Source: Mucilaginibacter corticis (GTDB taxonomy: Bacteria; Bacteroidota; Bacteroidia; Sphingobacteriales; Sphingobacteriaceae). Taken from it: a DNA stretch of 64,000 bases. Below are positions 1 to 64,000 of this stretch, one piece after another (the stretch's first letter is position 1; each line of letters begins with the position of its first letter). A model generated the notes under the pieces. It saw only the letters and a program-made list of their open reading frames with translations. It ran no database searches and had not been told where the DNA came from. The stretch is taken from assembly GCF_007558865.1 (NCBI RefSeq), contig NZ_VLPK01000001.1:1-64000 (forward strand), read 5' to 3'. The translations under genes and the position numbers were made by a program.

Positions 1-1
1 A

Positions 2-790
2 GCCATTAGGGGCCCGGAATATTCTTTATTTGATGTTGCGAAACAAGATATAGAGCTGGCACGTAAATTCGGACTACCCATCTCTATGCACGTTGGTTGC
101 GGAACATTCGCCGATAAATACAAAGCAGTGCAACAATTAGCCAAAGCAAATTTATTGGGCCCGGATATGAATTTTGCGCACTGTAATTTCCTGATCGGGG
201 AAGATTTCAGGTTGCTGGCAGACCATGGTTGCTCGGTATCCATCACGCCCGAAGTCGAAATGCAAATGGGTTTAGGTTTTCCGGCTACCGGTAAAGCCAT
301 TGCAGCCGGCATGGCGCCCTCATTAGGCGTGGATGTGGTAACAGCCGCAGGCGGCGACATCTTTACGCAAATGCGCATCGCGCTGCAAACTGAACGGGCA
401 TTGGCTAACAATAGCGTATTGCTTTCAGGTGAAATGCCGCAAAAGATCGGTCTAAACGCTGCTGACGCTTTGACCTGGGCCACTATTAATGGAGCCAAAG
501 CATTGCAATTGGACAAAAAAACCGGTTCTTTAACACCTGGTAAACAAGCCGATCTGATCCTGTTACGCACCGATTTGTTGAATATCGCGCCGGTGGTCAT
601 AAACCCGGTTAATTCAATTGTATCACAGGCCAGTTCAGCCAATATTGATACTGTATTCGTAGCGGGTAAAGCAGTTAAACGAAATGGTAAACTGGTTGAC
701 CGCGATTTGGCAGCACTCCGTGCGAAAGCTAAAGCATCTTCTGTTTACATCTATGAAAAAGCATTGGTAAATAGCCTTCACGCCGGTTAA
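2..790 (+). CDS. amidohydrolase family protein (5' end outside window)
   Basis: The frame is open from the first bases, so the gene starts upstream and only the C-terminal part (about 262 residues) is seen. It resembles metal-dependent amidohydrolases of the cytosine deaminase/TrzN/SAH deaminase group. An SMHVGCG strand carries a candidate metal-ligand His, an NFAHCNFL motif carries a second, and GVDVVTAAGGD supplies the conserved Asp. The C-terminus (GSLTPGKQADLILL) is the usual beta-sandwich return of this superfamily. The substrate cannot be told. The internal ATG at 86 falls inside the barrel and is unlikely to be the true start. Confidence 0.85.
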   Translation, partial: AIRGPEYSLFDVAKQDIELARKFGLPISMHVGCGTFADKYKAVQQLAKANLLGPDMNFAHCNFLIGEDFRLLADHGCSVSITPEVEMQMGLGFPATGKAIAAGMAPSLGVDVVTAAGGDIFTQMRIALQTERALANNSVLLSGEMPQKIGLNAADALTWATINGAKALQLDKKTGSLTPGKQADLILLRTDLLNIAPVVINPVNSIVSQASSANIDTVFVAGKAVKRNGKLVDRDLAALRAKAKASSVYIYEKALVNSLHAG

Positions 791-850
791 AACACGCTTT
801 AACTTTATTTTAGCAAGTAATATTTTATCTTTAAATATGATGAAAGCAGG

Positions 851-1417
851 ATGAGGATACTTTTTAATATCGAAAGGCTTATTAATCCTTCGCAGGAGGA
901 AAAAGCAGCGCTGGAGCGTATTGTTAAAACCAGGATGCTTAAAAAGAATGAACATTTTTTAAATGAAGGTGATCTGTGTGAAACGATCGCCTTCATCGAA
1001 AAAGGGAGCGTTCGATATTATTACCAGTTAGAGGACCGGCAAGTTTGTAAGGATTTTCTACTGGAGAATGGCTTGGTTTGTTCTTTCGGCAGCCTGTTTT
1101 CGCAAGAACCATCAACGATCTATATTCAGGCGCTGGAAGATACCGAACTTGCGGAGATCAATTACGAAGACATACAGCAATTGTGTGAAAGCTATCCCAT
1201 TTGGAATAAGTTGGCCCGCATTATCATTCAGGAACAGGTGATCCGCGCCGAAAAGCGTGAAGGCGCCTTTTTGAAAGACCTGCCCGAAACCCGATTTCAG
1301 TCACTGATTGCTGAACACCCCACCATCTTTAAGCGTGTCCCCCTACAATATATTGCCAGTTATTTAGGCATGACACGGGAGACCTTGAGCCGTTACCGCA
1401 ATAAATTAAACAAATGA
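851..1417 (+). CDS. Crp/Fnr family transcriptional regulator
   Basis: 188 residues. The N-terminal cyclic-nucleotide-binding-like beta-roll spans about residues 20-115 (NEGDLCETIAFIEKGSVRYYY). The C-terminal helix-turn-helix spans about 163-186 (QYIASYLGMTRETLSRYRNKL). This is the short Bacteroidota type that usually lacks both the cAMP-contacting Arg-Ser pair and the Fnr cysteine cluster, so the ligand is unknown. A TATCTTTA box at about 829 may be its -7 element. A Fnr/Crp-type palindrome begins eight bases after its stop codon and precedes the next gene, so it may regulate that gene. That link is inference. Confidence 0.9.
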   Translation: MRILFNIERLINPSQEEKAALERIVKTRMLKKNEHFLNEGDLCETIAFIEKGSVRYYYQLEDRQVCKDFLLENGLVCSFGSLFSQEPSTIYIQALEDTELAEINYEDIQQLCESYPIWNKLARIIIQEQVIRAEKREGAFLKDLPETRFQSLIAEHPTIFKRVPLQYIASYLGMTRETLSRYRNKLNK

Positions 1418-1424
1418 TAATCTG

Positions 1425-1471
1425 TTTGTGATCTGAATCAAATGCAGGCAGTGCTGTATTTGGTTTCTTTG
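1425..1471 (+). promoter_or_regulatory. Fnr/Crp-type operator plus -7 box, promoter of the APH-fold gene
   Basis: A palindrome GTGAT-CTGA-ATCAA lies at 1428-1441, between the Fnr (TTGAT-N4-ATCAA) and Crp (TGTGA-N6-TCACA) consensus. After exactly 22 nt comes TTTCTTTG (1464-1471), a match to the Bacteroidota -7 box TAnnTTTG. With the box centred at -7 the operator centre falls near -41, the class II activator position. The start point would be about 1475, nearly at the ATG (1476), so the mRNA may be leaderless. A near copy with the same geometry lies at 5537-5583. Confidence 0.7.
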
Positions 1472-1475
1472 CAAT

Positions 1476-2471
1476 ATGGAAACTATATTAACTGTGATAC
1501 CTGCTGATAAATCAGCAGCCGTTAAAACGGCTTTATTACAAGCATTTCAAACAGAAGAACCTGAAAGCATCGAAATACTGAGCGGTGGCCTTTCTACAGC
1601 TTTGGTTTATAAGATAGGTATTCGGGGAAAGCATTATCTGCTTAGATTAGTTATGGAAGTAAACGCCATGAACGATCCTAAGCGACAATTTACCTGCCTG
1701 CGTTTGGCAGCTTCGGCAGAAATTGCCCCGAAAGTTTATTATACATCGGTGACAGATGGCATCTCTATCACTGATTTTATCTACACGCAACCGCAAACTG
1801 ACAAAACCAATCTGCTACATGAACTGGCAACAACCGCTAAAAAAATTCATGAGCTGCCCTTATTTCCGTCATTCATGAATTTCCTTGAGGGTATTGATCT
1901 ATTTATTGTCGGATTCAAAGCCTCAGGTTTGTTTTCGGCGACAGCCACAGCGGAACTGTTTGCTTTGTATCATAAAATCAGGACAACTTATCACTGGCAA
2001 GAAGTCGATCTGGTTTCCAGTCACAATGACTTGAATCCTAATAATATTCTTTTTGATGGTGCCAAAAGCTGGATCATTGACTGGGAGGCGGCTTTTTTAA
2101 ATGACCGTTACGTGGATTTAGCGATTATCGCGCAATCCTATGCCCGCAAGCCGGAACAACAGCATTTATTGTTAAAGACCTACTTCGACGCAGAGCCTAC
2201 CGATTACCAAAAAGCACGTTTTTTTCTGATGCAACAAGTTTGCCTGCTCTACTATGGACTGATGATGTTCCGGTTGGTTACCGACCATGTTGTTACTGAT
2301 ACTGACCTTTCTGCACCTTCCCCCGAAGACTTTTATGCTTTGCTTGCCGGTGGTCAGGTATCCCTGAATAATGCTGAGGGACAATTACAATATGGGAAGG
2401 TGCTTTTTAATCAGCTTCTGATCAATTTGCGGTCGCAGAAATTTGAAGAAGCATTAGAGCTTTTATCGTAG
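1476..2471 (+). CDS. APH-fold phosphotransferase family protein
   Basis: 331 residues with the aminoglycoside phosphotransferase/choline kinase fold. The catalytic loop SHNDLNPNNILF sits near residues 187-198 and the metal-binding IDWEAAFLNDRYVDLA near 205-220, as in the family. The N-terminal lobe has ILSGGLSTALVYKI in place of a P-loop. Members of this family phosphorylate sugars, choline, homoserine or drugs; nothing here points to drug resistance. It lies alone behind a Fnr/Crp-type promoter and follows a Crp/Fnr gene, so its expression probably tracks that regulator. Confidence 0.8.
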   Translation: METILTVIPADKSAAVKTALLQAFQTEEPESIEILSGGLSTALVYKIGIRGKHYLLRLVMEVNAMNDPKRQFTCLRLAASAEIAPKVYYTSVTDGISITDFIYTQPQTDKTNLLHELATTAKKIHELPLFPSFMNFLEGIDLFIVGFKASGLFSATATAELFALYHKIRTTYHWQEVDLVSSHNDLNPNNILFDGAKSWIIDWEAAFLNDRYVDLAIIAQSYARKPEQQHLLLKTYFDAEPTDYQKARFFLMQQVCLLYYGLMMFRLVTDHVVTDTDLSAPSPEDFYALLAGGQVSLNNAEGQLQYGKVLFNQLLINLRSQKFEEALELLS

Positions 2472-2546
2472 TCTACAATAAGGTATTGCACTGGTAAGCC
2501 CTTGTGACGTAGTTTTTGGTTTACACATTTGATTCAAACTACAACG

Positions 2547-2618
2547 CCAATTCAGGCAGTGGTTATGGCAGTTCATGCTAATGCTTCTTTCCCGGAATGA
2601 CGGGGCAACGCAATTTTG
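2547..2618 (+). promoter_or_regulatory. LytTR-type direct repeat and -7 box (site A)
   Basis: CCAATTCAG (2547-2555), 12 nt, then GCAGTTCAT (2568-2576). The second repeat closely fits the known LytTR half-site [TA][AC][CA]GTTN[AG][TG], and the 12-nt spacer is typical for two LytTR domains bound side by side. After 34 nt comes CAATTTTG (2611-2618), an imperfect -7 box. The -33 region is poor, as expected for an activated promoter. The same layout occurs at 5675-5746 and 9015-9086. Confidence 0.75.
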
Positions 2619-2655
2619 TCCCATCATTCAATAATTAAAAGAAAAAAGCAAAACA

Positions 2656-3354
2656 ATGAAAACTCAAAAGATCAATTTAATGGTTAGCTGCCTTGCAGCA
2701 TTGATGATCAGCTTTAGCAGCTGTTCAAAATCTACAGATGTTAAGCCCGGAGCTAATGGCACAGGGAACACCAGCAATACCGGCACTACAGGAAATCCGG
2801 GAAGTACAGGGAACACCAGCAACACCGGCACTGGTAATACTGGAAACACTGGCAACACTGGTAGTACTGGTAGTACTGGTAATCAAGGCAATTCCGGCGG
2901 CGGAAAACATGTTGTAGACGCTAAACTGGTAGGTACTTGGTTATGGACGCAGGGCAGCGATGCCGCGTACTATGATGCTAACGGAACCTACGTAGGCGAT
3001 GCCTACGGATTTGCCACCCAGTTTACAATCAAAGCCGATGGTACCGGCAGTTGCTACATGCACCTGTATTCTTCGCTTGGGCCCGGCTCGACCATCGTAG
3101 TGGACATATCCTCTACCGGCTTTTTTGAAACCGATAGCCAGGGACATTTGGGTTACTTTCCAACTGCCGGCACTTATGAATCAAGCAATAGCGGCAGCAG
3201 AAACCTGTACCCAAGCGAATTGTATGATGAAGCGAATAAATCAGGCAAGGTATTTCTATACCAGGATGTAAAAGTAACCAGCCAGGGCGGCCGTAACTGT
3301 TACACCACTACCGCGAGTGATGGTACTGTCGACACTTATTTTAAAGTCAACTAA
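2656..3354 (+). CDS. lipoprotein with Gly/Asn/Thr/Ser-rich repeat linker
   Basis: 232 residues. A type II signal peptide ends at the lipobox FSSCS. Residues about 34-82 are a low-complexity linker of NTG/STG/NTS units encoded by tandem near-repeats (2764-2886). The rest (about 85-232) looks like a compact beta domain beginning KLVGTWLWT, reminiscent of lipocalin-like or DUF-type Bacteroidota lipoproteins; the family is not recognised. It sits behind LytTR site A and its stop overlaps the start of the next gene (TAATG), so the two form an operon. Surface exposure is inferred from the linker. Confidence 0.75.
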   Translation: MKTQKINLMVSCLAALMISFSSCSKSTDVKPGANGTGNTSNTGTTGNPGSTGNTSNTGTGNTGNTGNTGSTGSTGNQGNSGGGKHVVDAKLVGTWLWTQGSDAAYYDANGTYVGDAYGFATQFTIKADGTGSCYMHLYSSLGPGSTIVVDISSTGFFETDSQGHLGYFPTAGTYESSNSGSRNLYPSELYDEANKSGKVFLYQDVKVTSQGGRNCYTTTASDGTVDTYFKVN

Positions 3355-4103
3355 TGGAAAAGCTATCAGGTAAAGTGGCCGTGGTCACCGGCGCATCAAA
3401 AGGGATTGGTGCTTCTATAGCTAAGAGCCTGGCTGCAGAGGGTGCATCAGTAGTAGTTAATTACGCCTCGTCCAAAGAAACCGCCGAAGAAATCGTATCC
3501 GGTATTGTTGGCAACGGCGGCAGGGCGATTGCTGTAAAAGGCGATGTTGCTTCCCCGGCGGATATTAGTCGGCTGTTCGAAGAAACAATGAATGCATTTG
3601 GCGCGGTGGATATTCTGGTAAATAACGCGGGCGTTTACAAATTCGGCGCTATAGAGCAAGTTAGCGAAGCAGATTTTCATCACCATTTCAATACCAATGT
3701 TTTGGGCGTTTTGCTAACCACACAAGCGGCGCTTAAAAGCTTTAATGAAAATGGTGGTAGTATTATCAACATCGGTTCATTAGTAAGTACTATCGCACCG
3801 GCTTACAGCTCAGTTTATTCAGCAACCAAGGGTGCTGTTGATGCTATAACTCATGTATTGTCTAAGGAACTTGGGCCAAGAAACATTCGCGTTAACTCCA
3901 TAAACCCCGGCATGGTTGTTACAGAAGGCACAGTTAACGCTGGAATTATCGGCAGTGACTTTGAGGCGGAAAACATCCGCCTATCACCGCTGGGCCGCAT
4001 CGGCCAGCCCGAAGATATCGCTATGATGGCCATCTTCCTGGCATCAGAAGAGTCACGCTGGCTAACCGGCGAAACCTTGCTGGCAGGCGGCGGGGTTCGT
4101 TAA
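3354..4103 (+). CDS. SDR family oxidoreductase
   Basis: 249 residues, a classical short-chain dehydrogenase/reductase. The Rossmann motif TGASKGIG is at about 12-19, NNAG near 90, the catalytic Ser in IINIGS, and Y155-x3-K159 (YSATK). The C-terminal DIAMMAIFLASEESRWLTGE is typical of FabG-like members. The cofactor is probably NADP(H), given the basic/Ser-rich loop after strand 2; the substrate is unknown. The start codon overlaps the stop of the preceding lipoprotein gene, so both are co-transcribed from LytTR site A. Confidence 0.92.
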   Translation: MEKLSGKVAVVTGASKGIGASIAKSLAAEGASVVVNYASSKETAEEIVSGIVGNGGRAIAVKGDVASPADISRLFEETMNAFGAVDILVNNAGVYKFGAIEQVSEADFHHHFNTNVLGVLLTTQAALKSFNENGGSIINIGSLVSTIAPAYSSVYSATKGAVDAITHVLSKELGPRNIRVNSINPGMVVTEGTVNAGIIGSDFEAENIRLSPLGRIGQPEDIAMMAIFLASEESRWLTGETLLAGGGVR

Positions 4104-4108
4104 GCAAT

Positions 4109-4145
4109 AATAGCCAATATTTCGTTTCGCGAAGTATTGGCTATT
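4109..4145 (+). terminator. stem-loop after the SDR gene
   Basis: AATAGCCAATA (4109-4119) pairs perfectly with TATTGGCTATT (4135-4145). The stem continues inward through a wobble and four more pairs to a 5-nt TTTCG loop. No U-run follows, so termination strength is uncertain, but it is placed just after the SDR stop. Confidence 0.6.
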
Positions 4146-4196
4146 TGCGTTTATCCTGAAAATGCGAAATTTGTATATTGTAATAAATAGCAAATT

Positions 4197-4967
4197 TTGG
4201 AAGAAAATAATGATCAATCTAACCTGCTGGTAAGTCTGAGGGTATTGAACCAGATAGGCGCATCCATTATCTCTGAACAAAGTATTGAAGAGATGATCGA
4301 TACCGTGTATTACAATGTTAACCAATTGATAGATGCCTATTCGTTTGCGATTGGTATTTACAACCCGGTTTCAGAGCGGATCGAGTACATAGGCGCAAGA
4401 GAAAACAATATAAAGCTGCCTGCTTTTTCCATCTACGCCCATGACCGGGAACGATTTTCAGGATGGATCTTTACACATAAAAAAGAAGTCATCATTAATG
4501 ACTATGCAACTGAATATGCCTTATATGTACCGCGCCCGGTAACCCCACTGCAAGGTATGGTTCCTGCCTCATGTATGTATGTTCCGTTATTTGTTCAAAA
4601 AGAAATTATTGGCATTTTATCTGTAAGAACTATGGTAAAAAATGCCTATTCAGCACGGTCTCTTGAATTTTTAAAAACACTGAGTGTATTTATTTCCAAG
4701 GCAATTGAAAACAACCGTGCAAAGTCTCCCCAGCGAGAAGAGGTTCGCAGCACACCGGCTAATTATCACTTAAATCCGCTATCGGGGAGAGAAATAGAAG
4801 TATTGAACCTGCTGGCAAAAGGTTTTGCTAATAAGGCTATTGCCGGTGAACTTTTTGTAGCTGCAAGTACGGTAAAAACGCATACCCTGAATATTTATCA
4901 AAAGCTGGAAGCTGCCAATAGAACCGAAGCTATTGTAAAAGCAAAACAATACGGGTTGATCAACTAA
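4197..4967 (+). CDS. GAF domain LuxR-type transcriptional regulator
   Basis: 256 residues. The N-terminal GAF domain covers about residues 10-175 (YSFAIGIYNPVSERIEYIG ... VPLFVQKEIIGILSVRT). The C-terminal LuxR/GerE helix-turn-helix covers about 193-255 (LSGREIEVLNLLAKGFANKAIAGELFVAASTVKTH). The first available start is TTG at 4197; an in-frame TAG lies just upstream at 4188 and the next in-frame ATG would cut into the GAF domain. It is a solitary regulator; the ligand is unknown. A GAAATTTG box near 4166-4174 could be the -7 element. Confidence 0.88.
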   Translation: MEENNDQSNLLVSLRVLNQIGASIISEQSIEEMIDTVYYNVNQLIDAYSFAIGIYNPVSERIEYIGARENNIKLPAFSIYAHDRERFSGWIFTHKKEVIINDYATEYALYVPRPVTPLQGMVPASCMYVPLFVQKEIIGILSVRTMVKNAYSARSLEFLKTLSVFISKAIENNRAKSPQREEVRSTPANYHLNPLSGREIEVLNLLAKGFANKAIAGELFVAASTVKTHTLNIYQKLEAANRTEAIVKAKQYGLIN

Positions 4968-5039
4968 AATCCACCATTTGGTTGAGAACGCCCCCTAATA
5001 TCCCCATTAACTTTGTTTCATAATTAAAAAGAAAGATTT

Positions 5040-5529
5040 ATGAACAACTTATTTAACAACACCGCATTACATGTCCATAGCGAAAACATGCTGGAACGCT
5101 CCCGCTGGTATGGCCCTAATTTAATGACATTTTTAACTACATCTGCCGAAACCAATGGCCAGTTTTCATTGATCAAATGCGTATTGCGCAAAGGTTTTGA
5201 ACCGCCACTTCACGTCCATAGCCGTGAGGACGAAAGCATTTTCATACTATCCGGTGAAATAAACTATGAGATAGGCGAGAAAACGGTTACCGCTAAAGCC
5301 GGCGATTATGTACACTTACCCAGGTCCGTATAATTTGATGAGTGATACCGCTACATTTATACTCCTGATCACACCCGGTGGTTTCGAAGAAATGTTTCTT
5401 CAATTTAGCCGGCCTGCATTGGCTATGGAGTTGCCACCGGTTCCGACAGAAAAACCCGGTCAGGAATTTTTTGAGCGGATGGAAAAGCTTAACAAGCAAT
5501 TAGGCATAACCGTGTTGCCCGTGTTTTAA
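5040..5529 (+). pseudogene. cupin domain protein broken by a frameshift
   Basis: Two overlapping frames together make one about 163-residue cupin. Residues 1-97 (frame of 5040) carry the first cupin motif (PPLHVHSREDESIFILSGE) and end in a premature TAA at 5331-5333. The second part (visible from 5308) continues YNLMSDTATFILLITPGGFEEMF. Continuity is restored by skipping one base near 5322-5330. It may be a true pseudogene, a sequencing error or, less likely, a programmed shift. A TAACTTTG -7 box lies at 5008-5015 without a good -33 element. Confidence 0.7.
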
Positions 5530-5536
5530 CCTTCTC

Positions 5537-5583
5537 TTTGTGATTTGAATCAAATGTCCGGCTTTTTCTGGCGCTTACCTTTG
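5537..5583 (+). promoter_or_regulatory. second Fnr/Crp-type operator plus -7 box
   Basis: GTGAT-TTGA-ATCAA lies at 5540-5553, and the 20 bases 5537-5556 match 1425-1444 at 19 positions. After exactly 22 nt comes TACCTTTG (5576-5583), a perfect -7 box. No full gene follows directly: there is only a five-codon ORF (5602-5616), then a palindrome and the LytTR site of the YceI operon. The transcript would therefore read into that operon. Confidence 0.7.
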
Positions 5584-5637
5584 TTCTGAAATAAAAAAAG
5601 CATGAAGCGCATTTGAATTTAAGGCATTACTACGATC

Positions 5638-5659
5638 ATTAACCGGGGCCCCGGTTAAT
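5638..5659. repeat. 22-bp perfect palindrome in the YceI operon leader
   Basis: ATTAACCGGGG followed directly by its exact reverse complement CCCCGGTTAAT. It lies between the Fnr/Crp-type promoter and the LytTR promoter. It could be an operator or an RNA hairpin that attenuates the upstream transcript; a short A/T-rich tract (TTTAAAA) follows. Confidence 0.6.
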
Positions 5660-5674
5660 TTAAAAGTACCAACT

Positions 5675-5746
5675 ACAATTCAGTCGACAGGAATTACAGT
5701 TCATCCATATACACCTATGGCCGGACCGGCCGCCTGTGCACTTTTG
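5675..5746 (+). promoter_or_regulatory. LytTR-type direct repeat and -7 box (site B)
   Basis: ACAATTCAG (5675-5683), 12 nt, ACAGTTCAT (5696-5704), then 34 nt to CACTTTTG (5739-5746). The second repeat matches the LytTR half-site consensus exactly and the first with one mismatch. An odd palindrome GGCCGG-A-CCGGCC lies inside the -33/-7 spacer. It drives the YceI-OmpA-DUF5602-RidA operon. Confidence 0.78.
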
Positions 5747-5775
5747 TCTAAACTTTAAACAACAGAAAAAACGTC

Positions 5776-6432
5776 ATGAAAAAATTATTATCTATTACAC
5801 TATTAATTGCGTCGCTGGCCAGTTGCCGGCAAAACAAAACAGAGGTTAAATACCAGGTTAATGAAAACGTATCAAAAGCCTTATGGAAAGGTTCGGCTAC
5901 GGATCATTTTCACATCGGCTCTTTTAAGGTAACCGGTAATCTAAACGCTGATTTACAAGGAAATGTGACCGGCGGTAATTTTACAATACCTGTGCTTTCG
6001 ATCCAAGATTTTGACCTAACGGATCCCATCAGGCAAACCTTACTTGCCGACCTAAAAAGCGCTAACTTTTTTAATGTGGCCATTCACCCAAACGCCGAAT
6101 TCAAAATCACAAAAATTGATACCTGTATAAAAGCAGATACCAACGCGATCGCAGGAGCAAATTATCTGGTGACAGGCAACTTTAGCATGGTTGGGCAAAC
6201 CCACACCCTATCATTTCCGGCAAAAATCAGCTATATAGCCGATAGCCTGAGAGCCGAGGCGAAATTTAATCTTGATCGCACCAAATGGGGAATGAAGATC
6301 TACAGTGATCCTAAACAAAAGTTGTTTATCTATCCTGATGTAAATATTCATTTGGATGTAAGGGCAAAGAAACAGGCAAGGATATCACCCCTGGCTATTC
6401 TTGCACCTAATGCAATTCCGGTACAGCAATAA
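5776..6432 (+). CDS. YceI-like lipoprotein
   Basis: 218 residues. The signal peptide ends with lipobox LASCR. The mature part has the YceI pattern: ALWKGSATDHFHIGSFKVTG, then FTIPVLSIQDFDL, LLADLKSANFFNVAIHPNAEF, GNFSMVGQTHTLSFPAKI and the closing FNLDRTKWGMK. YceI proteins are lipocalin-like barrels that bind isoprenoid lipids and are often induced by acid, redox or membrane stress. It is the first gene of a four-gene operon behind LytTR site B, 23 nt before the next gene. Confidence 0.88.
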   Translation: MKKLLSITLLIASLASCRQNKTEVKYQVNENVSKALWKGSATDHFHIGSFKVTGNLNADLQGNVTGGNFTIPVLSIQDFDLTDPIRQTLLADLKSANFFNVAIHPNAEFKITKIDTCIKADTNAIAGANYLVTGNFSMVGQTHTLSFPAKISYIADSLRAEAKFNLDRTKWGMKIYSDPKQKLFIYPDVNIHLDVRAKKQARISPLAILAPNAIPVQQ

Positions 6433-6455
6433 TTACCTAAGCTAAATTTAAAAAA

Positions 6456-7745
6456 ATGAAAAAATATATACTATTTATGCTTTGTGTATTGCCTTTAGCC
6501 GGCAATGCCCAAGGCTTATTCGGCAGGCTTAAAGAGCGTGCCGCTCAAACGGCAACAGATTTATTGATCAATAAATCTCAGCAGGTTGCCGAGCGAAAGA
6601 TCGACAAGGCGATAACACCCTCAAAAAATGAGCGGGCCCTGATCGAACAACCGTCTACCAAACACCCGAAGACCATTAACGATAATCCGGCAAATGACTT
6701 TAAATTTTATACCCATTATGACTATGTGCCCGGACAAATGGCATTTTATGCTGAGAGTTTTGACAGCGCTAACCTGGGCGAATTACCACAAGGTTGGAAT
6801 TCTAATGGTAACGGCGCGGTAGTTAACTTAGCGGGCATCCCTGGTAACTGGTTAAAGATGGATCAAAACGCCAGTTTTTTATCCGCTAATACCGCTAAAG
6901 CCGGCAAAGAGTTTACGATTGAATTTGACTTAGTATCCAATTTTATAAATGGAAGCTATTTATTGCCTCAATATCAGATAGGAATCTTAAGCAGCGGTAA
7001 GGTAGCAGCTAACGATAATTCTTTATTAAAAGATCAGCGTGGCGCTAAAATGCTGGAGCTCGAAATTCGCCCTGGTTTTGATGAACATACTTTTATACAA
7101 CTTAAAAGCTATAATGCCGGACGGGAGTATTTTGCAGGACCGATAACTGCTTATCCTTCCCTTGAAAATTATAATGGCAAAGTGATGCATGTGGCAATAT
7201 GTGTACAGCATCAAAGAGTGCGGATGTGGATCAATGGCGACAAGGCGTTTGATGTGCCTAATGCAATAAAAGAAGATGGAGATTTTAATCAGTTTTTCTT
7301 CCACAGCGATGCCAGTAATTATAAAAACAGCGATGTCGGGTTTTATTTGGGAAACGTAAAGATGGCTAATGGCCTGCCTGACACCCGAAGCAAGTTGCTA
7401 AACGAAGGTGCCTACAGCACAACAGGTATACTTTTCGATCTAAATAAAGCAGAGGTTAGCCCACAATCTTTCGGTGTGCTGAATGAAATAGCACAGATAT
7501 TAAAAGATAATACCACCCTAAAATTAAAAATAACCGGGCATACGGATGCGGATGGGAAAGATGCCGCTAACAAAATATTAAGTATCGACCGCGCAAATGC
7601 AGTTAAAGATCTGCTTGTCAAACAATATGCTATTGAAGCAGAAAGACTGCAAACTGATGGAAAAGGTTCATCCCAACCTGTGGCCGATAATAAAACCAGT
7701 ATTGGCAAAACGCAAAACCGACGCGTTGAATTCACAAAAATTTAG
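6456..7745 (+). CDS. OmpA family protein
   Basis: 429 residues. A signal peptide (cleavage near GNAQG) is followed by a basic helical stretch (LFGRLKERAAQTATDLL). A concanavalin/LamG-like central region covers about 85-310. A C-terminal OmpA peptidoglycan-binding domain covers about 325-429 (LKITGHTDADGKDAANKILSIDRA ... KTQNRRVEF). It probably links the outer membrane to peptidoglycan. It lies in the YceI operon. What the central domain binds is not known. Confidence 0.88.
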   Translation: MKKYILFMLCVLPLAGNAQGLFGRLKERAAQTATDLLINKSQQVAERKIDKAITPSKNERALIEQPSTKHPKTINDNPANDFKFYTHYDYVPGQMAFYAESFDSANLGELPQGWNSNGNGAVVNLAGIPGNWLKMDQNASFLSANTAKAGKEFTIEFDLVSNFINGSYLLPQYQIGILSSGKVAANDNSLLKDQRGAKMLELEIRPGFDEHTFIQLKSYNAGREYFAGPITAYPSLENYNGKVMHVAICVQHQRVRMWINGDKAFDVPNAIKEDGDFNQFFFHSDASNYKNSDVGFYLGNVKMANGLPDTRSKLLNEGAYSTTGILFDLNKAEVSPQSFGVLNEIAQILKDNTTLKLKITGHTDADGKDAANKILSIDRANAVKDLLVKQYAIEAERLQTDGKGSSQPVADNKTSIGKTQNRRVEFTKI

Positions 7746-7782
7746 AAATCCCTTTATTAATAATTCTTAACCCAAAACAACA

Positions 7783-8553
7783 ATGAAAAATCAAATTTCA
7801 GTAACAGTAGCTATATTAATGATAGCACTTGCATCTTGCAAAAAAGAAACAGTAACCCACCTTCCTGATCAATTTAAAGGCACCGCGGTGGCCCTGGGTA
7901 ATGGACACGCATGGTCATGGGTCGAAACAGATGCTCAAAACAAACCTGTAAACGTAGGCATCACTTTTGAAAAAACTGCTTTTTCAAATTTACCTACAGA
8001 TGGGGATGAGCAGGAGTACATACTAACCATGCCTGCTGAAAAAACCGCTACTCCTTTTCAAATGATAGTTTTAGACTGGAACCCGCACGGCCACCCGCCT
8101 GAGCATGTATATGACAAACCACATTTTGATATGCACTTTTATATGATGCCTGAAAGTGACCGTTTGCAAATACCTGATTTTGAAACCGACTCCACCGGGT
8201 TTGTTAACTATCCTGCGGCGGCTTATTTGCCACAAAACTATGTTCCAATACCGGGCGGTGAGCCTGAAATGGGAACCCACTGGGTTGATGTTACTTCGCC
8301 CGAGCTTTCACAAACCAATCCGCAGCCGTTTACACAAACATTTATATATGGCAGCTATAATGGCAACGTTACTTTTTATGAGCCAATGGCAACACTTGCA
8401 TTTTTAACCGGCACTAAAACTTTTGAACGTGCCATACCACAACCGGTTAAGTTCAGTCGCGATGGTTATTTCCCAACTAAAATGAGCTTTACCGATAAAG
8501 GAACCACATTTGAAGTTACGCTGCATGACTTTATTTACCATTCAAAATCATAA
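7783..8553 (+). CDS. DUF5602/TTHB210-like lipoprotein
   Basis: 256 residues with a lipobox (ALASCKK). The mature part has a His/Asp-rich core (NPHGHPPEHVYDKPHFDMHFYMM, read in two pieces) that resembles the DUF5602 (TTHB210-like) family and could hold a metal. Later conserved blocks include MGTHWVDVTSPEL and FIYGSYNGNVTFYEPMATL. It is in the YceI operon, 37 nt after the ompA-like gene. Function unknown; the family call is from memory and moderate. Confidence 0.65.
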   Translation: MKNQISVTVAILMIALASCKKETVTHLPDQFKGTAVALGNGHAWSWVETDAQNKPVNVGITFEKTAFSNLPTDGDEQEYILTMPAEKTATPFQMIVLDWNPHGHPPEHVYDKPHFDMHFYMMPESDRLQIPDFETDSTGFVNYPAAAYLPQNYVPIPGGEPEMGTHWVDVTSPELSQTNPQPFTQTFIYGSYNGNVTFYEPMATLAFLTGTKTFERAIPQPVKFSRDGYFPTKMSFTDKGTTFEVTLHDFIYHSKS

Positions 8554-8575
8554 TTAAACCAAAAAACACATAACA

Positions 8576-8968
8576 ATGGAAAAGAAAATAGTAAACCCAT
8601 GGACCTGGCAAGATAACTTTGGTTATGCCCAGGCGGTAGAAGTTAAGCATAACCAGGGCACCCTGTATTGTTCAGGACAAACAGCCATGACCGCCGATGG
8701 AAAACCGGCAGGTGGCAACATGAATGATCAAATATTATTAAGCCTGCAGAACCTGGAGAAAGTAATTCACCAGGCTGGTTATAAACCTGCAGGCGTTGTA
8801 CGCCTTAATTTGTACACTACATCAATAGCCGATTTCTTTGGCGCGTATGGTGTATTAGCCGCCTGGATGCAGCAACACAAAATAGTACCATCAAGCACAC
8901 TGCTTGAAGTTAAAGCGCTTGCCTTCCCCGAACTCTTGGTTGAAATAGAAGCTACTGTAGTCGGATAA
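8576..8968 (+). CDS. RidA family protein
   Basis: 130 residues with the YjgF/YER057c/UK114 fold: GTLYCSGQTAMTADGKPAGG near the N-terminus, then QILLSLQNLEKVIHQAG and a C-terminal ALAFPELLVEIEATVVG. The usual catalytic Arg of RidA (in the CPARS-type motif) is replaced in the SSTLLEVKALAFPELLVEIE segment, so imine deaminase activity is uncertain. It is the last gene of the YceI operon, with a terminator directly after it. Confidence 0.88.
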   Translation: MEKKIVNPWTWQDNFGYAQAVEVKHNQGTLYCSGQTAMTADGKPAGGNMNDQILLSLQNLEKVIHQAGYKPAGVVRLNLYTTSIADFFGAYGVLAAWMQQHKIVPSSTLLEVKALAFPELLVEIEATVVG

Positions 8969-8987
8969 TCATCGTAAAATTTCAGAG

Positions 8988-9014
8988 AGCTCCGCCAATT
9001 TAGCGGGGCTTTTT
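8988..9014 (+). terminator. rho-independent terminator after the RidA gene
   Basis: AGCTCCGC (8988-8995) pairs with GCGGGGCT (9003-9010), one G-U pair, 7-nt loop, then a T run to 9014. Its T run abuts the first LytTR repeat of the next operon at 9015. Confidence 0.85.
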
Positions 9015-9086
9015 ACAATTCATACATCGTTTTTAACAGTTCATACATCATCTTATATAATTAAACACATACAAGTTGGATACTTG
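9015..9086 (+). promoter_or_regulatory. LytTR-type direct repeat and -7 region (site C)
   Basis: ACAATTCAT (9015-9023), 12 nt, ACAGTTCAT (9036-9044), then 34 nt to GATACTTG (9079-9086), a weak -7 box sharing TTGT with sites A and B. A small inverted repeat GATAC-TT-GTATC overlaps it. It heads the operon that encodes the LytTR regulator itself, which suggests autoregulation. Confidence 0.75.
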
Positions 9087-9106
9087 TATCATAAAACTTA
9101 AACATC

Positions 9107-9781
9107 ATGACAACACCAAGATTTAACGTATTTAATCAAATACACAAAGCCCTGAGGGCCTTAATGTTTAATACCGTAATGCAAATACAACAAACCGACA
9201 TGAACGACACCAACGCTTCTGCACCGGTTTTAATACAAACCGCATTATTGTTAGAGATTTTTGACGCGCATGCTTACTACGAGGATAACTTTATTCTTGC
9301 CGCTGCAGAAAAACATGATCCGGCGCTTGTTGCCGAGTTTGAAAGCGAACACGTAACCGATCTGCAACTAACAGAAAAACTACGTGAACAATTAAGTGCA
9401 TATGAAATAGCTGATGACAAGCGTGCGGCAGGCAATGGCATTTATTATGCATTGAATGATTTTGTTGCCTTTAACCTGCACCACATGAACAAAGAAGAAT
9501 CGCTGTTGAATCAAATGCTTTGGGCAAACTACACCGACGAAGAAATAGTAGCTATGGAACATGCTATAACCGCGCACATCCCGGCTGAAAAAATGCCGGT
9601 ATACTTTGAATGGATGATAAAAGGTATTAACGACCCCGAATTGGCTGCCTGGTTAAAAGCAGTGCAATTTGGTGCACCTGATTTTGTATTTAATGGCTTA
9701 TTCGAAGCTTGCGGTGTATTTTTATCGGCACCGCGTTTTGACGTTCTAAAAAGCAATATCGCAGCGCCTGTTTGCGCGTAA
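9107..9781 (+). CDS. hemerythrin-like (HHE) domain protein
   Basis: 224 residues, helical, cytosolic (no signal peptide). The ligand pattern fits a diiron hemerythrin-like four-helix bundle: H13, H55-x3-E59, H82, H126-x3-E130, with extra His at 125, 152 and 157. Such domains bind O2, NO or iron, or act in Fe-S repair. It is the first gene of an operon with a histidine kinase and a LytTR regulator (45 nt to the kinase ATG) and carries LytTR site C. A role as redox input or as target of the kinase system is inference. Confidence 0.75.
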   Translation: MTTPRFNVFNQIHKALRALMFNTVMQIQQTDMNDTNASAPVLIQTALLLEIFDAHAYYEDNFILAAAEKHDPALVAEFESEHVTDLQLTEKLREQLSAYEIADDKRAAGNGIYYALNDFVAFNLHHMNKEESLLNQMLWANYTDEEIVAMEHAITAHIPAEKMPVYFEWMIKGINDPELAAWLKAVQFGAPDFVFNGLFEACGVFLSAPRFDVLKSNIAAPVCA

Positions 9782-9825
9782 CAAAATCAAAAATTATTTA
9801 TATTCAGCATAAAAAAAGCAGCCGG

Positions 9826-10884
9826 ATGAAATATTTCAGATTTGCCAGGTGGGATTACTTAGTACTCGTTTTGAGCGTGTACCCTTTTATGATAATAGTG
9901 GCCTACCTCATCTTAGGTGATGACTATTTCACACCCGTAACCTTTTTTTATGCTACATTATTGGCATTGCCGGTAAGTACTGCATCCTGGGTTACGCACA
10001 TCATGACGGCTAATTTCCTGCGTGATTTGCTGCCCAGTCATACTTCAACCACGAAGCGTATACTGATACAATTACCTATTTATTTTATACTTACCCAGAT
10101 AGGCATTTGTTTTGGTACTTATTTGGTGTTCCATTTGGTACATTTAGCGCACGAGCCGATGAGCTGGCAATCGTTTAAGCCGTTGATTTATGCCGGCTTT
10201 ATTTTAAACGTGATTGCCACCAGTTCGCATGAAGGTATGATCCTGTTCGACAAATGGAAAATATCGCTTGTAGAAACAGAGCAATTAAAAAAGATCAATT
10301 TGCAGCGCCAACTGGATAGTCTGAAAAGCCAGGTAAACCCGCATTTTTTATTCAACAGCCTTAATTGCCTGTCGGCATTAATAAACACTGATCCGCCAAA
10401 GGCCAGTGAATTTTTGGATGAAATGAGCAAAGTGTACCGCTATCTGTTACGTTCAAACGATACGGAGCTTACCACACTCACCTCCGAATTGCAGTTTGCC
10501 CACTCTTTTTTCCATATGCTAAAAACACGCTATGGCGGCGGCATTGCGCTGCATGTAGACGTAAACCAGGATTATAATGACTATTTATTACCGCCCTTAA
10601 CCTTGCAATTGTTGATAGAAAACGCGGTTAAGCATAATATGATATTGAAAGATCAGCCATTAATAATTAAAGTATTTACATCAGCCGGCGGTGTTTTAAC
10701 GGTGACAAATAATCTGCAAAAAAAGAACTCAAAGATCTTGTCAAACAAGGTGGGGCTGCAAAACATAGCTACAAAGTATCAGCTATTGCACCATGTTGAT
10801 ATTGACATTAAAAATGGTCCGGACGATTTTTCGGTGACCGTTCCATTAATAAAAAACCAGGTATATGAAAGTATTAATAGTTGA
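9826..10884 (+). CDS. LytS/YehU-type sensor histidine kinase
   Basis: 352 residues from the ATG at 9826; a TTG-started extension to 9772 overlaps the previous gene and is unlikely. Four predicted membrane helices occupy about residues 10-145. They are followed by the His_kinase domain with phospho-acceptor H173 in QVNPHFLFNSLN, then an HATPase region with LQLLIENAVKHN and a short VGLQNIATKY segment. There is no obvious extracellular sensor, so the membrane helices or a partner probably sense the signal. It overlaps the regulator gene by 20 nt. Confidence 0.9.
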   Translation: MKYFRFARWDYLVLVLSVYPFMIIVAYLILGDDYFTPVTFFYATLLALPVSTASWVTHIMTANFLRDLLPSHTSTTKRILIQLPIYFILTQIGICFGTYLVFHLVHLAHEPMSWQSFKPLIYAGFILNVIATSSHEGMILFDKWKISLVETEQLKKINLQRQLDSLKSQVNPHFLFNSLNCLSALINTDPPKASEFLDEMSKVYRYLLRSNDTELTTLTSELQFAHSFFHMLKTRYGGGIALHVDVNQDYNDYLLPPLTLQLLIENAVKHNMILKDQPLIIKVFTSAGGVLTVTNNLQKKNSKILSNKVGLQNIATKYQLLHHVDIDIKNGPDDFSVTVPLIKNQVYESINS

Positions 10885-11644
10885 GGACGAACAACTGGCA
10901 GTAGAAAAGCTTACCCAAACGCTGCAGTTGGTAGCACCCAATGCTACGGTAATTGCATCGGCCGACAGCGTTTCTGACTCTGTAAACTGGCTGCGTAATA
11001 ACCCCGGCAAAGCCGATCTTATCCTGATGGATATTGAATTGGCCGACGGGCAAAGCTTTGCCATTTTTGATGAAGTACAGGTTGATTGTCCGGTAATATT
11101 TACTACATCTTATGATGAGTACGCGCTAAAAGCATTTAAAGTTAACAGTATTGATTATTTGCTTAAACCCATACAGCAGGCCGAACTAAAAGGCGCGCTG
11201 AATAAACTTCGCTTTTTTAAAGGCGACGATAGCATAGCAGACGACCAGACACTAAAGATAGAGCACCTGGTGCGCGAGCTGCAAAAGCAGTCAGGCATGG
11301 TTGAATACCGTAAGCGTTTTTTGGTTAAGCATTTACAAAAATTGGTACCGATAGACGTAGAAACGATAGCCTATTTTTACAGCGACGAGCGGGTTAACTT
11401 TTTCAGGTGCTATGATAACAAAAGCTACATTGTGGATTATACCATGGACGATATTGAACAAGTGGTTGATCCTAAGTTATTTTTTCGCCCAAACCGGGCA
11501 CTCATCGTATCGGTTAATAGTGTAGATCAGATCCAGCCTTACTTTGGCAATCGTTTAGCATTGCGTTTAAAACCTGAATATGAAAAAGAAGCGTTGGTAA
11601 GCCGCGAAAAAGTTACCGAATTTAAGATCTGGATGGGGAAATAA
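10865..11644 (+). CDS. LytTR family response regulator
   Basis: 259 residues. The receiver domain (1-120) has acidic E7-D8, phospho-acceptor D56 (LILMDIEL), a switch Thr/Ser in FTTSYDEYALKAF and a K in DYLLKPI. The LytTR DNA-binding domain (about 155-255) contains VPIDVETIAYFYSDERVNFF and FFRPNRALIVSVNSV. It is the partner of the overlapping kinase gene. LytTR domains bind 9-bp direct repeats with 12-nt spacing, and three such repeats occur in this window, including its own operon promoter. Confidence 0.93.
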   Translation: MKVLIVEDEQLAVEKLTQTLQLVAPNATVIASADSVSDSVNWLRNNPGKADLILMDIELADGQSFAIFDEVQVDCPVIFTTSYDEYALKAFKVNSIDYLLKPIQQAELKGALNKLRFFKGDDSIADDQTLKIEHLVRELQKQSGMVEYRKRFLVKHLQKLVPIDVETIAYFYSDERVNFFRCYDNKSYIVDYTMDDIEQVVDPKLFFRPNRALIVSVNSVDQIQPYFGNRLALRLKPEYEKEALVSREKVTEFKIWMGK

Positions 11645-11654
11645 TTGGTTGGAA

Positions 11655-12545
11655 ATGAAGAAGGGAATTATTGTAGTTTGCGGTGCCACCGGTAACCAGG
11701 GCGGCGCGGTGTCACGTAGTTTACTGGCCGATGGAAAGTGGCATGTTATCGCCATAACCCGCGATATTAATTCGGAAAAAGCGAAAAAACTGGAAGAATT
11801 AGGGGCCGAGATCAGGTTTGCTGATCTGGAAGATGAGGCCTCATTAATAAATGTTTTTAAAAACGCTTACGGCGTTTTTGGCGTTACACAACCCTGGGCT
11901 CCTGATTACAGCAAATGCTACCAGGATAAAGAACTTACCCAGGGATTAAACATTATAAACGCCTGCAAAACGGCCGGCATAAAGCACCTAGTGATGTCAT
12001 CGGTGATCAACTATGATAATTTGCCAAAAGGAATAGGCCCGTATGACAGTAAGTTAAAGATTGAAGCCTATTTGAAATCCCAAAAGATGTTGTACACCAT
12101 TGTCCGTTGCGCGCAATTTATGGATAACATCGGTTCACATTTCTTCCCGGTAAAAAATGGCGCGGTAAAAGGCTTTGTCGCACCGGATGTAAAGGTGCCT
12201 TATATTGCCTGCAAGAACATAGGGAGTTTTAATACGGTTATATTTAACGACCCTAATCGTTTTTATTGCAGCACCGTTAACCTGGTGGGCGACTTCATTT
12301 CCGGCAATGAGATAGCCGGTATTTTACAAAAAATTCGCCATGAGCCTTTTGTATACAGGGCTACTTCAAAATTTATATTGCGCCTCTTCGCGCCCGAATT
12401 TCACCAGATGCGGGCCATGTATGAAAAGATTGGACGGCCGCCATATGCCTCAGAAGTAACAGATGTGATCAACCGTTCCATGCTGATGCTTGATGAGCCT
12501 ATCACGATCAAAGATCACCTGATCGCGGCTGGCTATGCCGCTTAA
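11655..12545 (+). CDS. NmrA-like NAD(P)-binding protein
   Basis: 296 residues from the ATG at 11655. The Rossmann motif CGATGNQGG lies at the N-terminus, followed by ITRDINSEKAKKL, ADLEDEASLINVFKNAYGVFGVT and the NmrA-typical YDSKLKIEAYLKS. Such proteins act as redox sensors or atypical NAD(P)H-dependent reductases; the SDR Tyr-x3-Lys is not obvious. It begins 10 nt after the LytTR regulator and is probably the last gene of that operon. Confidence 0.85.
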   Translation: MKKGIIVVCGATGNQGGAVSRSLLADGKWHVIAITRDINSEKAKKLEELGAEIRFADLEDEASLINVFKNAYGVFGVTQPWAPDYSKCYQDKELTQGLNIINACKTAGIKHLVMSSVINYDNLPKGIGPYDSKLKIEAYLKSQKMLYTIVRCAQFMDNIGSHFFPVKNGAVKGFVAPDVKVPYIACKNIGSFNTVIFNDPNRFYCSTVNLVGDFISGNEIAGILQKIRHEPFVYRATSKFILRLFAPEFHQMRAMYEKIGRPPYASEVTDVINRSMLMLDEPITIKDHLIAAGYAA

Positions 12546-12552
12546 AAAAAAC

Positions 12553-12585
12553 AGGCCGAAGTTACGCTATACTAAACTTCGGCCT
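12553..12585. terminator. hairpin between convergent genes, related to the dispersed repeat
   Basis: AGGCCGAAGTT (12553-12563) pairs perfectly with AACTTCGGCCT (12575-12585). The 25-nt core matches the fourth hairpin of the 48-kb repeat at 23 positions. It sits between convergent NmrA and DoxX genes and probably works as a bidirectional terminator recruited from the repeat family. Confidence 0.7.
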
Positions 12586-12605
12586 AAGCGGATTGAATCA
12601 GTTTG

Positions 12606-13061
12606 TTAGTTGTTATCAAGCTTCAACAGTATATATCTATCCAAAGAATACCTGCCACCACCGGAAATAATCAATGAAATTGCTATGGCTAAGTACAGTA
12701 TAAAGTATTCTATACCTTCGCCCTTCTGATTACCAAACCAGTTCATAAAAAAGCCGTATTGAATGTGCGAGGTAAATACAATACCCAAAAGTATCACCAT
12801 AAACGCTAAGCCTGTAAGCCTTGTGGCTAAACCCAGCAATAAAGCTATCGCGCCAAAAAACTCAATGATGATCTCCAGGAAAGCAATGATCCACGGTAAA
12901 TGTATGGTCCCGGTAAAAAAGCCCATTGTGCCTGTAAAACCATAGCCGCCAAATAAGCCGAACAATTTTTGCGAACCATGTGCAACCATCACTGTACCCG
13001 CAGCCAATCTTAGTACAAGCGGTACGTAATTGTTGTCTGTTTTAAATAAAAATGATCTCAT
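12606..13061 (-). CDS. DoxX family membrane protein
   Basis: 151 residues with four membrane helices and the DoxX pattern: LVLRLAAGTVMVAHGSQKLFGLFGG, FLEIIIEFFGAIALLLGLATRL, AFMVILLGIVFTSH and a C-terminal ISGGGRYSLDRYI. DoxX/DoxD-like proteins relate to quinone-linked electron transfer or membrane oxidoreductase complexes. It lies 8 nt after the SnoaL-like gene, so the two form a minus-strand operon. Confidence 0.9.
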   Translation of the reverse strand: MRSFLFKTDNNYVPLVLRLAAGTVMVAHGSQKLFGLFGGYGFTGTMGFFTGTIHLPWIIAFLEIIIEFFGAIALLLGLATRLTGLAFMVILLGIVFTSHIQYGFFMNWFGNQKGEGIEYFILYLAIAISLIISGGGRYSLDRYILLKLDNN

Positions 13062-13069
13062 GGTAAAGC

Positions 13070-13429
13070 TTAGTTAGGGTAAATAAATTGTTCTTTAACA
13101 ATGAGCCCGTCCTGCCAGAATTGCACAGACACCTGGGTGTAGTTTTTTTCGCCCCACTCGCGGTGTGTGTAATCATAATACCAGATAACCGTAGAAATGT
13201 TATCCGCAACGGCGATGCCTTTTACCTCGGCGCTTCGAAACTCGGTAACGTTTTGCAGGAACTCCAGTTCGCGTTCGCGGTTTTTAGCTTTGGTAATAGT
13301 AGGCGCAAAATCATTTTCCTGCATCTCTACATTGTCATGGTAATAGGTTTCAAAAGCCTCCATCAACTTGCCATCAAGCACCAAACTGTTAAGGTGCTTT
13401 AATGAATTTTCGATTGTTTGTGTTTCCAT
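13070..13429 (-). CDS. SnoaL-like (NTF2-fold) protein
   Basis: 119 residues from the METQ start; the longer frame to 13486 adds a poor N-terminus. The NTF2-like fold shows LNSLVLDGKLMEAFETYYHDNVEMQENDFAPT and a closing VSVQFWQDGLIVKEQFIY. Small SnoaL-like proteins are often isomerases, cyclases or unknown. It is translationally close to DoxX. CATCTTTG about 20 nt upstream (minus strand, near 13456) could be its -7 box. Confidence 0.82.
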   Translation of the reverse strand: METQTIENSLKHLNSLVLDGKLMEAFETYYHDNVEMQENDFAPTITKAKNRERELEFLQNVTEFRSAEVKGIAVADNISTVIWYYDYTHREWGEKNYTQVSVQFWQDGLIVKEQFIYPN

Positions 13430-13501
13430 CTTTGTGTTAAATTTTATATCACAAAGATGCCGGGCAGCAAAAACGTGGACAATCACATAAGGTAAGTAAT
13501 T

Positions 13502-13521
13502 ACGTTACCATAGGATAACGT
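13502..13521. promoter_or_regulatory. inverted repeat upstream of the SnoaL-DoxX operon
   Basis: ACGTTA-N8-TAACGT is a perfect 6-bp inverted repeat. It lies just after the stop of the Crp/Fnr gene and about 75 nt upstream of the SnoaL-like start, so it is a candidate operator for that operon. No binding protein is identified. Confidence 0.4.
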
Positions 13522-13526
13522 GAAGA

Positions 13527-14114
13527 TTAATCTTTTGGGCTTACTAACTGCCGGCGTATACGGCTGAGACTTTGCGGCGTGATGCCTAAAAAGGCAGCTA
13601 TCTGGTGATTGGGTACACGTTGTTCAATCTGCGGATATTTTTCCTGAAATTCTGCATAGCGCTCCGGTGCAGTTTTTTCTAAGGTGGCGTGCAGTCTTTT
13701 GTTGAATGCGATCACAGAGTTACGGTACAGGTCGCGGTAGTAAATATTCATTTTAGGTACTCGCAGGCAAAGCTCGTCAAGCCCGGTACGGGTTATTTGA
13801 AGCACATCGGTCTCTTCCAGGCAGTCAATATTATAGGCGCTTGGCTCGCCGGTAAAAAGACTATACAGATCGCCTACCCACCATTCTTCCGGGCCAAAAC
13901 CAATTACGTGTTCCTGTCCTTTGTCGCTTACAGAATAGGTGCGGGTAAGCCCTTTGGTTACTATAGTTTCGTACTTTACTACATCACCCTGCTGCAAGAT
14001 ATATTGCCCTTTTCTAAATTTCTTTGGCTTAAATAAATCTTGCAGAATGGCTTTTTCATCGTTATCTAAAACGACGCCCATTTTCTCAATATGCAGGTAA
14101 AGCAGTTGCCACAT
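13527..14114 (-). CDS. Crp/Fnr family transcriptional regulator
   Basis: 195 residues. The cyclic-nucleotide-binding-like domain covers about 18-120 (KGQYILQQGDVVKYETIVTKG). The C-terminal HTH is PNHQIAAFLGITPQSLSRIRRQL. It is upstream of and codirectional with the SnoaL-DoxX pair and may control it. The N-terminus WQLLYLHIEKMGVVLDNDEK allows a shorter start at the internal Met; the longer form fits homologous proteins better. Confidence 0.9.
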   Translation of the reverse strand: MWQLLYLHIEKMGVVLDNDEKAILQDLFKPKKFRKGQYILQQGDVVKYETIVTKGLTRTYSVSDKGQEHVIGFGPEEWWVGDLYSLFTGEPSAYNIDCLEETDVLQITRTGLDELCLRVPKMNIYYRDLYRNSVIAFNKRLHATLEKTAPERYAEFQEKYPQIEQRVPNHQIAAFLGITPQSLSRIRRQLVSPKD

Positions 14115-14216
14115 AATGACATCAAAAATAATATTTGATTTTTACTTTTAATATAGAGCTATAAGCCATGAAACCAATAATTGTAGAATAAAAACAAAAA
14201 ATAGTTCTCAACACCA

Positions 14217-14249
14217 TTTGAAATGCTAACATTTTTAGCATTATGTTTG
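14217..14249 (+). promoter_or_regulatory. promoter of the imu cassette with perfect inverted-repeat operator
   Basis: TTTG (14217-14220), 21 nt, TATGTTTG (14242-14249): a textbook Bacteroidota promoter. The spacer is filled by AATGCTAA-N5-TTAGCATT (14222-14242), a perfect 8-bp inverted repeat whose last base is the first of the -7 box. A repressor there would block polymerase. Given the mutagenesis genes downstream, a LexA-like damage-response operator is the likely meaning; no repressor gene is in the window. Confidence 0.75.
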
Positions 14250-14268
14250 TATATATTTTTTTTAGACG

Positions 14269-14391
14269 ATGATAACAGAGTTTCATATTGATGCTAAACT
14301 GGACTGGTGCATGACACCTATTCATATGAAACCTATTACCTATGACCAATGGGATCTTCCTACCTGTTCGCAATTCGAGCTTAATTTTTAA
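14269..14391 (+). CDS. small 40-residue ORF leading the imu cassette
   Basis: ATG at 14269, about 15 nt after the expected transcription start, and TAA at 14389-14391, 17 nt before imuA. The translation begins MITEFHIDAKLDWC and ends CSQFELNF. It is rich in Trp, His, Asp and Cys, has no signal peptide and matches no family I know. Its position as first ORF on the transcript suggests a leader peptide or a small partner protein. It may also be non-coding; size and lack of homologues limit confidence. Confidence 0.45.
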   Translation: MITEFHIDAKLDWCMTPIHMKPITYDQWDLPTCSQFELNF

Positions 14392-14408
14392 CGTAGACTA
14401 GTGAGTTA

Positions 14409-15128
14409 ATGGAAAGCAAACAACAGGTGATCAACAAATTGCGGCAGGATATACTAAGCTGGGAAGGCTATAAAGCTCCCACGGCCGGGCGGCGTGCGCA
14501 ATTAGGGCTGGGCCCGTTGGAATCTGCTTTTCCGCAGGGTGTTTTTCCGCAGCACAGCGTTCATGAATTGGTTTGTGCCAGTACTGAACAGGTCGCGGCT
14601 TCGGGTGGTCTTGTGACAGGTATTCTTTCAAAACTGATGCAAGCAGACGGCGTTTGTGTCTGGATCGGTCGGGAAAAGCATTTGTTCGCGCCTGCTCTGG
14701 CTACTTTTGGGGTACTACCGCATCAGATCATATTTATCAACCTTCCCAAAGACCGGGACGCCCTTTGGGTCATGGAAGAAGCGCTGAAGTGCCCGGGCCT
14801 GACTGCTGTGGTCGCTGAATTAAGAGAAATGGATTTTAAACAATCGCGTCGTTTTCAATTAGCGGTTGAACACAGCCGGGTAACGGGTTTTGTCCTGCGT
14901 AACGCCAGTGCTAAACTAAGTTCGACCGCCTGCGCGGCAAGATGGCAGGTCAAATCTTTACCAAGCACCGAAATGAACGGCTTGCCGGGTTTGGGCTTCA
15001 TGCGCTGGCAGGTGGACCTACTGAAAGTGCGTAACGGGCAGGCAGGAAGCTGGTCACTGGAATGGCAGGACGGTCAGTTTGTACCGGTAGAAGAAAACAG
15101 GCAACAAGAAGAAAGGCAGGTAAGTTGA
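14409..15128 (+). CDS. imuA: ImuA (RecA/SulA-like mutasome protein)
   Basis: 239 residues. An in-frame stop at 14394 fixes the start region. The pattern RRAQLGLGPLESAFPQGVFP, SVHELVCAS and VWIGREKHLFAPALATFGV is that of ImuA proteins, which are degenerate RecA-like and interact with ImuB and RecA in translesion synthesis. It starts the imuA-imuB-dnaE2 cassette (gap of 3 nt to imuB). In Proteobacteria the cassette belongs to the LexA regulon; here a perfect inverted repeat in the promoter suggests similar control. Confidence 0.88.
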   Translation: MESKQQVINKLRQDILSWEGYKAPTAGRRAQLGLGPLESAFPQGVFPQHSVHELVCASTEQVAASGGLVTGILSKLMQADGVCVWIGREKHLFAPALATFGVLPHQIIFINLPKDRDALWVMEEALKCPGLTAVVAELREMDFKQSRRFQLAVEHSRVTGFVLRNASAKLSSTACAARWQVKSLPSTEMNGLPGLGFMRWQVDLLKVRNGQAGSWSLEWQDGQFVPVEENRQQEERQVS

Positions 15129-15131
15129 GCG

Positions 15132-16628
15132 ATGCAAAAACGTTTTATGGCGATCTGGTTCCGGCATTTGCTGACGGACGGGCTAACGCGGCGGAGGCAG
15201 GAACTAAAGGATTTACCTTTTGTCCTGGCATCACCTGTTAAAAACCGAATAATTATTGTTGCAGCCAGCGCAGCGGCGGAAAAGGAAGGCGCTTTTACCG
15301 GAATGGCGGTAGCTGATGCACGGGCCGCGGTATCGGAACTGATGGTGATTGATGCCCTACCGGATCAGGCAGCGGTTTTATTACGGTTGATTGGCCTGGG
15401 TTGTATCCGCTATACCCCTTCTGTCGCGCTGGATTTGCCGGATGGTTTGCTGTTGGATATTTCCGGTTGCGCGCATTTATGGGGCGGCGAGCGGGAATAT
15501 CTCAAAGAGATCGTACTCAAATTACGGGCTGCAGGTTTTGACGCAAGGGCGGCCATCGCCGATACCCCAGGTACCGCCTGGGCAGTAGCCCGATTTGCAC
15601 TCCGCCGCCCGATCATTGCTAGCGGCGGACAAGCCGCAGCAATTGCGACTTTACCGCCTGCGGCTTTACGTCCCAAACCGGAGATTCTGGAAAATCTGCA
15701 TAAACTTGGCTTTAACCAGATCAGCCCCTTGCTAGCCATCAAATCACAGATCCTGCGCCGGCGCTTTGGTCAAAGTTTGTTGTTGCGCATAGACCAAGCA
15801 TTGGGCCATACCGAGGAATATTTGCAGTTTTTAGTGCCACCTGTTCCCTTTACGGAACGCCTGCCATCTCTGGAACCGATACGTACGGTTCCGGGCATTG
15901 AGATTGCTATAGAAAAATTACTGGAGATGCTCTGCTCGCGCCTGCAAGCCGAAGGCTTGGGTATCCGCAAGGCTATTTTAAAATGCCACCGTATCGACGG
16001 CCGTAAAGTACAGGTAGGCATTACCACCACTAAAGGGTCGCATAGTGTTTCTCACCTGCTACGCCTGTTCAAGTTACAGATTGACAAGATCGAACCGGCA
16101 TTGGGTATCGAACTATTCGTTCTGGAAGCCCGGCGAACGGAAGAAATGGAAACGGTACAGGAACAGCTTTGGTCGGAATCCAAGGGCCTGGGAGATACGT
16201 CGCTGGCAGAACTGCTGGACCGTATTGCCGGCAAGGTAGGTGACGCTGCGATTCAACGGTTTTTACCTGCGGAACATCACTGGCCAGAACTCTCGGTGAA
16301 ACTGGCCGGTTCATTAACCGAACAGCCCAAAACGGCCTGGCCCGAACTGCCCCGTCCTATTCGCTTGCTGTCCACACCGGAAAAAATTGAGGTGATGGCC
16401 CTGGTGCCTGACCACCCACCCAAACTCTTTGTACATAAAAGGAAGCGGCATACGATCGCTAAAGCGGACGGGCCGGAACGTATCGGGCGCGAATGGTGGC
16501 AGGATAGCGGGGAACACCGGGACTATTACGTAGTCGAGGACACTGAGGGGCAGCGCTACTGGGTATTCCGTTCGGGGCATTATGATGGCAGCGATGCGAC
16601 CTGGTATTTACACGGCTATTTTGCCTGA
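15132..16628 (+). CDS. imuB: ImuB, inactive Y-family polymerase homologue
   Basis: 498 residues. The Y-family palm/finger region starts RFMAIWFRHLL, where active enzymes have a DxD-type metal motif. The second acidic site is replaced by LLLDISGCAHLWGG, so the catalytic carboxylates are missing, as is usual for ImuB. The C-terminal part (about 330-498) includes RPIRLLSTPEKIEVMA and WWQDSGEHRDYYVVEDTEGQR. ImuB is the adaptor that joins DnaE2, RecA and the sliding clamp. It sits 11 nt before dnaE2. Confidence 0.92.
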   Translation: MQKRFMAIWFRHLLTDGLTRRRQELKDLPFVLASPVKNRIIIVAASAAAEKEGAFTGMAVADARAAVSELMVIDALPDQAAVLLRLIGLGCIRYTPSVALDLPDGLLLDISGCAHLWGGEREYLKEIVLKLRAAGFDARAAIADTPGTAWAVARFALRRPIIASGGQAAAIATLPPAALRPKPEILENLHKLGFNQISPLLAIKSQILRRRFGQSLLLRIDQALGHTEEYLQFLVPPVPFTERLPSLEPIRTVPGIEIAIEKLLEMLCSRLQAEGLGIRKAILKCHRIDGRKVQVGITTTKGSHSVSHLLRLFKLQIDKIEPALGIELFVLEARRTEEMETVQEQLWSESKGLGDTSLAELLDRIAGKVGDAAIQRFLPAEHHWPELSVKLAGSLTEQPKTAWPELPRPIRLLSTPEKIEVMALVPDHPPKLFVHKRKRHTIAKADGPERIGREWWQDSGEHRDYYVVEDTEGQRYWVFRSGHYDGSDATWYLHGYFA

Positions 16629-16639
16629 GGGATGGATTT

Positions 16640-19600
16640 ATGGGATATGCAGCTTTACAAGTGACTTCTAATTTCAGCTTTCTGCGCGGGGGGTCACACC
16701 CGCAGGAAATGGTTGAGCAAGCTGCTGCTTTAGGTTATTCGGCCATTGCCATCACCGACCATAATACTTTAGCGGGGATTGTCCGGGCACATACCGCGGC
16801 TAAAAAAGCGGGGATTCGTTATATTCCTGCCGCCCGCTTAGATCTGAAGGACGGATCCAGTTTGCTGGCTTATCCAACTAATATCCAGGCTTACGGACGT
16901 CTGTCCGCTTTGCTGACTTTGGGCAACCTAAGAACGGAGAAAGGCAAATGCGAATTATACAAGGCTGATGTGTACAACTATGCGAAAGGGATGCTATTTG
17001 CCGTAGTGCCGCCTGAAAAATTGAATAATCGTTTTGAACTGGATCGTGATTTTTTAGCCGATCTGGCTGAATACCGCGCTCAATTGGGTAAGTCCCTATA
17101 TATCGCTGCCTCCTTTAATTACATGGGACAGGATACCAAAAGACTATACCGCCTGAAGGAAACCGGGGTTCCGCTGGTAGCTACCGGCGACGTGTGTTAC
17201 CATAGCCCGGAGCGCCGGGAATTGCAGGATATACTGACCTGTACGCGTGAAAAATGTATGATCAGCAACGCCGGCTTTAAACTACATCCAAACGCCGAGC
17301 GGTTTTTAAAACCTACGGAGGAATTGCAGCGTTTGTTCCGGGCCTATCCCGAAGCGCTTACCAATGCCATTGATATTACTTATCGCTGTAATTTTTCACT
17401 GGATGAACTCAAATACCTGGCACCCATTGAAGAATACACTGATGGGCTGACCCGGCAGCAGCGGCTGGAAAAGCTCACCTGGGAAAAAGCGCGGGCCTGG
17501 TTTGGTGACCCCATACCAGAAAGACACCGCAAGCAAATTGAATTTGAATTGGCCTTTATTGCCCGCCGGGGTATAGCCTGGTATTTTTTGCGGGTTTATA
17601 AACAAACTCAACGGGCGGAGGAACTGGGCATCCTGCACCAGGGCCGGGGTTCGGCGGCTAACTCTACGGTTTGTTTTTGTTTGGGGATTACCGCGGTTAA
17701 CCCGGAACACTCTCGGATGCTGTTCTCGCGCTTTATGTCAGACGCGCGTGATGAATGGCCGGATATCGATGTGGATTATGAACATGAACGCCGGGAGGAG
17801 ATCATGCAGTTTACCTATGATGACTATGGACGTGACCGGGCCGCTATCGTCGCCACGGTTACCCAACTGCATTACAAAGGCGCTATCCGTGATGTGGGCA
17901 AAGCCATGGGACTGTCCGAAGATACGATTGTCCGCTTGGGAGCCACCGTTTGGGATTGGCGCGATGAGGGTATGGATGAAAAGCGGATGCGTGAACAGGG
18001 AATTAACCTGAAAGATCCGCATATCCGCAAAGTGTTGGAACTTACCAATCAACTGATCGGCTTTCCCCGCCAGTTGGGCCAGCATACCGGTGGCTTTGTG
18101 ATCACCGAGGGGCAATTATCCGACTTTTGCCCTGTGCTGAATGCCCGTATGGAAAAGCGCACGCAGTTGGAATGGAACAAGGATGACCTGGAAGATCTGG
18201 GTATATTAAAAACTGATGTCTTGAGCCTGGGTATGCTGACCATGCTCCGAAAGGCCTTTGACCTGGTGGAGGAATGGTACGGGCGGAAGCTGACATTGGC
18301 CACTATTCCACCAGATGACGAGCAGGTATATGATATGATCTGTGCCGCGGATACCGTCGGGGTGTTCCAGATCGAAAGCCGTGCACAAATGTCCATGTTG
18401 CCGCGCTTGCGGCCGCGCAATGCTTATGACCTCACGATACAGGTAGCTATTGTCCGGCCAGGGCCGATACAGGGTGGCATGGTACACCCCTATCTCAAAA
18501 GGCGGATGAAATTGGAACCGGTGAGCTATCCGTCCAAAGAGCTGGAAGATATTTTAGGGCGAACTTTAGGTGTACCGCTGTTCCAGGAACAGGCGATGGA
18601 AATCGCAATTGTCGCCGGCGGCTTTAGCCCCGCAGAGGCCGATCACTTACGCCGGAGTATGGCTTCGTTCAAGGCTAGTGGTAAGTTGCATATGTATGAG
18701 AAAAAACTGGTTGATGGAATGGTGGCCAGGGATTATGACGAAGATTATGCGAGGCGGATATTTAAACAACTACAGGGTTTCGAAGGCTATGGTTTCCCTG
18801 AAAGCCATGCGGCTTCTTTTGCCGTACTGGTCTATGCTTCTTCCTATTTAAAATACTATTACCCGGATGTGTTCCTGGCTGCGCTGCTCAACAGTCTGCC
18901 GATGGGATTCTACCCGGCCGCCCAACTGGTACAGGATGCCCAAAGGCATGGAGTACAGGTATTGCCGGTTGATGTGAATCATTCGGTTTGGGATAGCTGT
19001 CTGGAAAATAAAGGCGGTAAATATTTCACCGTGCGCTTGGGTTTACGCGAAGTGGATGGCCTGCGGGAAGCCGATATGCTGACGCTGGTGACTATGCGGG
19101 AACAAGGTTATACGCATATTGATCAACTTCGTTCAACGGGTGTGCCGGAAGCAGCACTGGAAAAACTGGCGAATGCTGACGCTTTCCGTTCGATGGGCGC
19201 TGACCGCCGTATGGCATTATGGGAAATAGCAGCCTTAGCTGACCGTCCTATCGGTTTGTTCGAAGGGCAGGTTTCAGAAACGGTACTGGAAGATACCGTG
19301 CCGCTGCCGCTGATGACCTTAGGCGAACACGTCGTACAGGACTATATTTCGACCGGCCTTTCCTTAAAAGCACACCCGGTAAATCTGCTCCGCCCGCAAT
19401 TAACACGCCTGAGAAACATTAAGGTTAGCGAACTTTCCCGTTACAAAGATGGAGATACGGTTAGGCTTGCAGGACTAATCACCGTTCGTCAAAGACCGGG
19501 CACCGCCAAAGGAGTATTGTTTATGACCTTAGAGGATGAGAGCGGTTCGGCCAATCTTGTCGTCTGGCAGGCTTTGTTCGACAAATACCGCAAAGAGATC

Positions 19601-19843
19601 GTTCAATCCAAACTACTGATGGCGGTCGGCAAAGTGCAGATCGGTGATGGTGGGGTAATCCATGTGGTCGTACGCCAGTGTTTTAACATGAGTGTCTTAT
19701 TAAGAAGTTTAACGGAACGAGATATGCCGCAAACCCTGGCCCGGGGAGATGAAACGAGCAAACCGGTGAATTACGATGGTCGCTCCTCACCACCTACGGG
19801 ATCGGCTGAGGACGCGTTTTATAAGGGGAAGAATTTTCATTAA
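16640..19843 (+). CDS. dnaE2: DnaE2, error-prone DNA polymerase III alpha subunit
   Basis: 1067 residues, the length expected for DnaE2. The N-terminal PHP domain shows QVTSNFSFLRGGSHPQEM and ITDHNTLAGI. The polymerase active-site motif is WPDIDVDYEHERREE, with further blocks GQHTGGFVI and ESHAASFAVLVYASSYLKYYY. A C-terminal OB-fold (about 950-1030) contains VRLAGLITVRQRPGTAKGVLF. DnaE2 carries out lesion bypass with ImuA and ImuB and raises mutation rate under DNA damage. Third gene of the cassette. Confidence 0.95.
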   Translation: MGYAALQVTSNFSFLRGGSHPQEMVEQAAALGYSAIAITDHNTLAGIVRAHTAAKKAGIRYIPAARLDLKDGSSLLAYPTNIQAYGRLSALLTLGNLRTEKGKCELYKADVYNYAKGMLFAVVPPEKLNNRFELDRDFLADLAEYRAQLGKSLYIAASFNYMGQDTKRLYRLKETGVPLVATGDVCYHSPERRELQDILTCTREKCMISNAGFKLHPNAERFLKPTEELQRLFRAYPEALTNAIDITYRCNFSLDELKYLAPIEEYTDGLTRQQRLEKLTWEKARAWFGDPIPERHRKQIEFELAFIARRGIAWYFLRVYKQTQRAEELGILHQGRGSAANSTVCFCLGITAVNPEHSRMLFSRFMSDARDEWPDIDVDYEHERREEIMQFTYDDYGRDRAAIVATVTQLHYKGAIRDVGKAMGLSEDTIVRLGATVWDWRDEGMDEKRMREQGINLKDPHIRKVLELTNQLIGFPRQLGQHTGGFVITEGQLSDFCPVLNARMEKRTQLEWNKDDLEDLGILKTDVLSLGMLTMLRKAFDLVEEWYGRKLTLATIPPDDEQVYDMICAADTVGVFQIESRAQMSMLPRLRPRNAYDLTIQVAIVRPGPIQGGMVHPYLKRRMKLEPVSYPSKELEDILGRTLGVPLFQEQAMEIAIVAGGFSPAEADHLRRSMASFKASGKLHMYEKKLVDGMVARDYDEDYARRIFKQLQGFEGYGFPESHAASFAVLVYASSYLKYYYPDVFLAALLNSLPMGFYPAAQLVQDAQRHGVQVLPVDVNHSVWDSCLENKGGKYFTVRLGLREVDGLREADMLTLVTMREQGYTHIDQLRSTGVPEAALEKLANADAFRSMGADRRMALWEIAALADRPIGLFEGQVSETVLEDTVPLPLMTLGEHVVQDYISTGLSLKAHPVNLLRPQLTRLRNIKVSELSRYKDGDTVRLAGLITVRQRPGTAKGVLFMTLEDESGSANLVVWQALFDKYRKEIVQSKLLMAVGKVQIGDGGVIHVVVRQCFNMSVLLRSLTERDMPQTLARGDETSKPVNYDGRSSPPTGSAEDAFYKGKNFH

Positions 19844-19890
19844 AGTAAAATCTGAAATAGCAATAGCTTTGCCGCCTCATTTTCCATTTT

Positions 19891-20350
19891 ATGCAGATAA
19901 CTATCCATACCAAAAATCAACTTCAGATCGCTGAGTTAACTTCAGATGATATTAATTAAAACACCTGACGACGGCGGGCAGCTCATAGCTGACCTGCATT
20001 ATCATGGCTTTGAGCTGATCATCATCAAGGTTGCCCAATTAGACCCTGACTTTTTTGAACTTGAAACCCGGCTGGCGGGCGAGGTATTGCAAAAATGTTC
20101 TAACTGCCGTATGCGCCTGGTTATTGTCGGCGATTTTACAGCTATAGAAAGCAAAAGCCTACGTGATTTTATCTTTGAAAGTAACAAAGGGAAACTGGTC
20201 AATTTTGTCGGCTCTAGTGAAGAGGCTCTGTCCAAGGGCTTAACGGTTTACTTTGCCAGGCTGACCTTCTTAAGCACCTCGACCGCAAATTCCAGATCCT
20301 GCTCATTGAGCGAAGCGAACCCGAAGCGAAAAGCGTCGTTTGCCAGATAA
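19891..20350 (+). pseudogene. DUF4180 gene with a frame break
   Basis: The ATG at 19891 opens a 22-codon segment whose sequence (QITIHTKNQLQIAELTSDDI) fits the DUF4180 N-terminus, but it stops at 19957-19959. The rest continues in the +1 frame (ILIKTPDDGGQLIADLHYHGF, DPDFFELETRLAGEVLQKC, SKSLRDFIFESNKG). A 2-nt deletion (or 1-nt insertion) near 19951 explains both. The domain ends near 20240; the following 34 residues are antisense to the neighbouring MocR gene. Probably inactive. Confidence 0.75.
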
Positions 20351-20890
20351 TCATTTTTCAGGTACGGCAGCCCGATGAGCCGCAGGCCGGAAGCGCTTGC
20401 CCTATGCAAAATACCGGCCACCCGGTCCTGTTCTTTAAACTTTAGCCACAAGGCCATCCCTCCCTGCGGTTTGGTGAATTCGACCAAGTGACCGAGTTCC
20501 GTGCTAACGAGATCTGCCGCGTAATTGCTACGGTGGCCATAGAATTTGTTCGCCTTCATGATGAACCGGGAGAACTCACCACTCTGCATCAGCGAAGCGA
20601 TAGTACCTTCCATCCAGGGCATCGCCCCGCATATCGATCAGCATTTTTAGTTTGACCACCTGATTCCAGTGGAAGGTGACAAGGGATTCCGCGTCAAATT
20701 GACCACCCGCGAACGAGCAGCTAATGCTGTAGAAGCAACCATCTTTGCGAGGTTTAACATAACCTCCAAAAGCATGGCCAACACTACGATTAGTATGAGT
20801 AAGATTAGAAAGATTGGTCATTTTAGAGCCTCGTGGATATTCTGGATAAATTGACCATCTCTTCCGGTAAAGTAAAATTGCATTCCGCAA
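20248..20890 (-). pseudogene. broken MocR/GntR-type PLP aminotransferase-like regulator
   Basis: Codons 20248-20622 match the C-terminus of a MocR regulator: EGTIASLMQSGEFSRF, KPQGGMALWLKF, LRLIGLPYLKN, FRFGFASLNEQDLE. Directly upstream, another frame gives VVKLKMLIDMRGDA, which joins on smoothly, so a frameshift lies near 20622. The N-terminal HTH and the PLP lysine region are not recognisable; the frame 20640-20890 is of unclear origin. It is tail-to-tail with the broken DUF4180 gene, so this pair decayed together. Confidence 0.65.
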
Positions 20891-21277
20891 CGCTTTGGTA
20901 TGTTAAACCACTAATAATAAAAAGTTTTTCTAAGTAGTTGTGTACACAAGTAAATGCTCTGTTTCCCAAGAAATAGAATGGTCAGCCCTCCCGGAATCTC
21001 CAATCTGTAATAACTGTATATTCAGAGTCTAAAATATGCTTCGTAAATCGGACTTTCTGACCATTAAGATATACTATCATTTTATCCGATTTCCGATTTG
21101 CCTGATCTTTCCCGCTTGTATGCTTATATCAATTGTAATGCCCTAAAATGCTTAAACTATTACTCCCCTCTTTCACTTGACTGCTGGGTATTGCTTAAAT
21201 TTGTATAGCAAAATGTGTTTCCGTGAATAATCGAATTAAGGTTTCGCACTAATGGAAATATCTATTTGCTTAAAAAA
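20891..21277. other. non-coding stretch of about 390 nt
   Basis: No ORF or RNA gene is supported. A/T-rich sequence with scattered stops between the broken MocR gene and the unknown lipoprotein; probably decayed coding DNA. Confidence 0.5.
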
Positions 21278-21903
21278 CTATTGCATAGCTCCAGCAATTA
21301 TATTATCAAAGGTTTGATAGGCACATTGATCAAAAACTATTGTTTTTTCATTAATAATGACATGTATCCATCCGTTTAGAGATGGGTACTTGCTATCGTT
21401 GACTTTAAAATGGATATATCCATCCTGATTAATTCCGAAGTTTAATAGAATAGTTGAAATTTGGCTAATAGTATTGTAATTACCTGTATAGGGCGTTTTT
21501 TTATTAGCCTCAAAAAAACTTAAACCATCACTTGCAAAAAATGCATTTTCAGACATAACAGCTCCTTTACTGTATTTATTTATGCTTGAATTTTTAACCT
21601 CAAAGGTTATAATCGGTGATGAAATAGTGGCATAAATAACAGAGTCATTTGCAGCATAATTGTATACGGTACTGGCGCCATATATTGCTTTAAATCTTTG
21701 TGTAGTAATATTTATTTTGCAGGCATTGCCATCAATATTTAGTGAAAATGTAACCGTCTTAGCATTAACGATAGGGATTGTGGTATTAATAGGCACTATG
21801 AATAATTGTGGTACCATCCCTTCAACATAGGTGTACTTAGTACATGATACAGCAAGGCATGTAACAAAAAGCAATGCCATTTTTTTACAAAAAAAAATTT
21901 CAT
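21278..21903 (-). CDS. unknown lipoprotein, start disturbed by a homopolymer
   Basis: About 200 residues are open from the ATG at 21880 (MALLFVTCLAVSC), a short lipobox signal without basic residues. An ATG at 21903 directly follows the stop of the upstream gene (TAAATG) and would encode MKFFFVKK before that segment, giving a normal lipoprotein signal. It is out of frame by one base through a run of nine T and seven A. A length change in the runs would restore it. The mature protein is beta-rich and of no known family. It is the second gene of a two-gene operon. Confidence 0.6.
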
Positions 21904-23685
21904 TTATAACGCTTTAAAAATTGTAACAGGAACAAAAATTGAGAATGATATGTAATCTTGTTTAAGTTTAGTATAATTTCCGGGATAGATTACTTCGCCG
22001 GCTATAGGATAATTAGGCCCATATTCTACATTAAAACCAATTAAGCTAAATGATAATTTGGCCTCGTAAGAATATACTTTAGCGTTAGCATTTTTCAAAA
22101 ATGATATGTTTTCGCGATAACCATCCAGTTCTACAAAAGAGTCGTGCGAACCCAAATCAAAGAAAAGCCCTGTCCCATATTTCAATGTGTTATAATTATA
22201 GTCTGTAGTAGCTGTTACGTCAACACCCAAAACGGCATCATCTTCAGACATTACACCGCTGCGGCAGGTGTAATCAGCTTTTAATAGAATTTTAAGTTTT
22301 CTGCCAAGCCCTAATGATGCACCACCACCATAACTAGTATGATTGCCAGTGCTTCCTGGCGATAATGCATTAAGTCCAAACGTACCATGCGGATTAATTT
22401 TGATGTTAATAAATTTATCATTAAAAATTGAAAACAGTAACGAACCATTTACCATGTAGTTATCAGTTGTCATTGGTCTGCTCTCCTTAACAGAACTGTT
22501 AGTCAGACGATTAGTCGTAACAGGCAACATTTGAAACCCAAGTCCGAGAGTCCCTTTTAAATAAAGCGATAAATTATCGTCATCATCTTTATTATCTATA
22601 TTATGATTGAAAAGTTCTGCCATAAATGTGCCGGTAGCGCCTGCTAATGCTCCTAGTGAAGAATTAGATTCATCATCCCTTTTTCGCTGCGCATCTGCCC
22701 GGTCACTCATTTGACGGTCATGGTCTGACTCTACATAGCCGGAAGCGGTAGTTGCTGACGGATTGTTTTTTGTTGTATCTGCTTTACTTTTTTCTTTTGC
22801 GTTTGTTCTATCTTTTTCCGCTTTTTTATTCTGAACTTCTGTCTGCATCTGATCTACTTCACTGCGCAATTGAGAATTTACGGCCTCCATATTAGTCAAA
22901 TTATCTTCTGCTGATTGTTGATCACTTTCAGAGAAACTATAATATTGCTTATTTAAGGCGGTAGCCAAACCACCGCTGTATTGTCTAAATTGATTTCTTA
23001 ATTTATTATATTCTGTCTTATCCACCCCAATTAATGTATTAGCTCTGTCATCTAATGCCATGTACTCTACCATTAATTTTTTTTTTCTATCATCCAACTG
23101 TTGTTTTACTTGTTGGTTTGCCTCCTGTTTTTCTTTTAACCATTCGTCTTGATCTTTACCATCTATTAAAATTTTACTAATACCTTTTTCCGTGTCATAT
23201 TGAACATAATACTGAACCTTTCCAATGTAATAGATAAAATAAGCGGCGACGACTTTTTTGATTGCCAAGAAATAGTGTTCATCATAGCCAGGGGTAATCT
23301 TAAACTCGTAAGGTTGAATATCCCCGCCGAAGAAAGAAGCAGACTTCGGTTTATGATCACCCCCAATTCCTGTAACTTTAACCCAAACTCGATGAATGAT
23401 AATACCCGGATCTCTACTTTTAATAGCGACCCTAGGTTTTCCAAGAATAATCCCATCGCGGTCGTTTATCGATTTCTCCCAAAAAAAGTCTATACCTGCG
23501 TATGTGCCGATCCAGCCAGGTTGGGTCACTGTGTGTCCTATGTATAAAGGCAACCATGCAGTTAATGACTGCCACTTAATAGTAAAAGGGCCATCCTGTG
23601 TTTGTACTGTTCTTTGATCAGTTTGCGCGTATAAGATACCCGAAGCAATTAATAACAATGTAAGGCAAAGTATTTTTTTTATCAT
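21904..23685 (-). CDS. unknown exported protein with coiled coil and beta-rich C-terminus
   Basis: 593 residues. Signal peptide about 1-20 (cleavage near LYAQT). Residues about 25-180 are a beta-rich domain. About 180-330 is highly charged and coiled-coil-like (KEKQEANQQVKQQLDDRKKK, AEKDRTNAKEKSKADTTK). The last about 220 residues alternate like a small outer-membrane barrel and end in LSFSLIGFNVEYGPN ... SFSIFVPVTIF. Family not recognised. It is followed at once by the lipoprotein gene; the pair may form one envelope complex. Confidence 0.7.
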   Translation of the reverse strand: MIKKILCLTLLLIASGILYAQTDQRTVQTQDGPFTIKWQSLTAWLPLYIGHTVTQPGWIGTYAGIDFFWEKSINDRDGIILGKPRVAIKSRDPGIIIHRVWVKVTGIGGDHKPKSASFFGGDIQPYEFKITPGYDEHYFLAIKKVVAAYFIYYIGKVQYYVQYDTEKGISKILIDGKDQDEWLKEKQEANQQVKQQLDDRKKKLMVEYMALDDRANTLIGVDKTEYNKLRNQFRQYSGGLATALNKQYYSFSESDQQSAEDNLTNMEAVNSQLRSEVDQMQTEVQNKKAEKDRTNAKEKSKADTTKNNPSATTASGYVESDHDRQMSDRADAQRKRDDESNSSLGALAGATGTFMAELFNHNIDNKDDDDNLSLYLKGTLGLGFQMLPVTTNRLTNSSVKESRPMTTDNYMVNGSLLFSIFNDKFINIKINPHGTFGLNALSPGSTGNHTSYGGGASLGLGRKLKILLKADYTCRSGVMSEDDAVLGVDVTATTDYNYNTLKYGTGLFFDLGSHDSFVELDGYRENISFLKNANAKVYSYEAKLSFSLIGFNVEYGPNYPIAGEVIYPGNYTKLKQDYISFSIFVPVTIFKAL

Positions 23686-23812
23686 AACAAAATGATTTTT
23701 CCAAAAAACATTCTTTAGACGGTATTATTTAGTAACTTCTTTTAAAGAATATAATAGCACTAAATATAGAATCATATTGCAACATAAAACAATCCCCATT
23801 TATAGGTAAATT

Positions 23813-23820
23813 TAATTTTG
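23813..23820 (+). promoter_or_regulatory. -7 box of the PAS-LuxR gene
   Basis: TAATTTTG fits TAnnTTTG, 39 nt before the start codon. The following TATATTGT is also found after the TTTG upstream of the GAF-LuxR gene (4171-4182). Confidence 0.5.
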
Positions 23821-23859
23821 TATATTGTTAACCAATTACTTATCACAAAGTATTGATGC

Positions 23860-24627
23860 ATGGAACTTGAACTTTTTAATGCCGAAACCAACAAATTATG
23901 GAAAACAGCCGCGGGCGGAAAAACTGATGACCAGCTTCAGTTTGAGCTGAACCTTCAAAAAAAACTATTAAACTTTTTCCAGGTGGGCGACTATTATTAT
24001 TACCTTTTTAATCTGGAGACCCTGGATTTTGATTTGGTAAGTAGCGAGATAAAAACCATGTTGGGGTATCAACCATCGCAGGTAGATATTAATTTTTTCA
24101 TGGAGATGGTGCATCCTGATGATCGCAGCTGGTTTTTAGCTTTTGAAACAAAAACGGCCGAATTCTTGGCAAGCCTGCCTGTTGAAAAACTGATGAAGTA
24201 TAAGGTAAGGTATGATTTTCGCATAAGAAAAAGTGACGGTGCGTATATCCGGATCCTGCACCAGGTAGCCGTAGTGCAGCACGACGAAAATGGGGGCATA
24301 TTGCGAACATTAGGGATACACACAGACATTACACATTTAAAATCCGAAGGAAAACCGGTAGCCTCTTATATAGGCATGGATGGTGAGCCATCATATTTAA
24401 ATGTAGATGTAAAAAATGATTATGTAAAAAGTAAAGAGGTTTTGACCCGGAGAGAAAAAGAAGTACTCCGGCTTATGATTAAAGGAAAATTAAGCAAGGA
24501 AATAAGCGATGCCTTAAACATTAGTAAACAAACAGTTGATTCGCATCGCAAAAATATGCTCACTAAAACTAATCTTAAAAATACAGTCGAGCTTGTAGTG
24601 GCAGCGATTAATCGCGGGTGGCTATAA
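23860..24627 (+). CDS. PAS domain LuxR-type transcriptional regulator
   Basis: 255 residues. A PAS/PAC region covers about 40-155 (YYYYLFNLETLDFDLVSSEIKTMLG, then FRIRKSDGAYIRILHQVAVV and LGIHTDITHLK). The LuxR/GerE HTH covers about 192-252 (LTRREKEVLRLMIKGKLSKEISDALNISKQTVDSHRKNML). It is a solitary one-component regulator. Divergent from the unknown envelope pair, so it may control it; this is inference. Confidence 0.88.
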   Translation: MELELFNAETNKLWKTAAGGKTDDQLQFELNLQKKLLNFFQVGDYYYYLFNLETLDFDLVSSEIKTMLGYQPSQVDINFFMEMVHPDDRSWFLAFETKTAEFLASLPVEKLMKYKVRYDFRIRKSDGAYIRILHQVAVVQHDENGGILRTLGIHTDITHLKSEGKPVASYIGMDGEPSYLNVDVKNDYVKSKEVLTRREKEVLRLMIKGKLSKEISDALNISKQTVDSHRKNMLTKTNLKNTVELVVAAINRGWL

Positions 24628-24776
24628 TTTATTTAAAGTCAGAACAAATTAACAATCACATTTGCGACAGTTGATAAAAGGGGTCTTAAACCCCATTATT
24701 AAATAAAGTGTAGCAAGTATTCAGAAATCTTACCTTGCCTATTATTGCATAAATTTGCGTAATAGGCTCTCTCAAC

Positions 24777-25121
24777 ATGAAAAACGATTTTAATCTCCAC
24801 ATAAATGATTTTATTCTTAATCAAAGAAGGGTGAATAGTATCTTCAGAAAAGAGACAGGTTTACACAGAACGCATCTCGAAATCTTATTATTTGCTAATT
24901 CGGTACCGACTTTTAACCCATACCAAGTTCAACAACAGTTTGTAGAGATGAACTTACAACAAGTACGATTGGGAATACGGAAACTTGTTAATTGCGGCGC
25001 AATAGAAATGTGGTGTGTAGGCGTCCGGAATAAGCCGGCGGTATATTTGATAACTGAAAGAGGAAAACAACTATTAAATACTTACACTAAGTCGTGGCTA
25101 TCAAACATCCCCCAAAATTGA
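24777..25121 (+). CDS. small winged-helix-like protein
   Basis: 114 residues. The pattern HRTHLEILLFANSVPTFNPYQVQQQF, then MNLQQVRLGIRKLVNCGAIEM and AVYLITERGKQLL, resembles a MarR-like winged helix (recognition helix, then wing, then the TERGKQ turn). DNA binding is inferred from this pattern. It lies in the accessory segment near the recombinase. Confidence 0.6.
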   Translation: MKNDFNLHINDFILNQRRVNSIFRKETGLHRTHLEILLFANSVPTFNPYQVQQQFVEMNLQQVRLGIRKLVNCGAIEMWCVGVRNKPAVYLITERGKQLLNTYTKSWLSNIPQN

Positions 25122-25239
25122 GTTTGACATTTTAGCCGGACAAATCATGCAATTTGCCACTTTTCATAAATATGGCACTGCTAATCGTTTTCAAATAAAC
25201 AATCGCTTGAAGCGGCTTTTAGAAGGCTCTACAGCCCCA

Positions 25240-25716
25240 TCATAATGACTTGTTCATGGTAGCCATTCTTTTGTTAATTATACAAAAGGTCCAGTAGGCC
25301 TTTTTTTTACATTCCAGCCAAAAAAGCAAGATGGCACCAAACAATATGCTAAAACTACCAATGGAATAGTAATTAATATTACGAAAGCCACTTATCATTA
25401 GAAGCAATACCCCTATCAGTGTACACCGAATTAGTATTCTTTCGAAAAGTGTTGTAAAAAATCTTGTTGAGCTTTGGGAATAAATACGTCGATAAACAGC
25501 ATCAAGAAAGTTGTTTACTTCAGAAATTGGCACCCTGGTAAAGGTATTCGCTAAATAAGTATAGCGCTTTAATTCTTTATTAGTTAAAAGATTTAAAGAA
25601 ATATCAGCAAATGCTTTTTGAACCGGATCTAACTGAAGAGACGATAATTTTTCCTGAGAGGAACGCGCGTCAGTTAATAACTGATCAACTTTACTGCTGG
25701 ATAAAAAGCTCCACAT
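25240..25716 (-). CDS. unknown protein with two membrane helices
   Basis: 158 residues. An N-terminal soluble helical part (1-88) is followed by two membrane helices at about 93-110 (CTLIGVLLLMISGF) and 117-134 (IGSFSILFGAILLFWLE), then a basic tail. No family recognised. It lies between a winged-helix-like gene and the recombinase, so it may be cargo of an integrated element. Confidence 0.5.
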   Translation of the reverse strand: MWSFLSSSKVDQLLTDARSSQEKLSSLQLDPVQKAFADISLNLLTNKELKRYTYLANTFTRVPISEVNNFLDAVYRRIYSQSSTRFFTTLFERILIRCTLIGVLLLMISGFRNINYYSIGSFSILFGAILLFWLECKKKAYWTFCIINKRMATMNKSL

Positions 25717-26143
25717 AAATAATGTAAATGCCTTAAGTCCCTATCAGCTTTAGTTAAAAAAATTAGCGTGGGACTAAAACCTGTCCGCGACGAGGTACTG
25801 GTATACCCAAGGCATAACAAAGTAATAGCCCACGCATAGCGTGAGCGTATCCACTTCGTCCTTTGCCTTTTAAAAATTACCAGTTTTCGTCGCAAGAACT
25901 TAGCTTAACGCTAATAAAATAAATTTCTTTGGTGCACAGCACCTGAGGGTAAAAATACTGTTTTTTTAGATAGACTGATTTAATTGCGGAAATACTATTT
26001 TATGAAATGATTATATAGGGAAGCACAATTTCAACAATCGATCATTTTCATAATAGCAATTGATTTAGCATTTACATATTCCAATTATTTGTCAACCCAA
26101 GGTCGCTAAATTATAGTCAGGTAAAATTCTTTAGTTTGTATTT
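25717..26143. other. non-coding stretch with an inverted repeat
   Basis: No gene is supported. GCGTGGG (25766-25772) and CCCACGC (25829-25835) form an inverted repeat 56 nt apart, and a small hairpin CACGC-ATA-GCGTG lies at 25831-25843. Function unknown. Confidence 0.45.
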
Positions 26144-27469
26144 TTAAACCTCAACTACCTTCAATGCCATTCTACTCCAAATCTCACGCAACTTAACTGC
26201 GTGTTCCTTAGGTGTAACTTTTATATATTTCAAAAATGCTTTTTCTGTACAGTGACCGGTAATACCCATAATATTAATCGAAGGCACCCCCATTAAGTGC
26301 ATATTGGTTGCAAATGAGCGCCGCGCAGTGTGGGTAGATATTAATTCGTTAGTCTCTATGTTTTCCACAATAACCTTTCCGCCTTTATAAAATCTTATTT
26401 GCTGCAAATCGTTAAACTTAGCTTCTTTTGCAAGTTCTTTTAGATACTTATTCATGTTGACATTTGATATCGATGGCGGCAGGGAGTTTGGAGTTAAACC
26501 TTCATATTTTCCCAAAATAGTTTTAATTGTTTGATGGATGGGGATTACAACTGTCTCTCCTGTCTTTTGAGTCTCAATCTCTATAAAGTCGCCTTGAATG
26601 TTTTTAGGCCCTATGGCGTTAAAATCAGAGAAACGGAGACCTGTCCAGCATCCTACTAAAAACAGGTCTCTTACGCGATCTAAGCGGGCATTTTTAGAAA
26701 GATCAAGGTTTGTAAGCACCTCCAGTTGTTCACGATTAAGATAAATGTTGTCGGTCTCATTTTGCAGCTTAGTAAAGTGCTTATGATTGTGTTTTTGATT
26801 ATTGTGCAGTCCTATTTCAAAGCTCTCATTTAAAAATAGCTTTATGTTCTTTATATGAAGTCCAAAGTAATTGTTAGATACTTTTTCCTCATTCAGCAAA
26901 TAGTCCTTGAAATCATTATAAAATTCCAGGTTAATCGCGTCAAAATCTAATTTGATTTTTACGTGCTTTTCAAAGCGTTCTAAAGCACGTAAAGTATTCT
27001 GATAGGCTTTGTGCGAATCAGGCGCGAAACGCTGCTTGGTTTTTGGATTAATGCGTTTACCGCCTTTAGTGTCTGCTATAAGTTGTTCGACAAATTTTAA
27101 CAACGTAATTTTTACAGGCTTGGCCTCCCAGCCTTGATCGGACAAGGCCATTTTTATTCGAAGCTTTAATTCATCAGTTGTAGGGTACTGCTTGTATTCA
27201 GAAATATAGGTACGATAAACTGTTTTAACTGTGGCTTCAATTTCGTCAAGACGCTGATTAAATTCAGGATATTCAGGAAATTGCCTGCTGGCTTTTGCGC
27301 GTTGCCTGTCCCCATCCCAATATTTGGGTTTCACAGCTTCTACACTTGATATAACTATTTTTTGATTATTAAACCGAACAACACAGTGAATTGCAGTGTC
27401 CTTATCCTTATTTAGCTGATCGCGAAGATTGAAATTAATCTTTACAGGTTTGATATCCTTGATTGCCAT
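26144..27469 (-). CDS. tyrosine recombinase / phage-type integrase
   Basis: 441 residues from the ATG at 27469; an upstream TTG at 27487 is less likely. The N-terminal arm-binding and SAM-like domains cover about 1-220. The catalytic domain has Arg in GCWTGLRFSDF, H-x2-R in HTARRSF, a His in GITGHCTEKAF and the nucleophile Tyr in FLKYIKV. It belongs to the Bacteroidota integrases of conjugative and genomic-island elements. It reads away from a possible tRNA 3' remnant at 27640-27663, a typical attachment-site arrangement. Confidence 0.92.
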   Translation of the reverse strand: MAIKDIKPVKINFNLRDQLNKDKDTAIHCVVRFNNQKIVISSVEAVKPKYWDGDRQRAKASRQFPEYPEFNQRLDEIEATVKTVYRTYISEYKQYPTTDELKLRIKMALSDQGWEAKPVKITLLKFVEQLIADTKGGKRINPKTKQRFAPDSHKAYQNTLRALERFEKHVKIKLDFDAINLEFYNDFKDYLLNEEKVSNNYFGLHIKNIKLFLNESFEIGLHNNQKHNHKHFTKLQNETDNIYLNREQLEVLTNLDLSKNARLDRVRDLFLVGCWTGLRFSDFNAIGPKNIQGDFIEIETQKTGETVVIPIHQTIKTILGKYEGLTPNSLPPSISNVNMNKYLKELAKEAKFNDLQQIRFYKGGKVIVENIETNELISTHTARRSFATNMHLMGVPSINIMGITGHCTEKAFLKYIKVTPKEHAVKLREIWSRMALKVVEV

Positions 27470-27639
27470 ATAGATTTGATTACGCAATACAAAGTTAAGT
27501 CAATTATTTATATGTTGTCGTTTTTGTTGTCGGTTATTTTTTATCTGGTTTCATTTTATTTTGCTTTATCTTATTTTAAATTTACTTTTTAAGTTCAAAT
27601 AGCAATTAACTTAACCAATATCGATATTATAAATAACAA

Positions 27640-27663
27640 AGGTAATAGTCCCAGCGGGATCAC
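27640..27663 (+). other. possible tRNA 3'-end remnant / attachment site
   Basis: AGTCCCAGCGGGATCAC looks like the 3' strand of a T-stem plus acceptor of a tRNA, but no anticodon or D arm precedes it, and a terminator follows as after a tRNA gene. Beside an integrase this suggests an att scar. The tRNA identity is not established. Confidence 0.35.
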
Positions 27664-27667
27664 TAGA

Positions 27668-27700
27668 AAAGCCTCTCTAAGCAATTAGAGGGGCTTTTTT
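27668..27700. terminator. bidirectional terminator
   Basis: AAAGCCTCTCTAA (27668-27680) pairs with TTAGAGGGGCTTT (27685-27697) around a GCAA loop, with T runs on both strands. It serves the minus-strand neighbour ending at 27725 and whatever reads from the left. Confidence 0.8.
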
Positions 27701-27724
27701 AATATAATTGTTATCGAATTTTAT

Positions 27725-29071
27725 TTATTGGGCTAAATTTTTGTAGCGCTTGGCTATTAATTCTCTTGCTTGGGTTGAAAGCGAATCAAGTGGTTTAGGC
27801 TTGTCCTGTGGGCGTGATTGCTTTTGGTTTATTTCTCCTAACAGACTCCATTTACGCGTCATTTCTGCCGGTTCTTTTGCGCGAAGCGTATAGTTGGTAA
27901 AATCGATCACTTTTGCAGGTGCGGGTTGATCTATATTTTTTAGTAGTGCTAAACGAAAATCTTTATTCATAAACCATTTGATTTCCTTGTCCGCATCAGA
28001 TCCACCTATGCCCGAACCTTTTTCTACAAACTTGTAATCAAAACTATTGGTTTTGTAATGTGCCCTCCATAGCAAACCAAACTCACCCTGAGTAATCACT
28101 TTAACATCAGGCCAGCGTTTTTTTATAGCGGACAGCCAGTCGGTTAATGAGCTAACATCTATCGGCAGTGAAAGTTCCCAGCAATTGGTAACCCAGGCAA
28201 AGCCATTTAATTTATAACCCTCGTCAAAGTGGATTGCTGTACTATGCATCATTTCGGCTAATCCCTTTTCCTTTCCATATTTATAAACAGTTTCTATCGG
28301 CCCTACTCCCATGCGGCTGTTAAAGCCACCTTCAAACCCTTTTCTTCTGCCGGCAAGGAAATCAACTGTCCAGCCATCTAAATTAACACAATCTATAAAA
28401 TCATTTTTGTTTTGAGCCGGTTTGCAAAAATGCTCTGTTGAAGGATAATAAGGATAACAAACAGACCCATCACCATCCTGGTTGTCAATACTGAACTGGC
28501 TCCAGATATTTCCCTGGCAAACATGTATATTTTCTTTTTCGGCCAAATATTGCTGGTTTTCTGAAGACATAAATCCGGCAACTATACTTAAAGGGCGATA
28601 TCCGCCGCCTACCATTTTTTGAATGATTTGCAAAGCATCATGCAGGTCTTTATTAACCTGGTCGGTGGTATTGTACGCGTTAGCAAAATATGCACCGGGG
28701 ATAAAGGTAATATCATCACCATATTGGCGGTGATAGCCCACCACCAGTCTTCTTATCTCCCTGTAATCCGCAGTGGTATCATTCAATGCCAGCCAGCTAA
28801 AAGACCAGGTAATTTTTGCATCGGGGATGGCATCGGCAATAGCTTTCCTGAAAGCTATAACCCTTTGGGGTGTATGGTCCTTACGTTCGTCTTCTCCTAC
28901 ATTCCTGTTTCGGGCCACCTCTATCTGGTTTACCCGGATAACCGTGTTAAATGTAAGGAAACGATGGCCCATCAGTGTTGTTACCTTACCTGAAAGGCCA
29001 CCTTGCCCTTTAGCGCTAAAAAATGCGATCAATAAAAGCGTGATTAATTGAACTGTTGATCTGAATCTCAT
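27725..29071 (-). CDS. DUF3863-like exported protein
   Basis: 448 residues with a signal peptide (cleavage near SAKGQ). The sequence (LMGHRFLTFNTVIRVNQIEV, ITWSFSWLALNDTTADY, VVGYHRQYGDDI, DEGYKLNGFAWVTNCWELS, VITQGEFGLLWRAHY) resembles the DUF3863/DUF3864 family of Bacteroidota and looks like a TIM-barrel carbohydrate-active enzyme. Activity is unknown. It is the last gene of the utilisation locus, 64 nt after the hydrolase gene, and so is likely secreted to the periplasm or surface. Confidence 0.65.
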   Translation of the reverse strand: MRFRSTVQLITLLLIAFFSAKGQGGLSGKVTTLMGHRFLTFNTVIRVNQIEVARNRNVGEDERKDHTPQRVIAFRKAIADAIPDAKITWSFSWLALNDTTADYREIRRLVVGYHRQYGDDITFIPGAYFANAYNTTDQVNKDLHDALQIIQKMVGGGYRPLSIVAGFMSSENQQYLAEKENIHVCQGNIWSQFSIDNQDGDGSVCYPYYPSTEHFCKPAQNKNDFIDCVNLDGWTVDFLAGRRKGFEGGFNSRMGVGPIETVYKYGKEKGLAEMMHSTAIHFDEGYKLNGFAWVTNCWELSLPIDVSSLTDWLSAIKKRWPDVKVITQGEFGLLWRAHYKTNSFDYKFVEKGSGIGGSDADKEIKWFMNKDFRLALLKNIDQPAPAKVIDFTNYTLRAKEPAEMTRKWSLLGEINQKQSRPQDKPKPLDSLSTQARELIAKRYKNLAQ

Positions 29072-29135
29072 TTGAATTATTATTAATTAGTTTACAGCTA
29101 CACTGCTGATTTTTTAAAACAGGCACTTTATATTA

Positions 29136-31289
29136 TTAGGGAGCTTTTTTTAAGCTTTCCCATTTAATTTTCCATGATCCATCAGTTGGCCAGCCCGGTT
29201 CTTTTACCCCTTTATCGCCATCCCAACCGGCAGTCATCATGGCTACGGCATAAAGCAGGCTGCCGTTTGACGGAAAATACGGATAAGGGTTCCCGCCACC
29301 TATATAGCCATGCTCATCGAATCCAAACTTTGGAGATTTGTCAAGCAAAATATTCACAGCATCGTCCGGACGTCCTAAGCGCGCGGCAGTCATGGCTAAC
29401 AGGCCAAAATCCCAGCCCCACATTCCATCATATCGCCAAACTGATTGTACCTTTTTAAATGTCTTGTCCATTATGCCGGTATCCACACCGTTACCGGGCA
29501 ACATGCCAAAAGCTCCTGTCAGTCCAGGGTGCTCATAATTATATTTGGTCCACATGTTTTGAATATTTTCCCAGGATACATATAAACCATCCTGCACGGG
29601 CATCGGCGCTAAATTCTCCTGTACTGATTTCCATTTTGGATTCTCCGGTAACTTTAAATCCGCAAACCATTTTTGTGCAGTGGCAAGTCCAAAACGCCAG
29701 TAGGCCAATTCAAACATTGGATTAATAGTGGTTTTGGGGTCGTTATTTTCTGAAACTACATATAACGGTGGCCCTAAAACAAATTTATTCCGTACACTGT
29801 CATAGTGGGCGTAAGAAGCCATAAAATCGGCGGATGCGCCAACAATGTCCCTCCATTTTAGCAACGTATTTTTGTTGGGGTGTGCCCTGTAGTCTAAATC
29901 AGCAAAGAAAATAGGATGTGGTTGCTGCCAGATTAACCAGGCATGTATAGGGTGAGGCCATTCGGTGCCGTTAGGCCCGGTACATTTTGGCCACCGGGCA
30001 CCTTCATAGCCCTGGCTTTTAGCCCGATCTTCAGACCTTTTAAGATTATCTGCATAAACATGGAGGCTGCGATCAAGGATATCCCATCTGTCCCAAAGTG
30101 CGTAATGGGCTTCATGCCACCAATACATTTCGTAATGGAACCTGTTATACCAGTTATTGGTTACCAAACCCGATTCGCCGGGAGGGTAATTTCCACCGGC
30201 ATTGATCATCATATCGTACTGAGACAGTACGATCCGCCTTTCCAGTTCAAACCAACGCTGATCTTTGCTTTCTGAAAGATCAACAGCCGCCCCGCTTTTC
30301 CAAAACGCCGGCCAACGCGAATCGCTTTGTAGTTGCAGTAACGCAAATGTCGGTACGTTGTAGTCAGCCGAGGTAGATGAAAAATTGAAAACGTATTCTG
30401 CCTGCGTACTGCCTGTTTTAGCTAAAATTAAATAACGGTGAGCCTTTTCTTTAATAACCCTGGTGCTACCTGTCCATTTACAGGCTACAGAATATTTGGT
30501 ACTGTCAACAATACGTTTAAAAACAATAGTATTGCTGCCTTTTGTCAGCATTTCTGTTTGATGTGCTAATGGGCTATCATAATCAGATCCGTTGCCAACA
30601 GAACCTTTTGCCGCATACGGAAATTCAACAAAAACACTAAGCCGTCCATCTTTCAACAAGTCAGATACTATTTTAAAACCCAGTATATCTTTGTCGCCGC
30701 AAACGGTGATAACTTTTACTTTGTGCCCTTCAACTTCAAAACTGCTTTCAACAATTCCGGACCATAAATTGATGTTTTGGCTTGCATGAGTTAAGTCTGT
30801 GATCACAGCGGTAGTTCCATCTTTCTTTTTGATCAACAAGCCAATCCGGCCCAAATTAAACTTATGCGGGTTGCCCTCAACCCAGTCAGACAATTGTTTC
30901 TGACTTTCGTTTGGCAGATCGTACGGAACCATCCGGCCATAAGTATTTACTAAGGTTTTTTCAAACGAAGCAGCTGTAGTTCCTGCCGGCAATGGGAAAC
31001 TATGCCAGCCCCAATCAGCCATCGTGGTGAATGATTGGTTAAATGTCTGCATCCCTGTGATGTCAAAATTATAAGCAAAATGCCCGTTGCCTACCTGGGT
31101 TGGCCCATCACTTTTTATAGTTGATATTTTAATGTTATGGCGGGTTACTACCAATTTACGGTTAATGGTACCTGCCGGTACTTGCTGGGCAGTTGTGCTT
31201 AAACTGAAAAGAATAACAAAAAAAACCGACAGCATAATTGCTAATCGAACATGAATATCAAATACATATTTTAAGCTTTTACAGGCCAT
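29136..31289 (-). CDS. exported (alpha/alpha)-barrel-like glycoside hydrolase
   Basis: 717 residues with an N-terminal signal anchor (about 15-34, LAIMLSVFFVILFSL). The N-terminal half is beta-rich, like the sandwich of GH65/GH95-type enzymes. The C-terminal half (about 370-717) has helix-repeat blocks: HYEMYWWHEAHYALWDRWD, GYEGARWPKCTGPNG, WLIWQQPHPIFFADL, WRYDGMWGWDFGLLAMTAARLG, NGSLLYAVAMMTAGW. A six-hairpin glycosidase is the best guess; the exact family and substrate are not known. It follows susD in the locus. Confidence 0.65.
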   Translation of the reverse strand: MACKSLKYVFDIHVRLAIMLSVFFVILFSLSTTAQQVPAGTINRKLVVTRHNIKISTIKSDGPTQVGNGHFAYNFDITGMQTFNQSFTTMADWGWHSFPLPAGTTAASFEKTLVNTYGRMVPYDLPNESQKQLSDWVEGNPHKFNLGRIGLLIKKKDGTTAVITDLTHASQNINLWSGIVESSFEVEGHKVKVITVCGDKDILGFKIVSDLLKDGRLSVFVEFPYAAKGSVGNGSDYDSPLAHQTEMLTKGSNTIVFKRIVDSTKYSVACKWTGSTRVIKEKAHRYLILAKTGSTQAEYVFNFSSTSADYNVPTFALLQLQSDSRWPAFWKSGAAVDLSESKDQRWFELERRIVLSQYDMMINAGGNYPPGESGLVTNNWYNRFHYEMYWWHEAHYALWDRWDILDRSLHVYADNLKRSEDRAKSQGYEGARWPKCTGPNGTEWPHPIHAWLIWQQPHPIFFADLDYRAHPNKNTLLKWRDIVGASADFMASYAHYDSVRNKFVLGPPLYVVSENNDPKTTINPMFELAYWRFGLATAQKWFADLKLPENPKWKSVQENLAPMPVQDGLYVSWENIQNMWTKYNYEHPGLTGAFGMLPGNGVDTGIMDKTFKKVQSVWRYDGMWGWDFGLLAMTAARLGRPDDAVNILLDKSPKFGFDEHGYIGGGNPYPYFPSNGSLLYAVAMMTAGWDGDKGVKEPGWPTDGSWKIKWESLKKAP

Positions 31290-31322
31290 CTTTTTAACTT
31301 TAAATTTTATAAATATAATAAT

Positions 31323-31352
31323 AGAGAATCCGCCTTTGATAGCGGATTCTCT
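31323..31352. terminator. stem-loop between susD and the hydrolase gene
   Basis: AGAGAATCCGC (31323-31333) pairs perfectly with GCGGATTCTCT (31342-31352), 8-nt loop. On the minus strand no U-run follows, so it probably reduces rather than stops read-through after susD, or stabilises the upstream mRNA. Confidence 0.6.
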
Positions 31353-31401
31353 TCATTTTTAAATTTCAATTATTATACATTTAGCAGGTGCAATATTAAG
31401 T

Positions 31402-33114
31402 TTACCAGCCGGGGTTTTGCGTAAGCGTATGCCCACTTGCCTGGTAAAAGGCAACCTCTTTAGTTGGTAATGGCTGTAAATAATTTTTATTCGGATCAAA
31501 GGTACGGCCGGTTTCAGCTATCATAAATCCGTTAGCATCCGTTTTACTTTGATACACTGCCTGACTGTATAGCGGGTAAGTTTGCCAGGTCGACCCCTTG
31601 ATTTTAACCCCCTTAATATCCTGCGGGAACTCGGTTTCTGCGGTTTTCCAACGCCTTACGTCATCATAACGAAACCCTTCTAATGCAAGTTCAACGGTTC
31701 TTTCCCTGCGGATCTCTGTCAGCATATCCAAACTATGAGCCCCTACAAAAGCATTGGTTAAATGCGGCATATTAACCCGGTCGCGAATTTTGTTGATAGA
31801 CAAGTTAAGGTCCGCATCTCCAATTGAGCCATTTTTTTCAAACGTAGCCTCGGCATATATCAACAATACTTCAGCATAACGGATAAGATGCTTATCATAA
31901 TCGAACAAACTGGCATCCCCTAACGCGCCGGAGTTATTGGCGATAGGATCTTCTGACATATATTTATACAATATATACCCTGTATTTGGGTTACGCTGCG
32001 GTTTATCGGGATAATTAGCAACCTTGGTTGTCGCAAAAAATACGCGATTGGTTAGTGTACCGGGGATGATCATTGTCATTGTCATTCTCGGGTCGCGTTG
32101 CTGAAACTCGGATATCATCGTCGCATAACCTTTAAATACAGTACCCGGGCTGGTAATTGGCACCCCGGCAGTATCTAAATACAGATCTGCCAATTTCTTG
32201 GTTGGGTTATAACCGGTACCGTCATATTCATAAGGCATGTCATGGCCTATAATATTCCTGGCATACCTGCGGTCAAGAATACATTCTTTAGAGTCATCGC
32301 CCGCCTCAATGAAATTGTACCGGTAGCTTTGCGCCCCGCTGCCGGTGTACAAAGCGTAAGTACCGCTGTTTATTACCGCGCTTGAGGCGGTTATAGCAGC
32401 AGTTAAATAGGTAGTGGCATCTGCCTGCCCCCTGTACTTTTCCCATGTACCTTCATATAAAGCCACCCTGGCAGCTAAAGACAACGCGGCCCCTTTGGTA
32501 ATGCGGCCAATATCCGGGCTTGACAGGTCTGATTGTATAGGCAGATCCGCAACGGCATCATTAAGGTCTTTTAATATAAAATCGGCAGTTTGCGACTGGG
32601 TTGACCTTGGCGTAAACAAAGCCGGGTCATTAGTACCCAACACAGTTGTAATTAATGGTACGCCGCCGTATAATTCCATCAGTTTCCAGTAGTACCAGGC
32701 GCGGAAAAATTTGGCCTCGGCTACATATTTTTTAGTATCGGCGTCGGTAAATGACGCACCATGCGCCAATATATTATTACATGCCCTGATAAATGTATAG
32801 CTGTTTGTCCAGGTGCTTGATGTTTCAGAAACCTGGAGTTGCCCGTTGCTGACGGTGTTAGGATTATTGTAGGCGATGTCCGACTGCGTATCTTCAAAGC
32901 CAAATCTGTCCAATCCATTGTACAGGTTATTGGCGGCCAATTTAAAATCGCCAGATGTTTTCCAGAATGTAGCGTCGGTAATTGAATCCTGGGAAATAAG
33001 GTTAAGTTGTTTTTTGCAACTTGTCCAGCACACGGTTACAATGATCATCATCGTAGCCGCATACACCTTGAATAAAGTTGTGTTATATAATATCTTATTT
33101 GATTTCATGGTCAT
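31402..33114 (-). CDS. SusD/RagB family glycan-binding lipoprotein
   Basis: 570 residues. The lipobox lies in VTVCWTSCKKQ. SusD landmarks: ITDATFWKTSGDFKLAANNLY, then YVAEAKFFRAWYYWKLMELYGGVPLIT, LRYAEVLLIYAEATFE-type helix, RRERTVELALEGFRYDDVRRW and the C-terminal LQPLPTKEV. It caps the SusC channel and binds the glycan. It lies 5 nt after susC, so the two are translated together. A shorter start at the second Met (33108) is possible. Confidence 0.95.
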   Translation of the reverse strand: MTMKSNKILYNTTLFKVYAATMMIIVTVCWTSCKKQLNLISQDSITDATFWKTSGDFKLAANNLYNGLDRFGFEDTQSDIAYNNPNTVSNGQLQVSETSSTWTNSYTFIRACNNILAHGASFTDADTKKYVAEAKFFRAWYYWKLMELYGGVPLITTVLGTNDPALFTPRSTQSQTADFILKDLNDAVADLPIQSDLSSPDIGRITKGAALSLAARVALYEGTWEKYRGQADATTYLTAAITASSAVINSGTYALYTGSGAQSYRYNFIEAGDDSKECILDRRYARNIIGHDMPYEYDGTGYNPTKKLADLYLDTAGVPITSPGTVFKGYATMISEFQQRDPRMTMTMIIPGTLTNRVFFATTKVANYPDKPQRNPNTGYILYKYMSEDPIANNSGALGDASLFDYDKHLIRYAEVLLIYAEATFEKNGSIGDADLNLSINKIRDRVNMPHLTNAFVGAHSLDMLTEIRRERTVELALEGFRYDDVRRWKTAETEFPQDIKGVKIKGSTWQTYPLYSQAVYQSKTDANGFMIAETGRTFDPNKNYLQPLPTKEVAFYQASGHTLTQNPGW

Positions 33115-33119
33115 TCTGT

Positions 33120-36100
33120 TTAAAATTTTATATCTAAGCCCAATGAATAAACCTTGTTAAAAGGATAAGTGCTTTCATCCATATTACCATCCTCCGGATC
33201 ATAATTGCCGCCAAGCGTACCTTTTGAGATCGTGAACAGATCCTGACCGCTGAAATAGATGCGAGCAGATTTTATTTTGACAGCATTTATAACAGATGCC
33301 GGTAGCGTATAGGACAAAGTGATTACCTTAAACCTCAGGTAAGCATCATTTTGCATGGTAAGTGAAGACGTATGGTAATCGTATCCCCTCACGTCATCAA
33401 ACCCAACACTTCCGGGTAAATAACGCGGATATTGAGCGTTAGGGTTAGCAGCCGAATAGGTTTTGTTATAATAGTAAGCTAATGTTGGCCAAAAGAAAGC
33501 GTTCGGCGTAGCTAAAGGACCACCGTACTGTATGTTACGTTTACCAACACCTTGTATGAAAATACTAAGGTCAAATTGCTTATACCCTAAATTGATGTTT
33601 GATGAATAGGTATAGCGTGGATTAGCGTTGCCAAGATAAACCATATCACCGTTAAGCCCCTTTGATTTATCGCCAAACTCGGTCAGTTTTCCATCCCCAT
33701 CAACATCTTTATACATTACATCGCCGATAGCTACGTGTGCCGGCACCCCCTGTAATTTTTTATAATTATCTAATTGGGCCTGTGTTTTAATTATACCATC
33801 ATACACATAGCCGAAGTATGAATTGATGGGGTATCCTTGCCTGAATTGATTTTTTCCTTCAGAATAGCTATCTGTATTTGCCAATGCGACAAGTTTATTG
33901 GTATTATCGCTTAATTGCACGGCAATGCTATACCTGAAATCATTAATATGATCCTTCCAGTTTATCGTAGTTTCAAATCCTTTTGTAGCCAGCTTACCCT
34001 GGTTAGAGGTAGGTGCAGTACCGCCGTAAGTTGCGGGTACCGCTATATTAACCAGCATGTCATTGTTAGTTTTGTTAAAATAGTCAAATGAGAAAGTAAG
34101 GCGTGATCTCAGTATTTGTACATCTAAACCAATGTTCTTGTTCTCGATGGTTTCCCATGTACGGTTAGCTGACGCAGGATTGGCCGCTGCGCCCGGTACG
34201 CTGACATTTGGCGAACCCAAAGGGTAGATATATGGATTATTGTTATTGTTAGGATTGAGCGTTGGTACAGTAATTAATGGAATATAGTCAAAAAGCCCTA
34301 AACTGGTGATATCCTGGTTACCCATTTTACCCCACGACGCCCGTATTTTTAGCTGATCAAAAAAGTCAAGTTTTTTGATAAAGTTTTCGCTGGATAAATT
34401 ATAAGCCAATGCGACTGATGGGAATAAAGAACTCCAGCGTTTATCGGGAGAGAATTTAGAACTACCATCCGCAGGTCCCGTTACATCAATAATCAGCTTT
34501 TCTTTGTAAGAATAGCTAAATCTTCCAAAGTATGAATTTAACGTTTCGTCACTTAGATTTCCTGTATAATTAATAAATGCAGCGCTTGTTTTGTCTGCCA
34601 GGTTTAAAGTAAAGATTTGGTTACCCGGGAAATTATAACCGGTTACGCTCTGTCCCTTATCGTTGGTTTGTTCCAATGAAGTTCCAACAGTCAGGTTTAT
34701 TTTATGGTCAGATCCAAATTGCTTGTTATAATCCGCATAAACCTGGTAAAGCCTGTAATTTGTTTGACTGTTTTTGTACGTAGCAGAATTAGGTGTGTTC
34801 CGGATATCTTGTACCGCTCCCACATAATTATACCTGGTAAATGTTTTGGTAATGGCATTATCATCAGAGAAATCAAGCCTGATAGCAGCCTGGCCGGTAA
34901 GGGTCAATCCATCTATAACATGGTAATCTGCCTTGAAGTTGGTATTGATCCGCGAAAAATCAAAGGTATGTTCGCCACCTTCAGAGAGCGATTGTGCCGG
35001 GTTTTCATATCCCTGATAGCCATAAAATTCACCAACCTGGTTATATACGGGCGCATAAGGAAATTGTCTTACCACATTAGGCAGCGCGTTACCAATCATG
35101 GTCGGATCTTTGGTTTCGGTTTTTTCAAGACTGGTGCGGGTTTCAACGCTCAGGTTTTTAAAAGGACGAATGTCATAGTTAAGCCGCAGGTTATACCTGT
35201 CAGAATAGTTGACACCGTAATTGAAACTTCCGTTATCCCGATTATACCCGGCAGAGATCAGATAATTATTGTTGTCGCCACCGCCCGAAACAGATATGTT
35301 ATGCAGTTGCTGAATGGAATTTTTGTAAATCACTTTATTCCAATCAGTATAACCATAAAAAGAGGGATAAGAAGGTAAACCATAATTCCAGCCCTTTGTC
35401 AGGTCGGGCGCTGCATTGTTCTGAATATTGTCAAATACAGATTGCGGGAATCCCGGAACACCTGCATTTACTAACCCATCGCTCAAAAAATGAGCAAACT
35501 GCAGTGTATTCATCATCTTTTTAAGATAGGCAGGGGTTTTAAGCCCGACATTTGCCGAATATTGGACTACAGGTGCGCCTTTTTTACCTTTTTTAGTAGT
35601 AACAATAATTACTCCGTCAGCCGCACGGGCTCCGTATATGGCTGCCGCCGCATCTTTTAGCACGGAAATCTCACTGATATCATTAGGATTCAGTGTTCCA
35701 AAATCTCCGGGAATACCATCAATAAGTACCAGGGGCACATTACCGTTGATAGACGAATAACCCCGTACTTGCAAATTATATCCCTGGTTACCTGGCTGCC
35801 CGCTTTTCCGGGTAATGGTAACCCCGGGAACAGCCCCCTGCAAAGCGTCAAACACGTTGTTTTCGGGGCGGCTTTCAAACACATCACTTTTAACGGTTGA
35901 TATGGCACCGGTTATGGCGCCTTTTGCCCTTGTACCGTAACCTACAACCACTACATCGCTCAGCTTGTTTTCAGCCTTTACCAATTTGATGTCTAATGTG
36001 GCTTGATCATTTACGGTTACCTTTTGGGTTTCATAACCAAGGTAAGAAAACACCAATACTGATGCTGCCGAAGGCACAGTTAAACTGAAGTTACCGTTAT

Positions 36101-36614
36101 TATCGGTATTGGTACCTGTGGTTGTGCCTTCAACGCCGATGGATACCCCGATCAGGGTCTCTCCGGTAGCGGCATCTTTAACCGTACCTGATACTTTTTG
36201 CGCCGGGACTATTATACCGGGCATTAAAATTTCAATTTCTGACGGGCGTTGTTTTTTCCGGGTTAGTACTATTACTTTATTTATAACCTCGTATTCAAAA
36301 GGCTGTTCCTTAAAGCAGCGGTCAAGCATGCTTTTCAGGTCAAGGTTTTTGGCATTTACCGTAATAGGTTTAGCACCTTCAACGGTTTCGTTGTTATAAA
36401 TAAAATCGTAGTCTGTTTGTTGTTTTATTTTCGATATCACGGTGGATAACGACGCGTCTTTTACTGACAGGTTAACCTTTTGGGCAACACTTTTTGCCTG
36501 GATCTGCAGTAGCACGACAAATAGAAGGACGCAAGTTATTTTCATCTTTAAGATCAGATTGGGTATTGCATAGAAATCCCTCCTGAAAAATAATTCAGTA
36601 AATTTTTTGTACAT
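33120..36614 (-). CDS. SusC/RagA TonB-linked outer-membrane transporter with STN domain
   Basis: 1164 residues. Long signal region (cleavage near KSVAQKV), then an STN domain (about 45-120, LSVKDASLSTVISKIKQQTD) that talks to FecR. Next come a carboxypeptidase-like domain (VSGTVKDAATGETLIGVSIG), a plug with KSDVFESRPENNVFDALQGAVPG and VRGYSSINGNVPLVLIDGIPG, and a 22-strand barrel ending PFNKVYSLGLDIKF. With SusD it imports oligosaccharides. The STN domain and the upstream sigma/FecR pair indicate induction by trans-envelope signalling. Confidence 0.95.
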   Translation of the reverse strand: MYKKFTELFFRRDFYAIPNLILKMKITCVLLFVVLLQIQAKSVAQKVNLSVKDASLSTVISKIKQQTDYDFIYNNETVEGAKPITVNAKNLDLKSMLDRCFKEQPFEYEVINKVIVLTRKKQRPSEIEILMPGIIVPAQKVSGTVKDAATGETLIGVSIGVEGTTTGTNTDNNGNFSLTVPSAASVLVFSYLGYETQKVTVNDQATLDIKLVKAENKLSDVVVVGYGTRAKGAITGAISTVKSDVFESRPENNVFDALQGAVPGVTITRKSGQPGNQGYNLQVRGYSSINGNVPLVLIDGIPGDFGTLNPNDISEISVLKDAAAAIYGARAADGVIIVTTKKGKKGAPVVQYSANVGLKTPAYLKKMMNTLQFAHFLSDGLVNAGVPGFPQSVFDNIQNNAAPDLTKGWNYGLPSYPSFYGYTDWNKVIYKNSIQQLHNISVSGGGDNNNYLISAGYNRDNGSFNYGVNYSDRYNLRLNYDIRPFKNLSVETRTSLEKTETKDPTMIGNALPNVVRQFPYAPVYNQVGEFYGYQGYENPAQSLSEGGEHTFDFSRINTNFKADYHVIDGLTLTGQAAIRLDFSDDNAITKTFTRYNYVGAVQDIRNTPNSATYKNSQTNYRLYQVYADYNKQFGSDHKINLTVGTSLEQTNDKGQSVTGYNFPGNQIFTLNLADKTSAAFINYTGNLSDETLNSYFGRFSYSYKEKLIIDVTGPADGSSKFSPDKRWSSLFPSVALAYNLSSENFIKKLDFFDQLKIRASWGKMGNQDITSLGLFDYIPLITVPTLNPNNNNNPYIYPLGSPNVSVPGAAANPASANRTWETIENKNIGLDVQILRSRLTFSFDYFNKTNNDMLVNIAVPATYGGTAPTSNQGKLATKGFETTINWKDHINDFRYSIAVQLSDNTNKLVALANTDSYSEGKNQFRQGYPINSYFGYVYDGIIKTQAQLDNYKKLQGVPAHVAIGDVMYKDVDGDGKLTEFGDKSKGLNGDMVYLGNANPRYTYSSNINLGYKQFDLSIFIQGVGKRNIQYGGPLATPNAFFWPTLAYYYNKTYSAANPNAQYPRYLPGSVGFDDVRGYDYHTSSLTMQNDAYLRFKVITLSYTLPASVINAVKIKSARIYFSGQDLFTISKGTLGGNYDPEDGNMDESTYPFNKVYSLGLDIKF

Positions 36615-36692
36615 TTGATTATTAGGTTAATGGTTCTTTATTGGTTCGCTTCAATAATTAATTACCTGATTCAGCCTATCATGACTGACAAG

Positions 36693-36717
36693 CCAGGAGC
36701 GCTTCCAACGTTCCTGG
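36693..36717 (-). terminator. stem-loop between fecR-like and susC genes
   Basis: CCAGGA (36693-36698) pairs with TCCTGG (36712-36717), extended inward by a wobble and two pairs to a 7-nt loop. It has no U-run. Such hairpins separate regulator genes from susC in many loci and may set relative expression. Confidence 0.45.
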
Positions 36718-36840
36718 TTTTGGTAATCCCAGTGGATTAAGTTTTTTTCTTTCTATAATTTACTCCTTTCGTTTTTTTGAGTTTAATGTTTTGTTTGTTG
36801 TATTTTTCGGTTTATTAAAGGATGTGATATGGTTTAAGCC

Positions 36841-38025
36841 TTAATCGCTTACAATTATTTTTCGCTTGTCTATTTCAAAATGGACCTTCCCGATTTTTTC
36901 AAGACTGTTTAAAATATCAGGCAGATTGGTTGAGCGTGAAAACGTACCCCCAAATCTTTCGTTATTGTTTGGATGTTTAAATTTTACATCAACATCATAC
37001 CAGCGGCTCATGGCCTGCATAATGTTGGATATGTTTTGATTGTCGAATACAAAAAAGCCGTTTTTCCAGGCAACGATCTCCTCGATATTTACTGTCGAGA
37101 TAGCTATCTTCCGGTTTGTACGGTCTAAATTTGACTGCTGCCCGGGTTTTAAAACGCCGGATTGGCCCGATGAAAGATCTCTTACCTTTACGCTGCCTTC
37201 CAAAAGTGTTGTGCTGATGGTCTGATCATCAGGGTAGCTTTTGATGTTAAAGTGAGTACCCAGTACTGCTATTTCCTGCTTGTCAGAAATTACTTTAAAC
37301 GGGTGTAATTTATCATGGGTTACCTCAAAATAGGCCTCGCCGGCAACTTTAACTATACGCTCATTGCCTGTAAAGGCTGTTGGAAATGTAATAGACGACG
37401 CGGCATTCAGCCAAACCTTCGTGCCATCAGACAAGATCAAAGGATAAGGTGATTGTTCTCCACGGGCGGTTTCAAGTGTATTATACGATGTCTTTAAAAG
37501 ATTTTTTGAAAGGCGGGGCGAATATTTAATGCCGATGCCTTTGTTAATGGCTATGGATGTATTGCCCTGCAAAGCTATCAGCCCCGAAACCGAATTTGTA
37601 ACCAGGATCTTTTTGCCATTGGCCAGGGTAAGCGTAGCTTGTTTATGCCCCGGGCCGATGGGCGTTGTTTTTACCGCAGCAATTGTATCAGTTTGCGGTT
37701 TTTTGCTTTGCATAACATACAAGCCTGCAACAGATAGTGAAATGATCAGTATAGCCGCGGCGGCTATACGATAAAATATTTTTGATGGCTTGGTTGTTCT
37801 TGAACTTAATTGCTGTTTAATTTGCTTATGGATCGCTTCTAATTTTTCAACTTCGTTATCAGAGGGCAGTGGTTCCTCAACTTCCTTTTCAAGCTCGGCA
37901 GCAACAAGCTCGCGCAAAACAGCGCTATCAGTTGTTTTAAAATAATGAAACAGAGCGTCCAGCTCATCCTCATTACAGGTATTGCTAATAAACTTTTGAT
38001 AAAGCTGATGCAGGCTGGTTTCCAT
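36841..38025 (-). CDS. FecR family anti-sigma factor
   Basis: 394 residues. The cytosolic N-terminus (1-80) binds the sigma factor, and a membrane helix spans about 83-104 (IFYRIAAAAILIISLSVAGLYV). The FecR domain (about 185-290) has ARGEQSPYPLILSDGTKVWL and VKVAGEAYFEVTHD. The C-terminal DUF4974/STN-like domain contains ISNIMQAMSRWYDVDVKF. It transmits the transporter signal to the ECF sigma factor encoded 68 nt upstream. Confidence 0.95.
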   Translation of the reverse strand: METSLHQLYQKFISNTCNEDELDALFHYFKTTDSAVLRELVAAELEKEVEEPLPSDNEVEKLEAIHKQIKQQLSSRTTKPSKIFYRIAAAAILIISLSVAGLYVMQSKKPQTDTIAAVKTTPIGPGHKQATLTLANGKKILVTNSVSGLIALQGNTSIAINKGIGIKYSPRLSKNLLKTSYNTLETARGEQSPYPLILSDGTKVWLNAASSITFPTAFTGNERIVKVAGEAYFEVTHDKLHPFKVISDKQEIAVLGTHFNIKSYPDDQTISTTLLEGSVKVRDLSSGQSGVLKPGQQSNLDRTNRKIAISTVNIEEIVAWKNGFFVFDNQNISNIMQAMSRWYDVDVKFKHPNNNERFGGTFSRSTNLPDILNSLEKIGKVHFEIDKRKIIVSD

Positions 38026-38093
38026 TTTGCGATCGGTATTTACTACTAATACGCTTGTGGATTGCCTGCCATCTATCCGGGCTGAAAAAAAAA

Positions 38094-38711
38094 TTAAATA
38101 ATTTTAATTAAGCTGCTTAAGGCTGCTGTTGTTGTGCTAATAAGGAATATTTTATGCGTACTGAACAAAAATGACCTGACTTTTCTGCTGCCTTTAACAA
38201 TATGGCCGTTTACGGTAGATGTGGATATCCCTAACAATTCACTAACCTCGTCATAGCTTTTTCCCTCTATTTTACAAAGTGTAAAAACCATACGTTGCTG
38301 GTCCGGTAAATGATCAATTGCCTGTTGAAGCAATTGGTTGGTTTCTTTAAAGATCAGGCTTTCTTCGGTGTCGTCTGAAATTTCTGTTAAGTGATGTTTC
38401 AGGTCTGATTGTAATCTTTTTTCGCGCGCAACCCCACGATAAAAGTCCATCACCATGTTTTGGGTTATTTGCAGAAGATATGCTTTTAATGGTCGTTCCG
38501 GATCAATGAGATGCCGCTTATCCCATAACCTGATGAATATATTTTGCAGAAGATCATCCGCAATGATGTCGATCTTAACCAATCTTAATAATCTTCTGTA
38601 AATGATCAAACTATAGTTTTTATAGAAATAATCAAACGCAGCCTCTTCACCAGCTTTGAGTTTTGTAAGCTGAATTTTCTCCTGATCAGTATGAATAGCT
38701 TTTAGGGGCAT
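38094..38711 (-). CDS. ECF-type RNA polymerase sigma-70 factor
   Basis: 205 residues. Region 2 (about 20-90) shows AFDYFYKNYSLIIYRRLL and DDLLQNIFIRLWDKR. Region 4 (about 130-185) shows LPDQQRMVFTLCKIEGKSYDEVSELLGISTSTVNGHIVKG. A hydrophobic C-terminal tail follows. It is the first gene of the regulator/transporter locus and is expected to activate the susC promoter when FecR releases it. Confidence 0.95.
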   Translation of the reverse strand: MPLKAIHTDQEKIQLTKLKAGEEAAFDYFYKNYSLIIYRRLLRLVKIDIIADDLLQNIFIRLWDKRHLIDPERPLKAYLLQITQNMVMDFYRGVAREKRLQSDLKHHLTEISDDTEESLIFKETNQLLQQAIDHLPDQQRMVFTLCKIEGKSYDEVSELLGISTSTVNGHIVKGSRKVRSFLFSTHKIFLISTTTAALSSLIKII

Positions 38712-39208
38712 TTTTAAATTGGCAATACTAATTTAACGATTTTTAAACGTTAACGCGCATTACTATTAAATAATTAGACTGTATTAATTAGGTTAAAGTC
38801 GCCTTCAACTGTGAGTTTAAAGCACTTTTTAATTGAACTTACAATAATAAACATTAAAGTAATTTATGGCATCCTGTACTGTCTGACAGGAAACTTTTAA
38901 GCAGAACTTCAATAGCGGTCATTGAGCTTGCACTATCAGGTGCGGGGGTAAGGAATCATATCAAATAGTCCATAAATTATATCAAATAATCTATTTTAGT
39001 TATCCATGTTGTCAAATACTTTTGTTTCAGAACGATAACAGAGATTAAGCGATCAGTAAAAGCGATCCTAAATTATACAAAACGTTTAGTTTGTTGTATT
39101 ATTGACAAATCCAATCATTCCGCTGGCCTAAGCGTAGAGATATTCTAACAGCATATGCCAAGGTTTGACTGCTTTTAAACCAATTAAAAAATATCTAACA
39201 ATTTTTAT
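38712..39208. other. divergent intergenic region of about 500 nt with direct repeat
   Basis: No gene is supported. A 10-bp direct repeat ATATCAAATA occurs at 38958-38967 and 38979-38988, a 21-nt period (two helical turns), as in AraC-type or LytTR-type sites. A CCTGT-N8-ACAGG inverted repeat lies near 38873-38890. These are candidate operators for the ECF gene or the cytochrome operon. Confidence 0.4.
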
Positions 39209-41578
39209 ATGGAGTCACACAAGGCATTCTGGCTTTGGGAGTTTTTGGGTCGTTTGCATCCGCTGGCAGTGCATTTCCCGGTAAGTTTATTGCTGCTGGC
39301 TGCGCTATTGGAGCTTTTTACCGTAAAAAATTACCATTCAAAGTTTCGCCCGGGGATCAACGTATTGCTCATTACCGGCGCGGTTTCCGCGCTGATCTCT
39401 GCGTTTCTTGGTTGGTTGTTATACAGCCATGGCGAATACAGCGGCAACACCCTCACTATACACCAGTGGACCGGTTTAATTACCGCGGGGCTTAGCCTGA
39501 TTGTGCTGGTCCTGCTTTATTTTATCCGCAAAGGCAAGGGCAGTATCCTGGCCTACCGGGCGGTATTATTTATCACGGCATTTGGCGTTGCCGTAGCCGG
39601 TCATTTTGGCGCGAGCCTTACACATGGCGACGATTATTTATCAAGTACCCTGCCCTGGGATAAAGACTATGCACCCGCCTCGGCGGCTAAATTCAACATG
39701 GCATCATTAGGATCTGATACTGCCAAACTAACCAAAAAACAAGAAATTGAATTGAATACCGACGTACGGGCCATCTTAGCGCATAATTGTTATAAATGTC
39801 ACAGCGCGGAAAAGATGAAGGGCGGCTTGCGCCTTGATGGCAAGCACCTGGCCTTTAAAGGCGGCGAAGACGGCCCGGTGATCGTAGCCGGCAACGCTGC
39901 TGAAAGTGAATTGTTCCACCGTATCTCTCTGCCTGCGGATGATAAAGATGTTATGCCCGCAAAAGGCAAAAAGCTTGCTGACAGGGATATCGCCATCATC
40001 AAATTCTGGATAAATAAAGGCGCGCCATGGCCTGAAGATGGCAGTCAGGCAAGTCTTTTCCGTGTAGCCAAACTGGAGCCCCGCAACCCTGCACTTCCTG
40101 TGGCCACCGCAGGCCTCTCCAACCCTATCGACCTTTGGACCAACCAGTATTTTAGTAAAAACAAGATCCAATGGGTAAAACCTGTAGATGACCGGTTGTA
40201 TTTGCGGCGAATCTTCCTGGACATTGTTGGGCTACTGCCCAGCCCTGCCGATCTGGACAAATTTGAAAAAGATCCACGACCCGATAAAAGAGCTATTTGG
40301 GTGAAGGCTTTACTAAACCGGGACGACGACTACGCCCAGCACTGGCTTAGCTTTTGGAATGATATCTTAAGAAACGATTATACGGGCACAGGCTATATCA
40401 CCGGCGGAAGATTTGATATTACTGACTGGTTATATAAATCTTTGAAAAGTAATAAGTCCTACAATCAGATAGTAACGGAACTGATCAATCCTACAGATGC
40501 TTCAAAAGGTTTTATAGCAGGTATACAGTGGCGCGGCGTGGTCAATTCAAGCCAGCGCACAGAAATGCAGGCTGCGCAAAATGTATCGCAGGTATTCTTA
40601 GGGCTTAACTTAAAATGTACCTCGTGCCACAATAGTTTCATCAGTGATTGGAAACTGAACGATGCTTATGGCTTTGCCAATATATTTGCGGATACCACCT
40701 TAGAGGTAAATCGCTGCGATAAACCCACCGGAAAATACGTTGACCCTAAAATGTTATGGGCACAATTGGGCACCATAACCAGCAAGGCCCCGGTAACTGA
40801 AAAGCGGAGGCAGCTGGCCGAAAACCTGCTAAAACCGCAGGATGGTCGTTTGTATCGCACTATGGTAAACCGCATATGGGCGCAAATGATGGGGCGCGGA
40901 ATGGTTGAGCCGGTAGACGTTATGGACAATGCCCCCTGGGACCAGGACTTGCTGGATTGGCTGGCATTTAATTTTTCTGCCAATAAAGCCGATCTGAAAG
41001 ACCTGATCTACCAGATAGCAACCTCAAAAACTTACCAGTTACCATCAGTAGGGTTTAAGGAAGTAGCGCTCATCAGTAATCCTGACTACAAATTTAAAGG
41101 GATGCTGCGGAGGCGGATGTCGGCCGAACAATTTACCGATGCCGTAAGCAGCATTATTTACCCCATGTTTGCAGATTCCAACTTAAAGTACAATCCCTTT
41201 ACGCATGCTGCAAAGCCTACATTTATACGGGCATCGCTTGTAGCCAATAATAATTATTTAACCGCGCTGGGCCGGCCGAACCGCGAGACGGTGGCTACCA
41301 GCCGTGATTCGCAGGCTAATTTGCTGCAGGCGCTGGAATTGACTAACGGAAGTATGTTTAACGACGTGCTGAAGCGGGGCGCTCAACAATGGAAAACAAA
41401 GTTTAGTGACCCCGATTTGCTGATCAGGGAGATCTATCAAAGAGCGTTGGCCCGTGAACCGACAGCGAAAGAGTTTGCACTGGCAAAAAAAGCGCTGGGC
41501 AAATCACCTGGTGTAGCCGCCATACAGGATTTCTTTTGGGCGGTGGTATTATTACCCGAATTTCAAATTATCTCTTAG
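39209..41578 (+). CDS. PSCyt1/DUF1549/DUF1553 cytochrome-type protein with DUF2231 membrane region
   Basis: 789 residues. Residues about 1-145 are a DUF2231-like membrane region (LGRLHPLAVHFPVSLLLLAALLELF and further helices). A c-type heme motif CYKCH near 195 is the PSCyt1 domain. DUF1549 covers about 325-520 (RRIFLDIVGLLPSPADL, with a second CTSCH near 473). DUF1553 covers about 540-789 (RTMVNRIWAQMMGRGMVEP). This architecture is common in Planctomycetes and in some Bacteroidota, in periplasmic oxidation of sugars. It forms an operon with the DUF1501 gene 32 nt downstream. Confidence 0.9.
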   Translation: MESHKAFWLWEFLGRLHPLAVHFPVSLLLLAALLELFTVKNYHSKFRPGINVLLITGAVSALISAFLGWLLYSHGEYSGNTLTIHQWTGLITAGLSLIVLVLLYFIRKGKGSILAYRAVLFITAFGVAVAGHFGASLTHGDDYLSSTLPWDKDYAPASAAKFNMASLGSDTAKLTKKQEIELNTDVRAILAHNCYKCHSAEKMKGGLRLDGKHLAFKGGEDGPVIVAGNAAESELFHRISLPADDKDVMPAKGKKLADRDIAIIKFWINKGAPWPEDGSQASLFRVAKLEPRNPALPVATAGLSNPIDLWTNQYFSKNKIQWVKPVDDRLYLRRIFLDIVGLLPSPADLDKFEKDPRPDKRAIWVKALLNRDDDYAQHWLSFWNDILRNDYTGTGYITGGRFDITDWLYKSLKSNKSYNQIVTELINPTDASKGFIAGIQWRGVVNSSQRTEMQAAQNVSQVFLGLNLKCTSCHNSFISDWKLNDAYGFANIFADTTLEVNRCDKPTGKYVDPKMLWAQLGTITSKAPVTEKRRQLAENLLKPQDGRLYRTMVNRIWAQMMGRGMVEPVDVMDNAPWDQDLLDWLAFNFSANKADLKDLIYQIATSKTYQLPSVGFKEVALISNPDYKFKGMLRRRMSAEQFTDAVSSIIYPMFADSNLKYNPFTHAAKPTFIRASLVANNNYLTALGRPNRETVATSRDSQANLLQALELTNGSMFNDVLKRGAQQWKTKFSDPDLLIREIYQRALAREPTAKEFALAKKALGKSPGVAAIQDFFWAVVLLPEFQIIS

Positions 41579-41610
41579 CTATTAAATGTTTTATCATTAA
41601 CTCATAAAAA

Positions 41611-43029
41611 ATGAACTGGAACAGACGTGATTTTTTAAAGAACACAAGCGCGGCAACATTGGCCGCTATGGCAGGCAGCGTTCCGCTCAGTACTTTTTTG
41701 TCATCATGTAATCGCAAAAGCCTTCACTCGACAGCAGATACCGTAATTTTACTTTGGATGGCCGGTGGCATGGCGCATACCGATACGTTCGACCCTAAAA
41801 AATATACGCCGTTTACAAAAGGCATGCAGGCTAACAGCGTATTAAGCACGTTTAAATCTATGCCGACGATTTTAGACGGTATACATTTTTCTGAGGGGTT
41901 ACAATCAATCGGGAAAGTGATGGATAAAGGCACGCTGATCCGTTCATATGTAGCGGCAGATATGGGTTCTATCCTGCATTCCAGGCATCAATATCACTGG
42001 CATACCTGTTATAAACCACCACAATCTGTAGCAGCACCGCACATTGGTTCGTGGATAGCCAAAGAGTTAGGGCCGGTAAACCCCGTGATCCCGGCGTTCA
42101 TTGATATTGGCCAGCGCTTCAACGTGGGCGAAGGCCAGGAACTGAAGGCTTTCCACACGGCAGGATTTTTAGGTAATGAATTTGGTCCGTTCGTGGTGCC
42201 TGATCCATCATCCGGCTTAGAAAGTGTACGCCCGCCGGTAGGTATGTCGTCCTCAAGGTTTGAGAAACGAAACCAATTGTACAATGACCTGATCAGCAAA
42301 AGCCCGATGGGCGAATTTGGCAGCGATTATCAAAAAGAATCGCTAAAAAGGTCAATGGAGCAGGCGTATATGTTGTTACGATCGCCGGAGGCTAAAGCTT
42401 TTGACCTGAGTTTAGAACCTAAAGAGAGTTATGATATATACAACACCGGTAAATTTGGGTTGGGTTGCCTGATGGCGCGCCGGTTAACCGAGCAAGGTGC
42501 CCGGTTTATCAGCGTTACCACCGAATACGAACCGTTTAAAAACTGGGACACGCACGACAATGGCTATACCCGCCTCATCGACATGAAAAAACAAATAGAC
42601 GGACCTGTAGCGCAGCTGATAAAAGACCTTGAACGCAACGGACGACTGAACAGAACGCTGGTTATTTTAGCCACCGAATTTAGCCGTGATATGATGGTTG
42701 AGGGCCGCCCTGATGCCAAGGTGCCTGAGCAGGTACAGCAGCCTGATGTTATACAGGATATTAAAAACTACGGCATGCACCGTCACTTTACCGATGGTGT
42801 TTCTATGCTGATGTTTGGAGGCGGCATTAAAAAAGGCAGCGTTTACGGCAAAACAGCAGACGAACGCCCATGTAAAACCATTGAAAACCCGATAGTGATA
42901 GACCAGGTTCACCAAAGCATTTATCATGCACTGGGAATAGCGCCCGATACGCATTATGTAGTGGAGAAACGCCCCTTTTACACAACCCCGGATGGCTTGG
43001 GTAAACCGGTGACGGAATTGTTTGCATAA
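41611..43029 (+). CDS. DUF1501 family protein with Tat signal
   Basis: 472 residues. The N-terminus NWNRRDFLKNTSAATLAAMAG is a twin-arginine signal. The rest is the DUF1501 domain, alkaline-phosphatase/sulfatase-like in fold: DTVILLWMAGGMAHTDTFDPK, GARFISVTTEYEPFKNWDTHDNG and VILATEFSRDMMVEGRPDAK. It is exported folded and probably works with the upstream cytochrome-type protein, as the two families are nearly always paired. The reaction is unknown. Confidence 0.9.
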   Translation: MNWNRRDFLKNTSAATLAAMAGSVPLSTFLSSCNRKSLHSTADTVILLWMAGGMAHTDTFDPKKYTPFTKGMQANSVLSTFKSMPTILDGIHFSEGLQSIGKVMDKGTLIRSYVAADMGSILHSRHQYHWHTCYKPPQSVAAPHIGSWIAKELGPVNPVIPAFIDIGQRFNVGEGQELKAFHTAGFLGNEFGPFVVPDPSSGLESVRPPVGMSSSRFEKRNQLYNDLISKSPMGEFGSDYQKESLKRSMEQAYMLLRSPEAKAFDLSLEPKESYDIYNTGKFGLGCLMARRLTEQGARFISVTTEYEPFKNWDTHDNGYTRLIDMKKQIDGPVAQLIKDLERNGRLNRTLVILATEFSRDMMVEGRPDAKVPEQVQQPDVIQDIKNYGMHRHFTDGVSMLMFGGGIKKGSVYGKTADERPCKTIENPIVIDQVHQSIYHALGIAPDTHYVVEKRPFYTTPDGLGKPVTELFA

Positions 43030-43095
43030 ACCATTTCTTGTTTAACCTTACTTTGGCGCATTACAGATTCGCCGGATTTGTAAGTACACGAAAAA

Positions 43096-43120
43096 GCCCA
43101 TCCACATTTAGTGGATGGGC
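43096..43120. terminator. bidirectional terminator between convergent operons
   Basis: GCCCATCCAC (43096-43105) pairs perfectly with GTGGATGGGC (43111-43120), loop ATTTA; an A run precedes it, giving a U-run for the minus-strand transcript. Confidence 0.8.
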
Positions 43121-43139
43121 CGATTCAAATATCATTTTA

Positions 43140-45749
43140 TTACTTTTTCTGTTTCGATAAGAAATTTACCAGGGATGCCATTTCTTCGTACGACAACGCG
43201 TTGGCAAGCCCTACCGGCATCATGGAGGTTTCCAGTTCCTTACGATTGATGATATCGCTTTTGTTAACGGTAAACACTGTACCTGTGAGATCACGCATAA
43301 CTAAGCGCTCGGCGCTTTCTGCCGTAACAAAACCCATATAGTTTTTATTACCCTTCGCGCTGATCACGTTTGTTGCAAAGCCTTGCGATATTGACGCGCT
43401 GGGTTTTAAAATAGATTCGGCTATTTGTTCACGGTTCATAATAGACCCTATCTGGCCCATAAAAGGTCCCTTAGGTTTCTCGCTTTTGTCTAAGGTGTGG
43501 CAATTAATGCAACCCTGGCGGCTAAACAGCGCCTTGCCTACTACCGGATCGCCCTCTATCTTAGCTATGGCCAGCATAACATCTTCGATAGAAGATTTAC
43601 CTACCTGACCCTTTATACTTTTTACTTTGTCAAGGTCGACCTTTGGAGCTTCTGCAACAACAGGCTTTTCTTCTACGCCAAAGGCGGCAATACCCATTCT
43701 ATCACGGGTATTTAAGTAAGATATGTATTCTTTTCCGCCGGCATCGGCCTTATCCCACTCCCCTTTCAAAAAAGCTTCTATAGCTGCTGATCCGTCCCAG
43801 GTAATTGCATTATAATACGGGCCGGGTGCATCAGGGCGTGTGCCCCACCACCATGAAGCATCGTAAGGCGCTTCTTCGCGGTAAAGGCGTGCTATGTTGC
43901 CTAATAATTCGTGTTTTAAATTGACATCACCAGTATTTTTATAGGCGGCAATTAAACCGTTAACGGCAGTTTGGTTATGCATATAACGCAATGCCCATAA
44001 AGCCAGCGTTGAGTTTTCTGTACCAATTGCGGCCACGCAGGCATCAGTAGCATTTAAAGCCAGCAGAGCACGTACAGCAAGGTGCGGAATAATGATCGGC
44101 GAATTTGGTGTGGCGTGCGGCCCTTCGGCTACGTCTTTACCCGGGGCAACAAATGACGCGGGCACTTTGGTCTGCAGCAAGGCAGGGATAGCCGCCGGAT
44201 AGCCTAAACGGCCAAGCCCTATAATCGCGGCTGCCTGTACACGCAGGTCGGGGTCTTTCAGTCCGGCTAAAAATGGTTCAATGGAAACATGGGGCGCCCA
44301 TTCTTTGCGGTCTGCTAATATCCGGAGTGCAAACTCATGCATGGCGGGCTCTTTGGTAAAGTTTACCAGGGTTGGTATACTGCTTTGGCCTGCAGCCTGT
44401 GCATAGGTATAGAACCCGGCCACGCGGCTTTCTAAGCTCAGGCTTTTATCTTCCGCAATTTTTAAGGCGACAGCGGCAGCCGTTTTTGCCGGGCGTTTTA
44501 ACAGCTCTTGCGACGCATTTAAACGCGCTACAGCACTTGCCGACTTCAACACTTCTGCCAGTTTCTTTTCAGACATTTTTGGCAGATCCGGAAACGGTAC
44601 GTATTTCCAGTCGTTGGGTACTACCCTTACCACATAGCCCTTGCCGGGGCTGCCGCTGTAACCGGCACCATCCCAGGCAGATAAATACAACCTGCCCGAG
44701 CCGTCAACATCCAGATCGGTAATTTGCGGCAGCTGGATAAATTCTTCATCCTTTTGTGTAAACGTAGGTCCGTCGGGCGTAACGCGGTGAATATAAAGCA
44801 TACTGCGACCCCAGTCGGCCATCATGGGCACTTTGTTATATTTTGCAGGCCAGGTAGGCTCATCCATATATAATGACCCGGTGCCTGAGCCTCCGCCCAC
44901 GTCAACCAGGGCCGGTATAATTTCATCTGTAAAATGCTGGAACAACAGCGGGTAACCATACTCGCCCGACTGGATAAAATGCGAGAAGCGTATGTTCCAT
45001 CCCCCGCCGTCGTTGGTATTCTCGCGCGAGAAGATGTTCATAAAGGGGTCGATGGCAATATCGTAAACGTTACGGGTACCGTGCATATAAATTTCCATTC
45101 CGGTACCATCAGGACGCACACGTACCACGCCACCGCCAAGCATGGTTAGTTTTTTACCGCTGCGGTCAACAGCGTCATGGAAGCCAAAATCGCCCACGCC
45201 CACATAGATCCAGCCATCAATACCCATGCGGATACCGTTGGTAGCATGATCTGTACCGCGCTCCTGCAGGTACCTTGTGTTACTAAAATTTTCTATCAGC
45301 GGTTGTTCCGGTCCGTCTGCCACGCCGTCGCCATTCTTATCTTCAAAAACAACCAGCGCCATGCCGGTAGCTTTTTTGGTTTCTTTTGAAAACGTGGTAT
45401 GTAATACATAAACCTTGTCACCGCTTACAATAATACCGCGGGGATTATCAACCGCTGCAAATTCGGTTTGTTTATCAGGCTTGCCGTCATGATCGGTATC
45501 TATCAGTTTCATGATACGGCCCTTGCCCGGGTCCTTACCCAAAGAGCCTATCATATCCACGCCCACAAACACCTCGCCTGTTGGGGCTACTGCCAGGCAG
45601 GCCGGGCTTGGGGTAATTTCAGGTCCGGTAAACCGGGTGATGGTCAGTTCGGGTGGGTTATCAAATTCGGCTTTGGGCTTGTTGAAGAAAAACCCTGAGC
45701 TAAAGAAAGCAAAAAGGGCCGAGAAAAGGCTGATGATTACTTTAAACAT
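43140..45749 (-). CDS. heme-binding dehydrogenase-like protein (beta-propeller, HEAT, cytochrome c)
   Basis: 869 residues with a signal peptide. The N-terminal six-bladed propeller of PVC-type dehydrogenase (about 30-400) shows CLAVAPTGEVFVGVDMIGSLG and RGTDHATNGIRMGIDGWIYVG. HEAT-like repeats cover about 400-620 (VQAAAIIGLGRLGYPAAIPAL). The C-terminal putative heme-binding domain has QGCINCHTLD and MMPVGLANALSYEEMASLVNFL. It probably passes electrons from sugar oxidation to the chain. It lies downstream of the DUF1080 gene. Confidence 0.9.
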   Translation of the reverse strand: MFKVIISLFSALFAFFSSGFFFNKPKAEFDNPPELTITRFTGPEITPSPACLAVAPTGEVFVGVDMIGSLGKDPGKGRIMKLIDTDHDGKPDKQTEFAAVDNPRGIIVSGDKVYVLHTTFSKETKKATGMALVVFEDKNGDGVADGPEQPLIENFSNTRYLQERGTDHATNGIRMGIDGWIYVGVGDFGFHDAVDRSGKKLTMLGGGVVRVRPDGTGMEIYMHGTRNVYDIAIDPFMNIFSRENTNDGGGWNIRFSHFIQSGEYGYPLLFQHFTDEIIPALVDVGGGSGTGSLYMDEPTWPAKYNKVPMMADWGRSMLYIHRVTPDGPTFTQKDEEFIQLPQITDLDVDGSGRLYLSAWDGAGYSGSPGKGYVVRVVPNDWKYVPFPDLPKMSEKKLAEVLKSASAVARLNASQELLKRPAKTAAAVALKIAEDKSLSLESRVAGFYTYAQAAGQSSIPTLVNFTKEPAMHEFALRILADRKEWAPHVSIEPFLAGLKDPDLRVQAAAIIGLGRLGYPAAIPALLQTKVPASFVAPGKDVAEGPHATPNSPIIIPHLAVRALLALNATDACVAAIGTENSTLALWALRYMHNQTAVNGLIAAYKNTGDVNLKHELLGNIARLYREEAPYDASWWWGTRPDAPGPYYNAITWDGSAAIEAFLKGEWDKADAGGKEYISYLNTRDRMGIAAFGVEEKPVVAEAPKVDLDKVKSIKGQVGKSSIEDVMLAIAKIEGDPVVGKALFSRQGCINCHTLDKSEKPKGPFMGQIGSIMNREQIAESILKPSASISQGFATNVISAKGNKNYMGFVTAESAERLVMRDLTGTVFTVNKSDIINRKELETSMMPVGLANALSYEEMASLVNFLSKQKK

Positions 45750-45777
45750 GATCTATACTGTTTCTGTGGTATTATTA

Positions 45778-46635
45778 TTATTGGGCTGCTACTCTTTTTT
45801 GCGACATTAACTGCGCGATAACCTGGTTTAGTTTTTTGGGATCTTTGGCATATTTCTCCAGGTCGATGATCTCAATTTTCCTGAAATCAGTTGGATGACT
45901 TTCGGCCTGTATGGAGATACTGCCGCTTTTTAGCAAAGTACCTTCCTGCTGGCCCGCAACCGGGTCGCTTTGCGGTTTTTGATAACGGATCACTTCTTCG
46001 CCGTTAACATAATGTACCACCAGCGAATCGCCAAGCACCAGGGCCTCTACCCTAACCCACTGATCGCCGTTATAGGTTTTCGATTTAGAATCTGTACAAT
46101 GCTGGGTAATAACCTTGCCATCGCGCTCATATTGCGTACCCGGTGTACACACATTACCGGTAGGGCGTTCGCCGTTGCCGCCTCCGCCTAATAGCTGTAC
46201 TTCGATAGAATTTGGGAAATCCTGGTCCTTCTTCATGGTTTCGGGCGCCTGGCCGTGGATCATGATGCCGTTGTTACGGAAAGCCCAGCCGGGGCCGCCC
46301 TTGCATTGTTCGCCAACAAAACGGTATTCGGCTGCTATTAAATAATAAGAATACGGCTTTTTATAAAAAAGGTGCCCGTAGGTTTCATTAAACTGGTCAT
46401 ATTGATCATACCTTACTTCCAGCAAGCCGTTTTCAACCCTGAAGGTGTTTTTGTAATCATCGCCCAGGTCATGATAGCGGATCTTAGGTGTCCAGCCGCT
46501 CATATCTTTCCCGTTAAACAGTTGCTCCCATTTTGGGGCAGCGTCATTTTTATGGCGGGTATCTTCAACTTTAAAGGCAAGCAGCGCAATGATGAATAAT
46601 AAACCAAGATTGCGTAATGTAAAAAATTTAAGCAT
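45778..46635 (-). CDS. DUF1080 (3-keto-disaccharide hydrolase) domain protein
   Basis: 285 residues with a signal peptide. The concanavalin-like DUF1080 domain has WEQLFNGKDMSGWTPKIRYHDLG at its start, GPGWAFRNNGIMIHGQAPETM in the middle and SGSISIQAESHPTDFRKIEI at its end. Members hydrolyse 3-keto-glycosides made by oxidoreductases. It is the first gene of the minus-strand operon, 28 nt before the heme-binding dehydrogenase. This pairing suggests oxidation of a glycoside at C3 followed by hydrolysis; the order of reactions is inferred. Confidence 0.9.
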   Translation of the reverse strand: MLKFFTLRNLGLLFIIALLAFKVEDTRHKNDAAPKWEQLFNGKDMSGWTPKIRYHDLGDDYKNTFRVENGLLEVRYDQYDQFNETYGHLFYKKPYSYYLIAAEYRFVGEQCKGGPGWAFRNNGIMIHGQAPETMKKDQDFPNSIEVQLLGGGGNGERPTGNVCTPGTQYERDGKVITQHCTDSKSKTYNGDQWVRVEALVLGDSLVVHYVNGEEVIRYQKPQSDPVAGQQEGTLLKSGSISIQAESHPTDFRKIEIIDLEKYAKDPKKLNQVIAQLMSQKRVAAQ

Positions 46636-46851
46636 AGTATAATTGGCAGAATTATCGGTTAATAATTAGTGGGCTAAACTTACGGTTATTTTACAATTTT
46701 TTAATATGAAGGGGATATAGATAATATAGATTCATTAGATCTGATGAATAATTGGCTGGATAATTGGACGAGAATTCACCGGTTGAAGTTGAAAATTTGT
46801 AATACACCGAAAATACTAGCGACAAAACGTCATTCGAATTAAAATATCTAA

Positions 46852-46883
46852 TTTGACTTTTAGTTAATAATTCTTTACTTTTA
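46852..46883 (+). promoter_or_regulatory. promoter of the DisA_N-like gene
   Basis: TTTG (46852-46855), 20 nt, TACTTTTA (46876-46883): close to the Bacteroidota consensus. The start codon is 15 nt further at 46899, so the leader is very short. Confidence 0.55.
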
Positions 46884-46898
46884 AAAAATCCTCAACCA

Positions 46899-48224
46899 AT
46901 GCCTAAACATGACCAGCCTGCTGATCTTGCAAAATATGTCAGCGATTATTTTAAGGGGTTAAAAACTTTTAAGCGGCCAAAACCTTCAGCTACTCTACTG
47001 ACCGATTTATTTAACTGTCTGTATTACGCAAGTATGCAAACAGAAGAAGGAGAACTAACTCAAGTTGCAGTTTGCCTTTACAATCCTGATGAACAAAACG
47101 AGGAAGTCGATTTAGATGAAGAACCTATTGATCACTGGCAATTTACAGCATTTAATGAGCCTATTCCTCTAACCACTAAATCCATTGTAAAAATTTCAAA
47201 AGCAGCTGATCCTTGGAGTACTACAATTGCAGTTTACTATGATGAGGCGGGGGAATTATTTATACACGGCTTAATCGATCAAGCAATTCATAATCAAAGT
47301 TATATCAACTACGAATCAGATGGCGCGCCTGCTTTCCCTGGCGAACTGCAAGTAACAATTCAAGGTATAGGTATTATAGCAGTAACAAGAGGCAGACGAC
47401 TGCTTGGTATTTTGCGCCAGCATATACTGGTAAAAAGTTTTCTGGACGTTTTAGGTATAGGCCAGTTGTCAGATTTACTAGAGTTAAAATCAAAGTCCTC
47501 GTTGCGAAATGTTGAACAGTTTCTTAAAAAAAATTATCCGGAAGAAGAATATGAAGAGGTTGAAGAATTGGTTTTTAATGTTTGGCGCGATACACTTTCT
47601 AGACTTTTTATACAAATTAGAAAGTATCATCATGGCGGCGCAATACTCATTACAAAGGACAAAAAAAACCTCGATATTAAATACCCTTTTGTATACAAAC
47701 GATTATTTTACGCAATGAACCGTTTTGTTAAAGTATCTCTACAATATGAAAACATCAAACGAAAAGTTAGTAGACTCAAAACGATTCCAAAAGATGACTT
47801 TGATTTATTTATAAATGTCGAGTTTTGGAAAAAAGAAGTTTCAAATGAGTTAAAAGGGGCAATCCGCTTTATTGCCTCTCAAACCTGTGTCGACGGTCTA
47901 ATTGTGTTTAACGAAAAGTTAGAAACATTGGGGTTTGGCGCCGTAATAGAAAATATTTCTCCACCAAATGAAGTTTATTATTCTCCTAATGCAGAATATA
48001 AGGATGCAAATTTAATAAAGCGGAATCCTCAAGAGTTGGGAACTAGGCATCGTTCTATGATGACTTATTGCGCCGAAAATGAAGGCTCCATCGGAATCGT
48101 GATTTCACAAGACGGCGATATTAGAATAATGAGCCTTTTTGATCGTAAGCTAATTGTTTGGGAAAATGTTAAAACTCAACGTTACCTTCGGGCATCAATT
48201 TCAGTTTCTCCGCCAAAGCTTTAG
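46899..48224 (+). CDS. DisA_N/DACNV-like nucleotide sensor or cyclase protein
   Basis: 441 residues, cytosolic. The C-terminal part (about 300-430) resembles the DisA_N diadenylate cyclase fold: D332-G-L where cyclases have DGA, LGFGAVI in the following strand, and G381-T-R-H-R-S like the GxRHR motif. The N-terminal half (1-190) resembles the accompanying segment of the DACNV family (FIHGLIDQAIHN, GIIAVTRGRRLLGILR). DACNV domains are predicted nucleotide sensors in signalling and conflict systems; both key motifs are largely kept here, so enzymatic activity remains possible. Confidence 0.65.
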   Translation: MPKHDQPADLAKYVSDYFKGLKTFKRPKPSATLLTDLFNCLYYASMQTEEGELTQVAVCLYNPDEQNEEVDLDEEPIDHWQFTAFNEPIPLTTKSIVKISKAADPWSTTIAVYYDEAGELFIHGLIDQAIHNQSYINYESDGAPAFPGELQVTIQGIGIIAVTRGRRLLGILRQHILVKSFLDVLGIGQLSDLLELKSKSSLRNVEQFLKKNYPEEEYEEVEELVFNVWRDTLSRLFIQIRKYHHGGAILITKDKKNLDIKYPFVYKRLFYAMNRFVKVSLQYENIKRKVSRLKTIPKDDFDLFINVEFWKKEVSNELKGAIRFIASQTCVDGLIVFNEKLETLGFGAVIENISPPNEVYYSPNAEYKDANLIKRNPQELGTRHRSMMTYCAENEGSIGIVISQDGDIRIMSLFDRKLIVWENVKTQRYLRASISVSPPKL

Positions 48225-48244
48225 TTGTTGCATAACTAATCCCA

Positions 48245-48373
48245 ATACTGGTCGAAGTTTAAAAACTTCGAGCTAAAATATTGCAAGCATTCTGCTTGCA
48301 AATAAATAAACGCAAGCTGGAAGCTTGCAACATATCTGGACGAAGTTACGCTGTGCTAAACTTCGACCAGTAT
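48245..48373. repeat. full copy of modular palindromic repeat with 17-bp terminal inverted repeats
   Basis: The 17 bases 48245-48261 are the exact reverse complement of 48357-48373. Inside are four hairpins: CGAAGTTT/AAACTTCG (H1, left), GCAAGCA-ttc-TGCTTGC (H2), GCAAGCT-gga-AGCTTGC (H3), CGAAGTT/AACTTCG (H4, right). This looks like a MITE or REP-type element. Half copies lie at 49411-49473 and 52361-52413, and an H4 relative lies at 12553-12585. Further decayed pieces follow to about 48480. Confidence 0.75.
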
Positions 48374-48527
48374 ACGGTTTAAAACCTCGACCTAAAATAT
48401 TATAAGCATGAAGTTTTCAAGCATAGACACCAGTTAAAACTTATTACACCCCAAGCCGAAGTTATGTTCCATCAACATGGCCTGTAAAATAGCAATCTAA
48501 TAAATAATTTTATTTTTATTTCAATTA

Positions 48528-49406
48528 TTGATTATGAATCCACCTGCTAAACTAACAATGATAGAAGTAGATCTTCAAATTAACGAGTTTTATAAAAATT
48601 TGATCCCGGCCGAAACCATGTTGAAGGTAGTCACAGACTTGTATTGGCTTTACGGTAATAACCGCTACGAAGCAACTGTTCGAGGGCCAATTTTGCTCTT
48701 GCATCGTAAAGAAATGGAGTTTGAGCAACTAACTAAAGAATTTTGGGCAACAACACCCGAATTATTAAAGCATTTAAACGACTACAAGGATCTTACAGAG
48801 ATCAAAACTCAACTGAACACTCTTGATTATGCAGATGAACAGGAATATTTGTATGAAAGATTTCATATCTATGATAAGGTAAAAGCATCGGTAGATCAAC
48901 TTGAAACTATAAAAAAAGAAATCGATCAATTTTTATCTATCGTAAAGATCGATGTGGAAAAGCAACGACAACAAACAGGCGCTAAGATCGAAAAATTGCA
49001 AAAAGATATACAGAGTAAAGTCAAGAATATTTCATTGGGACGATACTTTTTAAAGTTCACTTTCGTGCTTTTTAGCGGCTGGTTAGCTTGGAAACTCGAA
49101 GATACATCTAATTTTATAGAAAGTTATTTTAACAAGCAGCTATGGCTTCCAACACCTTTCAAAGAACACATGGTATTCTTTGTATTGTTTTATCTAATAG
49201 ATATGGTGTTGGATAAATTGAAGGACTGGCTGTCTACGCGCTTGCAGAGAAATATGCTGGCTAAAAAACTAGGCGAGCTTTGGAAATTAACTATAGAAGA
49301 TGACGAAGAATTAAAAAAATTCTGCGCCGAGCAAAGCGTTACAAAAGAAGAACTTGAACAAATATTGCTTGATAGGCTTTGGGAACCGAAACTGATACGA
49401 CCTTAA
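48528..49406 (+). CDS. unknown coiled-coil protein with two membrane segments
   Basis: 292 residues. The N-terminus is helical and acidic. A long coiled coil runs about 90-165 (VKASVDQLETIKKEIDQF, KQRQQTGAKIEKLQKDIQSK). Two membrane segments follow at about 172-190 (YFLKFTFVLFSGWLAWKL) and 217-232 (HMVFFVLFYLIDMVL). The C-terminal tail is charged and faces the same side as the N-terminus. No family recognised. It follows the DisA_N-like gene with only a repeat element between; a functional link is possible but not shown. Confidence 0.6.
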   Translation: MIMNPPAKLTMIEVDLQINEFYKNLIPAETMLKVVTDLYWLYGNNRYEATVRGPILLLHRKEMEFEQLTKEFWATTPELLKHLNDYKDLTEIKTQLNTLDYADEQEYLYERFHIYDKVKASVDQLETIKKEIDQFLSIVKIDVEKQRQQTGAKIEKLQKDIQSKVKNISLGRYFLKFTFVLFSGWLAWKLEDTSNFIESYFNKQLWLPTPFKEHMVFFVLFYLIDMVLDKLKDWLSTRLQRNMLAKKLGELWKLTIEDDEELKKFCAEQSVTKEELEQILLDRLWEPKLIRP

Positions 49407-49410
49407 CTAT

Positions 49411-49473
49411 CGCAAGCTGGAAGCTTGCAACATAGCGAGACGATTTACGCTATTGCTAAACTTCGACCAGTAT
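49411..49473. repeat. right half copy of the modular palindromic repeat
   Basis: Contains the H3 hairpin (GCAAGCT-gga-AGCTTGC) and a decayed H4. It ends with the same 17-base terminus (49457-49473) as the full copy at 48357-48373. Confidence 0.75.
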
Positions 49474-49497
49474 ATGGTATGCTAAACTCGGCCAGCA

Positions 49498-49561
49498 TGT
49501 GTCCGGAACGAGATTCGAACTCGTACAGCCCATTGAGAGTTCGAGTCTCTCTTCGGGCACA
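49498..49561. other. two opposed tRNA 3'-end fragments
   Basis: On the plus strand GAGAG-TTCGAGT-CTCTC followed by TTCGGGCACA is a T arm plus acceptor 3' strand. On the minus strand ACGAG-TTCGAAT-CTCGT followed by TCCGGACAC is another. They are joined head to head with no D or anticodon arms. This fits scars of element integration at tRNA genes. A D-armless pseudo-tRNA folding (GTGCCCG against CGGACAC with one mismatch) is possible but less likely. Confidence 0.6.
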
Positions 49562-49598
49562 TCTCACGCTATCCGATTGTAAATTTTGATGATTATAA

Positions 49599-49835
49599 TT
49601 ATCTATCGGCTTTACCCGCCCTCGCTGTAAAATTAGGGCAACTGTCATGTGCCGAAAGGTAAAGATCATTGAAGTTGCAGATACCATCGCAGTCACGCAC
49701 AGATGCATATCCCGAACTCATGATAGCGAGCCCGGGATATGTTTTTTCTATAATGGCCGGATCGTTTTCAAAGTGAACGCAGTCCCGGCAAACCGGTCCT
49801 GAATTACCTGATTGAAGCAGATCAAATATCTTCAT
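49599..49835 (-). CDS. small Cys-rich protein downstream of the YeiH-type gene
   Basis: 78 residues with six Cys in CRDCVHF, VRDCDGICNF and DSCPNF, spaced like a metal or disulfide site. It has no signal peptide. It starts 6 nt after the stop of the transporter gene, so co-expression is likely. Family unknown. Its codon use and Cys conservation argue for a real gene despite its size. Confidence 0.6.
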   Translation of the reverse strand: MKIFDLLQSGNSGPVCRDCVHFENDPAIIEKTYPGLAIMSSGYASVRDCDGICNFNDLYLSAHDSCPNFTARAGKADR

Positions 49836-49841
49836 GTATAA

Positions 49842-51230
49842 TTAATGCGTCACTATGGTAGACCAGTAATGGCCAAAAACAAGTACCGATAGCACATAGC
49901 CCAAAACTACGTTCACAATTACACCAACGGTAAAAGCTATTACAGGTTTACTGCCGGCAGATGCCAATTCGCGGAAACGTGTGGTTAAACCGATACTGAA
50001 AAAGCTAAAGGTAAAGGCCCAGGTGCGTAAGGCGGTAATTGGGGTTATAAGTGCCGGCTTTACTACTTTGTTGTATTCGGCCAGTGTATTGCCGTGTATA
50101 ATGATGGACGTTAAGATAGAAGCCACTAAAAAGCCGATCACGAACTTAGGGAAACGGGTCCAGATCTGGCCAACCTGTACTTTTGAGGTAGTTTCTGACG
50201 GCTCCCAGTAAGTAACCGATATCAGCGCTAAAGCAAATGCCCAGATGCCTATCCATATATCGCGGCCGATAACTTTTATCAGGGTATAGGCTGCAACTGC
50301 CTGGTCTGCCGAGCCGGCAATGCCATGGCTGCCTGCCAAACCACCGTATGATTGCGCTGCGGCCAAACCGGCAGCATCTGCAAACTCTGATGTGCCTATC
50401 CATGCACCGCCAATGCCCGCCGGTAACTGAAGCAAGCGGCAAACTACCGGTAATACAAAGATCATAATGATGGCATAGATCACCACAAGGCTTATCGCCA
50501 CAGGCGGATGTTCTTTTTTAGCCCTGACAGAACCGGCGATAGCTATTGATGCCGACACACCGCAAACGGCTCCGCCTGCACCTAAAACAGCTGCTAAACG
50601 GCGGTCAAGCCCTAATTTGCGGCCAACAAAGAAAATAGTAAGAAACGTAGCCAATGACACAATAGAAGCCTGTAAAATGGCTACCGGTCCGGCCCATAGT
50701 ATCAATGTAAAAGGCAGGGTGGCTCCTAACAGGATAATACCCAGTTTAATATAAAACTCAACCCTGAAACCGGCATCAAGCCAGCGGGGTAATTTGATCA
50801 GGTTAGAGATAAGCAGGCCGAGTCCAAGTGCTACCAAAGGCGGCTCAAGCGTATACTTACTGGCCTGTTCCCAGCTGCCAAGAGAATAAACAATAGTAGA
50901 GATAACAAAAACAAAAGTAAATGCAGGGATAAAATCCTTTGGTTTTTGACCGATACGTGATACCACAATTGTAAAGAGTATCAATAATACCACCAGCAAG
51001 GCCAGGTATTTGATGCCGTTTTTAGCAAACTGTCCAGTCAGTTGTGATAAGGTAGACCATTTGGCCGGCGACACCGCGATCCACGAAATGCTGGAACCCG
51101 ACAGGTAAAAGATATAGGCCAGGGCCACAATGCCCAAACCAAGCCAAACCGCCCACCAGTCTTCTTTCGACCAAAGTTCTTTCCAGGCAGAAGATCTTGT
51201 TGCAGTTGTTTCAGTATCAGTTGTTGTCAT
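49842..51230 (-). CDS. YeiH family putative sulfate exporter
   Basis: 462 residues with about 11 membrane helices. YeiH/PSE-family landmarks: GLGLLISNLIKLPRWLDAG, FYIKLGIILLGATLPF, GRKLGLDRRLAAVLGAGGAVCGVSA and the C-terminal KPVIAFTVGVIVNVVLGYVLS. Members export sulfate, for example during taurine or cysteine breakdown. A long N-terminal extension (1-20) is cytosolic and Thr-rich. It is followed by a small Cys-rich gene. Confidence 0.9.
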   Translation of the reverse strand: MTTTDTETTATRSSAWKELWSKEDWWAVWLGLGIVALAYIFYLSGSSISWIAVSPAKWSTLSQLTGQFAKNGIKYLALLVVLLILFTIVVSRIGQKPKDFIPAFTFVFVISTIVYSLGSWEQASKYTLEPPLVALGLGLLISNLIKLPRWLDAGFRVEFYIKLGIILLGATLPFTLILWAGPVAILQASIVSLATFLTIFFVGRKLGLDRRLAAVLGAGGAVCGVSASIAIAGSVRAKKEHPPVAISLVVIYAIIMIFVLPVVCRLLQLPAGIGGAWIGTSEFADAAGLAAAQSYGGLAGSHGIAGSADQAVAAYTLIKVIGRDIWIGIWAFALALISVTYWEPSETTSKVQVGQIWTRFPKFVIGFLVASILTSIIIHGNTLAEYNKVVKPALITPITALRTWAFTFSFFSIGLTTRFRELASAGSKPVIAFTVGVIVNVVLGYVLSVLVFGHYWSTIVTH

Positions 51231-51430
51231 AATAAGTGTTTGGTTTGCTAATTAGTTTGGGGTGTTAAATATTGTATTTATAATTTGTTTATGCAATATG
51301 GCTTCTGTCAATCAATTAAACTCTGCCAAAGCCGGTTGCAGGGTCAAATATAAATATATCTACAAAACACGTAGATTTTATAGTATTAAATTTATGTAAA
51401 TTAATTTAACGAGAAATCATAAAATCGCCG

Positions 51431-51573
51431 TGTCCTTTCGAACGAACCTGAGGGGGACTGCGCTTTGGCGTAAGGAGAAATCTTGTACGCCATGCATTTT
51501 CGCCCTGTCTTTCGTAAAAGATTTCTCTTTCACGGGCTTCCCACCGCCCTCCGCATGCTCTATCGAAAGGACA
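51431..51573. repeat. 143-nt inverted-repeat element
   Basis: Outer arms TGTCCTTTCGA (51431-51441) and TCGAAAGGACA (51563-51573) are perfect complements. Inner arms GAGAAATCTT (51475-51484) and AAGATTTCTC (51518-51527) are too. It is G+C richer than its flanks and lies between divergent genes. It may be a MITE-like repeat or a structured RNA. The rest of the 51231-51708 gap shows no gene. Confidence 0.6.
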
Positions 51574-51708
51574 ACCTCTATTATTTAGAAAATGCTCTTA
51601 CTTCGACTGCTCCCCACTGGTTGAATTATACTAATTAAATATATATTATTTAAAGTATTTAATATTTAATTAATTATATTTGAGTAAGTTACATTAATTG
51701 AATAAGCT

Positions 51709-52200
51709 ATGAAACCAAACCTACTTATTTTATTCTGTTCATTAATATTTCTCTTTTCTTGTAAAAAGTCGGAAGTTGCCTTAAATACCATCATCGCTAC
51801 ATTTGATGGGTCTACAAAAGCTTTCAGCGGAGATGATATTTACGAATTTAGCGATACTTATGATCCTGATTATATCAGTATGAGTGCGGTTATCAATAAA
51901 GAAGGCTTCAATCTTTCAATTTCTTCTTATGAGCCTATAAAAGTTGGTACTTATAGTAATGAAAGCCCCATTAATGGCTACAAGCCCACACAAATCGCAT
52001 ATTTCCCCCCGGACTATGATTTTGATAACAACCCTAATGCTTTTGGTTCTGCCCAGGTCGGTGACCACCCAAGCATAATAACCATTACAGATATAAGTCA
52101 TAAACACGTATCGGGTACTTTTAGTGGTGAACTTCTTTCAAGGGACGGCAAAATGAAAACTGTATCAGGCAAATTTAATTTCAAAGTTTTTTATAAATAA
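51709..52200 (+). CDS. unknown lipoprotein
   Basis: 163 residues with lipobox FLFSCKK. The mature part is a beta-rich domain: ATFDGSTKAFSGDDIYEF, INKEGFNLSISSYEP and HVSGTFSGELLSRDG ... VSGKFNFKVFYK. This pattern is common in small Bacteroidota lipoproteins (DUF6252-like) but the family is not certain. It is followed 4 nt later by the truncated lipoprotein gene. Confidence 0.7.
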   Translation: MKPNLLILFCSLIFLFSCKKSEVALNTIIATFDGSTKAFSGDDIYEFSDTYDPDYISMSAVINKEGFNLSISSYEPIKVGTYSNESPINGYKPTQIAYFPPDYDFDNNPNAFGSAQVGDHPSIITITDISHKHVSGTFSGELLSRDGKMKTVSGKFNFKVFYK

Positions 52201-52204
52201 GGCT

Positions 52205-52390
52205 ATGGTAAAATCAATAATCAGAACGATTAAGATAGCAGTCCTTTTTTCACTATTATTATTTTCGTGTAAGAAAGATGCAAAGAAACCTTCTACAACC
52301 ATTACTGCCTCTGTTGGCGGCATAACCAAAAATTGTGTAGGTGGAACTGGCTTTACCCCCACTGGTCGAAGTTTAAAAACTTCGACCTAA
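52205..52390 (+). pseudogene. lipoprotein gene truncated by a repeat element
   Basis: 61 codons. The N-terminus has a lipobox (LLLFSCKKD) and a start of mature sequence (TTITASVGGITKNCVGGTG) of the same type as the gene upstream. The last codons (TGRSLKTST) come from the palindromic repeat that begins at 52361, so the repeat appears to have interrupted the gene. No continuation is seen downstream. Confidence 0.7.
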
Positions 52391-52413
52391 AATGCAGCAA
52401 GCATTCTGCTTGC
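52361..52413. repeat. left half copy of the modular palindromic repeat inside a lipoprotein gene
   Basis: Begins ACTGGTCGAAGTTTA like the full copy at 48247 and contains hairpins H1 and H2 (GCAAGCA-ttc-TGCTTGC at 52397-52413). The following 52414-52776 holds no supported gene. Confidence 0.75.
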
Positions 52414-52776
52414 GCATGTCCTAATAAACATTAATTAAAAAATGGTGGCGCTATACTGTCAGAAATCAAACACCAGAAAAACTACTTATAAGTCATGAAA
52501 AGTGTGCCAAACTGTATCATGAAGTCAATTTCACAAAATCAATTTATTAATTATCAATCTGTTACAAAAACAGGTGTATCAAAGTGTATCGCCGGGACAC
52601 ATTCAGTTTGGTACACCGCACCGTGGTACAACAGATCTTTTGGGCGATCAAAACGTCACTCTTTTTAGGTGCTGGTAAAACAAGCGCGTCATTCGTCGGT
52701 TTATGATTTACTTTATATGCCTGTTCAATAAATTGAACTAACTTTACTATACTTTTTTCGCAAACCACAATAAGCC

Positions 52777-55314
52777 ATGAAACCCGGGGACAACCAGGAT
52801 CTGTATAACACAGTGCTTACCGCGCCGATAGGCATTTGCATACTGGATGCCGCCACCCTGGTAGCCGAGATGGTTAATGACAAGTTTGTACAAGTAGCCG
52901 GCAAACCAGCCGATGCCATAGTAGGTAAGTATTATTGGGACGCGTTTGCAGAAGCCCGGCAGCGTTATGAAGCAGCGTTAAACAATGTTGTACAAACTGG
53001 CCAGCCCTACCATGCCGACGAAGTTGAGTTAATGCTGATAAGGCATGGCAAGCCCGAAACGGTGTTTGTAAGCTTTGTGTACTCGCCCATTAAAAACAGT
53101 GAGGGCAAGGTCAACAAAGTAGCGGTTTGGGTATTTGAGAACACCATGCAGGTAAACGCCCGTCAGAAAACAGAGCAGGCCAACAAAGACTTAAAGGCAT
53201 CGCAGGCGGAGATACTCCATTTAAACAATGAGCTGACAACTAAGAACGAGCAGTTAGCCATAGGCCAGCAAAACATCCGCAACATGATCAGACAGGCCCC
53301 TGTCGGTATGTGCCTGATCAGCGGCGAACCCTTGTATGTTGAAGAGGTGAATGATCTGTTCCTGGAGATAGTTGGTAAACAACGCGAGCAGTTTTACAAC
53401 ACCCCCTATTGGGATGTTATAATTGAAGCCAAAGCTATCTACGAACCCATTACCAGCCGTGTAATGCAAACCGGCGAAACCTACCACGCCCATGAGCATG
53501 AGATCATGCTGATCCGTAATGGTGTACCTGAAGCAGTACATGTTGATTTTGTTTACGAACCCACCCGTAACATTGATAACAAGGTAACAGGCATTATGAT
53601 TGTCGCTACCGATGTTACCGATAAGGTATTGGCAAGGCAGTCGTTACAGGAGATCAATGATGAAATGGCCGCCACCAATGAGGAGATAGCAGCATCTAAC
53701 GAAGAACTGACGGTAACCAACGAAGAGCTTTCCGAAGCCCAAAAACTACTGCAAACCTCGATAGACCGGTTAACTGAAAGCGAGCAGCAGATCCGCGCGC
53801 TGGTAGCAAGCGCGCCCTTCCCTATCGCTGTTTATATAGGTCGCGAGATGCGGATAGCCCAGGCCAACCAGGCCATTATTGATGTATGGGGTAAGGGCAG
53901 CAAGGTTATAGGCCGCACCTATTATGACCTTTTGCCCGAATTGGAAGAGCAGGATATATACCCGCTGTTAGATGGCGTGTTCACCACAGGCATCCCCTTT
54001 CATGCACGCAACCAGCGGGTCGACATAACTATTGATGGCAAACTGACCGTATTTTACTTCAACTACAGCTTTACACCTTTACTTGATAAAACAGGCAAGG
54101 TATATGGCGTACTAAACACCGCCGCGGATGTTACCGACCTGAACCTGGCCAAACAAAAGCTGGAAAGGAACGAGCGTAACTTTCGCAGCATGATCATACA
54201 AGCGCCTGTGGCCATATGCCTGTTAACCGGCCCCCAACACATTGTTGAGCTGGTAAATACGGCCATGCTCGAGATCTGGGGCAAACCAAGGGCCGATGTT
54301 GTAAACAAACCCGTTTTTGACGCCCTGCCTGATGCCCGTGAACAAGGGCTGGAAGAAGTGATGGCAAACGTGTACAACACGGGCCAGGCATTTACCGCCG
54401 ACGAGCAGCCGGTGTCATTGGTCCGCTACGGGGTGCAGGATACCGTTTATCAGAACTTTGTTTACCAGCCGTACCGCGACCTGGAAGGCCATATACTGGG
54501 TATCCTGGCCATATCAATTGACGTGACCGAACAGGTAATGGCACGCAGAAAAATAGAGCAAAGCGAAACAGAACTGTTAGCTACCAAAAAGAAACTCGAA
54601 GCTGAACTTGAGGCAGGCAAACTGTTGCAGCAACAAAAAGACGGCTTCATCGGCATGGCCAGCCATGAGTTAAAAACTCCGCTGACCTCGCTAAGCGCGA
54701 TAGTACAGGTTGCCAATTTGAAGCTAAAAAACAGCGAAGACCCGTTTTTGGCAGGCGCTATGGAAAGGGCAAACTCGCAGGTTAAACGCATGAATAACCT
54801 GATCAACGGTTTCCTGAATGTTTCGCGGCTTGAGTCGGGACAGATCCTGATAGATAAAAGCGATTTTGACCTGGTGACCCTGATAGATGAGGTGATTGCC
54901 GAGCACAGGCTTACCGTATCATCGCACCAGTTTGAATTTGAAGTTCATGAACATGTGGTTATGCACGCCGACAGGGAAAAGATAGGCTCAGTAGTTTCAA
55001 ACCTGTTAAGCAATGCCGTTAAATACTCCCCTAAAAGTGAAATTGTTAAAGTTAAATGCCAAATAGTTGGCGAAGATGTACAGGTAAGCGTAAAAGACGG
55101 CGGTATGGGTATCAAGGCTGATGACCTAACGAAAGTGTTCGACCGCTATTACCGTGTAGAAACCAATCATACCCGCCATATTGCCGGTTTTGGCATCGGG
55201 TTGTATTTAAGCGCAGAGATCGTCCGCCGGCATAATGGTAAGATCTGGGTAGAAAGCCAAAGCGGTATTGGTTCTGTTTTTTATTTTAGCCTGCCCCTGG
55301 CATATTTGCCCTGA
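52777..55314 (+). CDS. sensor histidine kinase with four PAS domains
   Basis: 845 residues, no membrane segment. Four PAS regions lie at about 10-130, 165-290, 340-460 and 465-590. Three share the pattern PV(G)(I/M)C(I/L)L ... VQ/NDxxxEIxGK ... MLIRxGxPExVxVxFVYxP, so they look duplicated. A coiled coil separates PAS 2 and 3 (MAATNEEIAASNEELTVTNE). HisKA has H630 in ASHELKTPL. The HATPase has NLLSNAVKYS and DGGMGIK. There is no cognate regulator beside it, so it is an orphan kinase. Confidence 0.93.
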   Translation: MKPGDNQDLYNTVLTAPIGICILDAATLVAEMVNDKFVQVAGKPADAIVGKYYWDAFAEARQRYEAALNNVVQTGQPYHADEVELMLIRHGKPETVFVSFVYSPIKNSEGKVNKVAVWVFENTMQVNARQKTEQANKDLKASQAEILHLNNELTTKNEQLAIGQQNIRNMIRQAPVGMCLISGEPLYVEEVNDLFLEIVGKQREQFYNTPYWDVIIEAKAIYEPITSRVMQTGETYHAHEHEIMLIRNGVPEAVHVDFVYEPTRNIDNKVTGIMIVATDVTDKVLARQSLQEINDEMAATNEEIAASNEELTVTNEELSEAQKLLQTSIDRLTESEQQIRALVASAPFPIAVYIGREMRIAQANQAIIDVWGKGSKVIGRTYYDLLPELEEQDIYPLLDGVFTTGIPFHARNQRVDITIDGKLTVFYFNYSFTPLLDKTGKVYGVLNTAADVTDLNLAKQKLERNERNFRSMIIQAPVAICLLTGPQHIVELVNTAMLEIWGKPRADVVNKPVFDALPDAREQGLEEVMANVYNTGQAFTADEQPVSLVRYGVQDTVYQNFVYQPYRDLEGHILGILAISIDVTEQVMARRKIEQSETELLATKKKLEAELEAGKLLQQQKDGFIGMASHELKTPLTSLSAIVQVANLKLKNSEDPFLAGAMERANSQVKRMNNLINGFLNVSRLESGQILIDKSDFDLVTLIDEVIAEHRLTVSSHQFEFEVHEHVVMHADREKIGSVVSNLLSNAVKYSPKSEIVKVKCQIVGEDVQVSVKDGGMGIKADDLTKVFDRYYRVETNHTRHIAGFGIGLYLSAEIVRRHNGKIWVESQSGIGSVFYFSLPLAYLP

Positions 55315-55521
55315 TATATGCCTCTAAGCCGGCACATATTATCATAAACCTCTTTCTCAAATATTATATTAATAATATGATGGTGCATCCAAGCCATATT
55401 CACGCCAGGAATATCCGTACAACAAACTGTGGCACAAAGCGTCTAATGTATTTTTAATATTAATTATTTATCTATTTAAATACTTTTAATGTAGCTTAGT
55501 GGTAACCAATTTCCCTGATTA

Positions 55522-58500
55522 ATGATTAAACCTTTACTATCGCTTAAAAAAGATATGTCTTGGCTATTAACTCATAAATTTATTTATGTAGTAATTGCCT
55601 GCTTTTTATTACTGCCTTTTGCCGTTTTCGCGCAAAAAGATGTGTTGACGCAACATAACGATCTGTACCGCACCGGCTGGTATAGCCACGAAACCGTTCT
55701 GAATACAAAAAATGTTAAACGGGGCAGTTTCGGTAAAATATTTTCAAGAGCAGTTGACGACCAGATCTACGCTCAGCCACTGGTAAAACTAAATTTAACC
55801 CTGCCTAATGTCGGCAAAAAAAATGTGGTGTTTGTTGCTACCGTTAACAACTCGGTCTATGCTTTTGATGCCGACTCGGCAAAAGTTACCGCGCCTTACT
55901 GGCAACTTAATTTAACACCCAAAGGGTCGCGGGTAATTGCAAACACCGATATGACTGGAGCCTGCGGCGGCGGGTATCGTGACTTCTCGGGCAATATAGG
56001 TATTGTCAGCACCCCGGCTATCGATTCAACTACCAATACCATTTACCTGCTCGCACGCAGTGTGAATACTACTACCAATGTTTATGAGCAATATATCCAC
56101 GCGCTTGATATTACTACCGGGAAAGAAAAACCAAACAGCCCTAAATTGGTCACCGCGCAAATAAACAGCAATGGTGATGGCAGCATCGGCGGAAAATTAA
56201 GCTTCGACCCGCAAAAAGAGAACCAGCGCTGCGGCATATTGCTGTTAAACGGTGTCATTTACTTTGCCTGGGCATCGCATTGCGATTGGGGGCCTTACCA
56301 TGGCTGGGTAATGGGTTATGATAAAACCACCCTCGCTCAAAAATACGTGTATAATACTACCCCGCAAGGCTATAACGGCGGTATCTGGATGAGCGGTGCC
56401 GCACCTGCTGCCGATGAAACCGGCAACTTATATGTGTCTGTTGGTAATGGATCAGTTGGTGTTGGTGCAGATTACTCTGATGTAACCAACCGGTCGGAAA
56501 GTGCCATTAAATTAAAGCCTGAAAATTCTACTTTAACCGTACAATCATTCTTTACACCTAATAATATCGATGAGCTGGAACAATCTGACCTTGATTTTGG
56601 TGTAACAGAGATCATGCTTATCCCCGGAACAACCATGTGTATGACTGCATGTAAGGACGGAAATATCTATGTGCTTGACCGTGATAACATGGGCAGCTAC
56701 CATGCCGATGCTAACCAACCGTTGCAAACCATTAACCTGGGTGTAAACGCCCACCTACGATCTTCATTTGCCTATTACAAAGGTCAGAAAAAAGAGCTCA
56801 CCTATTCATGGTCAGAAAACGGGTTGTTAAAAGCTTTTTTGTTGGATAAGGCTAAAAGACAGTTTAACCTTGACAGCACCATCAGCAGCGGCGCACAGGG
56901 GCCGGTAGGTAATAGCGGTGCGTTTCTGTCTATATCCTCAAACGGATCAGTAGACTCGACTGCCATATTATGGACAACCTATGCCGCAAACGGCGATGCC
57001 AATCAATCGGTAAGGCCGGGCATTTTACGCGCCTTCTCGGCTACAGATGTCACTAAGGAGCTTTGGAACTCATCATCCGCCCCAAATGATGTTGTAGGTA
57101 ATTACGCTAAATTTAACTGCCCTACCATTGTTAACGGTAAGGTTTACCTGGGTACATTTTCAAATATGTTGAATGTATACGGACTGGTAAAAAATTCGCT
57201 TGACACTTGTGATTCGCCAAACATCGCCCTTAATAAACAAGGTTTTGCTTCGTCTGACGAGGGCATCCCTGAAACGACGGTAGACAAGGCATTTGACGGC
57301 GACCTGAACACCCGTTGGGCAAGCGGCGGCATAGATAATCAATACATTTACGTGGATTTGGGCGGGCGTTATGACCTATGCCGTGTTGTGTTAAGATGGG
57401 AAGCTGCTATTGGAAAAGCGTTTGACATACAGGTGTCTGATGATGCAAAAGCATGGAAAACTATTAAATCCATCACTAACAATACCGATTTTGACGATTA
57501 TATTTCCCTAAGAGGTACAGGCAGGTATGTGCGTGTGAATATGGTGGAGCGGGGCAGCCCTTACGCCTACTCATTGTATGAATTTGAGGTATATGGCACC
57601 AAGAATGCCGGCGATTGCGACCCGCCAACCGGTTTAGACAAGGTAAATATTTATGAAAACTCGGCGGTACTGAAATGGACATCAACCGGTGCTTCAAGTT
57701 ATAATGTACAATACAAAGCCGTTGCCGCAACCGACTGGACAACCGTACCTGTTACCACTAACAGCATTACTATACAAGGGCTTTCGTGTGCTACAGATTA
57801 CTTGTTCAAAGTGCAGGCAGCATGTACTGCCGGCGGCACAAGTGTTTACTCGGCTGTTGCATCTTTCTCTACGCTTAAATGTACTACCGTTTGCGGTGCT
57901 TTGCCTACCCGATGGACTACCCAGGACATTGGCGATGTGGGCATAGCCGGATCTGCCTGCTATAACAATGACACATTCGAACTGAACGGATCAGGCAGGA
58001 GTAAATCACTTACTACGGATGCTTTGCATTTTGCCTATAAAACCCTGGTGGGCGATGGCGAAGTAAAAGCCAGGGTTGTTACCATGGATCAATCGGGCGC
58101 CGCGGCCGGCATCATGATCCGCGAAAGCATGGCCCCTGGTGCTAAATATGCGTTTATCGGTTTGACTGATAACAGCGCTATATTCCAATCGCGCTTAAAT
58201 ACGGATGGCAATAACACCACTGTTACCAATACAACAGTAAAAGCGCCGTACTGGATCAAACTGGTCAAGGTAAAATCGCTTTACACGGCATCCATCTCGC
58301 CCGACGGCGTTAACTGGACCGCGGTTGGCCAACCAACAGAGCTTGGTTTTGGCGCTGATGTACCGGTTTACATCGGCCTTTCAATAAGCAGTTACAGCAA
58401 CACCGTGCTGTCAAAAGCCACGGTTGATAATTACCTTTTCTCGGGCATTATGGAGTTGGAGTTAAAAAGCTTTACCGCCAGTTTAACCCTTAGCAAAACC

Positions 58501-58983
58501 GTTATGTTGAATTGGGTTACCACGCTTGAAGGCAACATTGGCAGCTTTGTGGTAGAAAAAAGCGCAGACAACCTGCATTTTACAGATGTTGATACCATTG
58601 CAGCGGTAAACAAAGGCAAGTTTATGAACACCTATACTTACGAGGTAATGAACCCTTACAAGGGGAATAATTATTACCGGTTAAGGATAGTGAGTTTAGA
58701 TGGCAAAACAAGCTACTCGGCACCGGCTTATGTAAACATAGGCAATTCATCGGCGCCTACGCTGTACCCAAATCCGGGTAAGGATAAGATCACTGTAGCA
58801 CAAAGCACAGATCCTATCCGGTCGCTAAAAATATTTGATATTGGCGGCGCGCTGCTCAGAACCGTTAACAATTCAAGCAACGACACCGCAATAACTGTAA
58901 CCGGGCTGATAACAGGTGTCTATATTATGGAGATCAGGACATCGACATCCATTTTCAGGAAAAAATTTGTGATCATCAATTAA
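55522..58983 (+). CDS. T9SS-secreted propeller, discoidin and fibronectin domain protein
   Basis: 1153 residues. Signal peptide near 22-38 (cleavage near VFAQK). A quinoprotein-like beta-propeller covers about 40-560 (VFVATVNNSVYAFDADSA). A discoidin/F5-8-type domain covers about 570-690 (NTRWASGGIDNQYIYVDLGGRYDLCRVVLRWE). A fibronectin type III domain follows at about 705-785. A laminin-G/DUF1349-like domain lies at about 800-980. The C-terminal type IX sorting domain (about 1080-1153) has PTLYPNPGKDKITV. It is probably a surface or secreted glycan-binding enzyme; the activity is unknown. Confidence 0.88.
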   Translation: MIKPLLSLKKDMSWLLTHKFIYVVIACFLLLPFAVFAQKDVLTQHNDLYRTGWYSHETVLNTKNVKRGSFGKIFSRAVDDQIYAQPLVKLNLTLPNVGKKNVVFVATVNNSVYAFDADSAKVTAPYWQLNLTPKGSRVIANTDMTGACGGGYRDFSGNIGIVSTPAIDSTTNTIYLLARSVNTTTNVYEQYIHALDITTGKEKPNSPKLVTAQINSNGDGSIGGKLSFDPQKENQRCGILLLNGVIYFAWASHCDWGPYHGWVMGYDKTTLAQKYVYNTTPQGYNGGIWMSGAAPAADETGNLYVSVGNGSVGVGADYSDVTNRSESAIKLKPENSTLTVQSFFTPNNIDELEQSDLDFGVTEIMLIPGTTMCMTACKDGNIYVLDRDNMGSYHADANQPLQTINLGVNAHLRSSFAYYKGQKKELTYSWSENGLLKAFLLDKAKRQFNLDSTISSGAQGPVGNSGAFLSISSNGSVDSTAILWTTYAANGDANQSVRPGILRAFSATDVTKELWNSSSAPNDVVGNYAKFNCPTIVNGKVYLGTFSNMLNVYGLVKNSLDTCDSPNIALNKQGFASSDEGIPETTVDKAFDGDLNTRWASGGIDNQYIYVDLGGRYDLCRVVLRWEAAIGKAFDIQVSDDAKAWKTIKSITNNTDFDDYISLRGTGRYVRVNMVERGSPYAYSLYEFEVYGTKNAGDCDPPTGLDKVNIYENSAVLKWTSTGASSYNVQYKAVAATDWTTVPVTTNSITIQGLSCATDYLFKVQAACTAGGTSVYSAVASFSTLKCTTVCGALPTRWTTQDIGDVGIAGSACYNNDTFELNGSGRSKSLTTDALHFAYKTLVGDGEVKARVVTMDQSGAAAGIMIRESMAPGAKYAFIGLTDNSAIFQSRLNTDGNNTTVTNTTVKAPYWIKLVKVKSLYTASISPDGVNWTAVGQPTELGFGADVPVYIGLSISSYSNTVLSKATVDNYLFSGIMELELKSFTASLTLSKTVMLNWVTTLEGNIGSFVVEKSADNLHFTDVDTIAAVNKGKFMNTYTYEVMNPYKGNNYYRLRIVSLDGKTSYSAPAYVNIGNSSAPTLYPNPGKDKITVAQSTDPIRSLKIFDIGGALLRTVNNSSNDTAITVTGLITGVYIMEIRTSTSIFRKKFVIIN

Positions 58984-59005
58984 GCGAATGTTTACGATAC
59001 CAAAT

Positions 59006-59036
59006 GCCCTGCGGATCTATAACCGCGGGGCTTTTT
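59006..59036 (+). terminator. rho-independent terminator after the T9SS protein gene
   Basis: GCCCTGCGG (59006-59014) pairs with CCGCGGGGC (59023-59031), one G-U pair, followed by five T. Confidence 0.85.
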
Positions 59037-59193
59037 CGTTCAGGTAAAAAAGCTTAACCCGCTCTTTTTATTATTTTATTAAATACTTATATTGCGGAGT
59101 ATGCATTACCGGGCATAGTCGCTTTCAGCAATTGCCCGAAACAATTAATACAGCCAAAGCAAATCTTAGTATAGTACGTTTAAAACAGTCTGG

Positions 59194-59976
59194 ATGATAA
59201 GACCTTTCCTTGTATTGCTTTTGCTCAGCGGGTTTATGGCCCGTGCCCAGTCGACCGTTAACTGGCCCCATCATAAAAAAGCAACCATTGTGCTTACTTA
59301 TGATGACGCACTGCTGTCACAGCTCAACATAGCCATACCACAACTGGAAGCTGCAAATTTTAAGGCTACGTTTTTTCTTACCGGGTATGTTGATCGTACT
59401 ACTATCCCACGCTGGCGCAAACTGGCGCGTAAAGGTTACGAATTAGCTAACCATACCATTTTTCATCCCTGCGCACCGGGCAATGACAATACTATGTTAT
59501 CAGATCGTTACACGCCTTACACCATGATCCACGAGATAGATTACATGAACCATTTCCTGTTTGCTATTGACGGTAAAACAACGCGTACCTATGCCTATCC
59601 GTGTACTGAAACCACAGTGGGTAACAATGTTGATTATGCGGATACCTTAAGAAAATTCGGCCTGGTAAAATACGCGCGTGTGGGTGGTGATGTAGATGCC
59701 GTAATTACCGACTTTAAAAAGCTGGATAAACTACAGGTACCCTCTTATGGCCTTGAAGGCGGCGAAACCTCAGACAAGCTGATCAGCTTTGTAAAGAGCG
59801 TACAAAAAACGGGCGGTATGGGTGTTATCATGTTTCACGGCGTGGGCGGCGATTACCTTACCGTATCTGCCGAAGCACACCAGCAGTTATTAAATTACCT
59901 AACGGCTAACGAGGCTGATATCTGGGTTACCACCTTCCAGCAGGCTATGGATTATGCTACCGGGCCTGTAAAATAA
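59194..59976 (+). CDS. polysaccharide deacetylase family protein
   Basis: 260 residues with a signal peptide (cleavage near ARAQS). NodB-type motifs: TYDDA (catalytic Asp), ANFKATFFLTGYV, ELANHTIFHPC (metal-binding His-x3-His) and the later VIMFHGVGGDY. These enzymes remove N- or O-acetyl groups from chitin, peptidoglycan or plant polysaccharides. It stands alone between the T9SS protein and the MG2-like gene. Confidence 0.92.
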   Translation: MIRPFLVLLLLSGFMARAQSTVNWPHHKKATIVLTYDDALLSQLNIAIPQLEAANFKATFFLTGYVDRTTIPRWRKLARKGYELANHTIFHPCAPGNDNTMLSDRYTPYTMIHEIDYMNHFLFAIDGKTTRTYAYPCTETTVGNNVDYADTLRKFGLVKYARVGGDVDAVITDFKKLDKLQVPSYGLEGGETSDKLISFVKSVQKTGGMGVIMFHGVGGDYLTVSAEAHQQLLNYLTANEADIWVTTFQQAMDYATGPVK

Positions 59977-60194
59977 TAGCGCATCATACCAGCTTTACGG
60001 CTTTCTTATTTTCCTGTAAAACAACATTTTATTATCTGAAATATTTTTTGGATATATGTAATAAGTTCTTTACATTAGTATTAACCAATTATAAACCTAT
60101 ATAGAAATACCTGTCGCTCTTGTGCAGGTATTTTACCCTATTTGATCTAAGCTGTTTTTTAGCGTAATTTTTTCTACCTAAACCTATCTATTAT

Positions 60195-63100
60195 ATGAAA
60201 ACGCTGATCAGTTTGCCTGCAAGGATTTGCCTGCTATTTTCCTTATTTGTATTATTTGCTTTTACCCGAAAGGGACAAGAACCCATTGATAAATTGGTAA
60301 CAGCTTTACAATTCTGGACCGACTCTATCCCGCAGGAAAAAGTGTACCTGCACATGGACAAACCCTATTATGCCCTGGGCGATACCATTTGGTTTAAAGG
60401 TTATCTCACCATTGGCAGCAGGCACCAATTGTCGGCGCTTAGCGGTGCGGTGTATGTCGACCTGATCACCGAGCAGGACTCATTGGTGAGGTCATTAAAA
60501 CTACCGGTGACCTCGGGTATGGTGATGGGCGATTTTATTTTAAGCGATGAATTAAAAGAAGGCAGTTACCGTATCCGCGCCTATACGCAATGGATGCGCA
60601 ATGCCGGGCCTGAGTACTTTTATGACCATACTTTTGCCGTAGGCGATATCGGTGATAACATCGTCACCAAAGCAGATTATAATTACCATGATGTAAACGG
60701 CAAGCCGATACTTACCGCCATGCTTAACTATACCGATAATTCAGGCAAGCCCATTGCAGGCAGGAATGTGCGGTACACACTTATGATCGGTAAGCGGCCT
60801 GTATGGTCGCAAAATGTAAAGACAGACTTGTCTGGCAATGTACCGGTAAAGATCGTAAATGACCAGCATGCGAATTTGATCGGCTCTTATATCCACACCA
60901 GTATCCAGGGTACTGATAAATTCCCGGTAAGCAAAGATTTTCCGATCAAGGCCGGCCTGATGCAAACCGACGTACAGTTTTTCCCCGAAAGCGGCAGCCT
61001 GGTAAATGGTATATCGTCAAAAGTAGCATTTAAGGCAGTTAGTGTTGATGGGCTGGGCACCGCCATAAAAGGAAAGATAGTTGATGAAACCAATAACCAG
61101 GTAACAGAGATCAATACCCTGCACGCCGGCATGGGCAGCTTTTTGTTAAAACCTGAGGCCGGTAAAAGCTATACGGCCAATATCACTTTCGCCGATGGCT
61201 CTACAAGGGCAATACCCTTACCCAAGGCATTGGACGATGGTTATGTGCTCAGCGTTTACCAGCCTAATAAAGACAGTGTACTGGTGCGGATTCGCGCATC
61301 TGCAAATAAGCTGCATAGTAGCGTAAACCTTATTGTACACAGTAGCGGCGAAACCATTTTTGGCTCGCCAATGACAATAGGCAGGCCCATAACTTCTATC
61401 TGGTTAGAGAAGCGATCTTTCCCAAGCGGCATAGCCCAGTTTACCCTCTTTGATGGCAACGGCGACCCGTTGAATGAGCGGATAGCTTTTATCAAGGGGG
61501 AAGATAAAATGCAATTGGCTATTAGCAGCACTAAAATCACTTATGGCAGCAAAGAGCATGTGCTGATGGACCTGGAAGCCAAAGACGGTAAGGGCAAGCC
61601 TACGTTCGGTAATTTCTCTGTAGCAGTGACCGATGAAAGCAAAATGCCGGTGGATGAAAGTGGCGAGAGTACGATCTTTTCAAATATCCTGCTTACTTCG
61701 GACATTAAAGGATATGTAGAAAAACCCAATTATTATTTTATCAATGACAATGACGAAACCGATAAAGCGCTGGACAACCTGATGCTGACCCAGGGCTACC
61801 GCAGGTTTGAATGGAAGGAATTGAGTAATATGGTTAGCGTTAAACCTACTTTCCCGGTTGAAGGCTTAGGTCTGAATATTTCTGGTATGGTAACCACGCT
61901 TAGCCATAAACCTTTGGCAAACGCCAATGTGATGCTGATGGCATTAAGGGCCGGCGCTACCAAAATCACTACCAGTGATGCCAACGGCAGGTTCAGGTTT
62001 GACAACATGTTTGTTACCGATAGTATTAAGTTTACCATACAGGCCAGGACAGCGAAGAATAGCGATAAAACCATTGTGACACTCGATAGTGTCCCTAAAT
62101 TACTATTAAACAAAAATCCTAATTTTCAAGATGTTAGCGCAAATATCACGGGCACACTTAAAACCTATCTTGATAATGAGAAAAAAGAAGACGATATAAA
62201 CGAAAAATTAGGCAGGCTTGACCAGGTGCACCGGTTACGCGAGGTAAGAATCAGGGCAAAAAAACCTGCACCACCACCATATAAAGACCAGGGCATGTAT
62301 CAAATACCCGAGGGGCACGCAGACCAGTCTTATAAAATGAATATCCCTGAAAATGCGCCAATATTAGCCATCTATTTACAGGGGCAATTAAAAGGTGTAA
62401 TATTTACATATGACCCGAATATAGGTGGGTTTATGCCAAATGTAGCAGTTATTTTAGATGGGCGCCCACTAAAAAGCTGGGAGGTTGAACAAGTGTTTAA
62501 TGATGGTTTAGTAGATGGTGAATCTATTGAGAAAATAGATATGGTAACTACAAATAAGGCATTAATGTCTTACTTAGGCGGCCCGAGCATGCTGATCTAC
62601 ACAAAGAGAGGCTATATCAGAAAAAATTATACTCCAAGTATAACCAATATCATCCCTAAAGGCTTCAACAAAGTACGCGAGTTTTATTCGCCGCGTTATG
62701 ACCGGCCGGGCAATGCGGATAAGGTACCTGATATGCGCACCACCGTTTACTGGAACCCATACCTAAAAACAGATATTTCGGGCAAAACCAGTTTTAACTT
62801 TTTTAACGCCGACGGCCCGGGCACTTACCGCGTTGTGGTAGAAGGTATTAACGCAGCCGGCGAGCTGGGCAGACAGGTGTTCCATTACACCGTGGATGGC
62901 AGCCAGGCAGCAATGGGTAACGGTGCAGGTACCGTATTAACGGCTTCGACTGATAAAGGTTTATCGCTTATCACCGACTCGCTGGGTAGCCTAAACAAAC
63001 GCCTGCCGGCAGAGAAAGTTTACCTGCATACCGACAAACCTTATTACAATACCGGCGATACCCTTTGGTTTAAAAGCTATGTATTGGATAACAACTATCA

Positions 63101-64000
63101 GCCATCAAAATTAAGCGGAATATTATACGTGGAGTTAGATAATGATACCGCTGAAATGGTTAGGCACATCAGCATACCCATTAAGGACGGAATTGGTTGG
63201 GGACAGATCCCGTTATCAAAAAATATCTTCCGCGAAGGTGGCTATACATTGCGGGCATTTACCAACTGGATGCAAAACTTTGGTCAGGATTATATTTTTA
63301 GCCAGAGGTTTTACCTGGGACAACCATCGTCCGACTCCTGGCTGGTAAAATCAACCGTATCCATCAATCAGGTAGCCGATAAAGACCAGTTGCAGGTGGA
63401 GCTAAAACTAAACCACGCTGATAAATTCTTATTGCCTGTGGCGGTAAAAAAAGTCGAGGTTAAGATCTATGACGGCGATCATTACTTGTTTAAAGAAGAT
63501 ATGCAAACGGGTATTGACGGCTCATTAAAATTCGGCGGTATCTTAAAAGAAAAAATGGATGGTCATCACATCAGGGCACAGATCATTAGTCTTGAAAAAG
63601 GCGATAACTTTAAAACTTTACAAGTTCCGCTGCACATAAACCGTAATCAAAAGATCGATCTGCAGTTTTTGCCCGAGGGTGGTAAGCTGGTTGCGGGTTT
63701 AAAATCTGTAGTTGGTTTTAAAGCCATTGCAGAAAGCGGCAGCGGGGCAAATGTATCAGGGTCAATATATGATAGTAAAGGCAGCGCGGTAACAACATTT
63801 GCCTCATTACATAATGGTATGGGCTCATTTGAATTTACACCAAAAGCCGGCGAGATGTATACCGCCAAGATCGCTCAATCTACTATCAAAAGCTTCAGGC
63901 TGCCGGCCATTAGCCCGGTTGGTGCGGTAATGCATGTCAGCAACGCTGAACAAGGTAAGGACATCAAAATTTCAATAGAAGGTGCAAATTCATTAGGTAC
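60195..64000 (+). CDS. giant MG2/plug-like exported protein with tandem duplicated unit (3' end outside window)
   Basis: The ATG at 60195 opens a frame without stops to the end of the window (over 1268 residues). A signal peptide is followed by unit 1, which starts EKVYLHMDKPYYALGDTIWFK (residue 48). Unit 1 has macroglobulin-like MG2, carboxypeptidase-like (LNISGMVTTLSHKPLANANV) and plug-like (GGPSMLIYTKRG) segments. Unit 2 begins EKVYLHTDKPYYNTGDTLWFK at residue 940 without a new signal peptide. Most relatives have one unit, so this is a fusion of two. It may act in outer-membrane uptake or proteinase inhibition; this is uncertain. Confidence 0.8.
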   Translation, partial: MKTLISLPARICLLFSLFVLFAFTRKGQEPIDKLVTALQFWTDSIPQEKVYLHMDKPYYALGDTIWFKGYLTIGSRHQLSALSGAVYVDLITEQDSLVRSLKLPVTSGMVMGDFILSDELKEGSYRIRAYTQWMRNAGPEYFYDHTFAVGDIGDNIVTKADYNYHDVNGKPILTAMLNYTDNSGKPIAGRNVRYTLMIGKRPVWSQNVKTDLSGNVPVKIVNDQHANLIGSYIHTSIQGTDKFPVSKDFPIKAGLMQTDVQFFPESGSLVNGISSKVAFKAVSVDGLGTAIKGKIVDETNNQVTEINTLHAGMGSFLLKPEAGKSYTANITFADGSTRAIPLPKALDDGYVLSVYQPNKDSVLVRIRASANKLHSSVNLIVHSSGETIFGSPMTIGRPITSIWLEKRSFPSGIAQFTLFDGNGDPLNERIAFIKGEDKMQLAISSTKITYGSKEHVLMDLEAKDGKGKPTFGNFSVAVTDESKMPVDESGESTIFSNILLTSDIKGYVEKPNYYFINDNDETDKALDNLMLTQGYRRFEWKELSNMVSVKPTFPVEGLGLNISGMVTTLSHKPLANANVMLMALRAGATKITTSDANGRFRFDNMFVTDSIKFTIQARTAKNSDKTIVTLDSVPKLLLNKNPNFQDVSANITGTLKTYLDNEKKEDDINEKLGRLDQVHRLREVRIRAKKPAPPPYKDQGMYQIPEGHADQSYKMNIPENAPILAIYLQGQLKGVIFTYDPNIGGFMPNVAVILDGRPLKSWEVEQVFNDGLVDGESIEKIDMVTTNKALMSYLGGPSMLIYTKRGYIRKNYTPSITNIIPKGFNKVREFYSPRYDRPGNADKVPDMRTTVYWNPYLKTDISGKTSFNFFNADGPGTYRVVVEGINAAGELGRQVFHYTVDGSQAAMGNGAGTVLTASTDKGLSLITDSLGSLNKRLPAEKVYLHTDKPYYNTGDTLWFKSYVLDNNYQPSKLSGILYVELDNDTAEMVRHISIPIKDGIGWGQIPLSKNIFREGGYTLRAFTNWMQNFGQDYIFSQRFYLGQPSSDSWLVKSTVSINQVADKDQLQVELKLNHADKFLLPVAVKKVEVKIYDGDHYLFKEDMQTGIDGSLKFGGILKEKMDGHHIRAQIISLEKGDNFKTLQVPLHINRNQKIDLQFLPEGGKLVAGLKSVVGFKAIAESGSGANVSGSIYDSKGSAVTTFASLHNGMGSFEFTPKAGEMYTAKIAQSTIKSFRLPAISPVGAVMHVSNAEQGKDIKISIEGANSLG

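Follow-up and report, generated by a model that had tools for sequence, protein, structure and literature searches.

Candidate operators and the operons behind them

The window (the whole 64,000-nt stretch of Mucilaginibacter corticis DNA analysed here) carries three operons, each preceded by a putative paired operator and a -7-like box. Features are listed by coordinates and strand, with the basis in parentheses.

2547..2576, +, site 1, putative paired direct-repeat operator CAATTCA-N14-CAGTTCA (exact match)
2611..2618, +, -7-like box CAATTTTG, site 1 promoter (34 nt past the site; box peak at offsets 34-36)
2656..3354, +, putative lipoprotein with an N/T/G/S-rich repeat stretch (no Pfam family over cut-off)
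3354..4103, +, short-chain dehydrogenase/reductase, SDR (PF13561, PF00106)
5675..5704, +, site 2, putative paired direct-repeat operator (exact match; diverged copy on contig C14)
5739..5746, +, -7-like box CACTTTTG, site 2 promoter (sequence; CACTTTCG in the C14 copy)
5776..6432, +, YceI-domain protein (PF04264)
6456..7745, +, OmpA-domain protein (PF00691)
7783..8553, +, TTHB210-like protein, DUF5602 in the earlier note (PF18197)
8576..8968, +, RidA/Rid family protein (PF01042)
8988..9013, +, terminator-like hairpin with loop CAATTTA, between operon 2 and site 3 (read from sequence; absent from the terminator scan's output)
9015..9044, +, site 3, putative paired direct-repeat operator before the regulator's own operon (exact match)
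9079..9086, +, -7-like box GATACTTG, site 3 promoter, weakest of the three (sequence)
9107..9781, +, hemerythrin-domain protein (PF01814)
9826..10884, +, LytS-type histidine kinase (PF06580)
10865..11644, +, LytTR response regulator, proposed binder of the three sites (PF00072, PF04397; clade analysis)
11655..12545, +, NmrA-like NAD(P)-binding protein (PF05368)

The sequence-only reading of this DNA had described nCAATTCAk-N12-nCAGTTCAT at three positions with a -7-like 8-mer 34 nt further on, and exact matching and a window scan both bear this out. The sites read CCAATTCAGGCAGTGGTTATGGCAGTTCAT (2547-2576), ACAATTCAGTCGACAGGAATTACAGTTCAT (5675-5704) and ACAATTCATACATCGTTTTTAACAGTTCAT (9015-9044), all on the forward strand, with exact CAATTCA-N14-CAGTTCA starting at 2548, 5676 and 9016. 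The scan returned these three exact matches and six at up to three mismatches, a number reached by none of 100 dinucleotide shuffles. The 8-mers beginning 34 nt past each 30-bp site (equal to 35 nt from the 7-mer half-site, as counted at site 1) resemble the Bacteroidota -7 box, all three as imperfect, degenerate forms of TAnnTTTG. TTGT is not shared as a general rule; the C14 copy of site 2 has the -7-like box CACTTTCG.

The genome scan that had been proposed with the motif gave four exact copies of CAATTCA-N14-CAGTTCA in 5.34 Mb, compared to ~0.04 expected under uniform base composition: three in the window and a fourth on contig C14, which duplicates part of this region in diverged form and has the motif in its diverged copy of site 2. 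Over the next 60 nt, sites 1 and 2 are 50% identical in register versus 26% (sd 6%) for random pairs, and site 3 shares 35% and 37% with the other two. Sites 1 and 2 may share part of their ancestry, possibly as partly duplicated promoters, so the three sites should not be read as three fully independent events; the cross-genus evidence given below is independent of this possible relatedness.

A LytTR regulator gene had been placed in the operon behind site 3, and domain searches agree: the product of 10865-11644 joins an N-terminal receiver (PF00072, 56.2 bits; cut-off 30.2) to a C-terminal LytTR domain (PF04397, 60.3 bits; cut-off 22.6), as in two-component LytTR response regulators, and the overlapping upstream gene encodes a LytS-type kinase (PF06580). 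With a receiver domain and a kinase as partner, it falls outside the LytTR Regulatory Systems (LRS), defined by a LytTR regulator without a receiver domain and with a membrane inhibitor gene. The window genome has 13 LytTR matches. Clade-specific LytTR residues (174, 176, 180, 228, 229 and 241 among those listed) provide a lead only; owing to a fixed search window, the LytTR core motif was displayed for some rows only.

Repeat spacing and promoter phasing

LytTR-type operators have been defined as ~9-bp direct repeats, the pair lying 10-13 bp apart (PMC11347149; this and the other papers are cited for what their accessible sections describe). The 9-mers of the window, with 12 bp between them, fit that definition, in line with the earlier claim that half-site and 12-nt spacer agree with known LytTR sites, and the operators occupy a fixed place just upstream of the core promoter (34-36 or 55-57 nt).

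Both regularities extend to related loci. Within 25 ortholog loci (492 kb), 14 exact CARTTCA pairs were spaced at N14, three at N13 and one at all other spacings from N5 to N27. Nine of the ten perfect TAnnTTTG boxes found after 39 sites fell 34-36 nt past the proximal half-site; these sites were taken from 59 by leaving out intragenic ones (three in loci L095/L096 were kept) and collapsing overlapping arrays. A test on half-sites only, covering 47 of 58 places (the 11 omitted are mostly simple repeats, and two are L095 sites), found a box matching 5/6 or better 34-36 nt away in 8 of 32 intergenic sites from 15 ortholog-bearing genomes, and at 55-57 nt, one 21-bp period further, in 7, with 0.29 expected in each case. 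The corresponding counts for 15 intragenic sites from ortholog-bearing genomes were one and zero. Among 28 sites in regulator-less genomes of the genus (CARTTCA-N14-CARTTCA matches with loci outside G000 and G001), 26 were intragenic; a box lay at 34-36 nt in none and at 55-57 nt in two.

Positions not used in selection are also conserved: among 26 sites hand-picked from earlier matches, C stands at +9 in 22 and T at +16 in 20. The box of the G001 kinase operon, TATCTTCA, is imperfect (4/6), and part of the clade's kinase promoters have a one-base-shorter TAnnTTGY box.

Association with one regulator clade

An ortholog of the regulator is present in 2 of 149 same-genus genomes: the window's own and G001, whose protein is 69% identical (the next best match reaches 43%). 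The kinase-regulator operon has the site ahead of it in both. In G001 this operon and a hemerythrin-Rid-YceI operon run divergently, and a paired site precedes each one. Conservation tracks the regulator, not the genus, and with so few carriers genus-level conservation is the wrong test. Conservation across Mucilaginibacter, as the sequence-only reading had envisaged it, was not found genus-wide, but both carriers have sites at the locus.

On a tree of 121 LytTR regulators, one clade (support 99/89) has a site with at most one mismatch ahead of the operon in 15 of its 28 members, against 0 of the 93 regulators elsewhere. This distribution takes seven changes on the tree, fewer than any of 500 label shuffles. 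The comparison is confined to a 1.5-kb flank for 39 of these negatives, made up of 11 own paralogs and 28 same-genus rows; L072 (own genome, same as the window) and L073 (partial match) were left out of the tree, and the window was labelled manually, since its operon starts with hemerythrin. The same association holds within 80 loci only (13/26 in the clade versus 0/54 outside). An operator before the regulator's own operon and kept in orthologs, as expected of autoregulation, is found in those 15 clade members and in none of the 93 others. The remaining 13 have no such site directly before the kinase: one, L087, has it before a lipoprotein gene heading the operon, and the others are diverged or without account. 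The operons of second regulator copies in G460 (58%), G410 (56%) and G352 (45-54%) are not preceded by such a site.

In other families, the site (up to one mismatch) precedes the orthologous kinase-regulator operon in 13 of 24 loci (L074-L097), and recurrent sites lie near target-type genes for hemerythrin, Rid, YceI, OmpA-like and TTHB210-like proteins. Of seven further genomes, five were new, G460 and G530 being those of L080 and L093. In three of the five the site lies ~105-116 bp ahead of the first kinase, measured to its aligned start, and in two it lies 0.6-0.7 kb before a kinase. A phylum-wide draw of 395 genomes contained 8 with the ortholog, 12 with a promoter-anchored site and 4 with both (p 3e-5); without the window's own genome, the site occurred in 3 of 7 genomes with the ortholog and 8 of 387 without (p 5e-4). 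Four of those eight matches fall within ORFs 120 codons or longer, and G399, with no ortholog over threshold, has a perfect promoter-anchored site outside such ORFs. The local autoregulated regulon of the earlier reading is supported as a prediction, but sites also occur away from the locus in some Chitinophagaceae and Spirosomataceae. Because the same tag precedes this regulator's genes in many distant relatives, it is very probably the regulator's binding site.

Unanchored CARTTCA-N14-CARTTCA matched at least once in 56 of 100 genus genomes and, with 26 of 28 sites intragenic, is too weak for genome scanning. The promoter-anchored pattern at one mismatch matched in 7 of 149 genus genomes, five of them without the regulator. 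At three mismatches it gave 176 matches versus 16 for the reversed control in 17 genomes (G000, G001 and 15 reached via ortholog loci), and 251 versus 134 in 59 regulator-less genus genomes, a background so high that 'large regulon' counts in Niastella and others are only suggestive; some Niastella matches are simple CAGTTCA repeats.

Proposed mechanism and alternatives

We consider it highly likely that the regulator binds the three sites as a tandem dimer and activates three operons including its own. The sites, their spacing, promoter phasing, co-occurrence with the regulator clade and recurrent target families are direct observations, from which we infer binding, activation rather than repression, and the type of signal. 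Upon a signal, the kinase (9826-10884) would phosphorylate the regulator, which would then bind two CARTTCATnC half-sites 21 bp apart, that is, two helical turns on one DNA face. Their centres would lie near -51 and -72, provided TAnnTTTG occupies -12 to -5, and the bound regulator could contact RNA polymerase at the weak -7 boxes. Activation would reach lipoprotein-SDR, YceI-OmpA-TTHB210-Rid and, by positive autoregulation, hemerythrin-kinase-regulator-NmrA. The hemerythrin, cytochrome c, YceI and Rid-type targets suggest a signal of redox or envelope-stress type.

The alternative that survives best, itself improbable, is that site 2, and perhaps the others, lies within the transcribed leader of a better upstream promoter. 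TACCTTTG at 5576-5583 is a perfect TAnnTTTG kept on C14, with a CRP-like box ahead of it (5540-5556), and CRP-like sequence is enriched in the window. Against this, the 34-36-nt phasing to the -7 box recurs at unrelated promoters across families, and a 22-bp palindrome (5638-5659) separates the upstream promoter from site 2. The leader ahead of site 2 shows no unusual RNA fold (z -0.74).

We give marginally less credence to the view that these are the regulator's own operators but that the promoters are repressed or held. At the fixed distance the half-sites fall beyond the -33 region, on its upstream side, and the -7 boxes are weak, an arrangement described for activated LytTR promoters (PMC11347149, PMC6193735, PMC4227749); in flavobacteria, sigma-A uses TAnnTTTG as its -7 box (PMC9723704). 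Repression would suit site 3, whose proximal half-site overlaps a sigma70-like -35 (TTAACA-N17-TATAAT, 9033-9061; a type of match found 21 times in 10.3 kb, with 24.5 expected), and CoxC is a LytTR repressor with repeats overlapping the -35 (PMC11347149).

A shade less probable again is reading of the sites by another, or several, of the genome's LytTR regulators instead of the neighbouring one. The 13 LytTR matches would provide candidates, half-sites are broadly alike across the family (PMC11347149, PMC6193735), and G399 has its perfect promoter-anchored site where no ortholog passed the threshold. Yet a site with up to one mismatch is absent from the 1.5-kb flanks of all 11 other full-length own paralogs, same-genus genomes without the ortholog have 26 of 28 sites inside genes, and in other families the site stands before the orthologous operon. 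Chance resemblance or recent promoter duplication without regulatory meaning, which could draw on the 50% identity after sites 1 and 2 and on the duplication of site 2 on C14, is very improbable: in other genera the spacing is strict, the phasing recurs and the sites go with the regulator clade, and by these tests chance is rejected.

Wider reading and novelty

Beyond the preferred reading of activation by the neighbouring regulator, a single LytTR clade, patchily spread over several families of Bacteroidota (Chitinophagaceae, Spirosomataceae, Hymenobacteraceae and 2 of 149 Mucilaginibacter genomes), may combine a stable operator code with a portable redox/envelope stress set, an idea we hold tentatively and with slightly more doubt than belief. 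The code would be CARTTCATnC half-sites repeated every 21 bp, with 35 nt from the final one to TAnnTTTG, and the set would comprise hemerythrin, Rid, YceI, TTHB210-like, OmpA-like, cytochrome c and extra propeller kinases. Together with the Bacteroides operons of PMC6193735, also at 34 nt, this could amount to one promoter rule for LytTR activators of the phylum; the TAnnTTGY box might mark a separate sigma factor.

Operators of this kind are already known: repeats 34 nt before a -7 box were predicted in two Bacteroides operons (PMC6193735), and that prediction, in two species, rules out a 'first LytTR operator for the phylum'. Among open-licence papers, judged by titles and abstract openings, we found no other description of LytTR-type repeats in Bacteroidota. 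What is new is the CARTTCA half-site, its tie to this regulator clade and the recurrent targets. An operator with tested spacing and promoter phasing makes the clade's regulons predictable from sequence, and a LytS/LytTR pair tied to hemerythrin, Rid, YceI, TTHB210-like and cytochrome c genes offers a concrete handle on what the kinase senses.

Comparison with known systems

The ComE box of pneumococcus is aCAnTTcaG-N12-aCAgTTgaG, with half-sites and spacer that look nearly like those of the window sites; ComE serves peptide-induced competence in Firmicutes. AgrA of Staphylococcus aureus acts in Agr quorum sensing. Its conserved LytTR motif, FFRCHNS, reads FFRPNRA in the window protein. The direct repeats of AgrA are centred ~-60 upstream of the promoter (PMC4227749), and the midpoint of a window site computes to ~-61.5 if TAnnTTTG spans -12 to -5.

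PlnC/PlnD of Lactobacillus plantarum resemble the window system in being LytTR response regulators of an autoregulated local operon set, with 9-bp tandem repeats and a 12-bp spacer directly upstream of the promoter, and in binding as a cooperative dimer, as proposed here (PMC2714321). They differ in their half-site (TACGTTAAT versus CARTTCATnC), -35/-10 promoters and role in bacteriocin quorum sensing (PMC2714321). The RcoM-1/CoxC operators, with three direct repeats at two-turn spacing, recall some arrays of the 55-57 class, but have half-sites TTCNNGCA / TTNNNGCN and belong to CO-sensing one-component regulators, of which CoxC represses (PMC11347149).

A parallel in the same phylum is the LRS-like operons of Bacteroides thetaiotaomicron and B. 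ovatus, an in-silico prediction (PMC6193735). Their half-sites are 11 bp long (TCCGGTATTCA / ACCGGAAATCA) and 11 bp apart, and their LytTR regulators are membrane-bound and without a kinase, unlike those of the window. As in the window, the repeats are predicted to be autoregulatory, and they are followed by 11 bp, TGTA/TGTG, 19 bp and TATCTTTG, which places them 11 + 4 + 19 = 34 nt before the -7 box.

Three sites of one pattern in the window

The sequence-only reading had described three 30-bp sites in the window, and both a reading of the sequence and a motif scan found them exactly so. Each carries the half-sites CAATTCA and CAGTTCA (jointly CARTTCA) at a start-to-start distance of 21 bp, and 8-mers resembling TAnnTTTG, the Bacteroidota -7 box, follow at an identical distance (CAATTTTG, CACTTTTG and GATACTTG). 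The whole genome holds only four exact copies of the paired site: these three and one on another contig, C14.

2547-2576, site 1, before lipoprotein-SDR (stop and start overlapping)
5675-5704, site 2, before YceI-OmpA-TTHB210-Rid (intergenic gaps 22-37 nt)
9015-9044, site 3, before hemerythrin-kinase-regulator-NmrA (20-nt overlap between kinase and regulator)
9826-10884, LytS-type histidine kinase
10865-11644, LytTR response regulator

Several other features lie nearby. An inverted repeat (ATACAAGT-TGGAT-ACTTGTAT, 9069-9089) spans the -7 region in the promoter of the regulator's operon, and a perfect 22-bp palindrome (ATTAACCGGGGCCCCGGTTAAT, 5638-5659), conserved on C14, sits between an upstream TACCTTTG box and site 2. 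The putative lipoprotein (2656-3354) has a long N/T/G/S repeat stretch close to its N-terminus. CRP/FNR-like boxes occur at 1428-1444, 5540-5556 and 2526-2542 (GTGATnTGAATCAAATG, exact twice and in reverse once with two mismatches); the window has five matches at ≤3 mismatches, and none of 100 shuffles had as many. By eye, both exact boxes sit 23 nt upstream of a TTTG, and the gene at 851-1417 is Crp/Fnr-like.

The site follows one regulator clade

Using response-regulator relatives from 80 loci, we found CARTTCA-N14-CARTTCA (≤1 mismatch) in 13 of the 24 closest loci (L074-L097; Niastella, Terrimonas, Parafilimonas, Chitinophaga, Spirosoma, Fibrisoma, Persicitalea and others), starting 75-239 bp upstream of the first kinase gene's aligned start. 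In a tree of 121 regulators, all 15 with the site, including those of the window and of the same-genus genome G001, grouped in a single supported clade with 28 members (47-69% identity to the window regulator); the window was labelled by hand because a hemerythrin gene leads its operon. This 15 is a lower bound, because the site at L087 precedes a lipoprotein gene heading the operon. Outside the clade, 0 of 93 regulators had a site with ≤1 mismatch (best, 2 mismatches), with a flank of only 1.5 kb for 39 of them; excluding those 39, the window and G001, the comparison was 13/26 versus 0/54. The site label requires seven changes on the tree and sites were therefore lost or diverged repeatedly. 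The L117 regulator groups with Bacteroidota ones although its record is titled a Bifidobacterium breve MAG, and is probably on a misassigned contig.

Within the genus, the regulator was found besides the window's own only in G001 (69% identical), where a kinase-regulator operon and a divergent hemerythrin-Rid-YceI operon have one paired site each, followed at offset 35 (nt from the proximal half-site to the box) by TATCTTCA and CAACTTTG. Among five genomes first met in a phylum-wide draw, the site lay ~105-116 bp before the first kinase in three (G414, G196 and, with one mismatch, G254) and 0.6-0.7 kb upstream of a kinase in two (G410, G352). Second regulator copies in G352, G410 and G460 (45-58% identical) had no site with ≤1 mismatch before their operon.

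Across that draw of 395 genomes, 8 had the ortholog and 12 the promoter-anchored motif (paired half-sites plus box at fixed distance, ≤1 mismatch), with 4 having both (p = 3e-5). When the window's own genome was excluded, the motif was present in 3/7 genomes with the ortholog versus 8/387 without (p = 5e-4). Four of these eight matches lie inside ORFs of ≥120 codons, and among the other four one (G462) is a simple repeat and another (L304, G399) is a perfect, unexplained match, no ortholog in that genome having passed the threshold. Seven of 149 genus genomes had a match, both regulator-bearing ones among them. At ≤3 mismatches, 17 genomes, namely the window's own, G001 and 15 reached through ortholog loci, gave 176 matches versus 16 for the reversed control; the background is not small at this threshold, because 59 same-genus genomes without the regulator gave 251 versus 134.

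Spacing and promoter phasing

Exact pairs in 492 kb of ortholog loci numbered 14 at N14, 3 at N13 and 1 at all other N5-N27 spacings combined. Within ~120 nt after 39 sites, perfect TAnnTTTG matches numbered 10, nine of them at offset 34-36; several of these promoters are homologous, representing about six gene families by our count. For a cleaner test, the half-sites were the only criterion for choosing sites in 15 genomes that carry the ortholog. The box fell at 34-36 in 8 and at 55-57 in 7 of 32 intergenic sites (expected, 0.29 each), versus 1 and 0 of 15 intragenic sites. Among 28 sites examined in regulator-less genomes of the genus, 26 were intragenic, with 0 boxes at 34-36 and 2 at 55-57. 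Boxes at 55-57 keep this geometry and have one extra degenerate 21-bp unit in between. Positions that played no part in selection were also conserved in 26 hand-picked sites, of which 22 have C at +9 and 20 have T at +16.

Promoters immediately before the clade's kinase or regulator genes (L074-L098, L321, L324) often read TAnnTTGY instead of TAnnTTTG (7/15 by eye); PMC9723704 assigns this box, SM5, to an alternative sigma factor of Flavobacterium psychrophilum.

A diverged copy on C14

C14 matches parts of window 1-9028 at 88-92% identity and duplicates part of the window's left end in diverged form (L031, 1-4225; GC 41.3% versus 42.9% in the window). Contigs C1 and C14 start identically, suggesting that the assembly broke within a repeat. 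The genes for phosphotransferase, lipoprotein, SDR, YceI and OmpA are missing from the 20,000 of 21,083 C14 bases read, as is the hemerythrin-kinase-regulator-NmrA operon. Site 2 is retained, immediately upstream of the TTHB210-like and Rid genes; at the expected position of site 3, a single half-site-like unit (AAAATTCATACATCATC) remains, with other genes beyond it. The paired site was kept with target genes and not at the lost regulator operon, consistent with the regulator link, although a single case proves little. A cupin-like ORF (named by eye; 5040-5333) encodes 97 aa with an early stop in the window and 166 aa on C14.

Recurrent targets and a probable mechanism

Recurrent target genes (site before the gene or in its apparent operon; Pfam run on representatives only)
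Hemerythrin: window, G001, G102, G410; G414 (site ~0.28 kb upstream, without matching box); L081 (site inside an overlapping ORF)
Rid: window, C14, G001, G410
YceI: window, G001
OmpA-like: window, L074, L077, L110
TTHB210-like: window, C14, Chitinophaga eiseniae L087, Niastella vici L239
Cytochrome c protein: L238 and relatives, L239
Propeller-type sensor kinase: L074-L077

The same kinds of target repeat in different gene orders, which argues for a real regulon; they suggest, but do not show, a role in redox or envelope stress. We infer that the regulator binds the sites, and likewise the direction of its effect and the signal. Phosphorylated by the kinase, a regulator dimer would occupy both half-sites on one DNA face and contact RNA polymerase, raising transcription from the weak -7 boxes, and the regulator's own operon among the targets would give positive feedback. 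Activation is preferred because LytTR regulators mostly bind upstream of -35 and act as activators (PMC11347149).

Comparison with known systems

The operator type is already known: a 9-bp repeat pair with a 12-bp spacer, upstream of a promoter. The sites here appear strikingly similar to the pneumococcal ComE box. PlnC (PMC2714321) and LRS (PMC6193735) have the known operator type. PMC6193735 also predicted similar repeats in two LRS-like Bacteroides operons, 11 bp upstream of a TGTA/TGTG-19 bp-TATCTTTG promoter, where the distance from repeats to -7 box is likewise 34 nt. Assuming that TAnnTTTG occupies -12 to -5 (PMC9723704), the computed half-site centres are ~-51 and ~-72 and the pair centre ~-61.5, compared with ~-60 for the AgrA repeats as described in PMC4227749. 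Our literature search found nothing on LytTR with hemerythrin or with Chitinophaga. What is new, within this known operator type, is the half-site, together with its link to a single regulator clade and the targets that recur.
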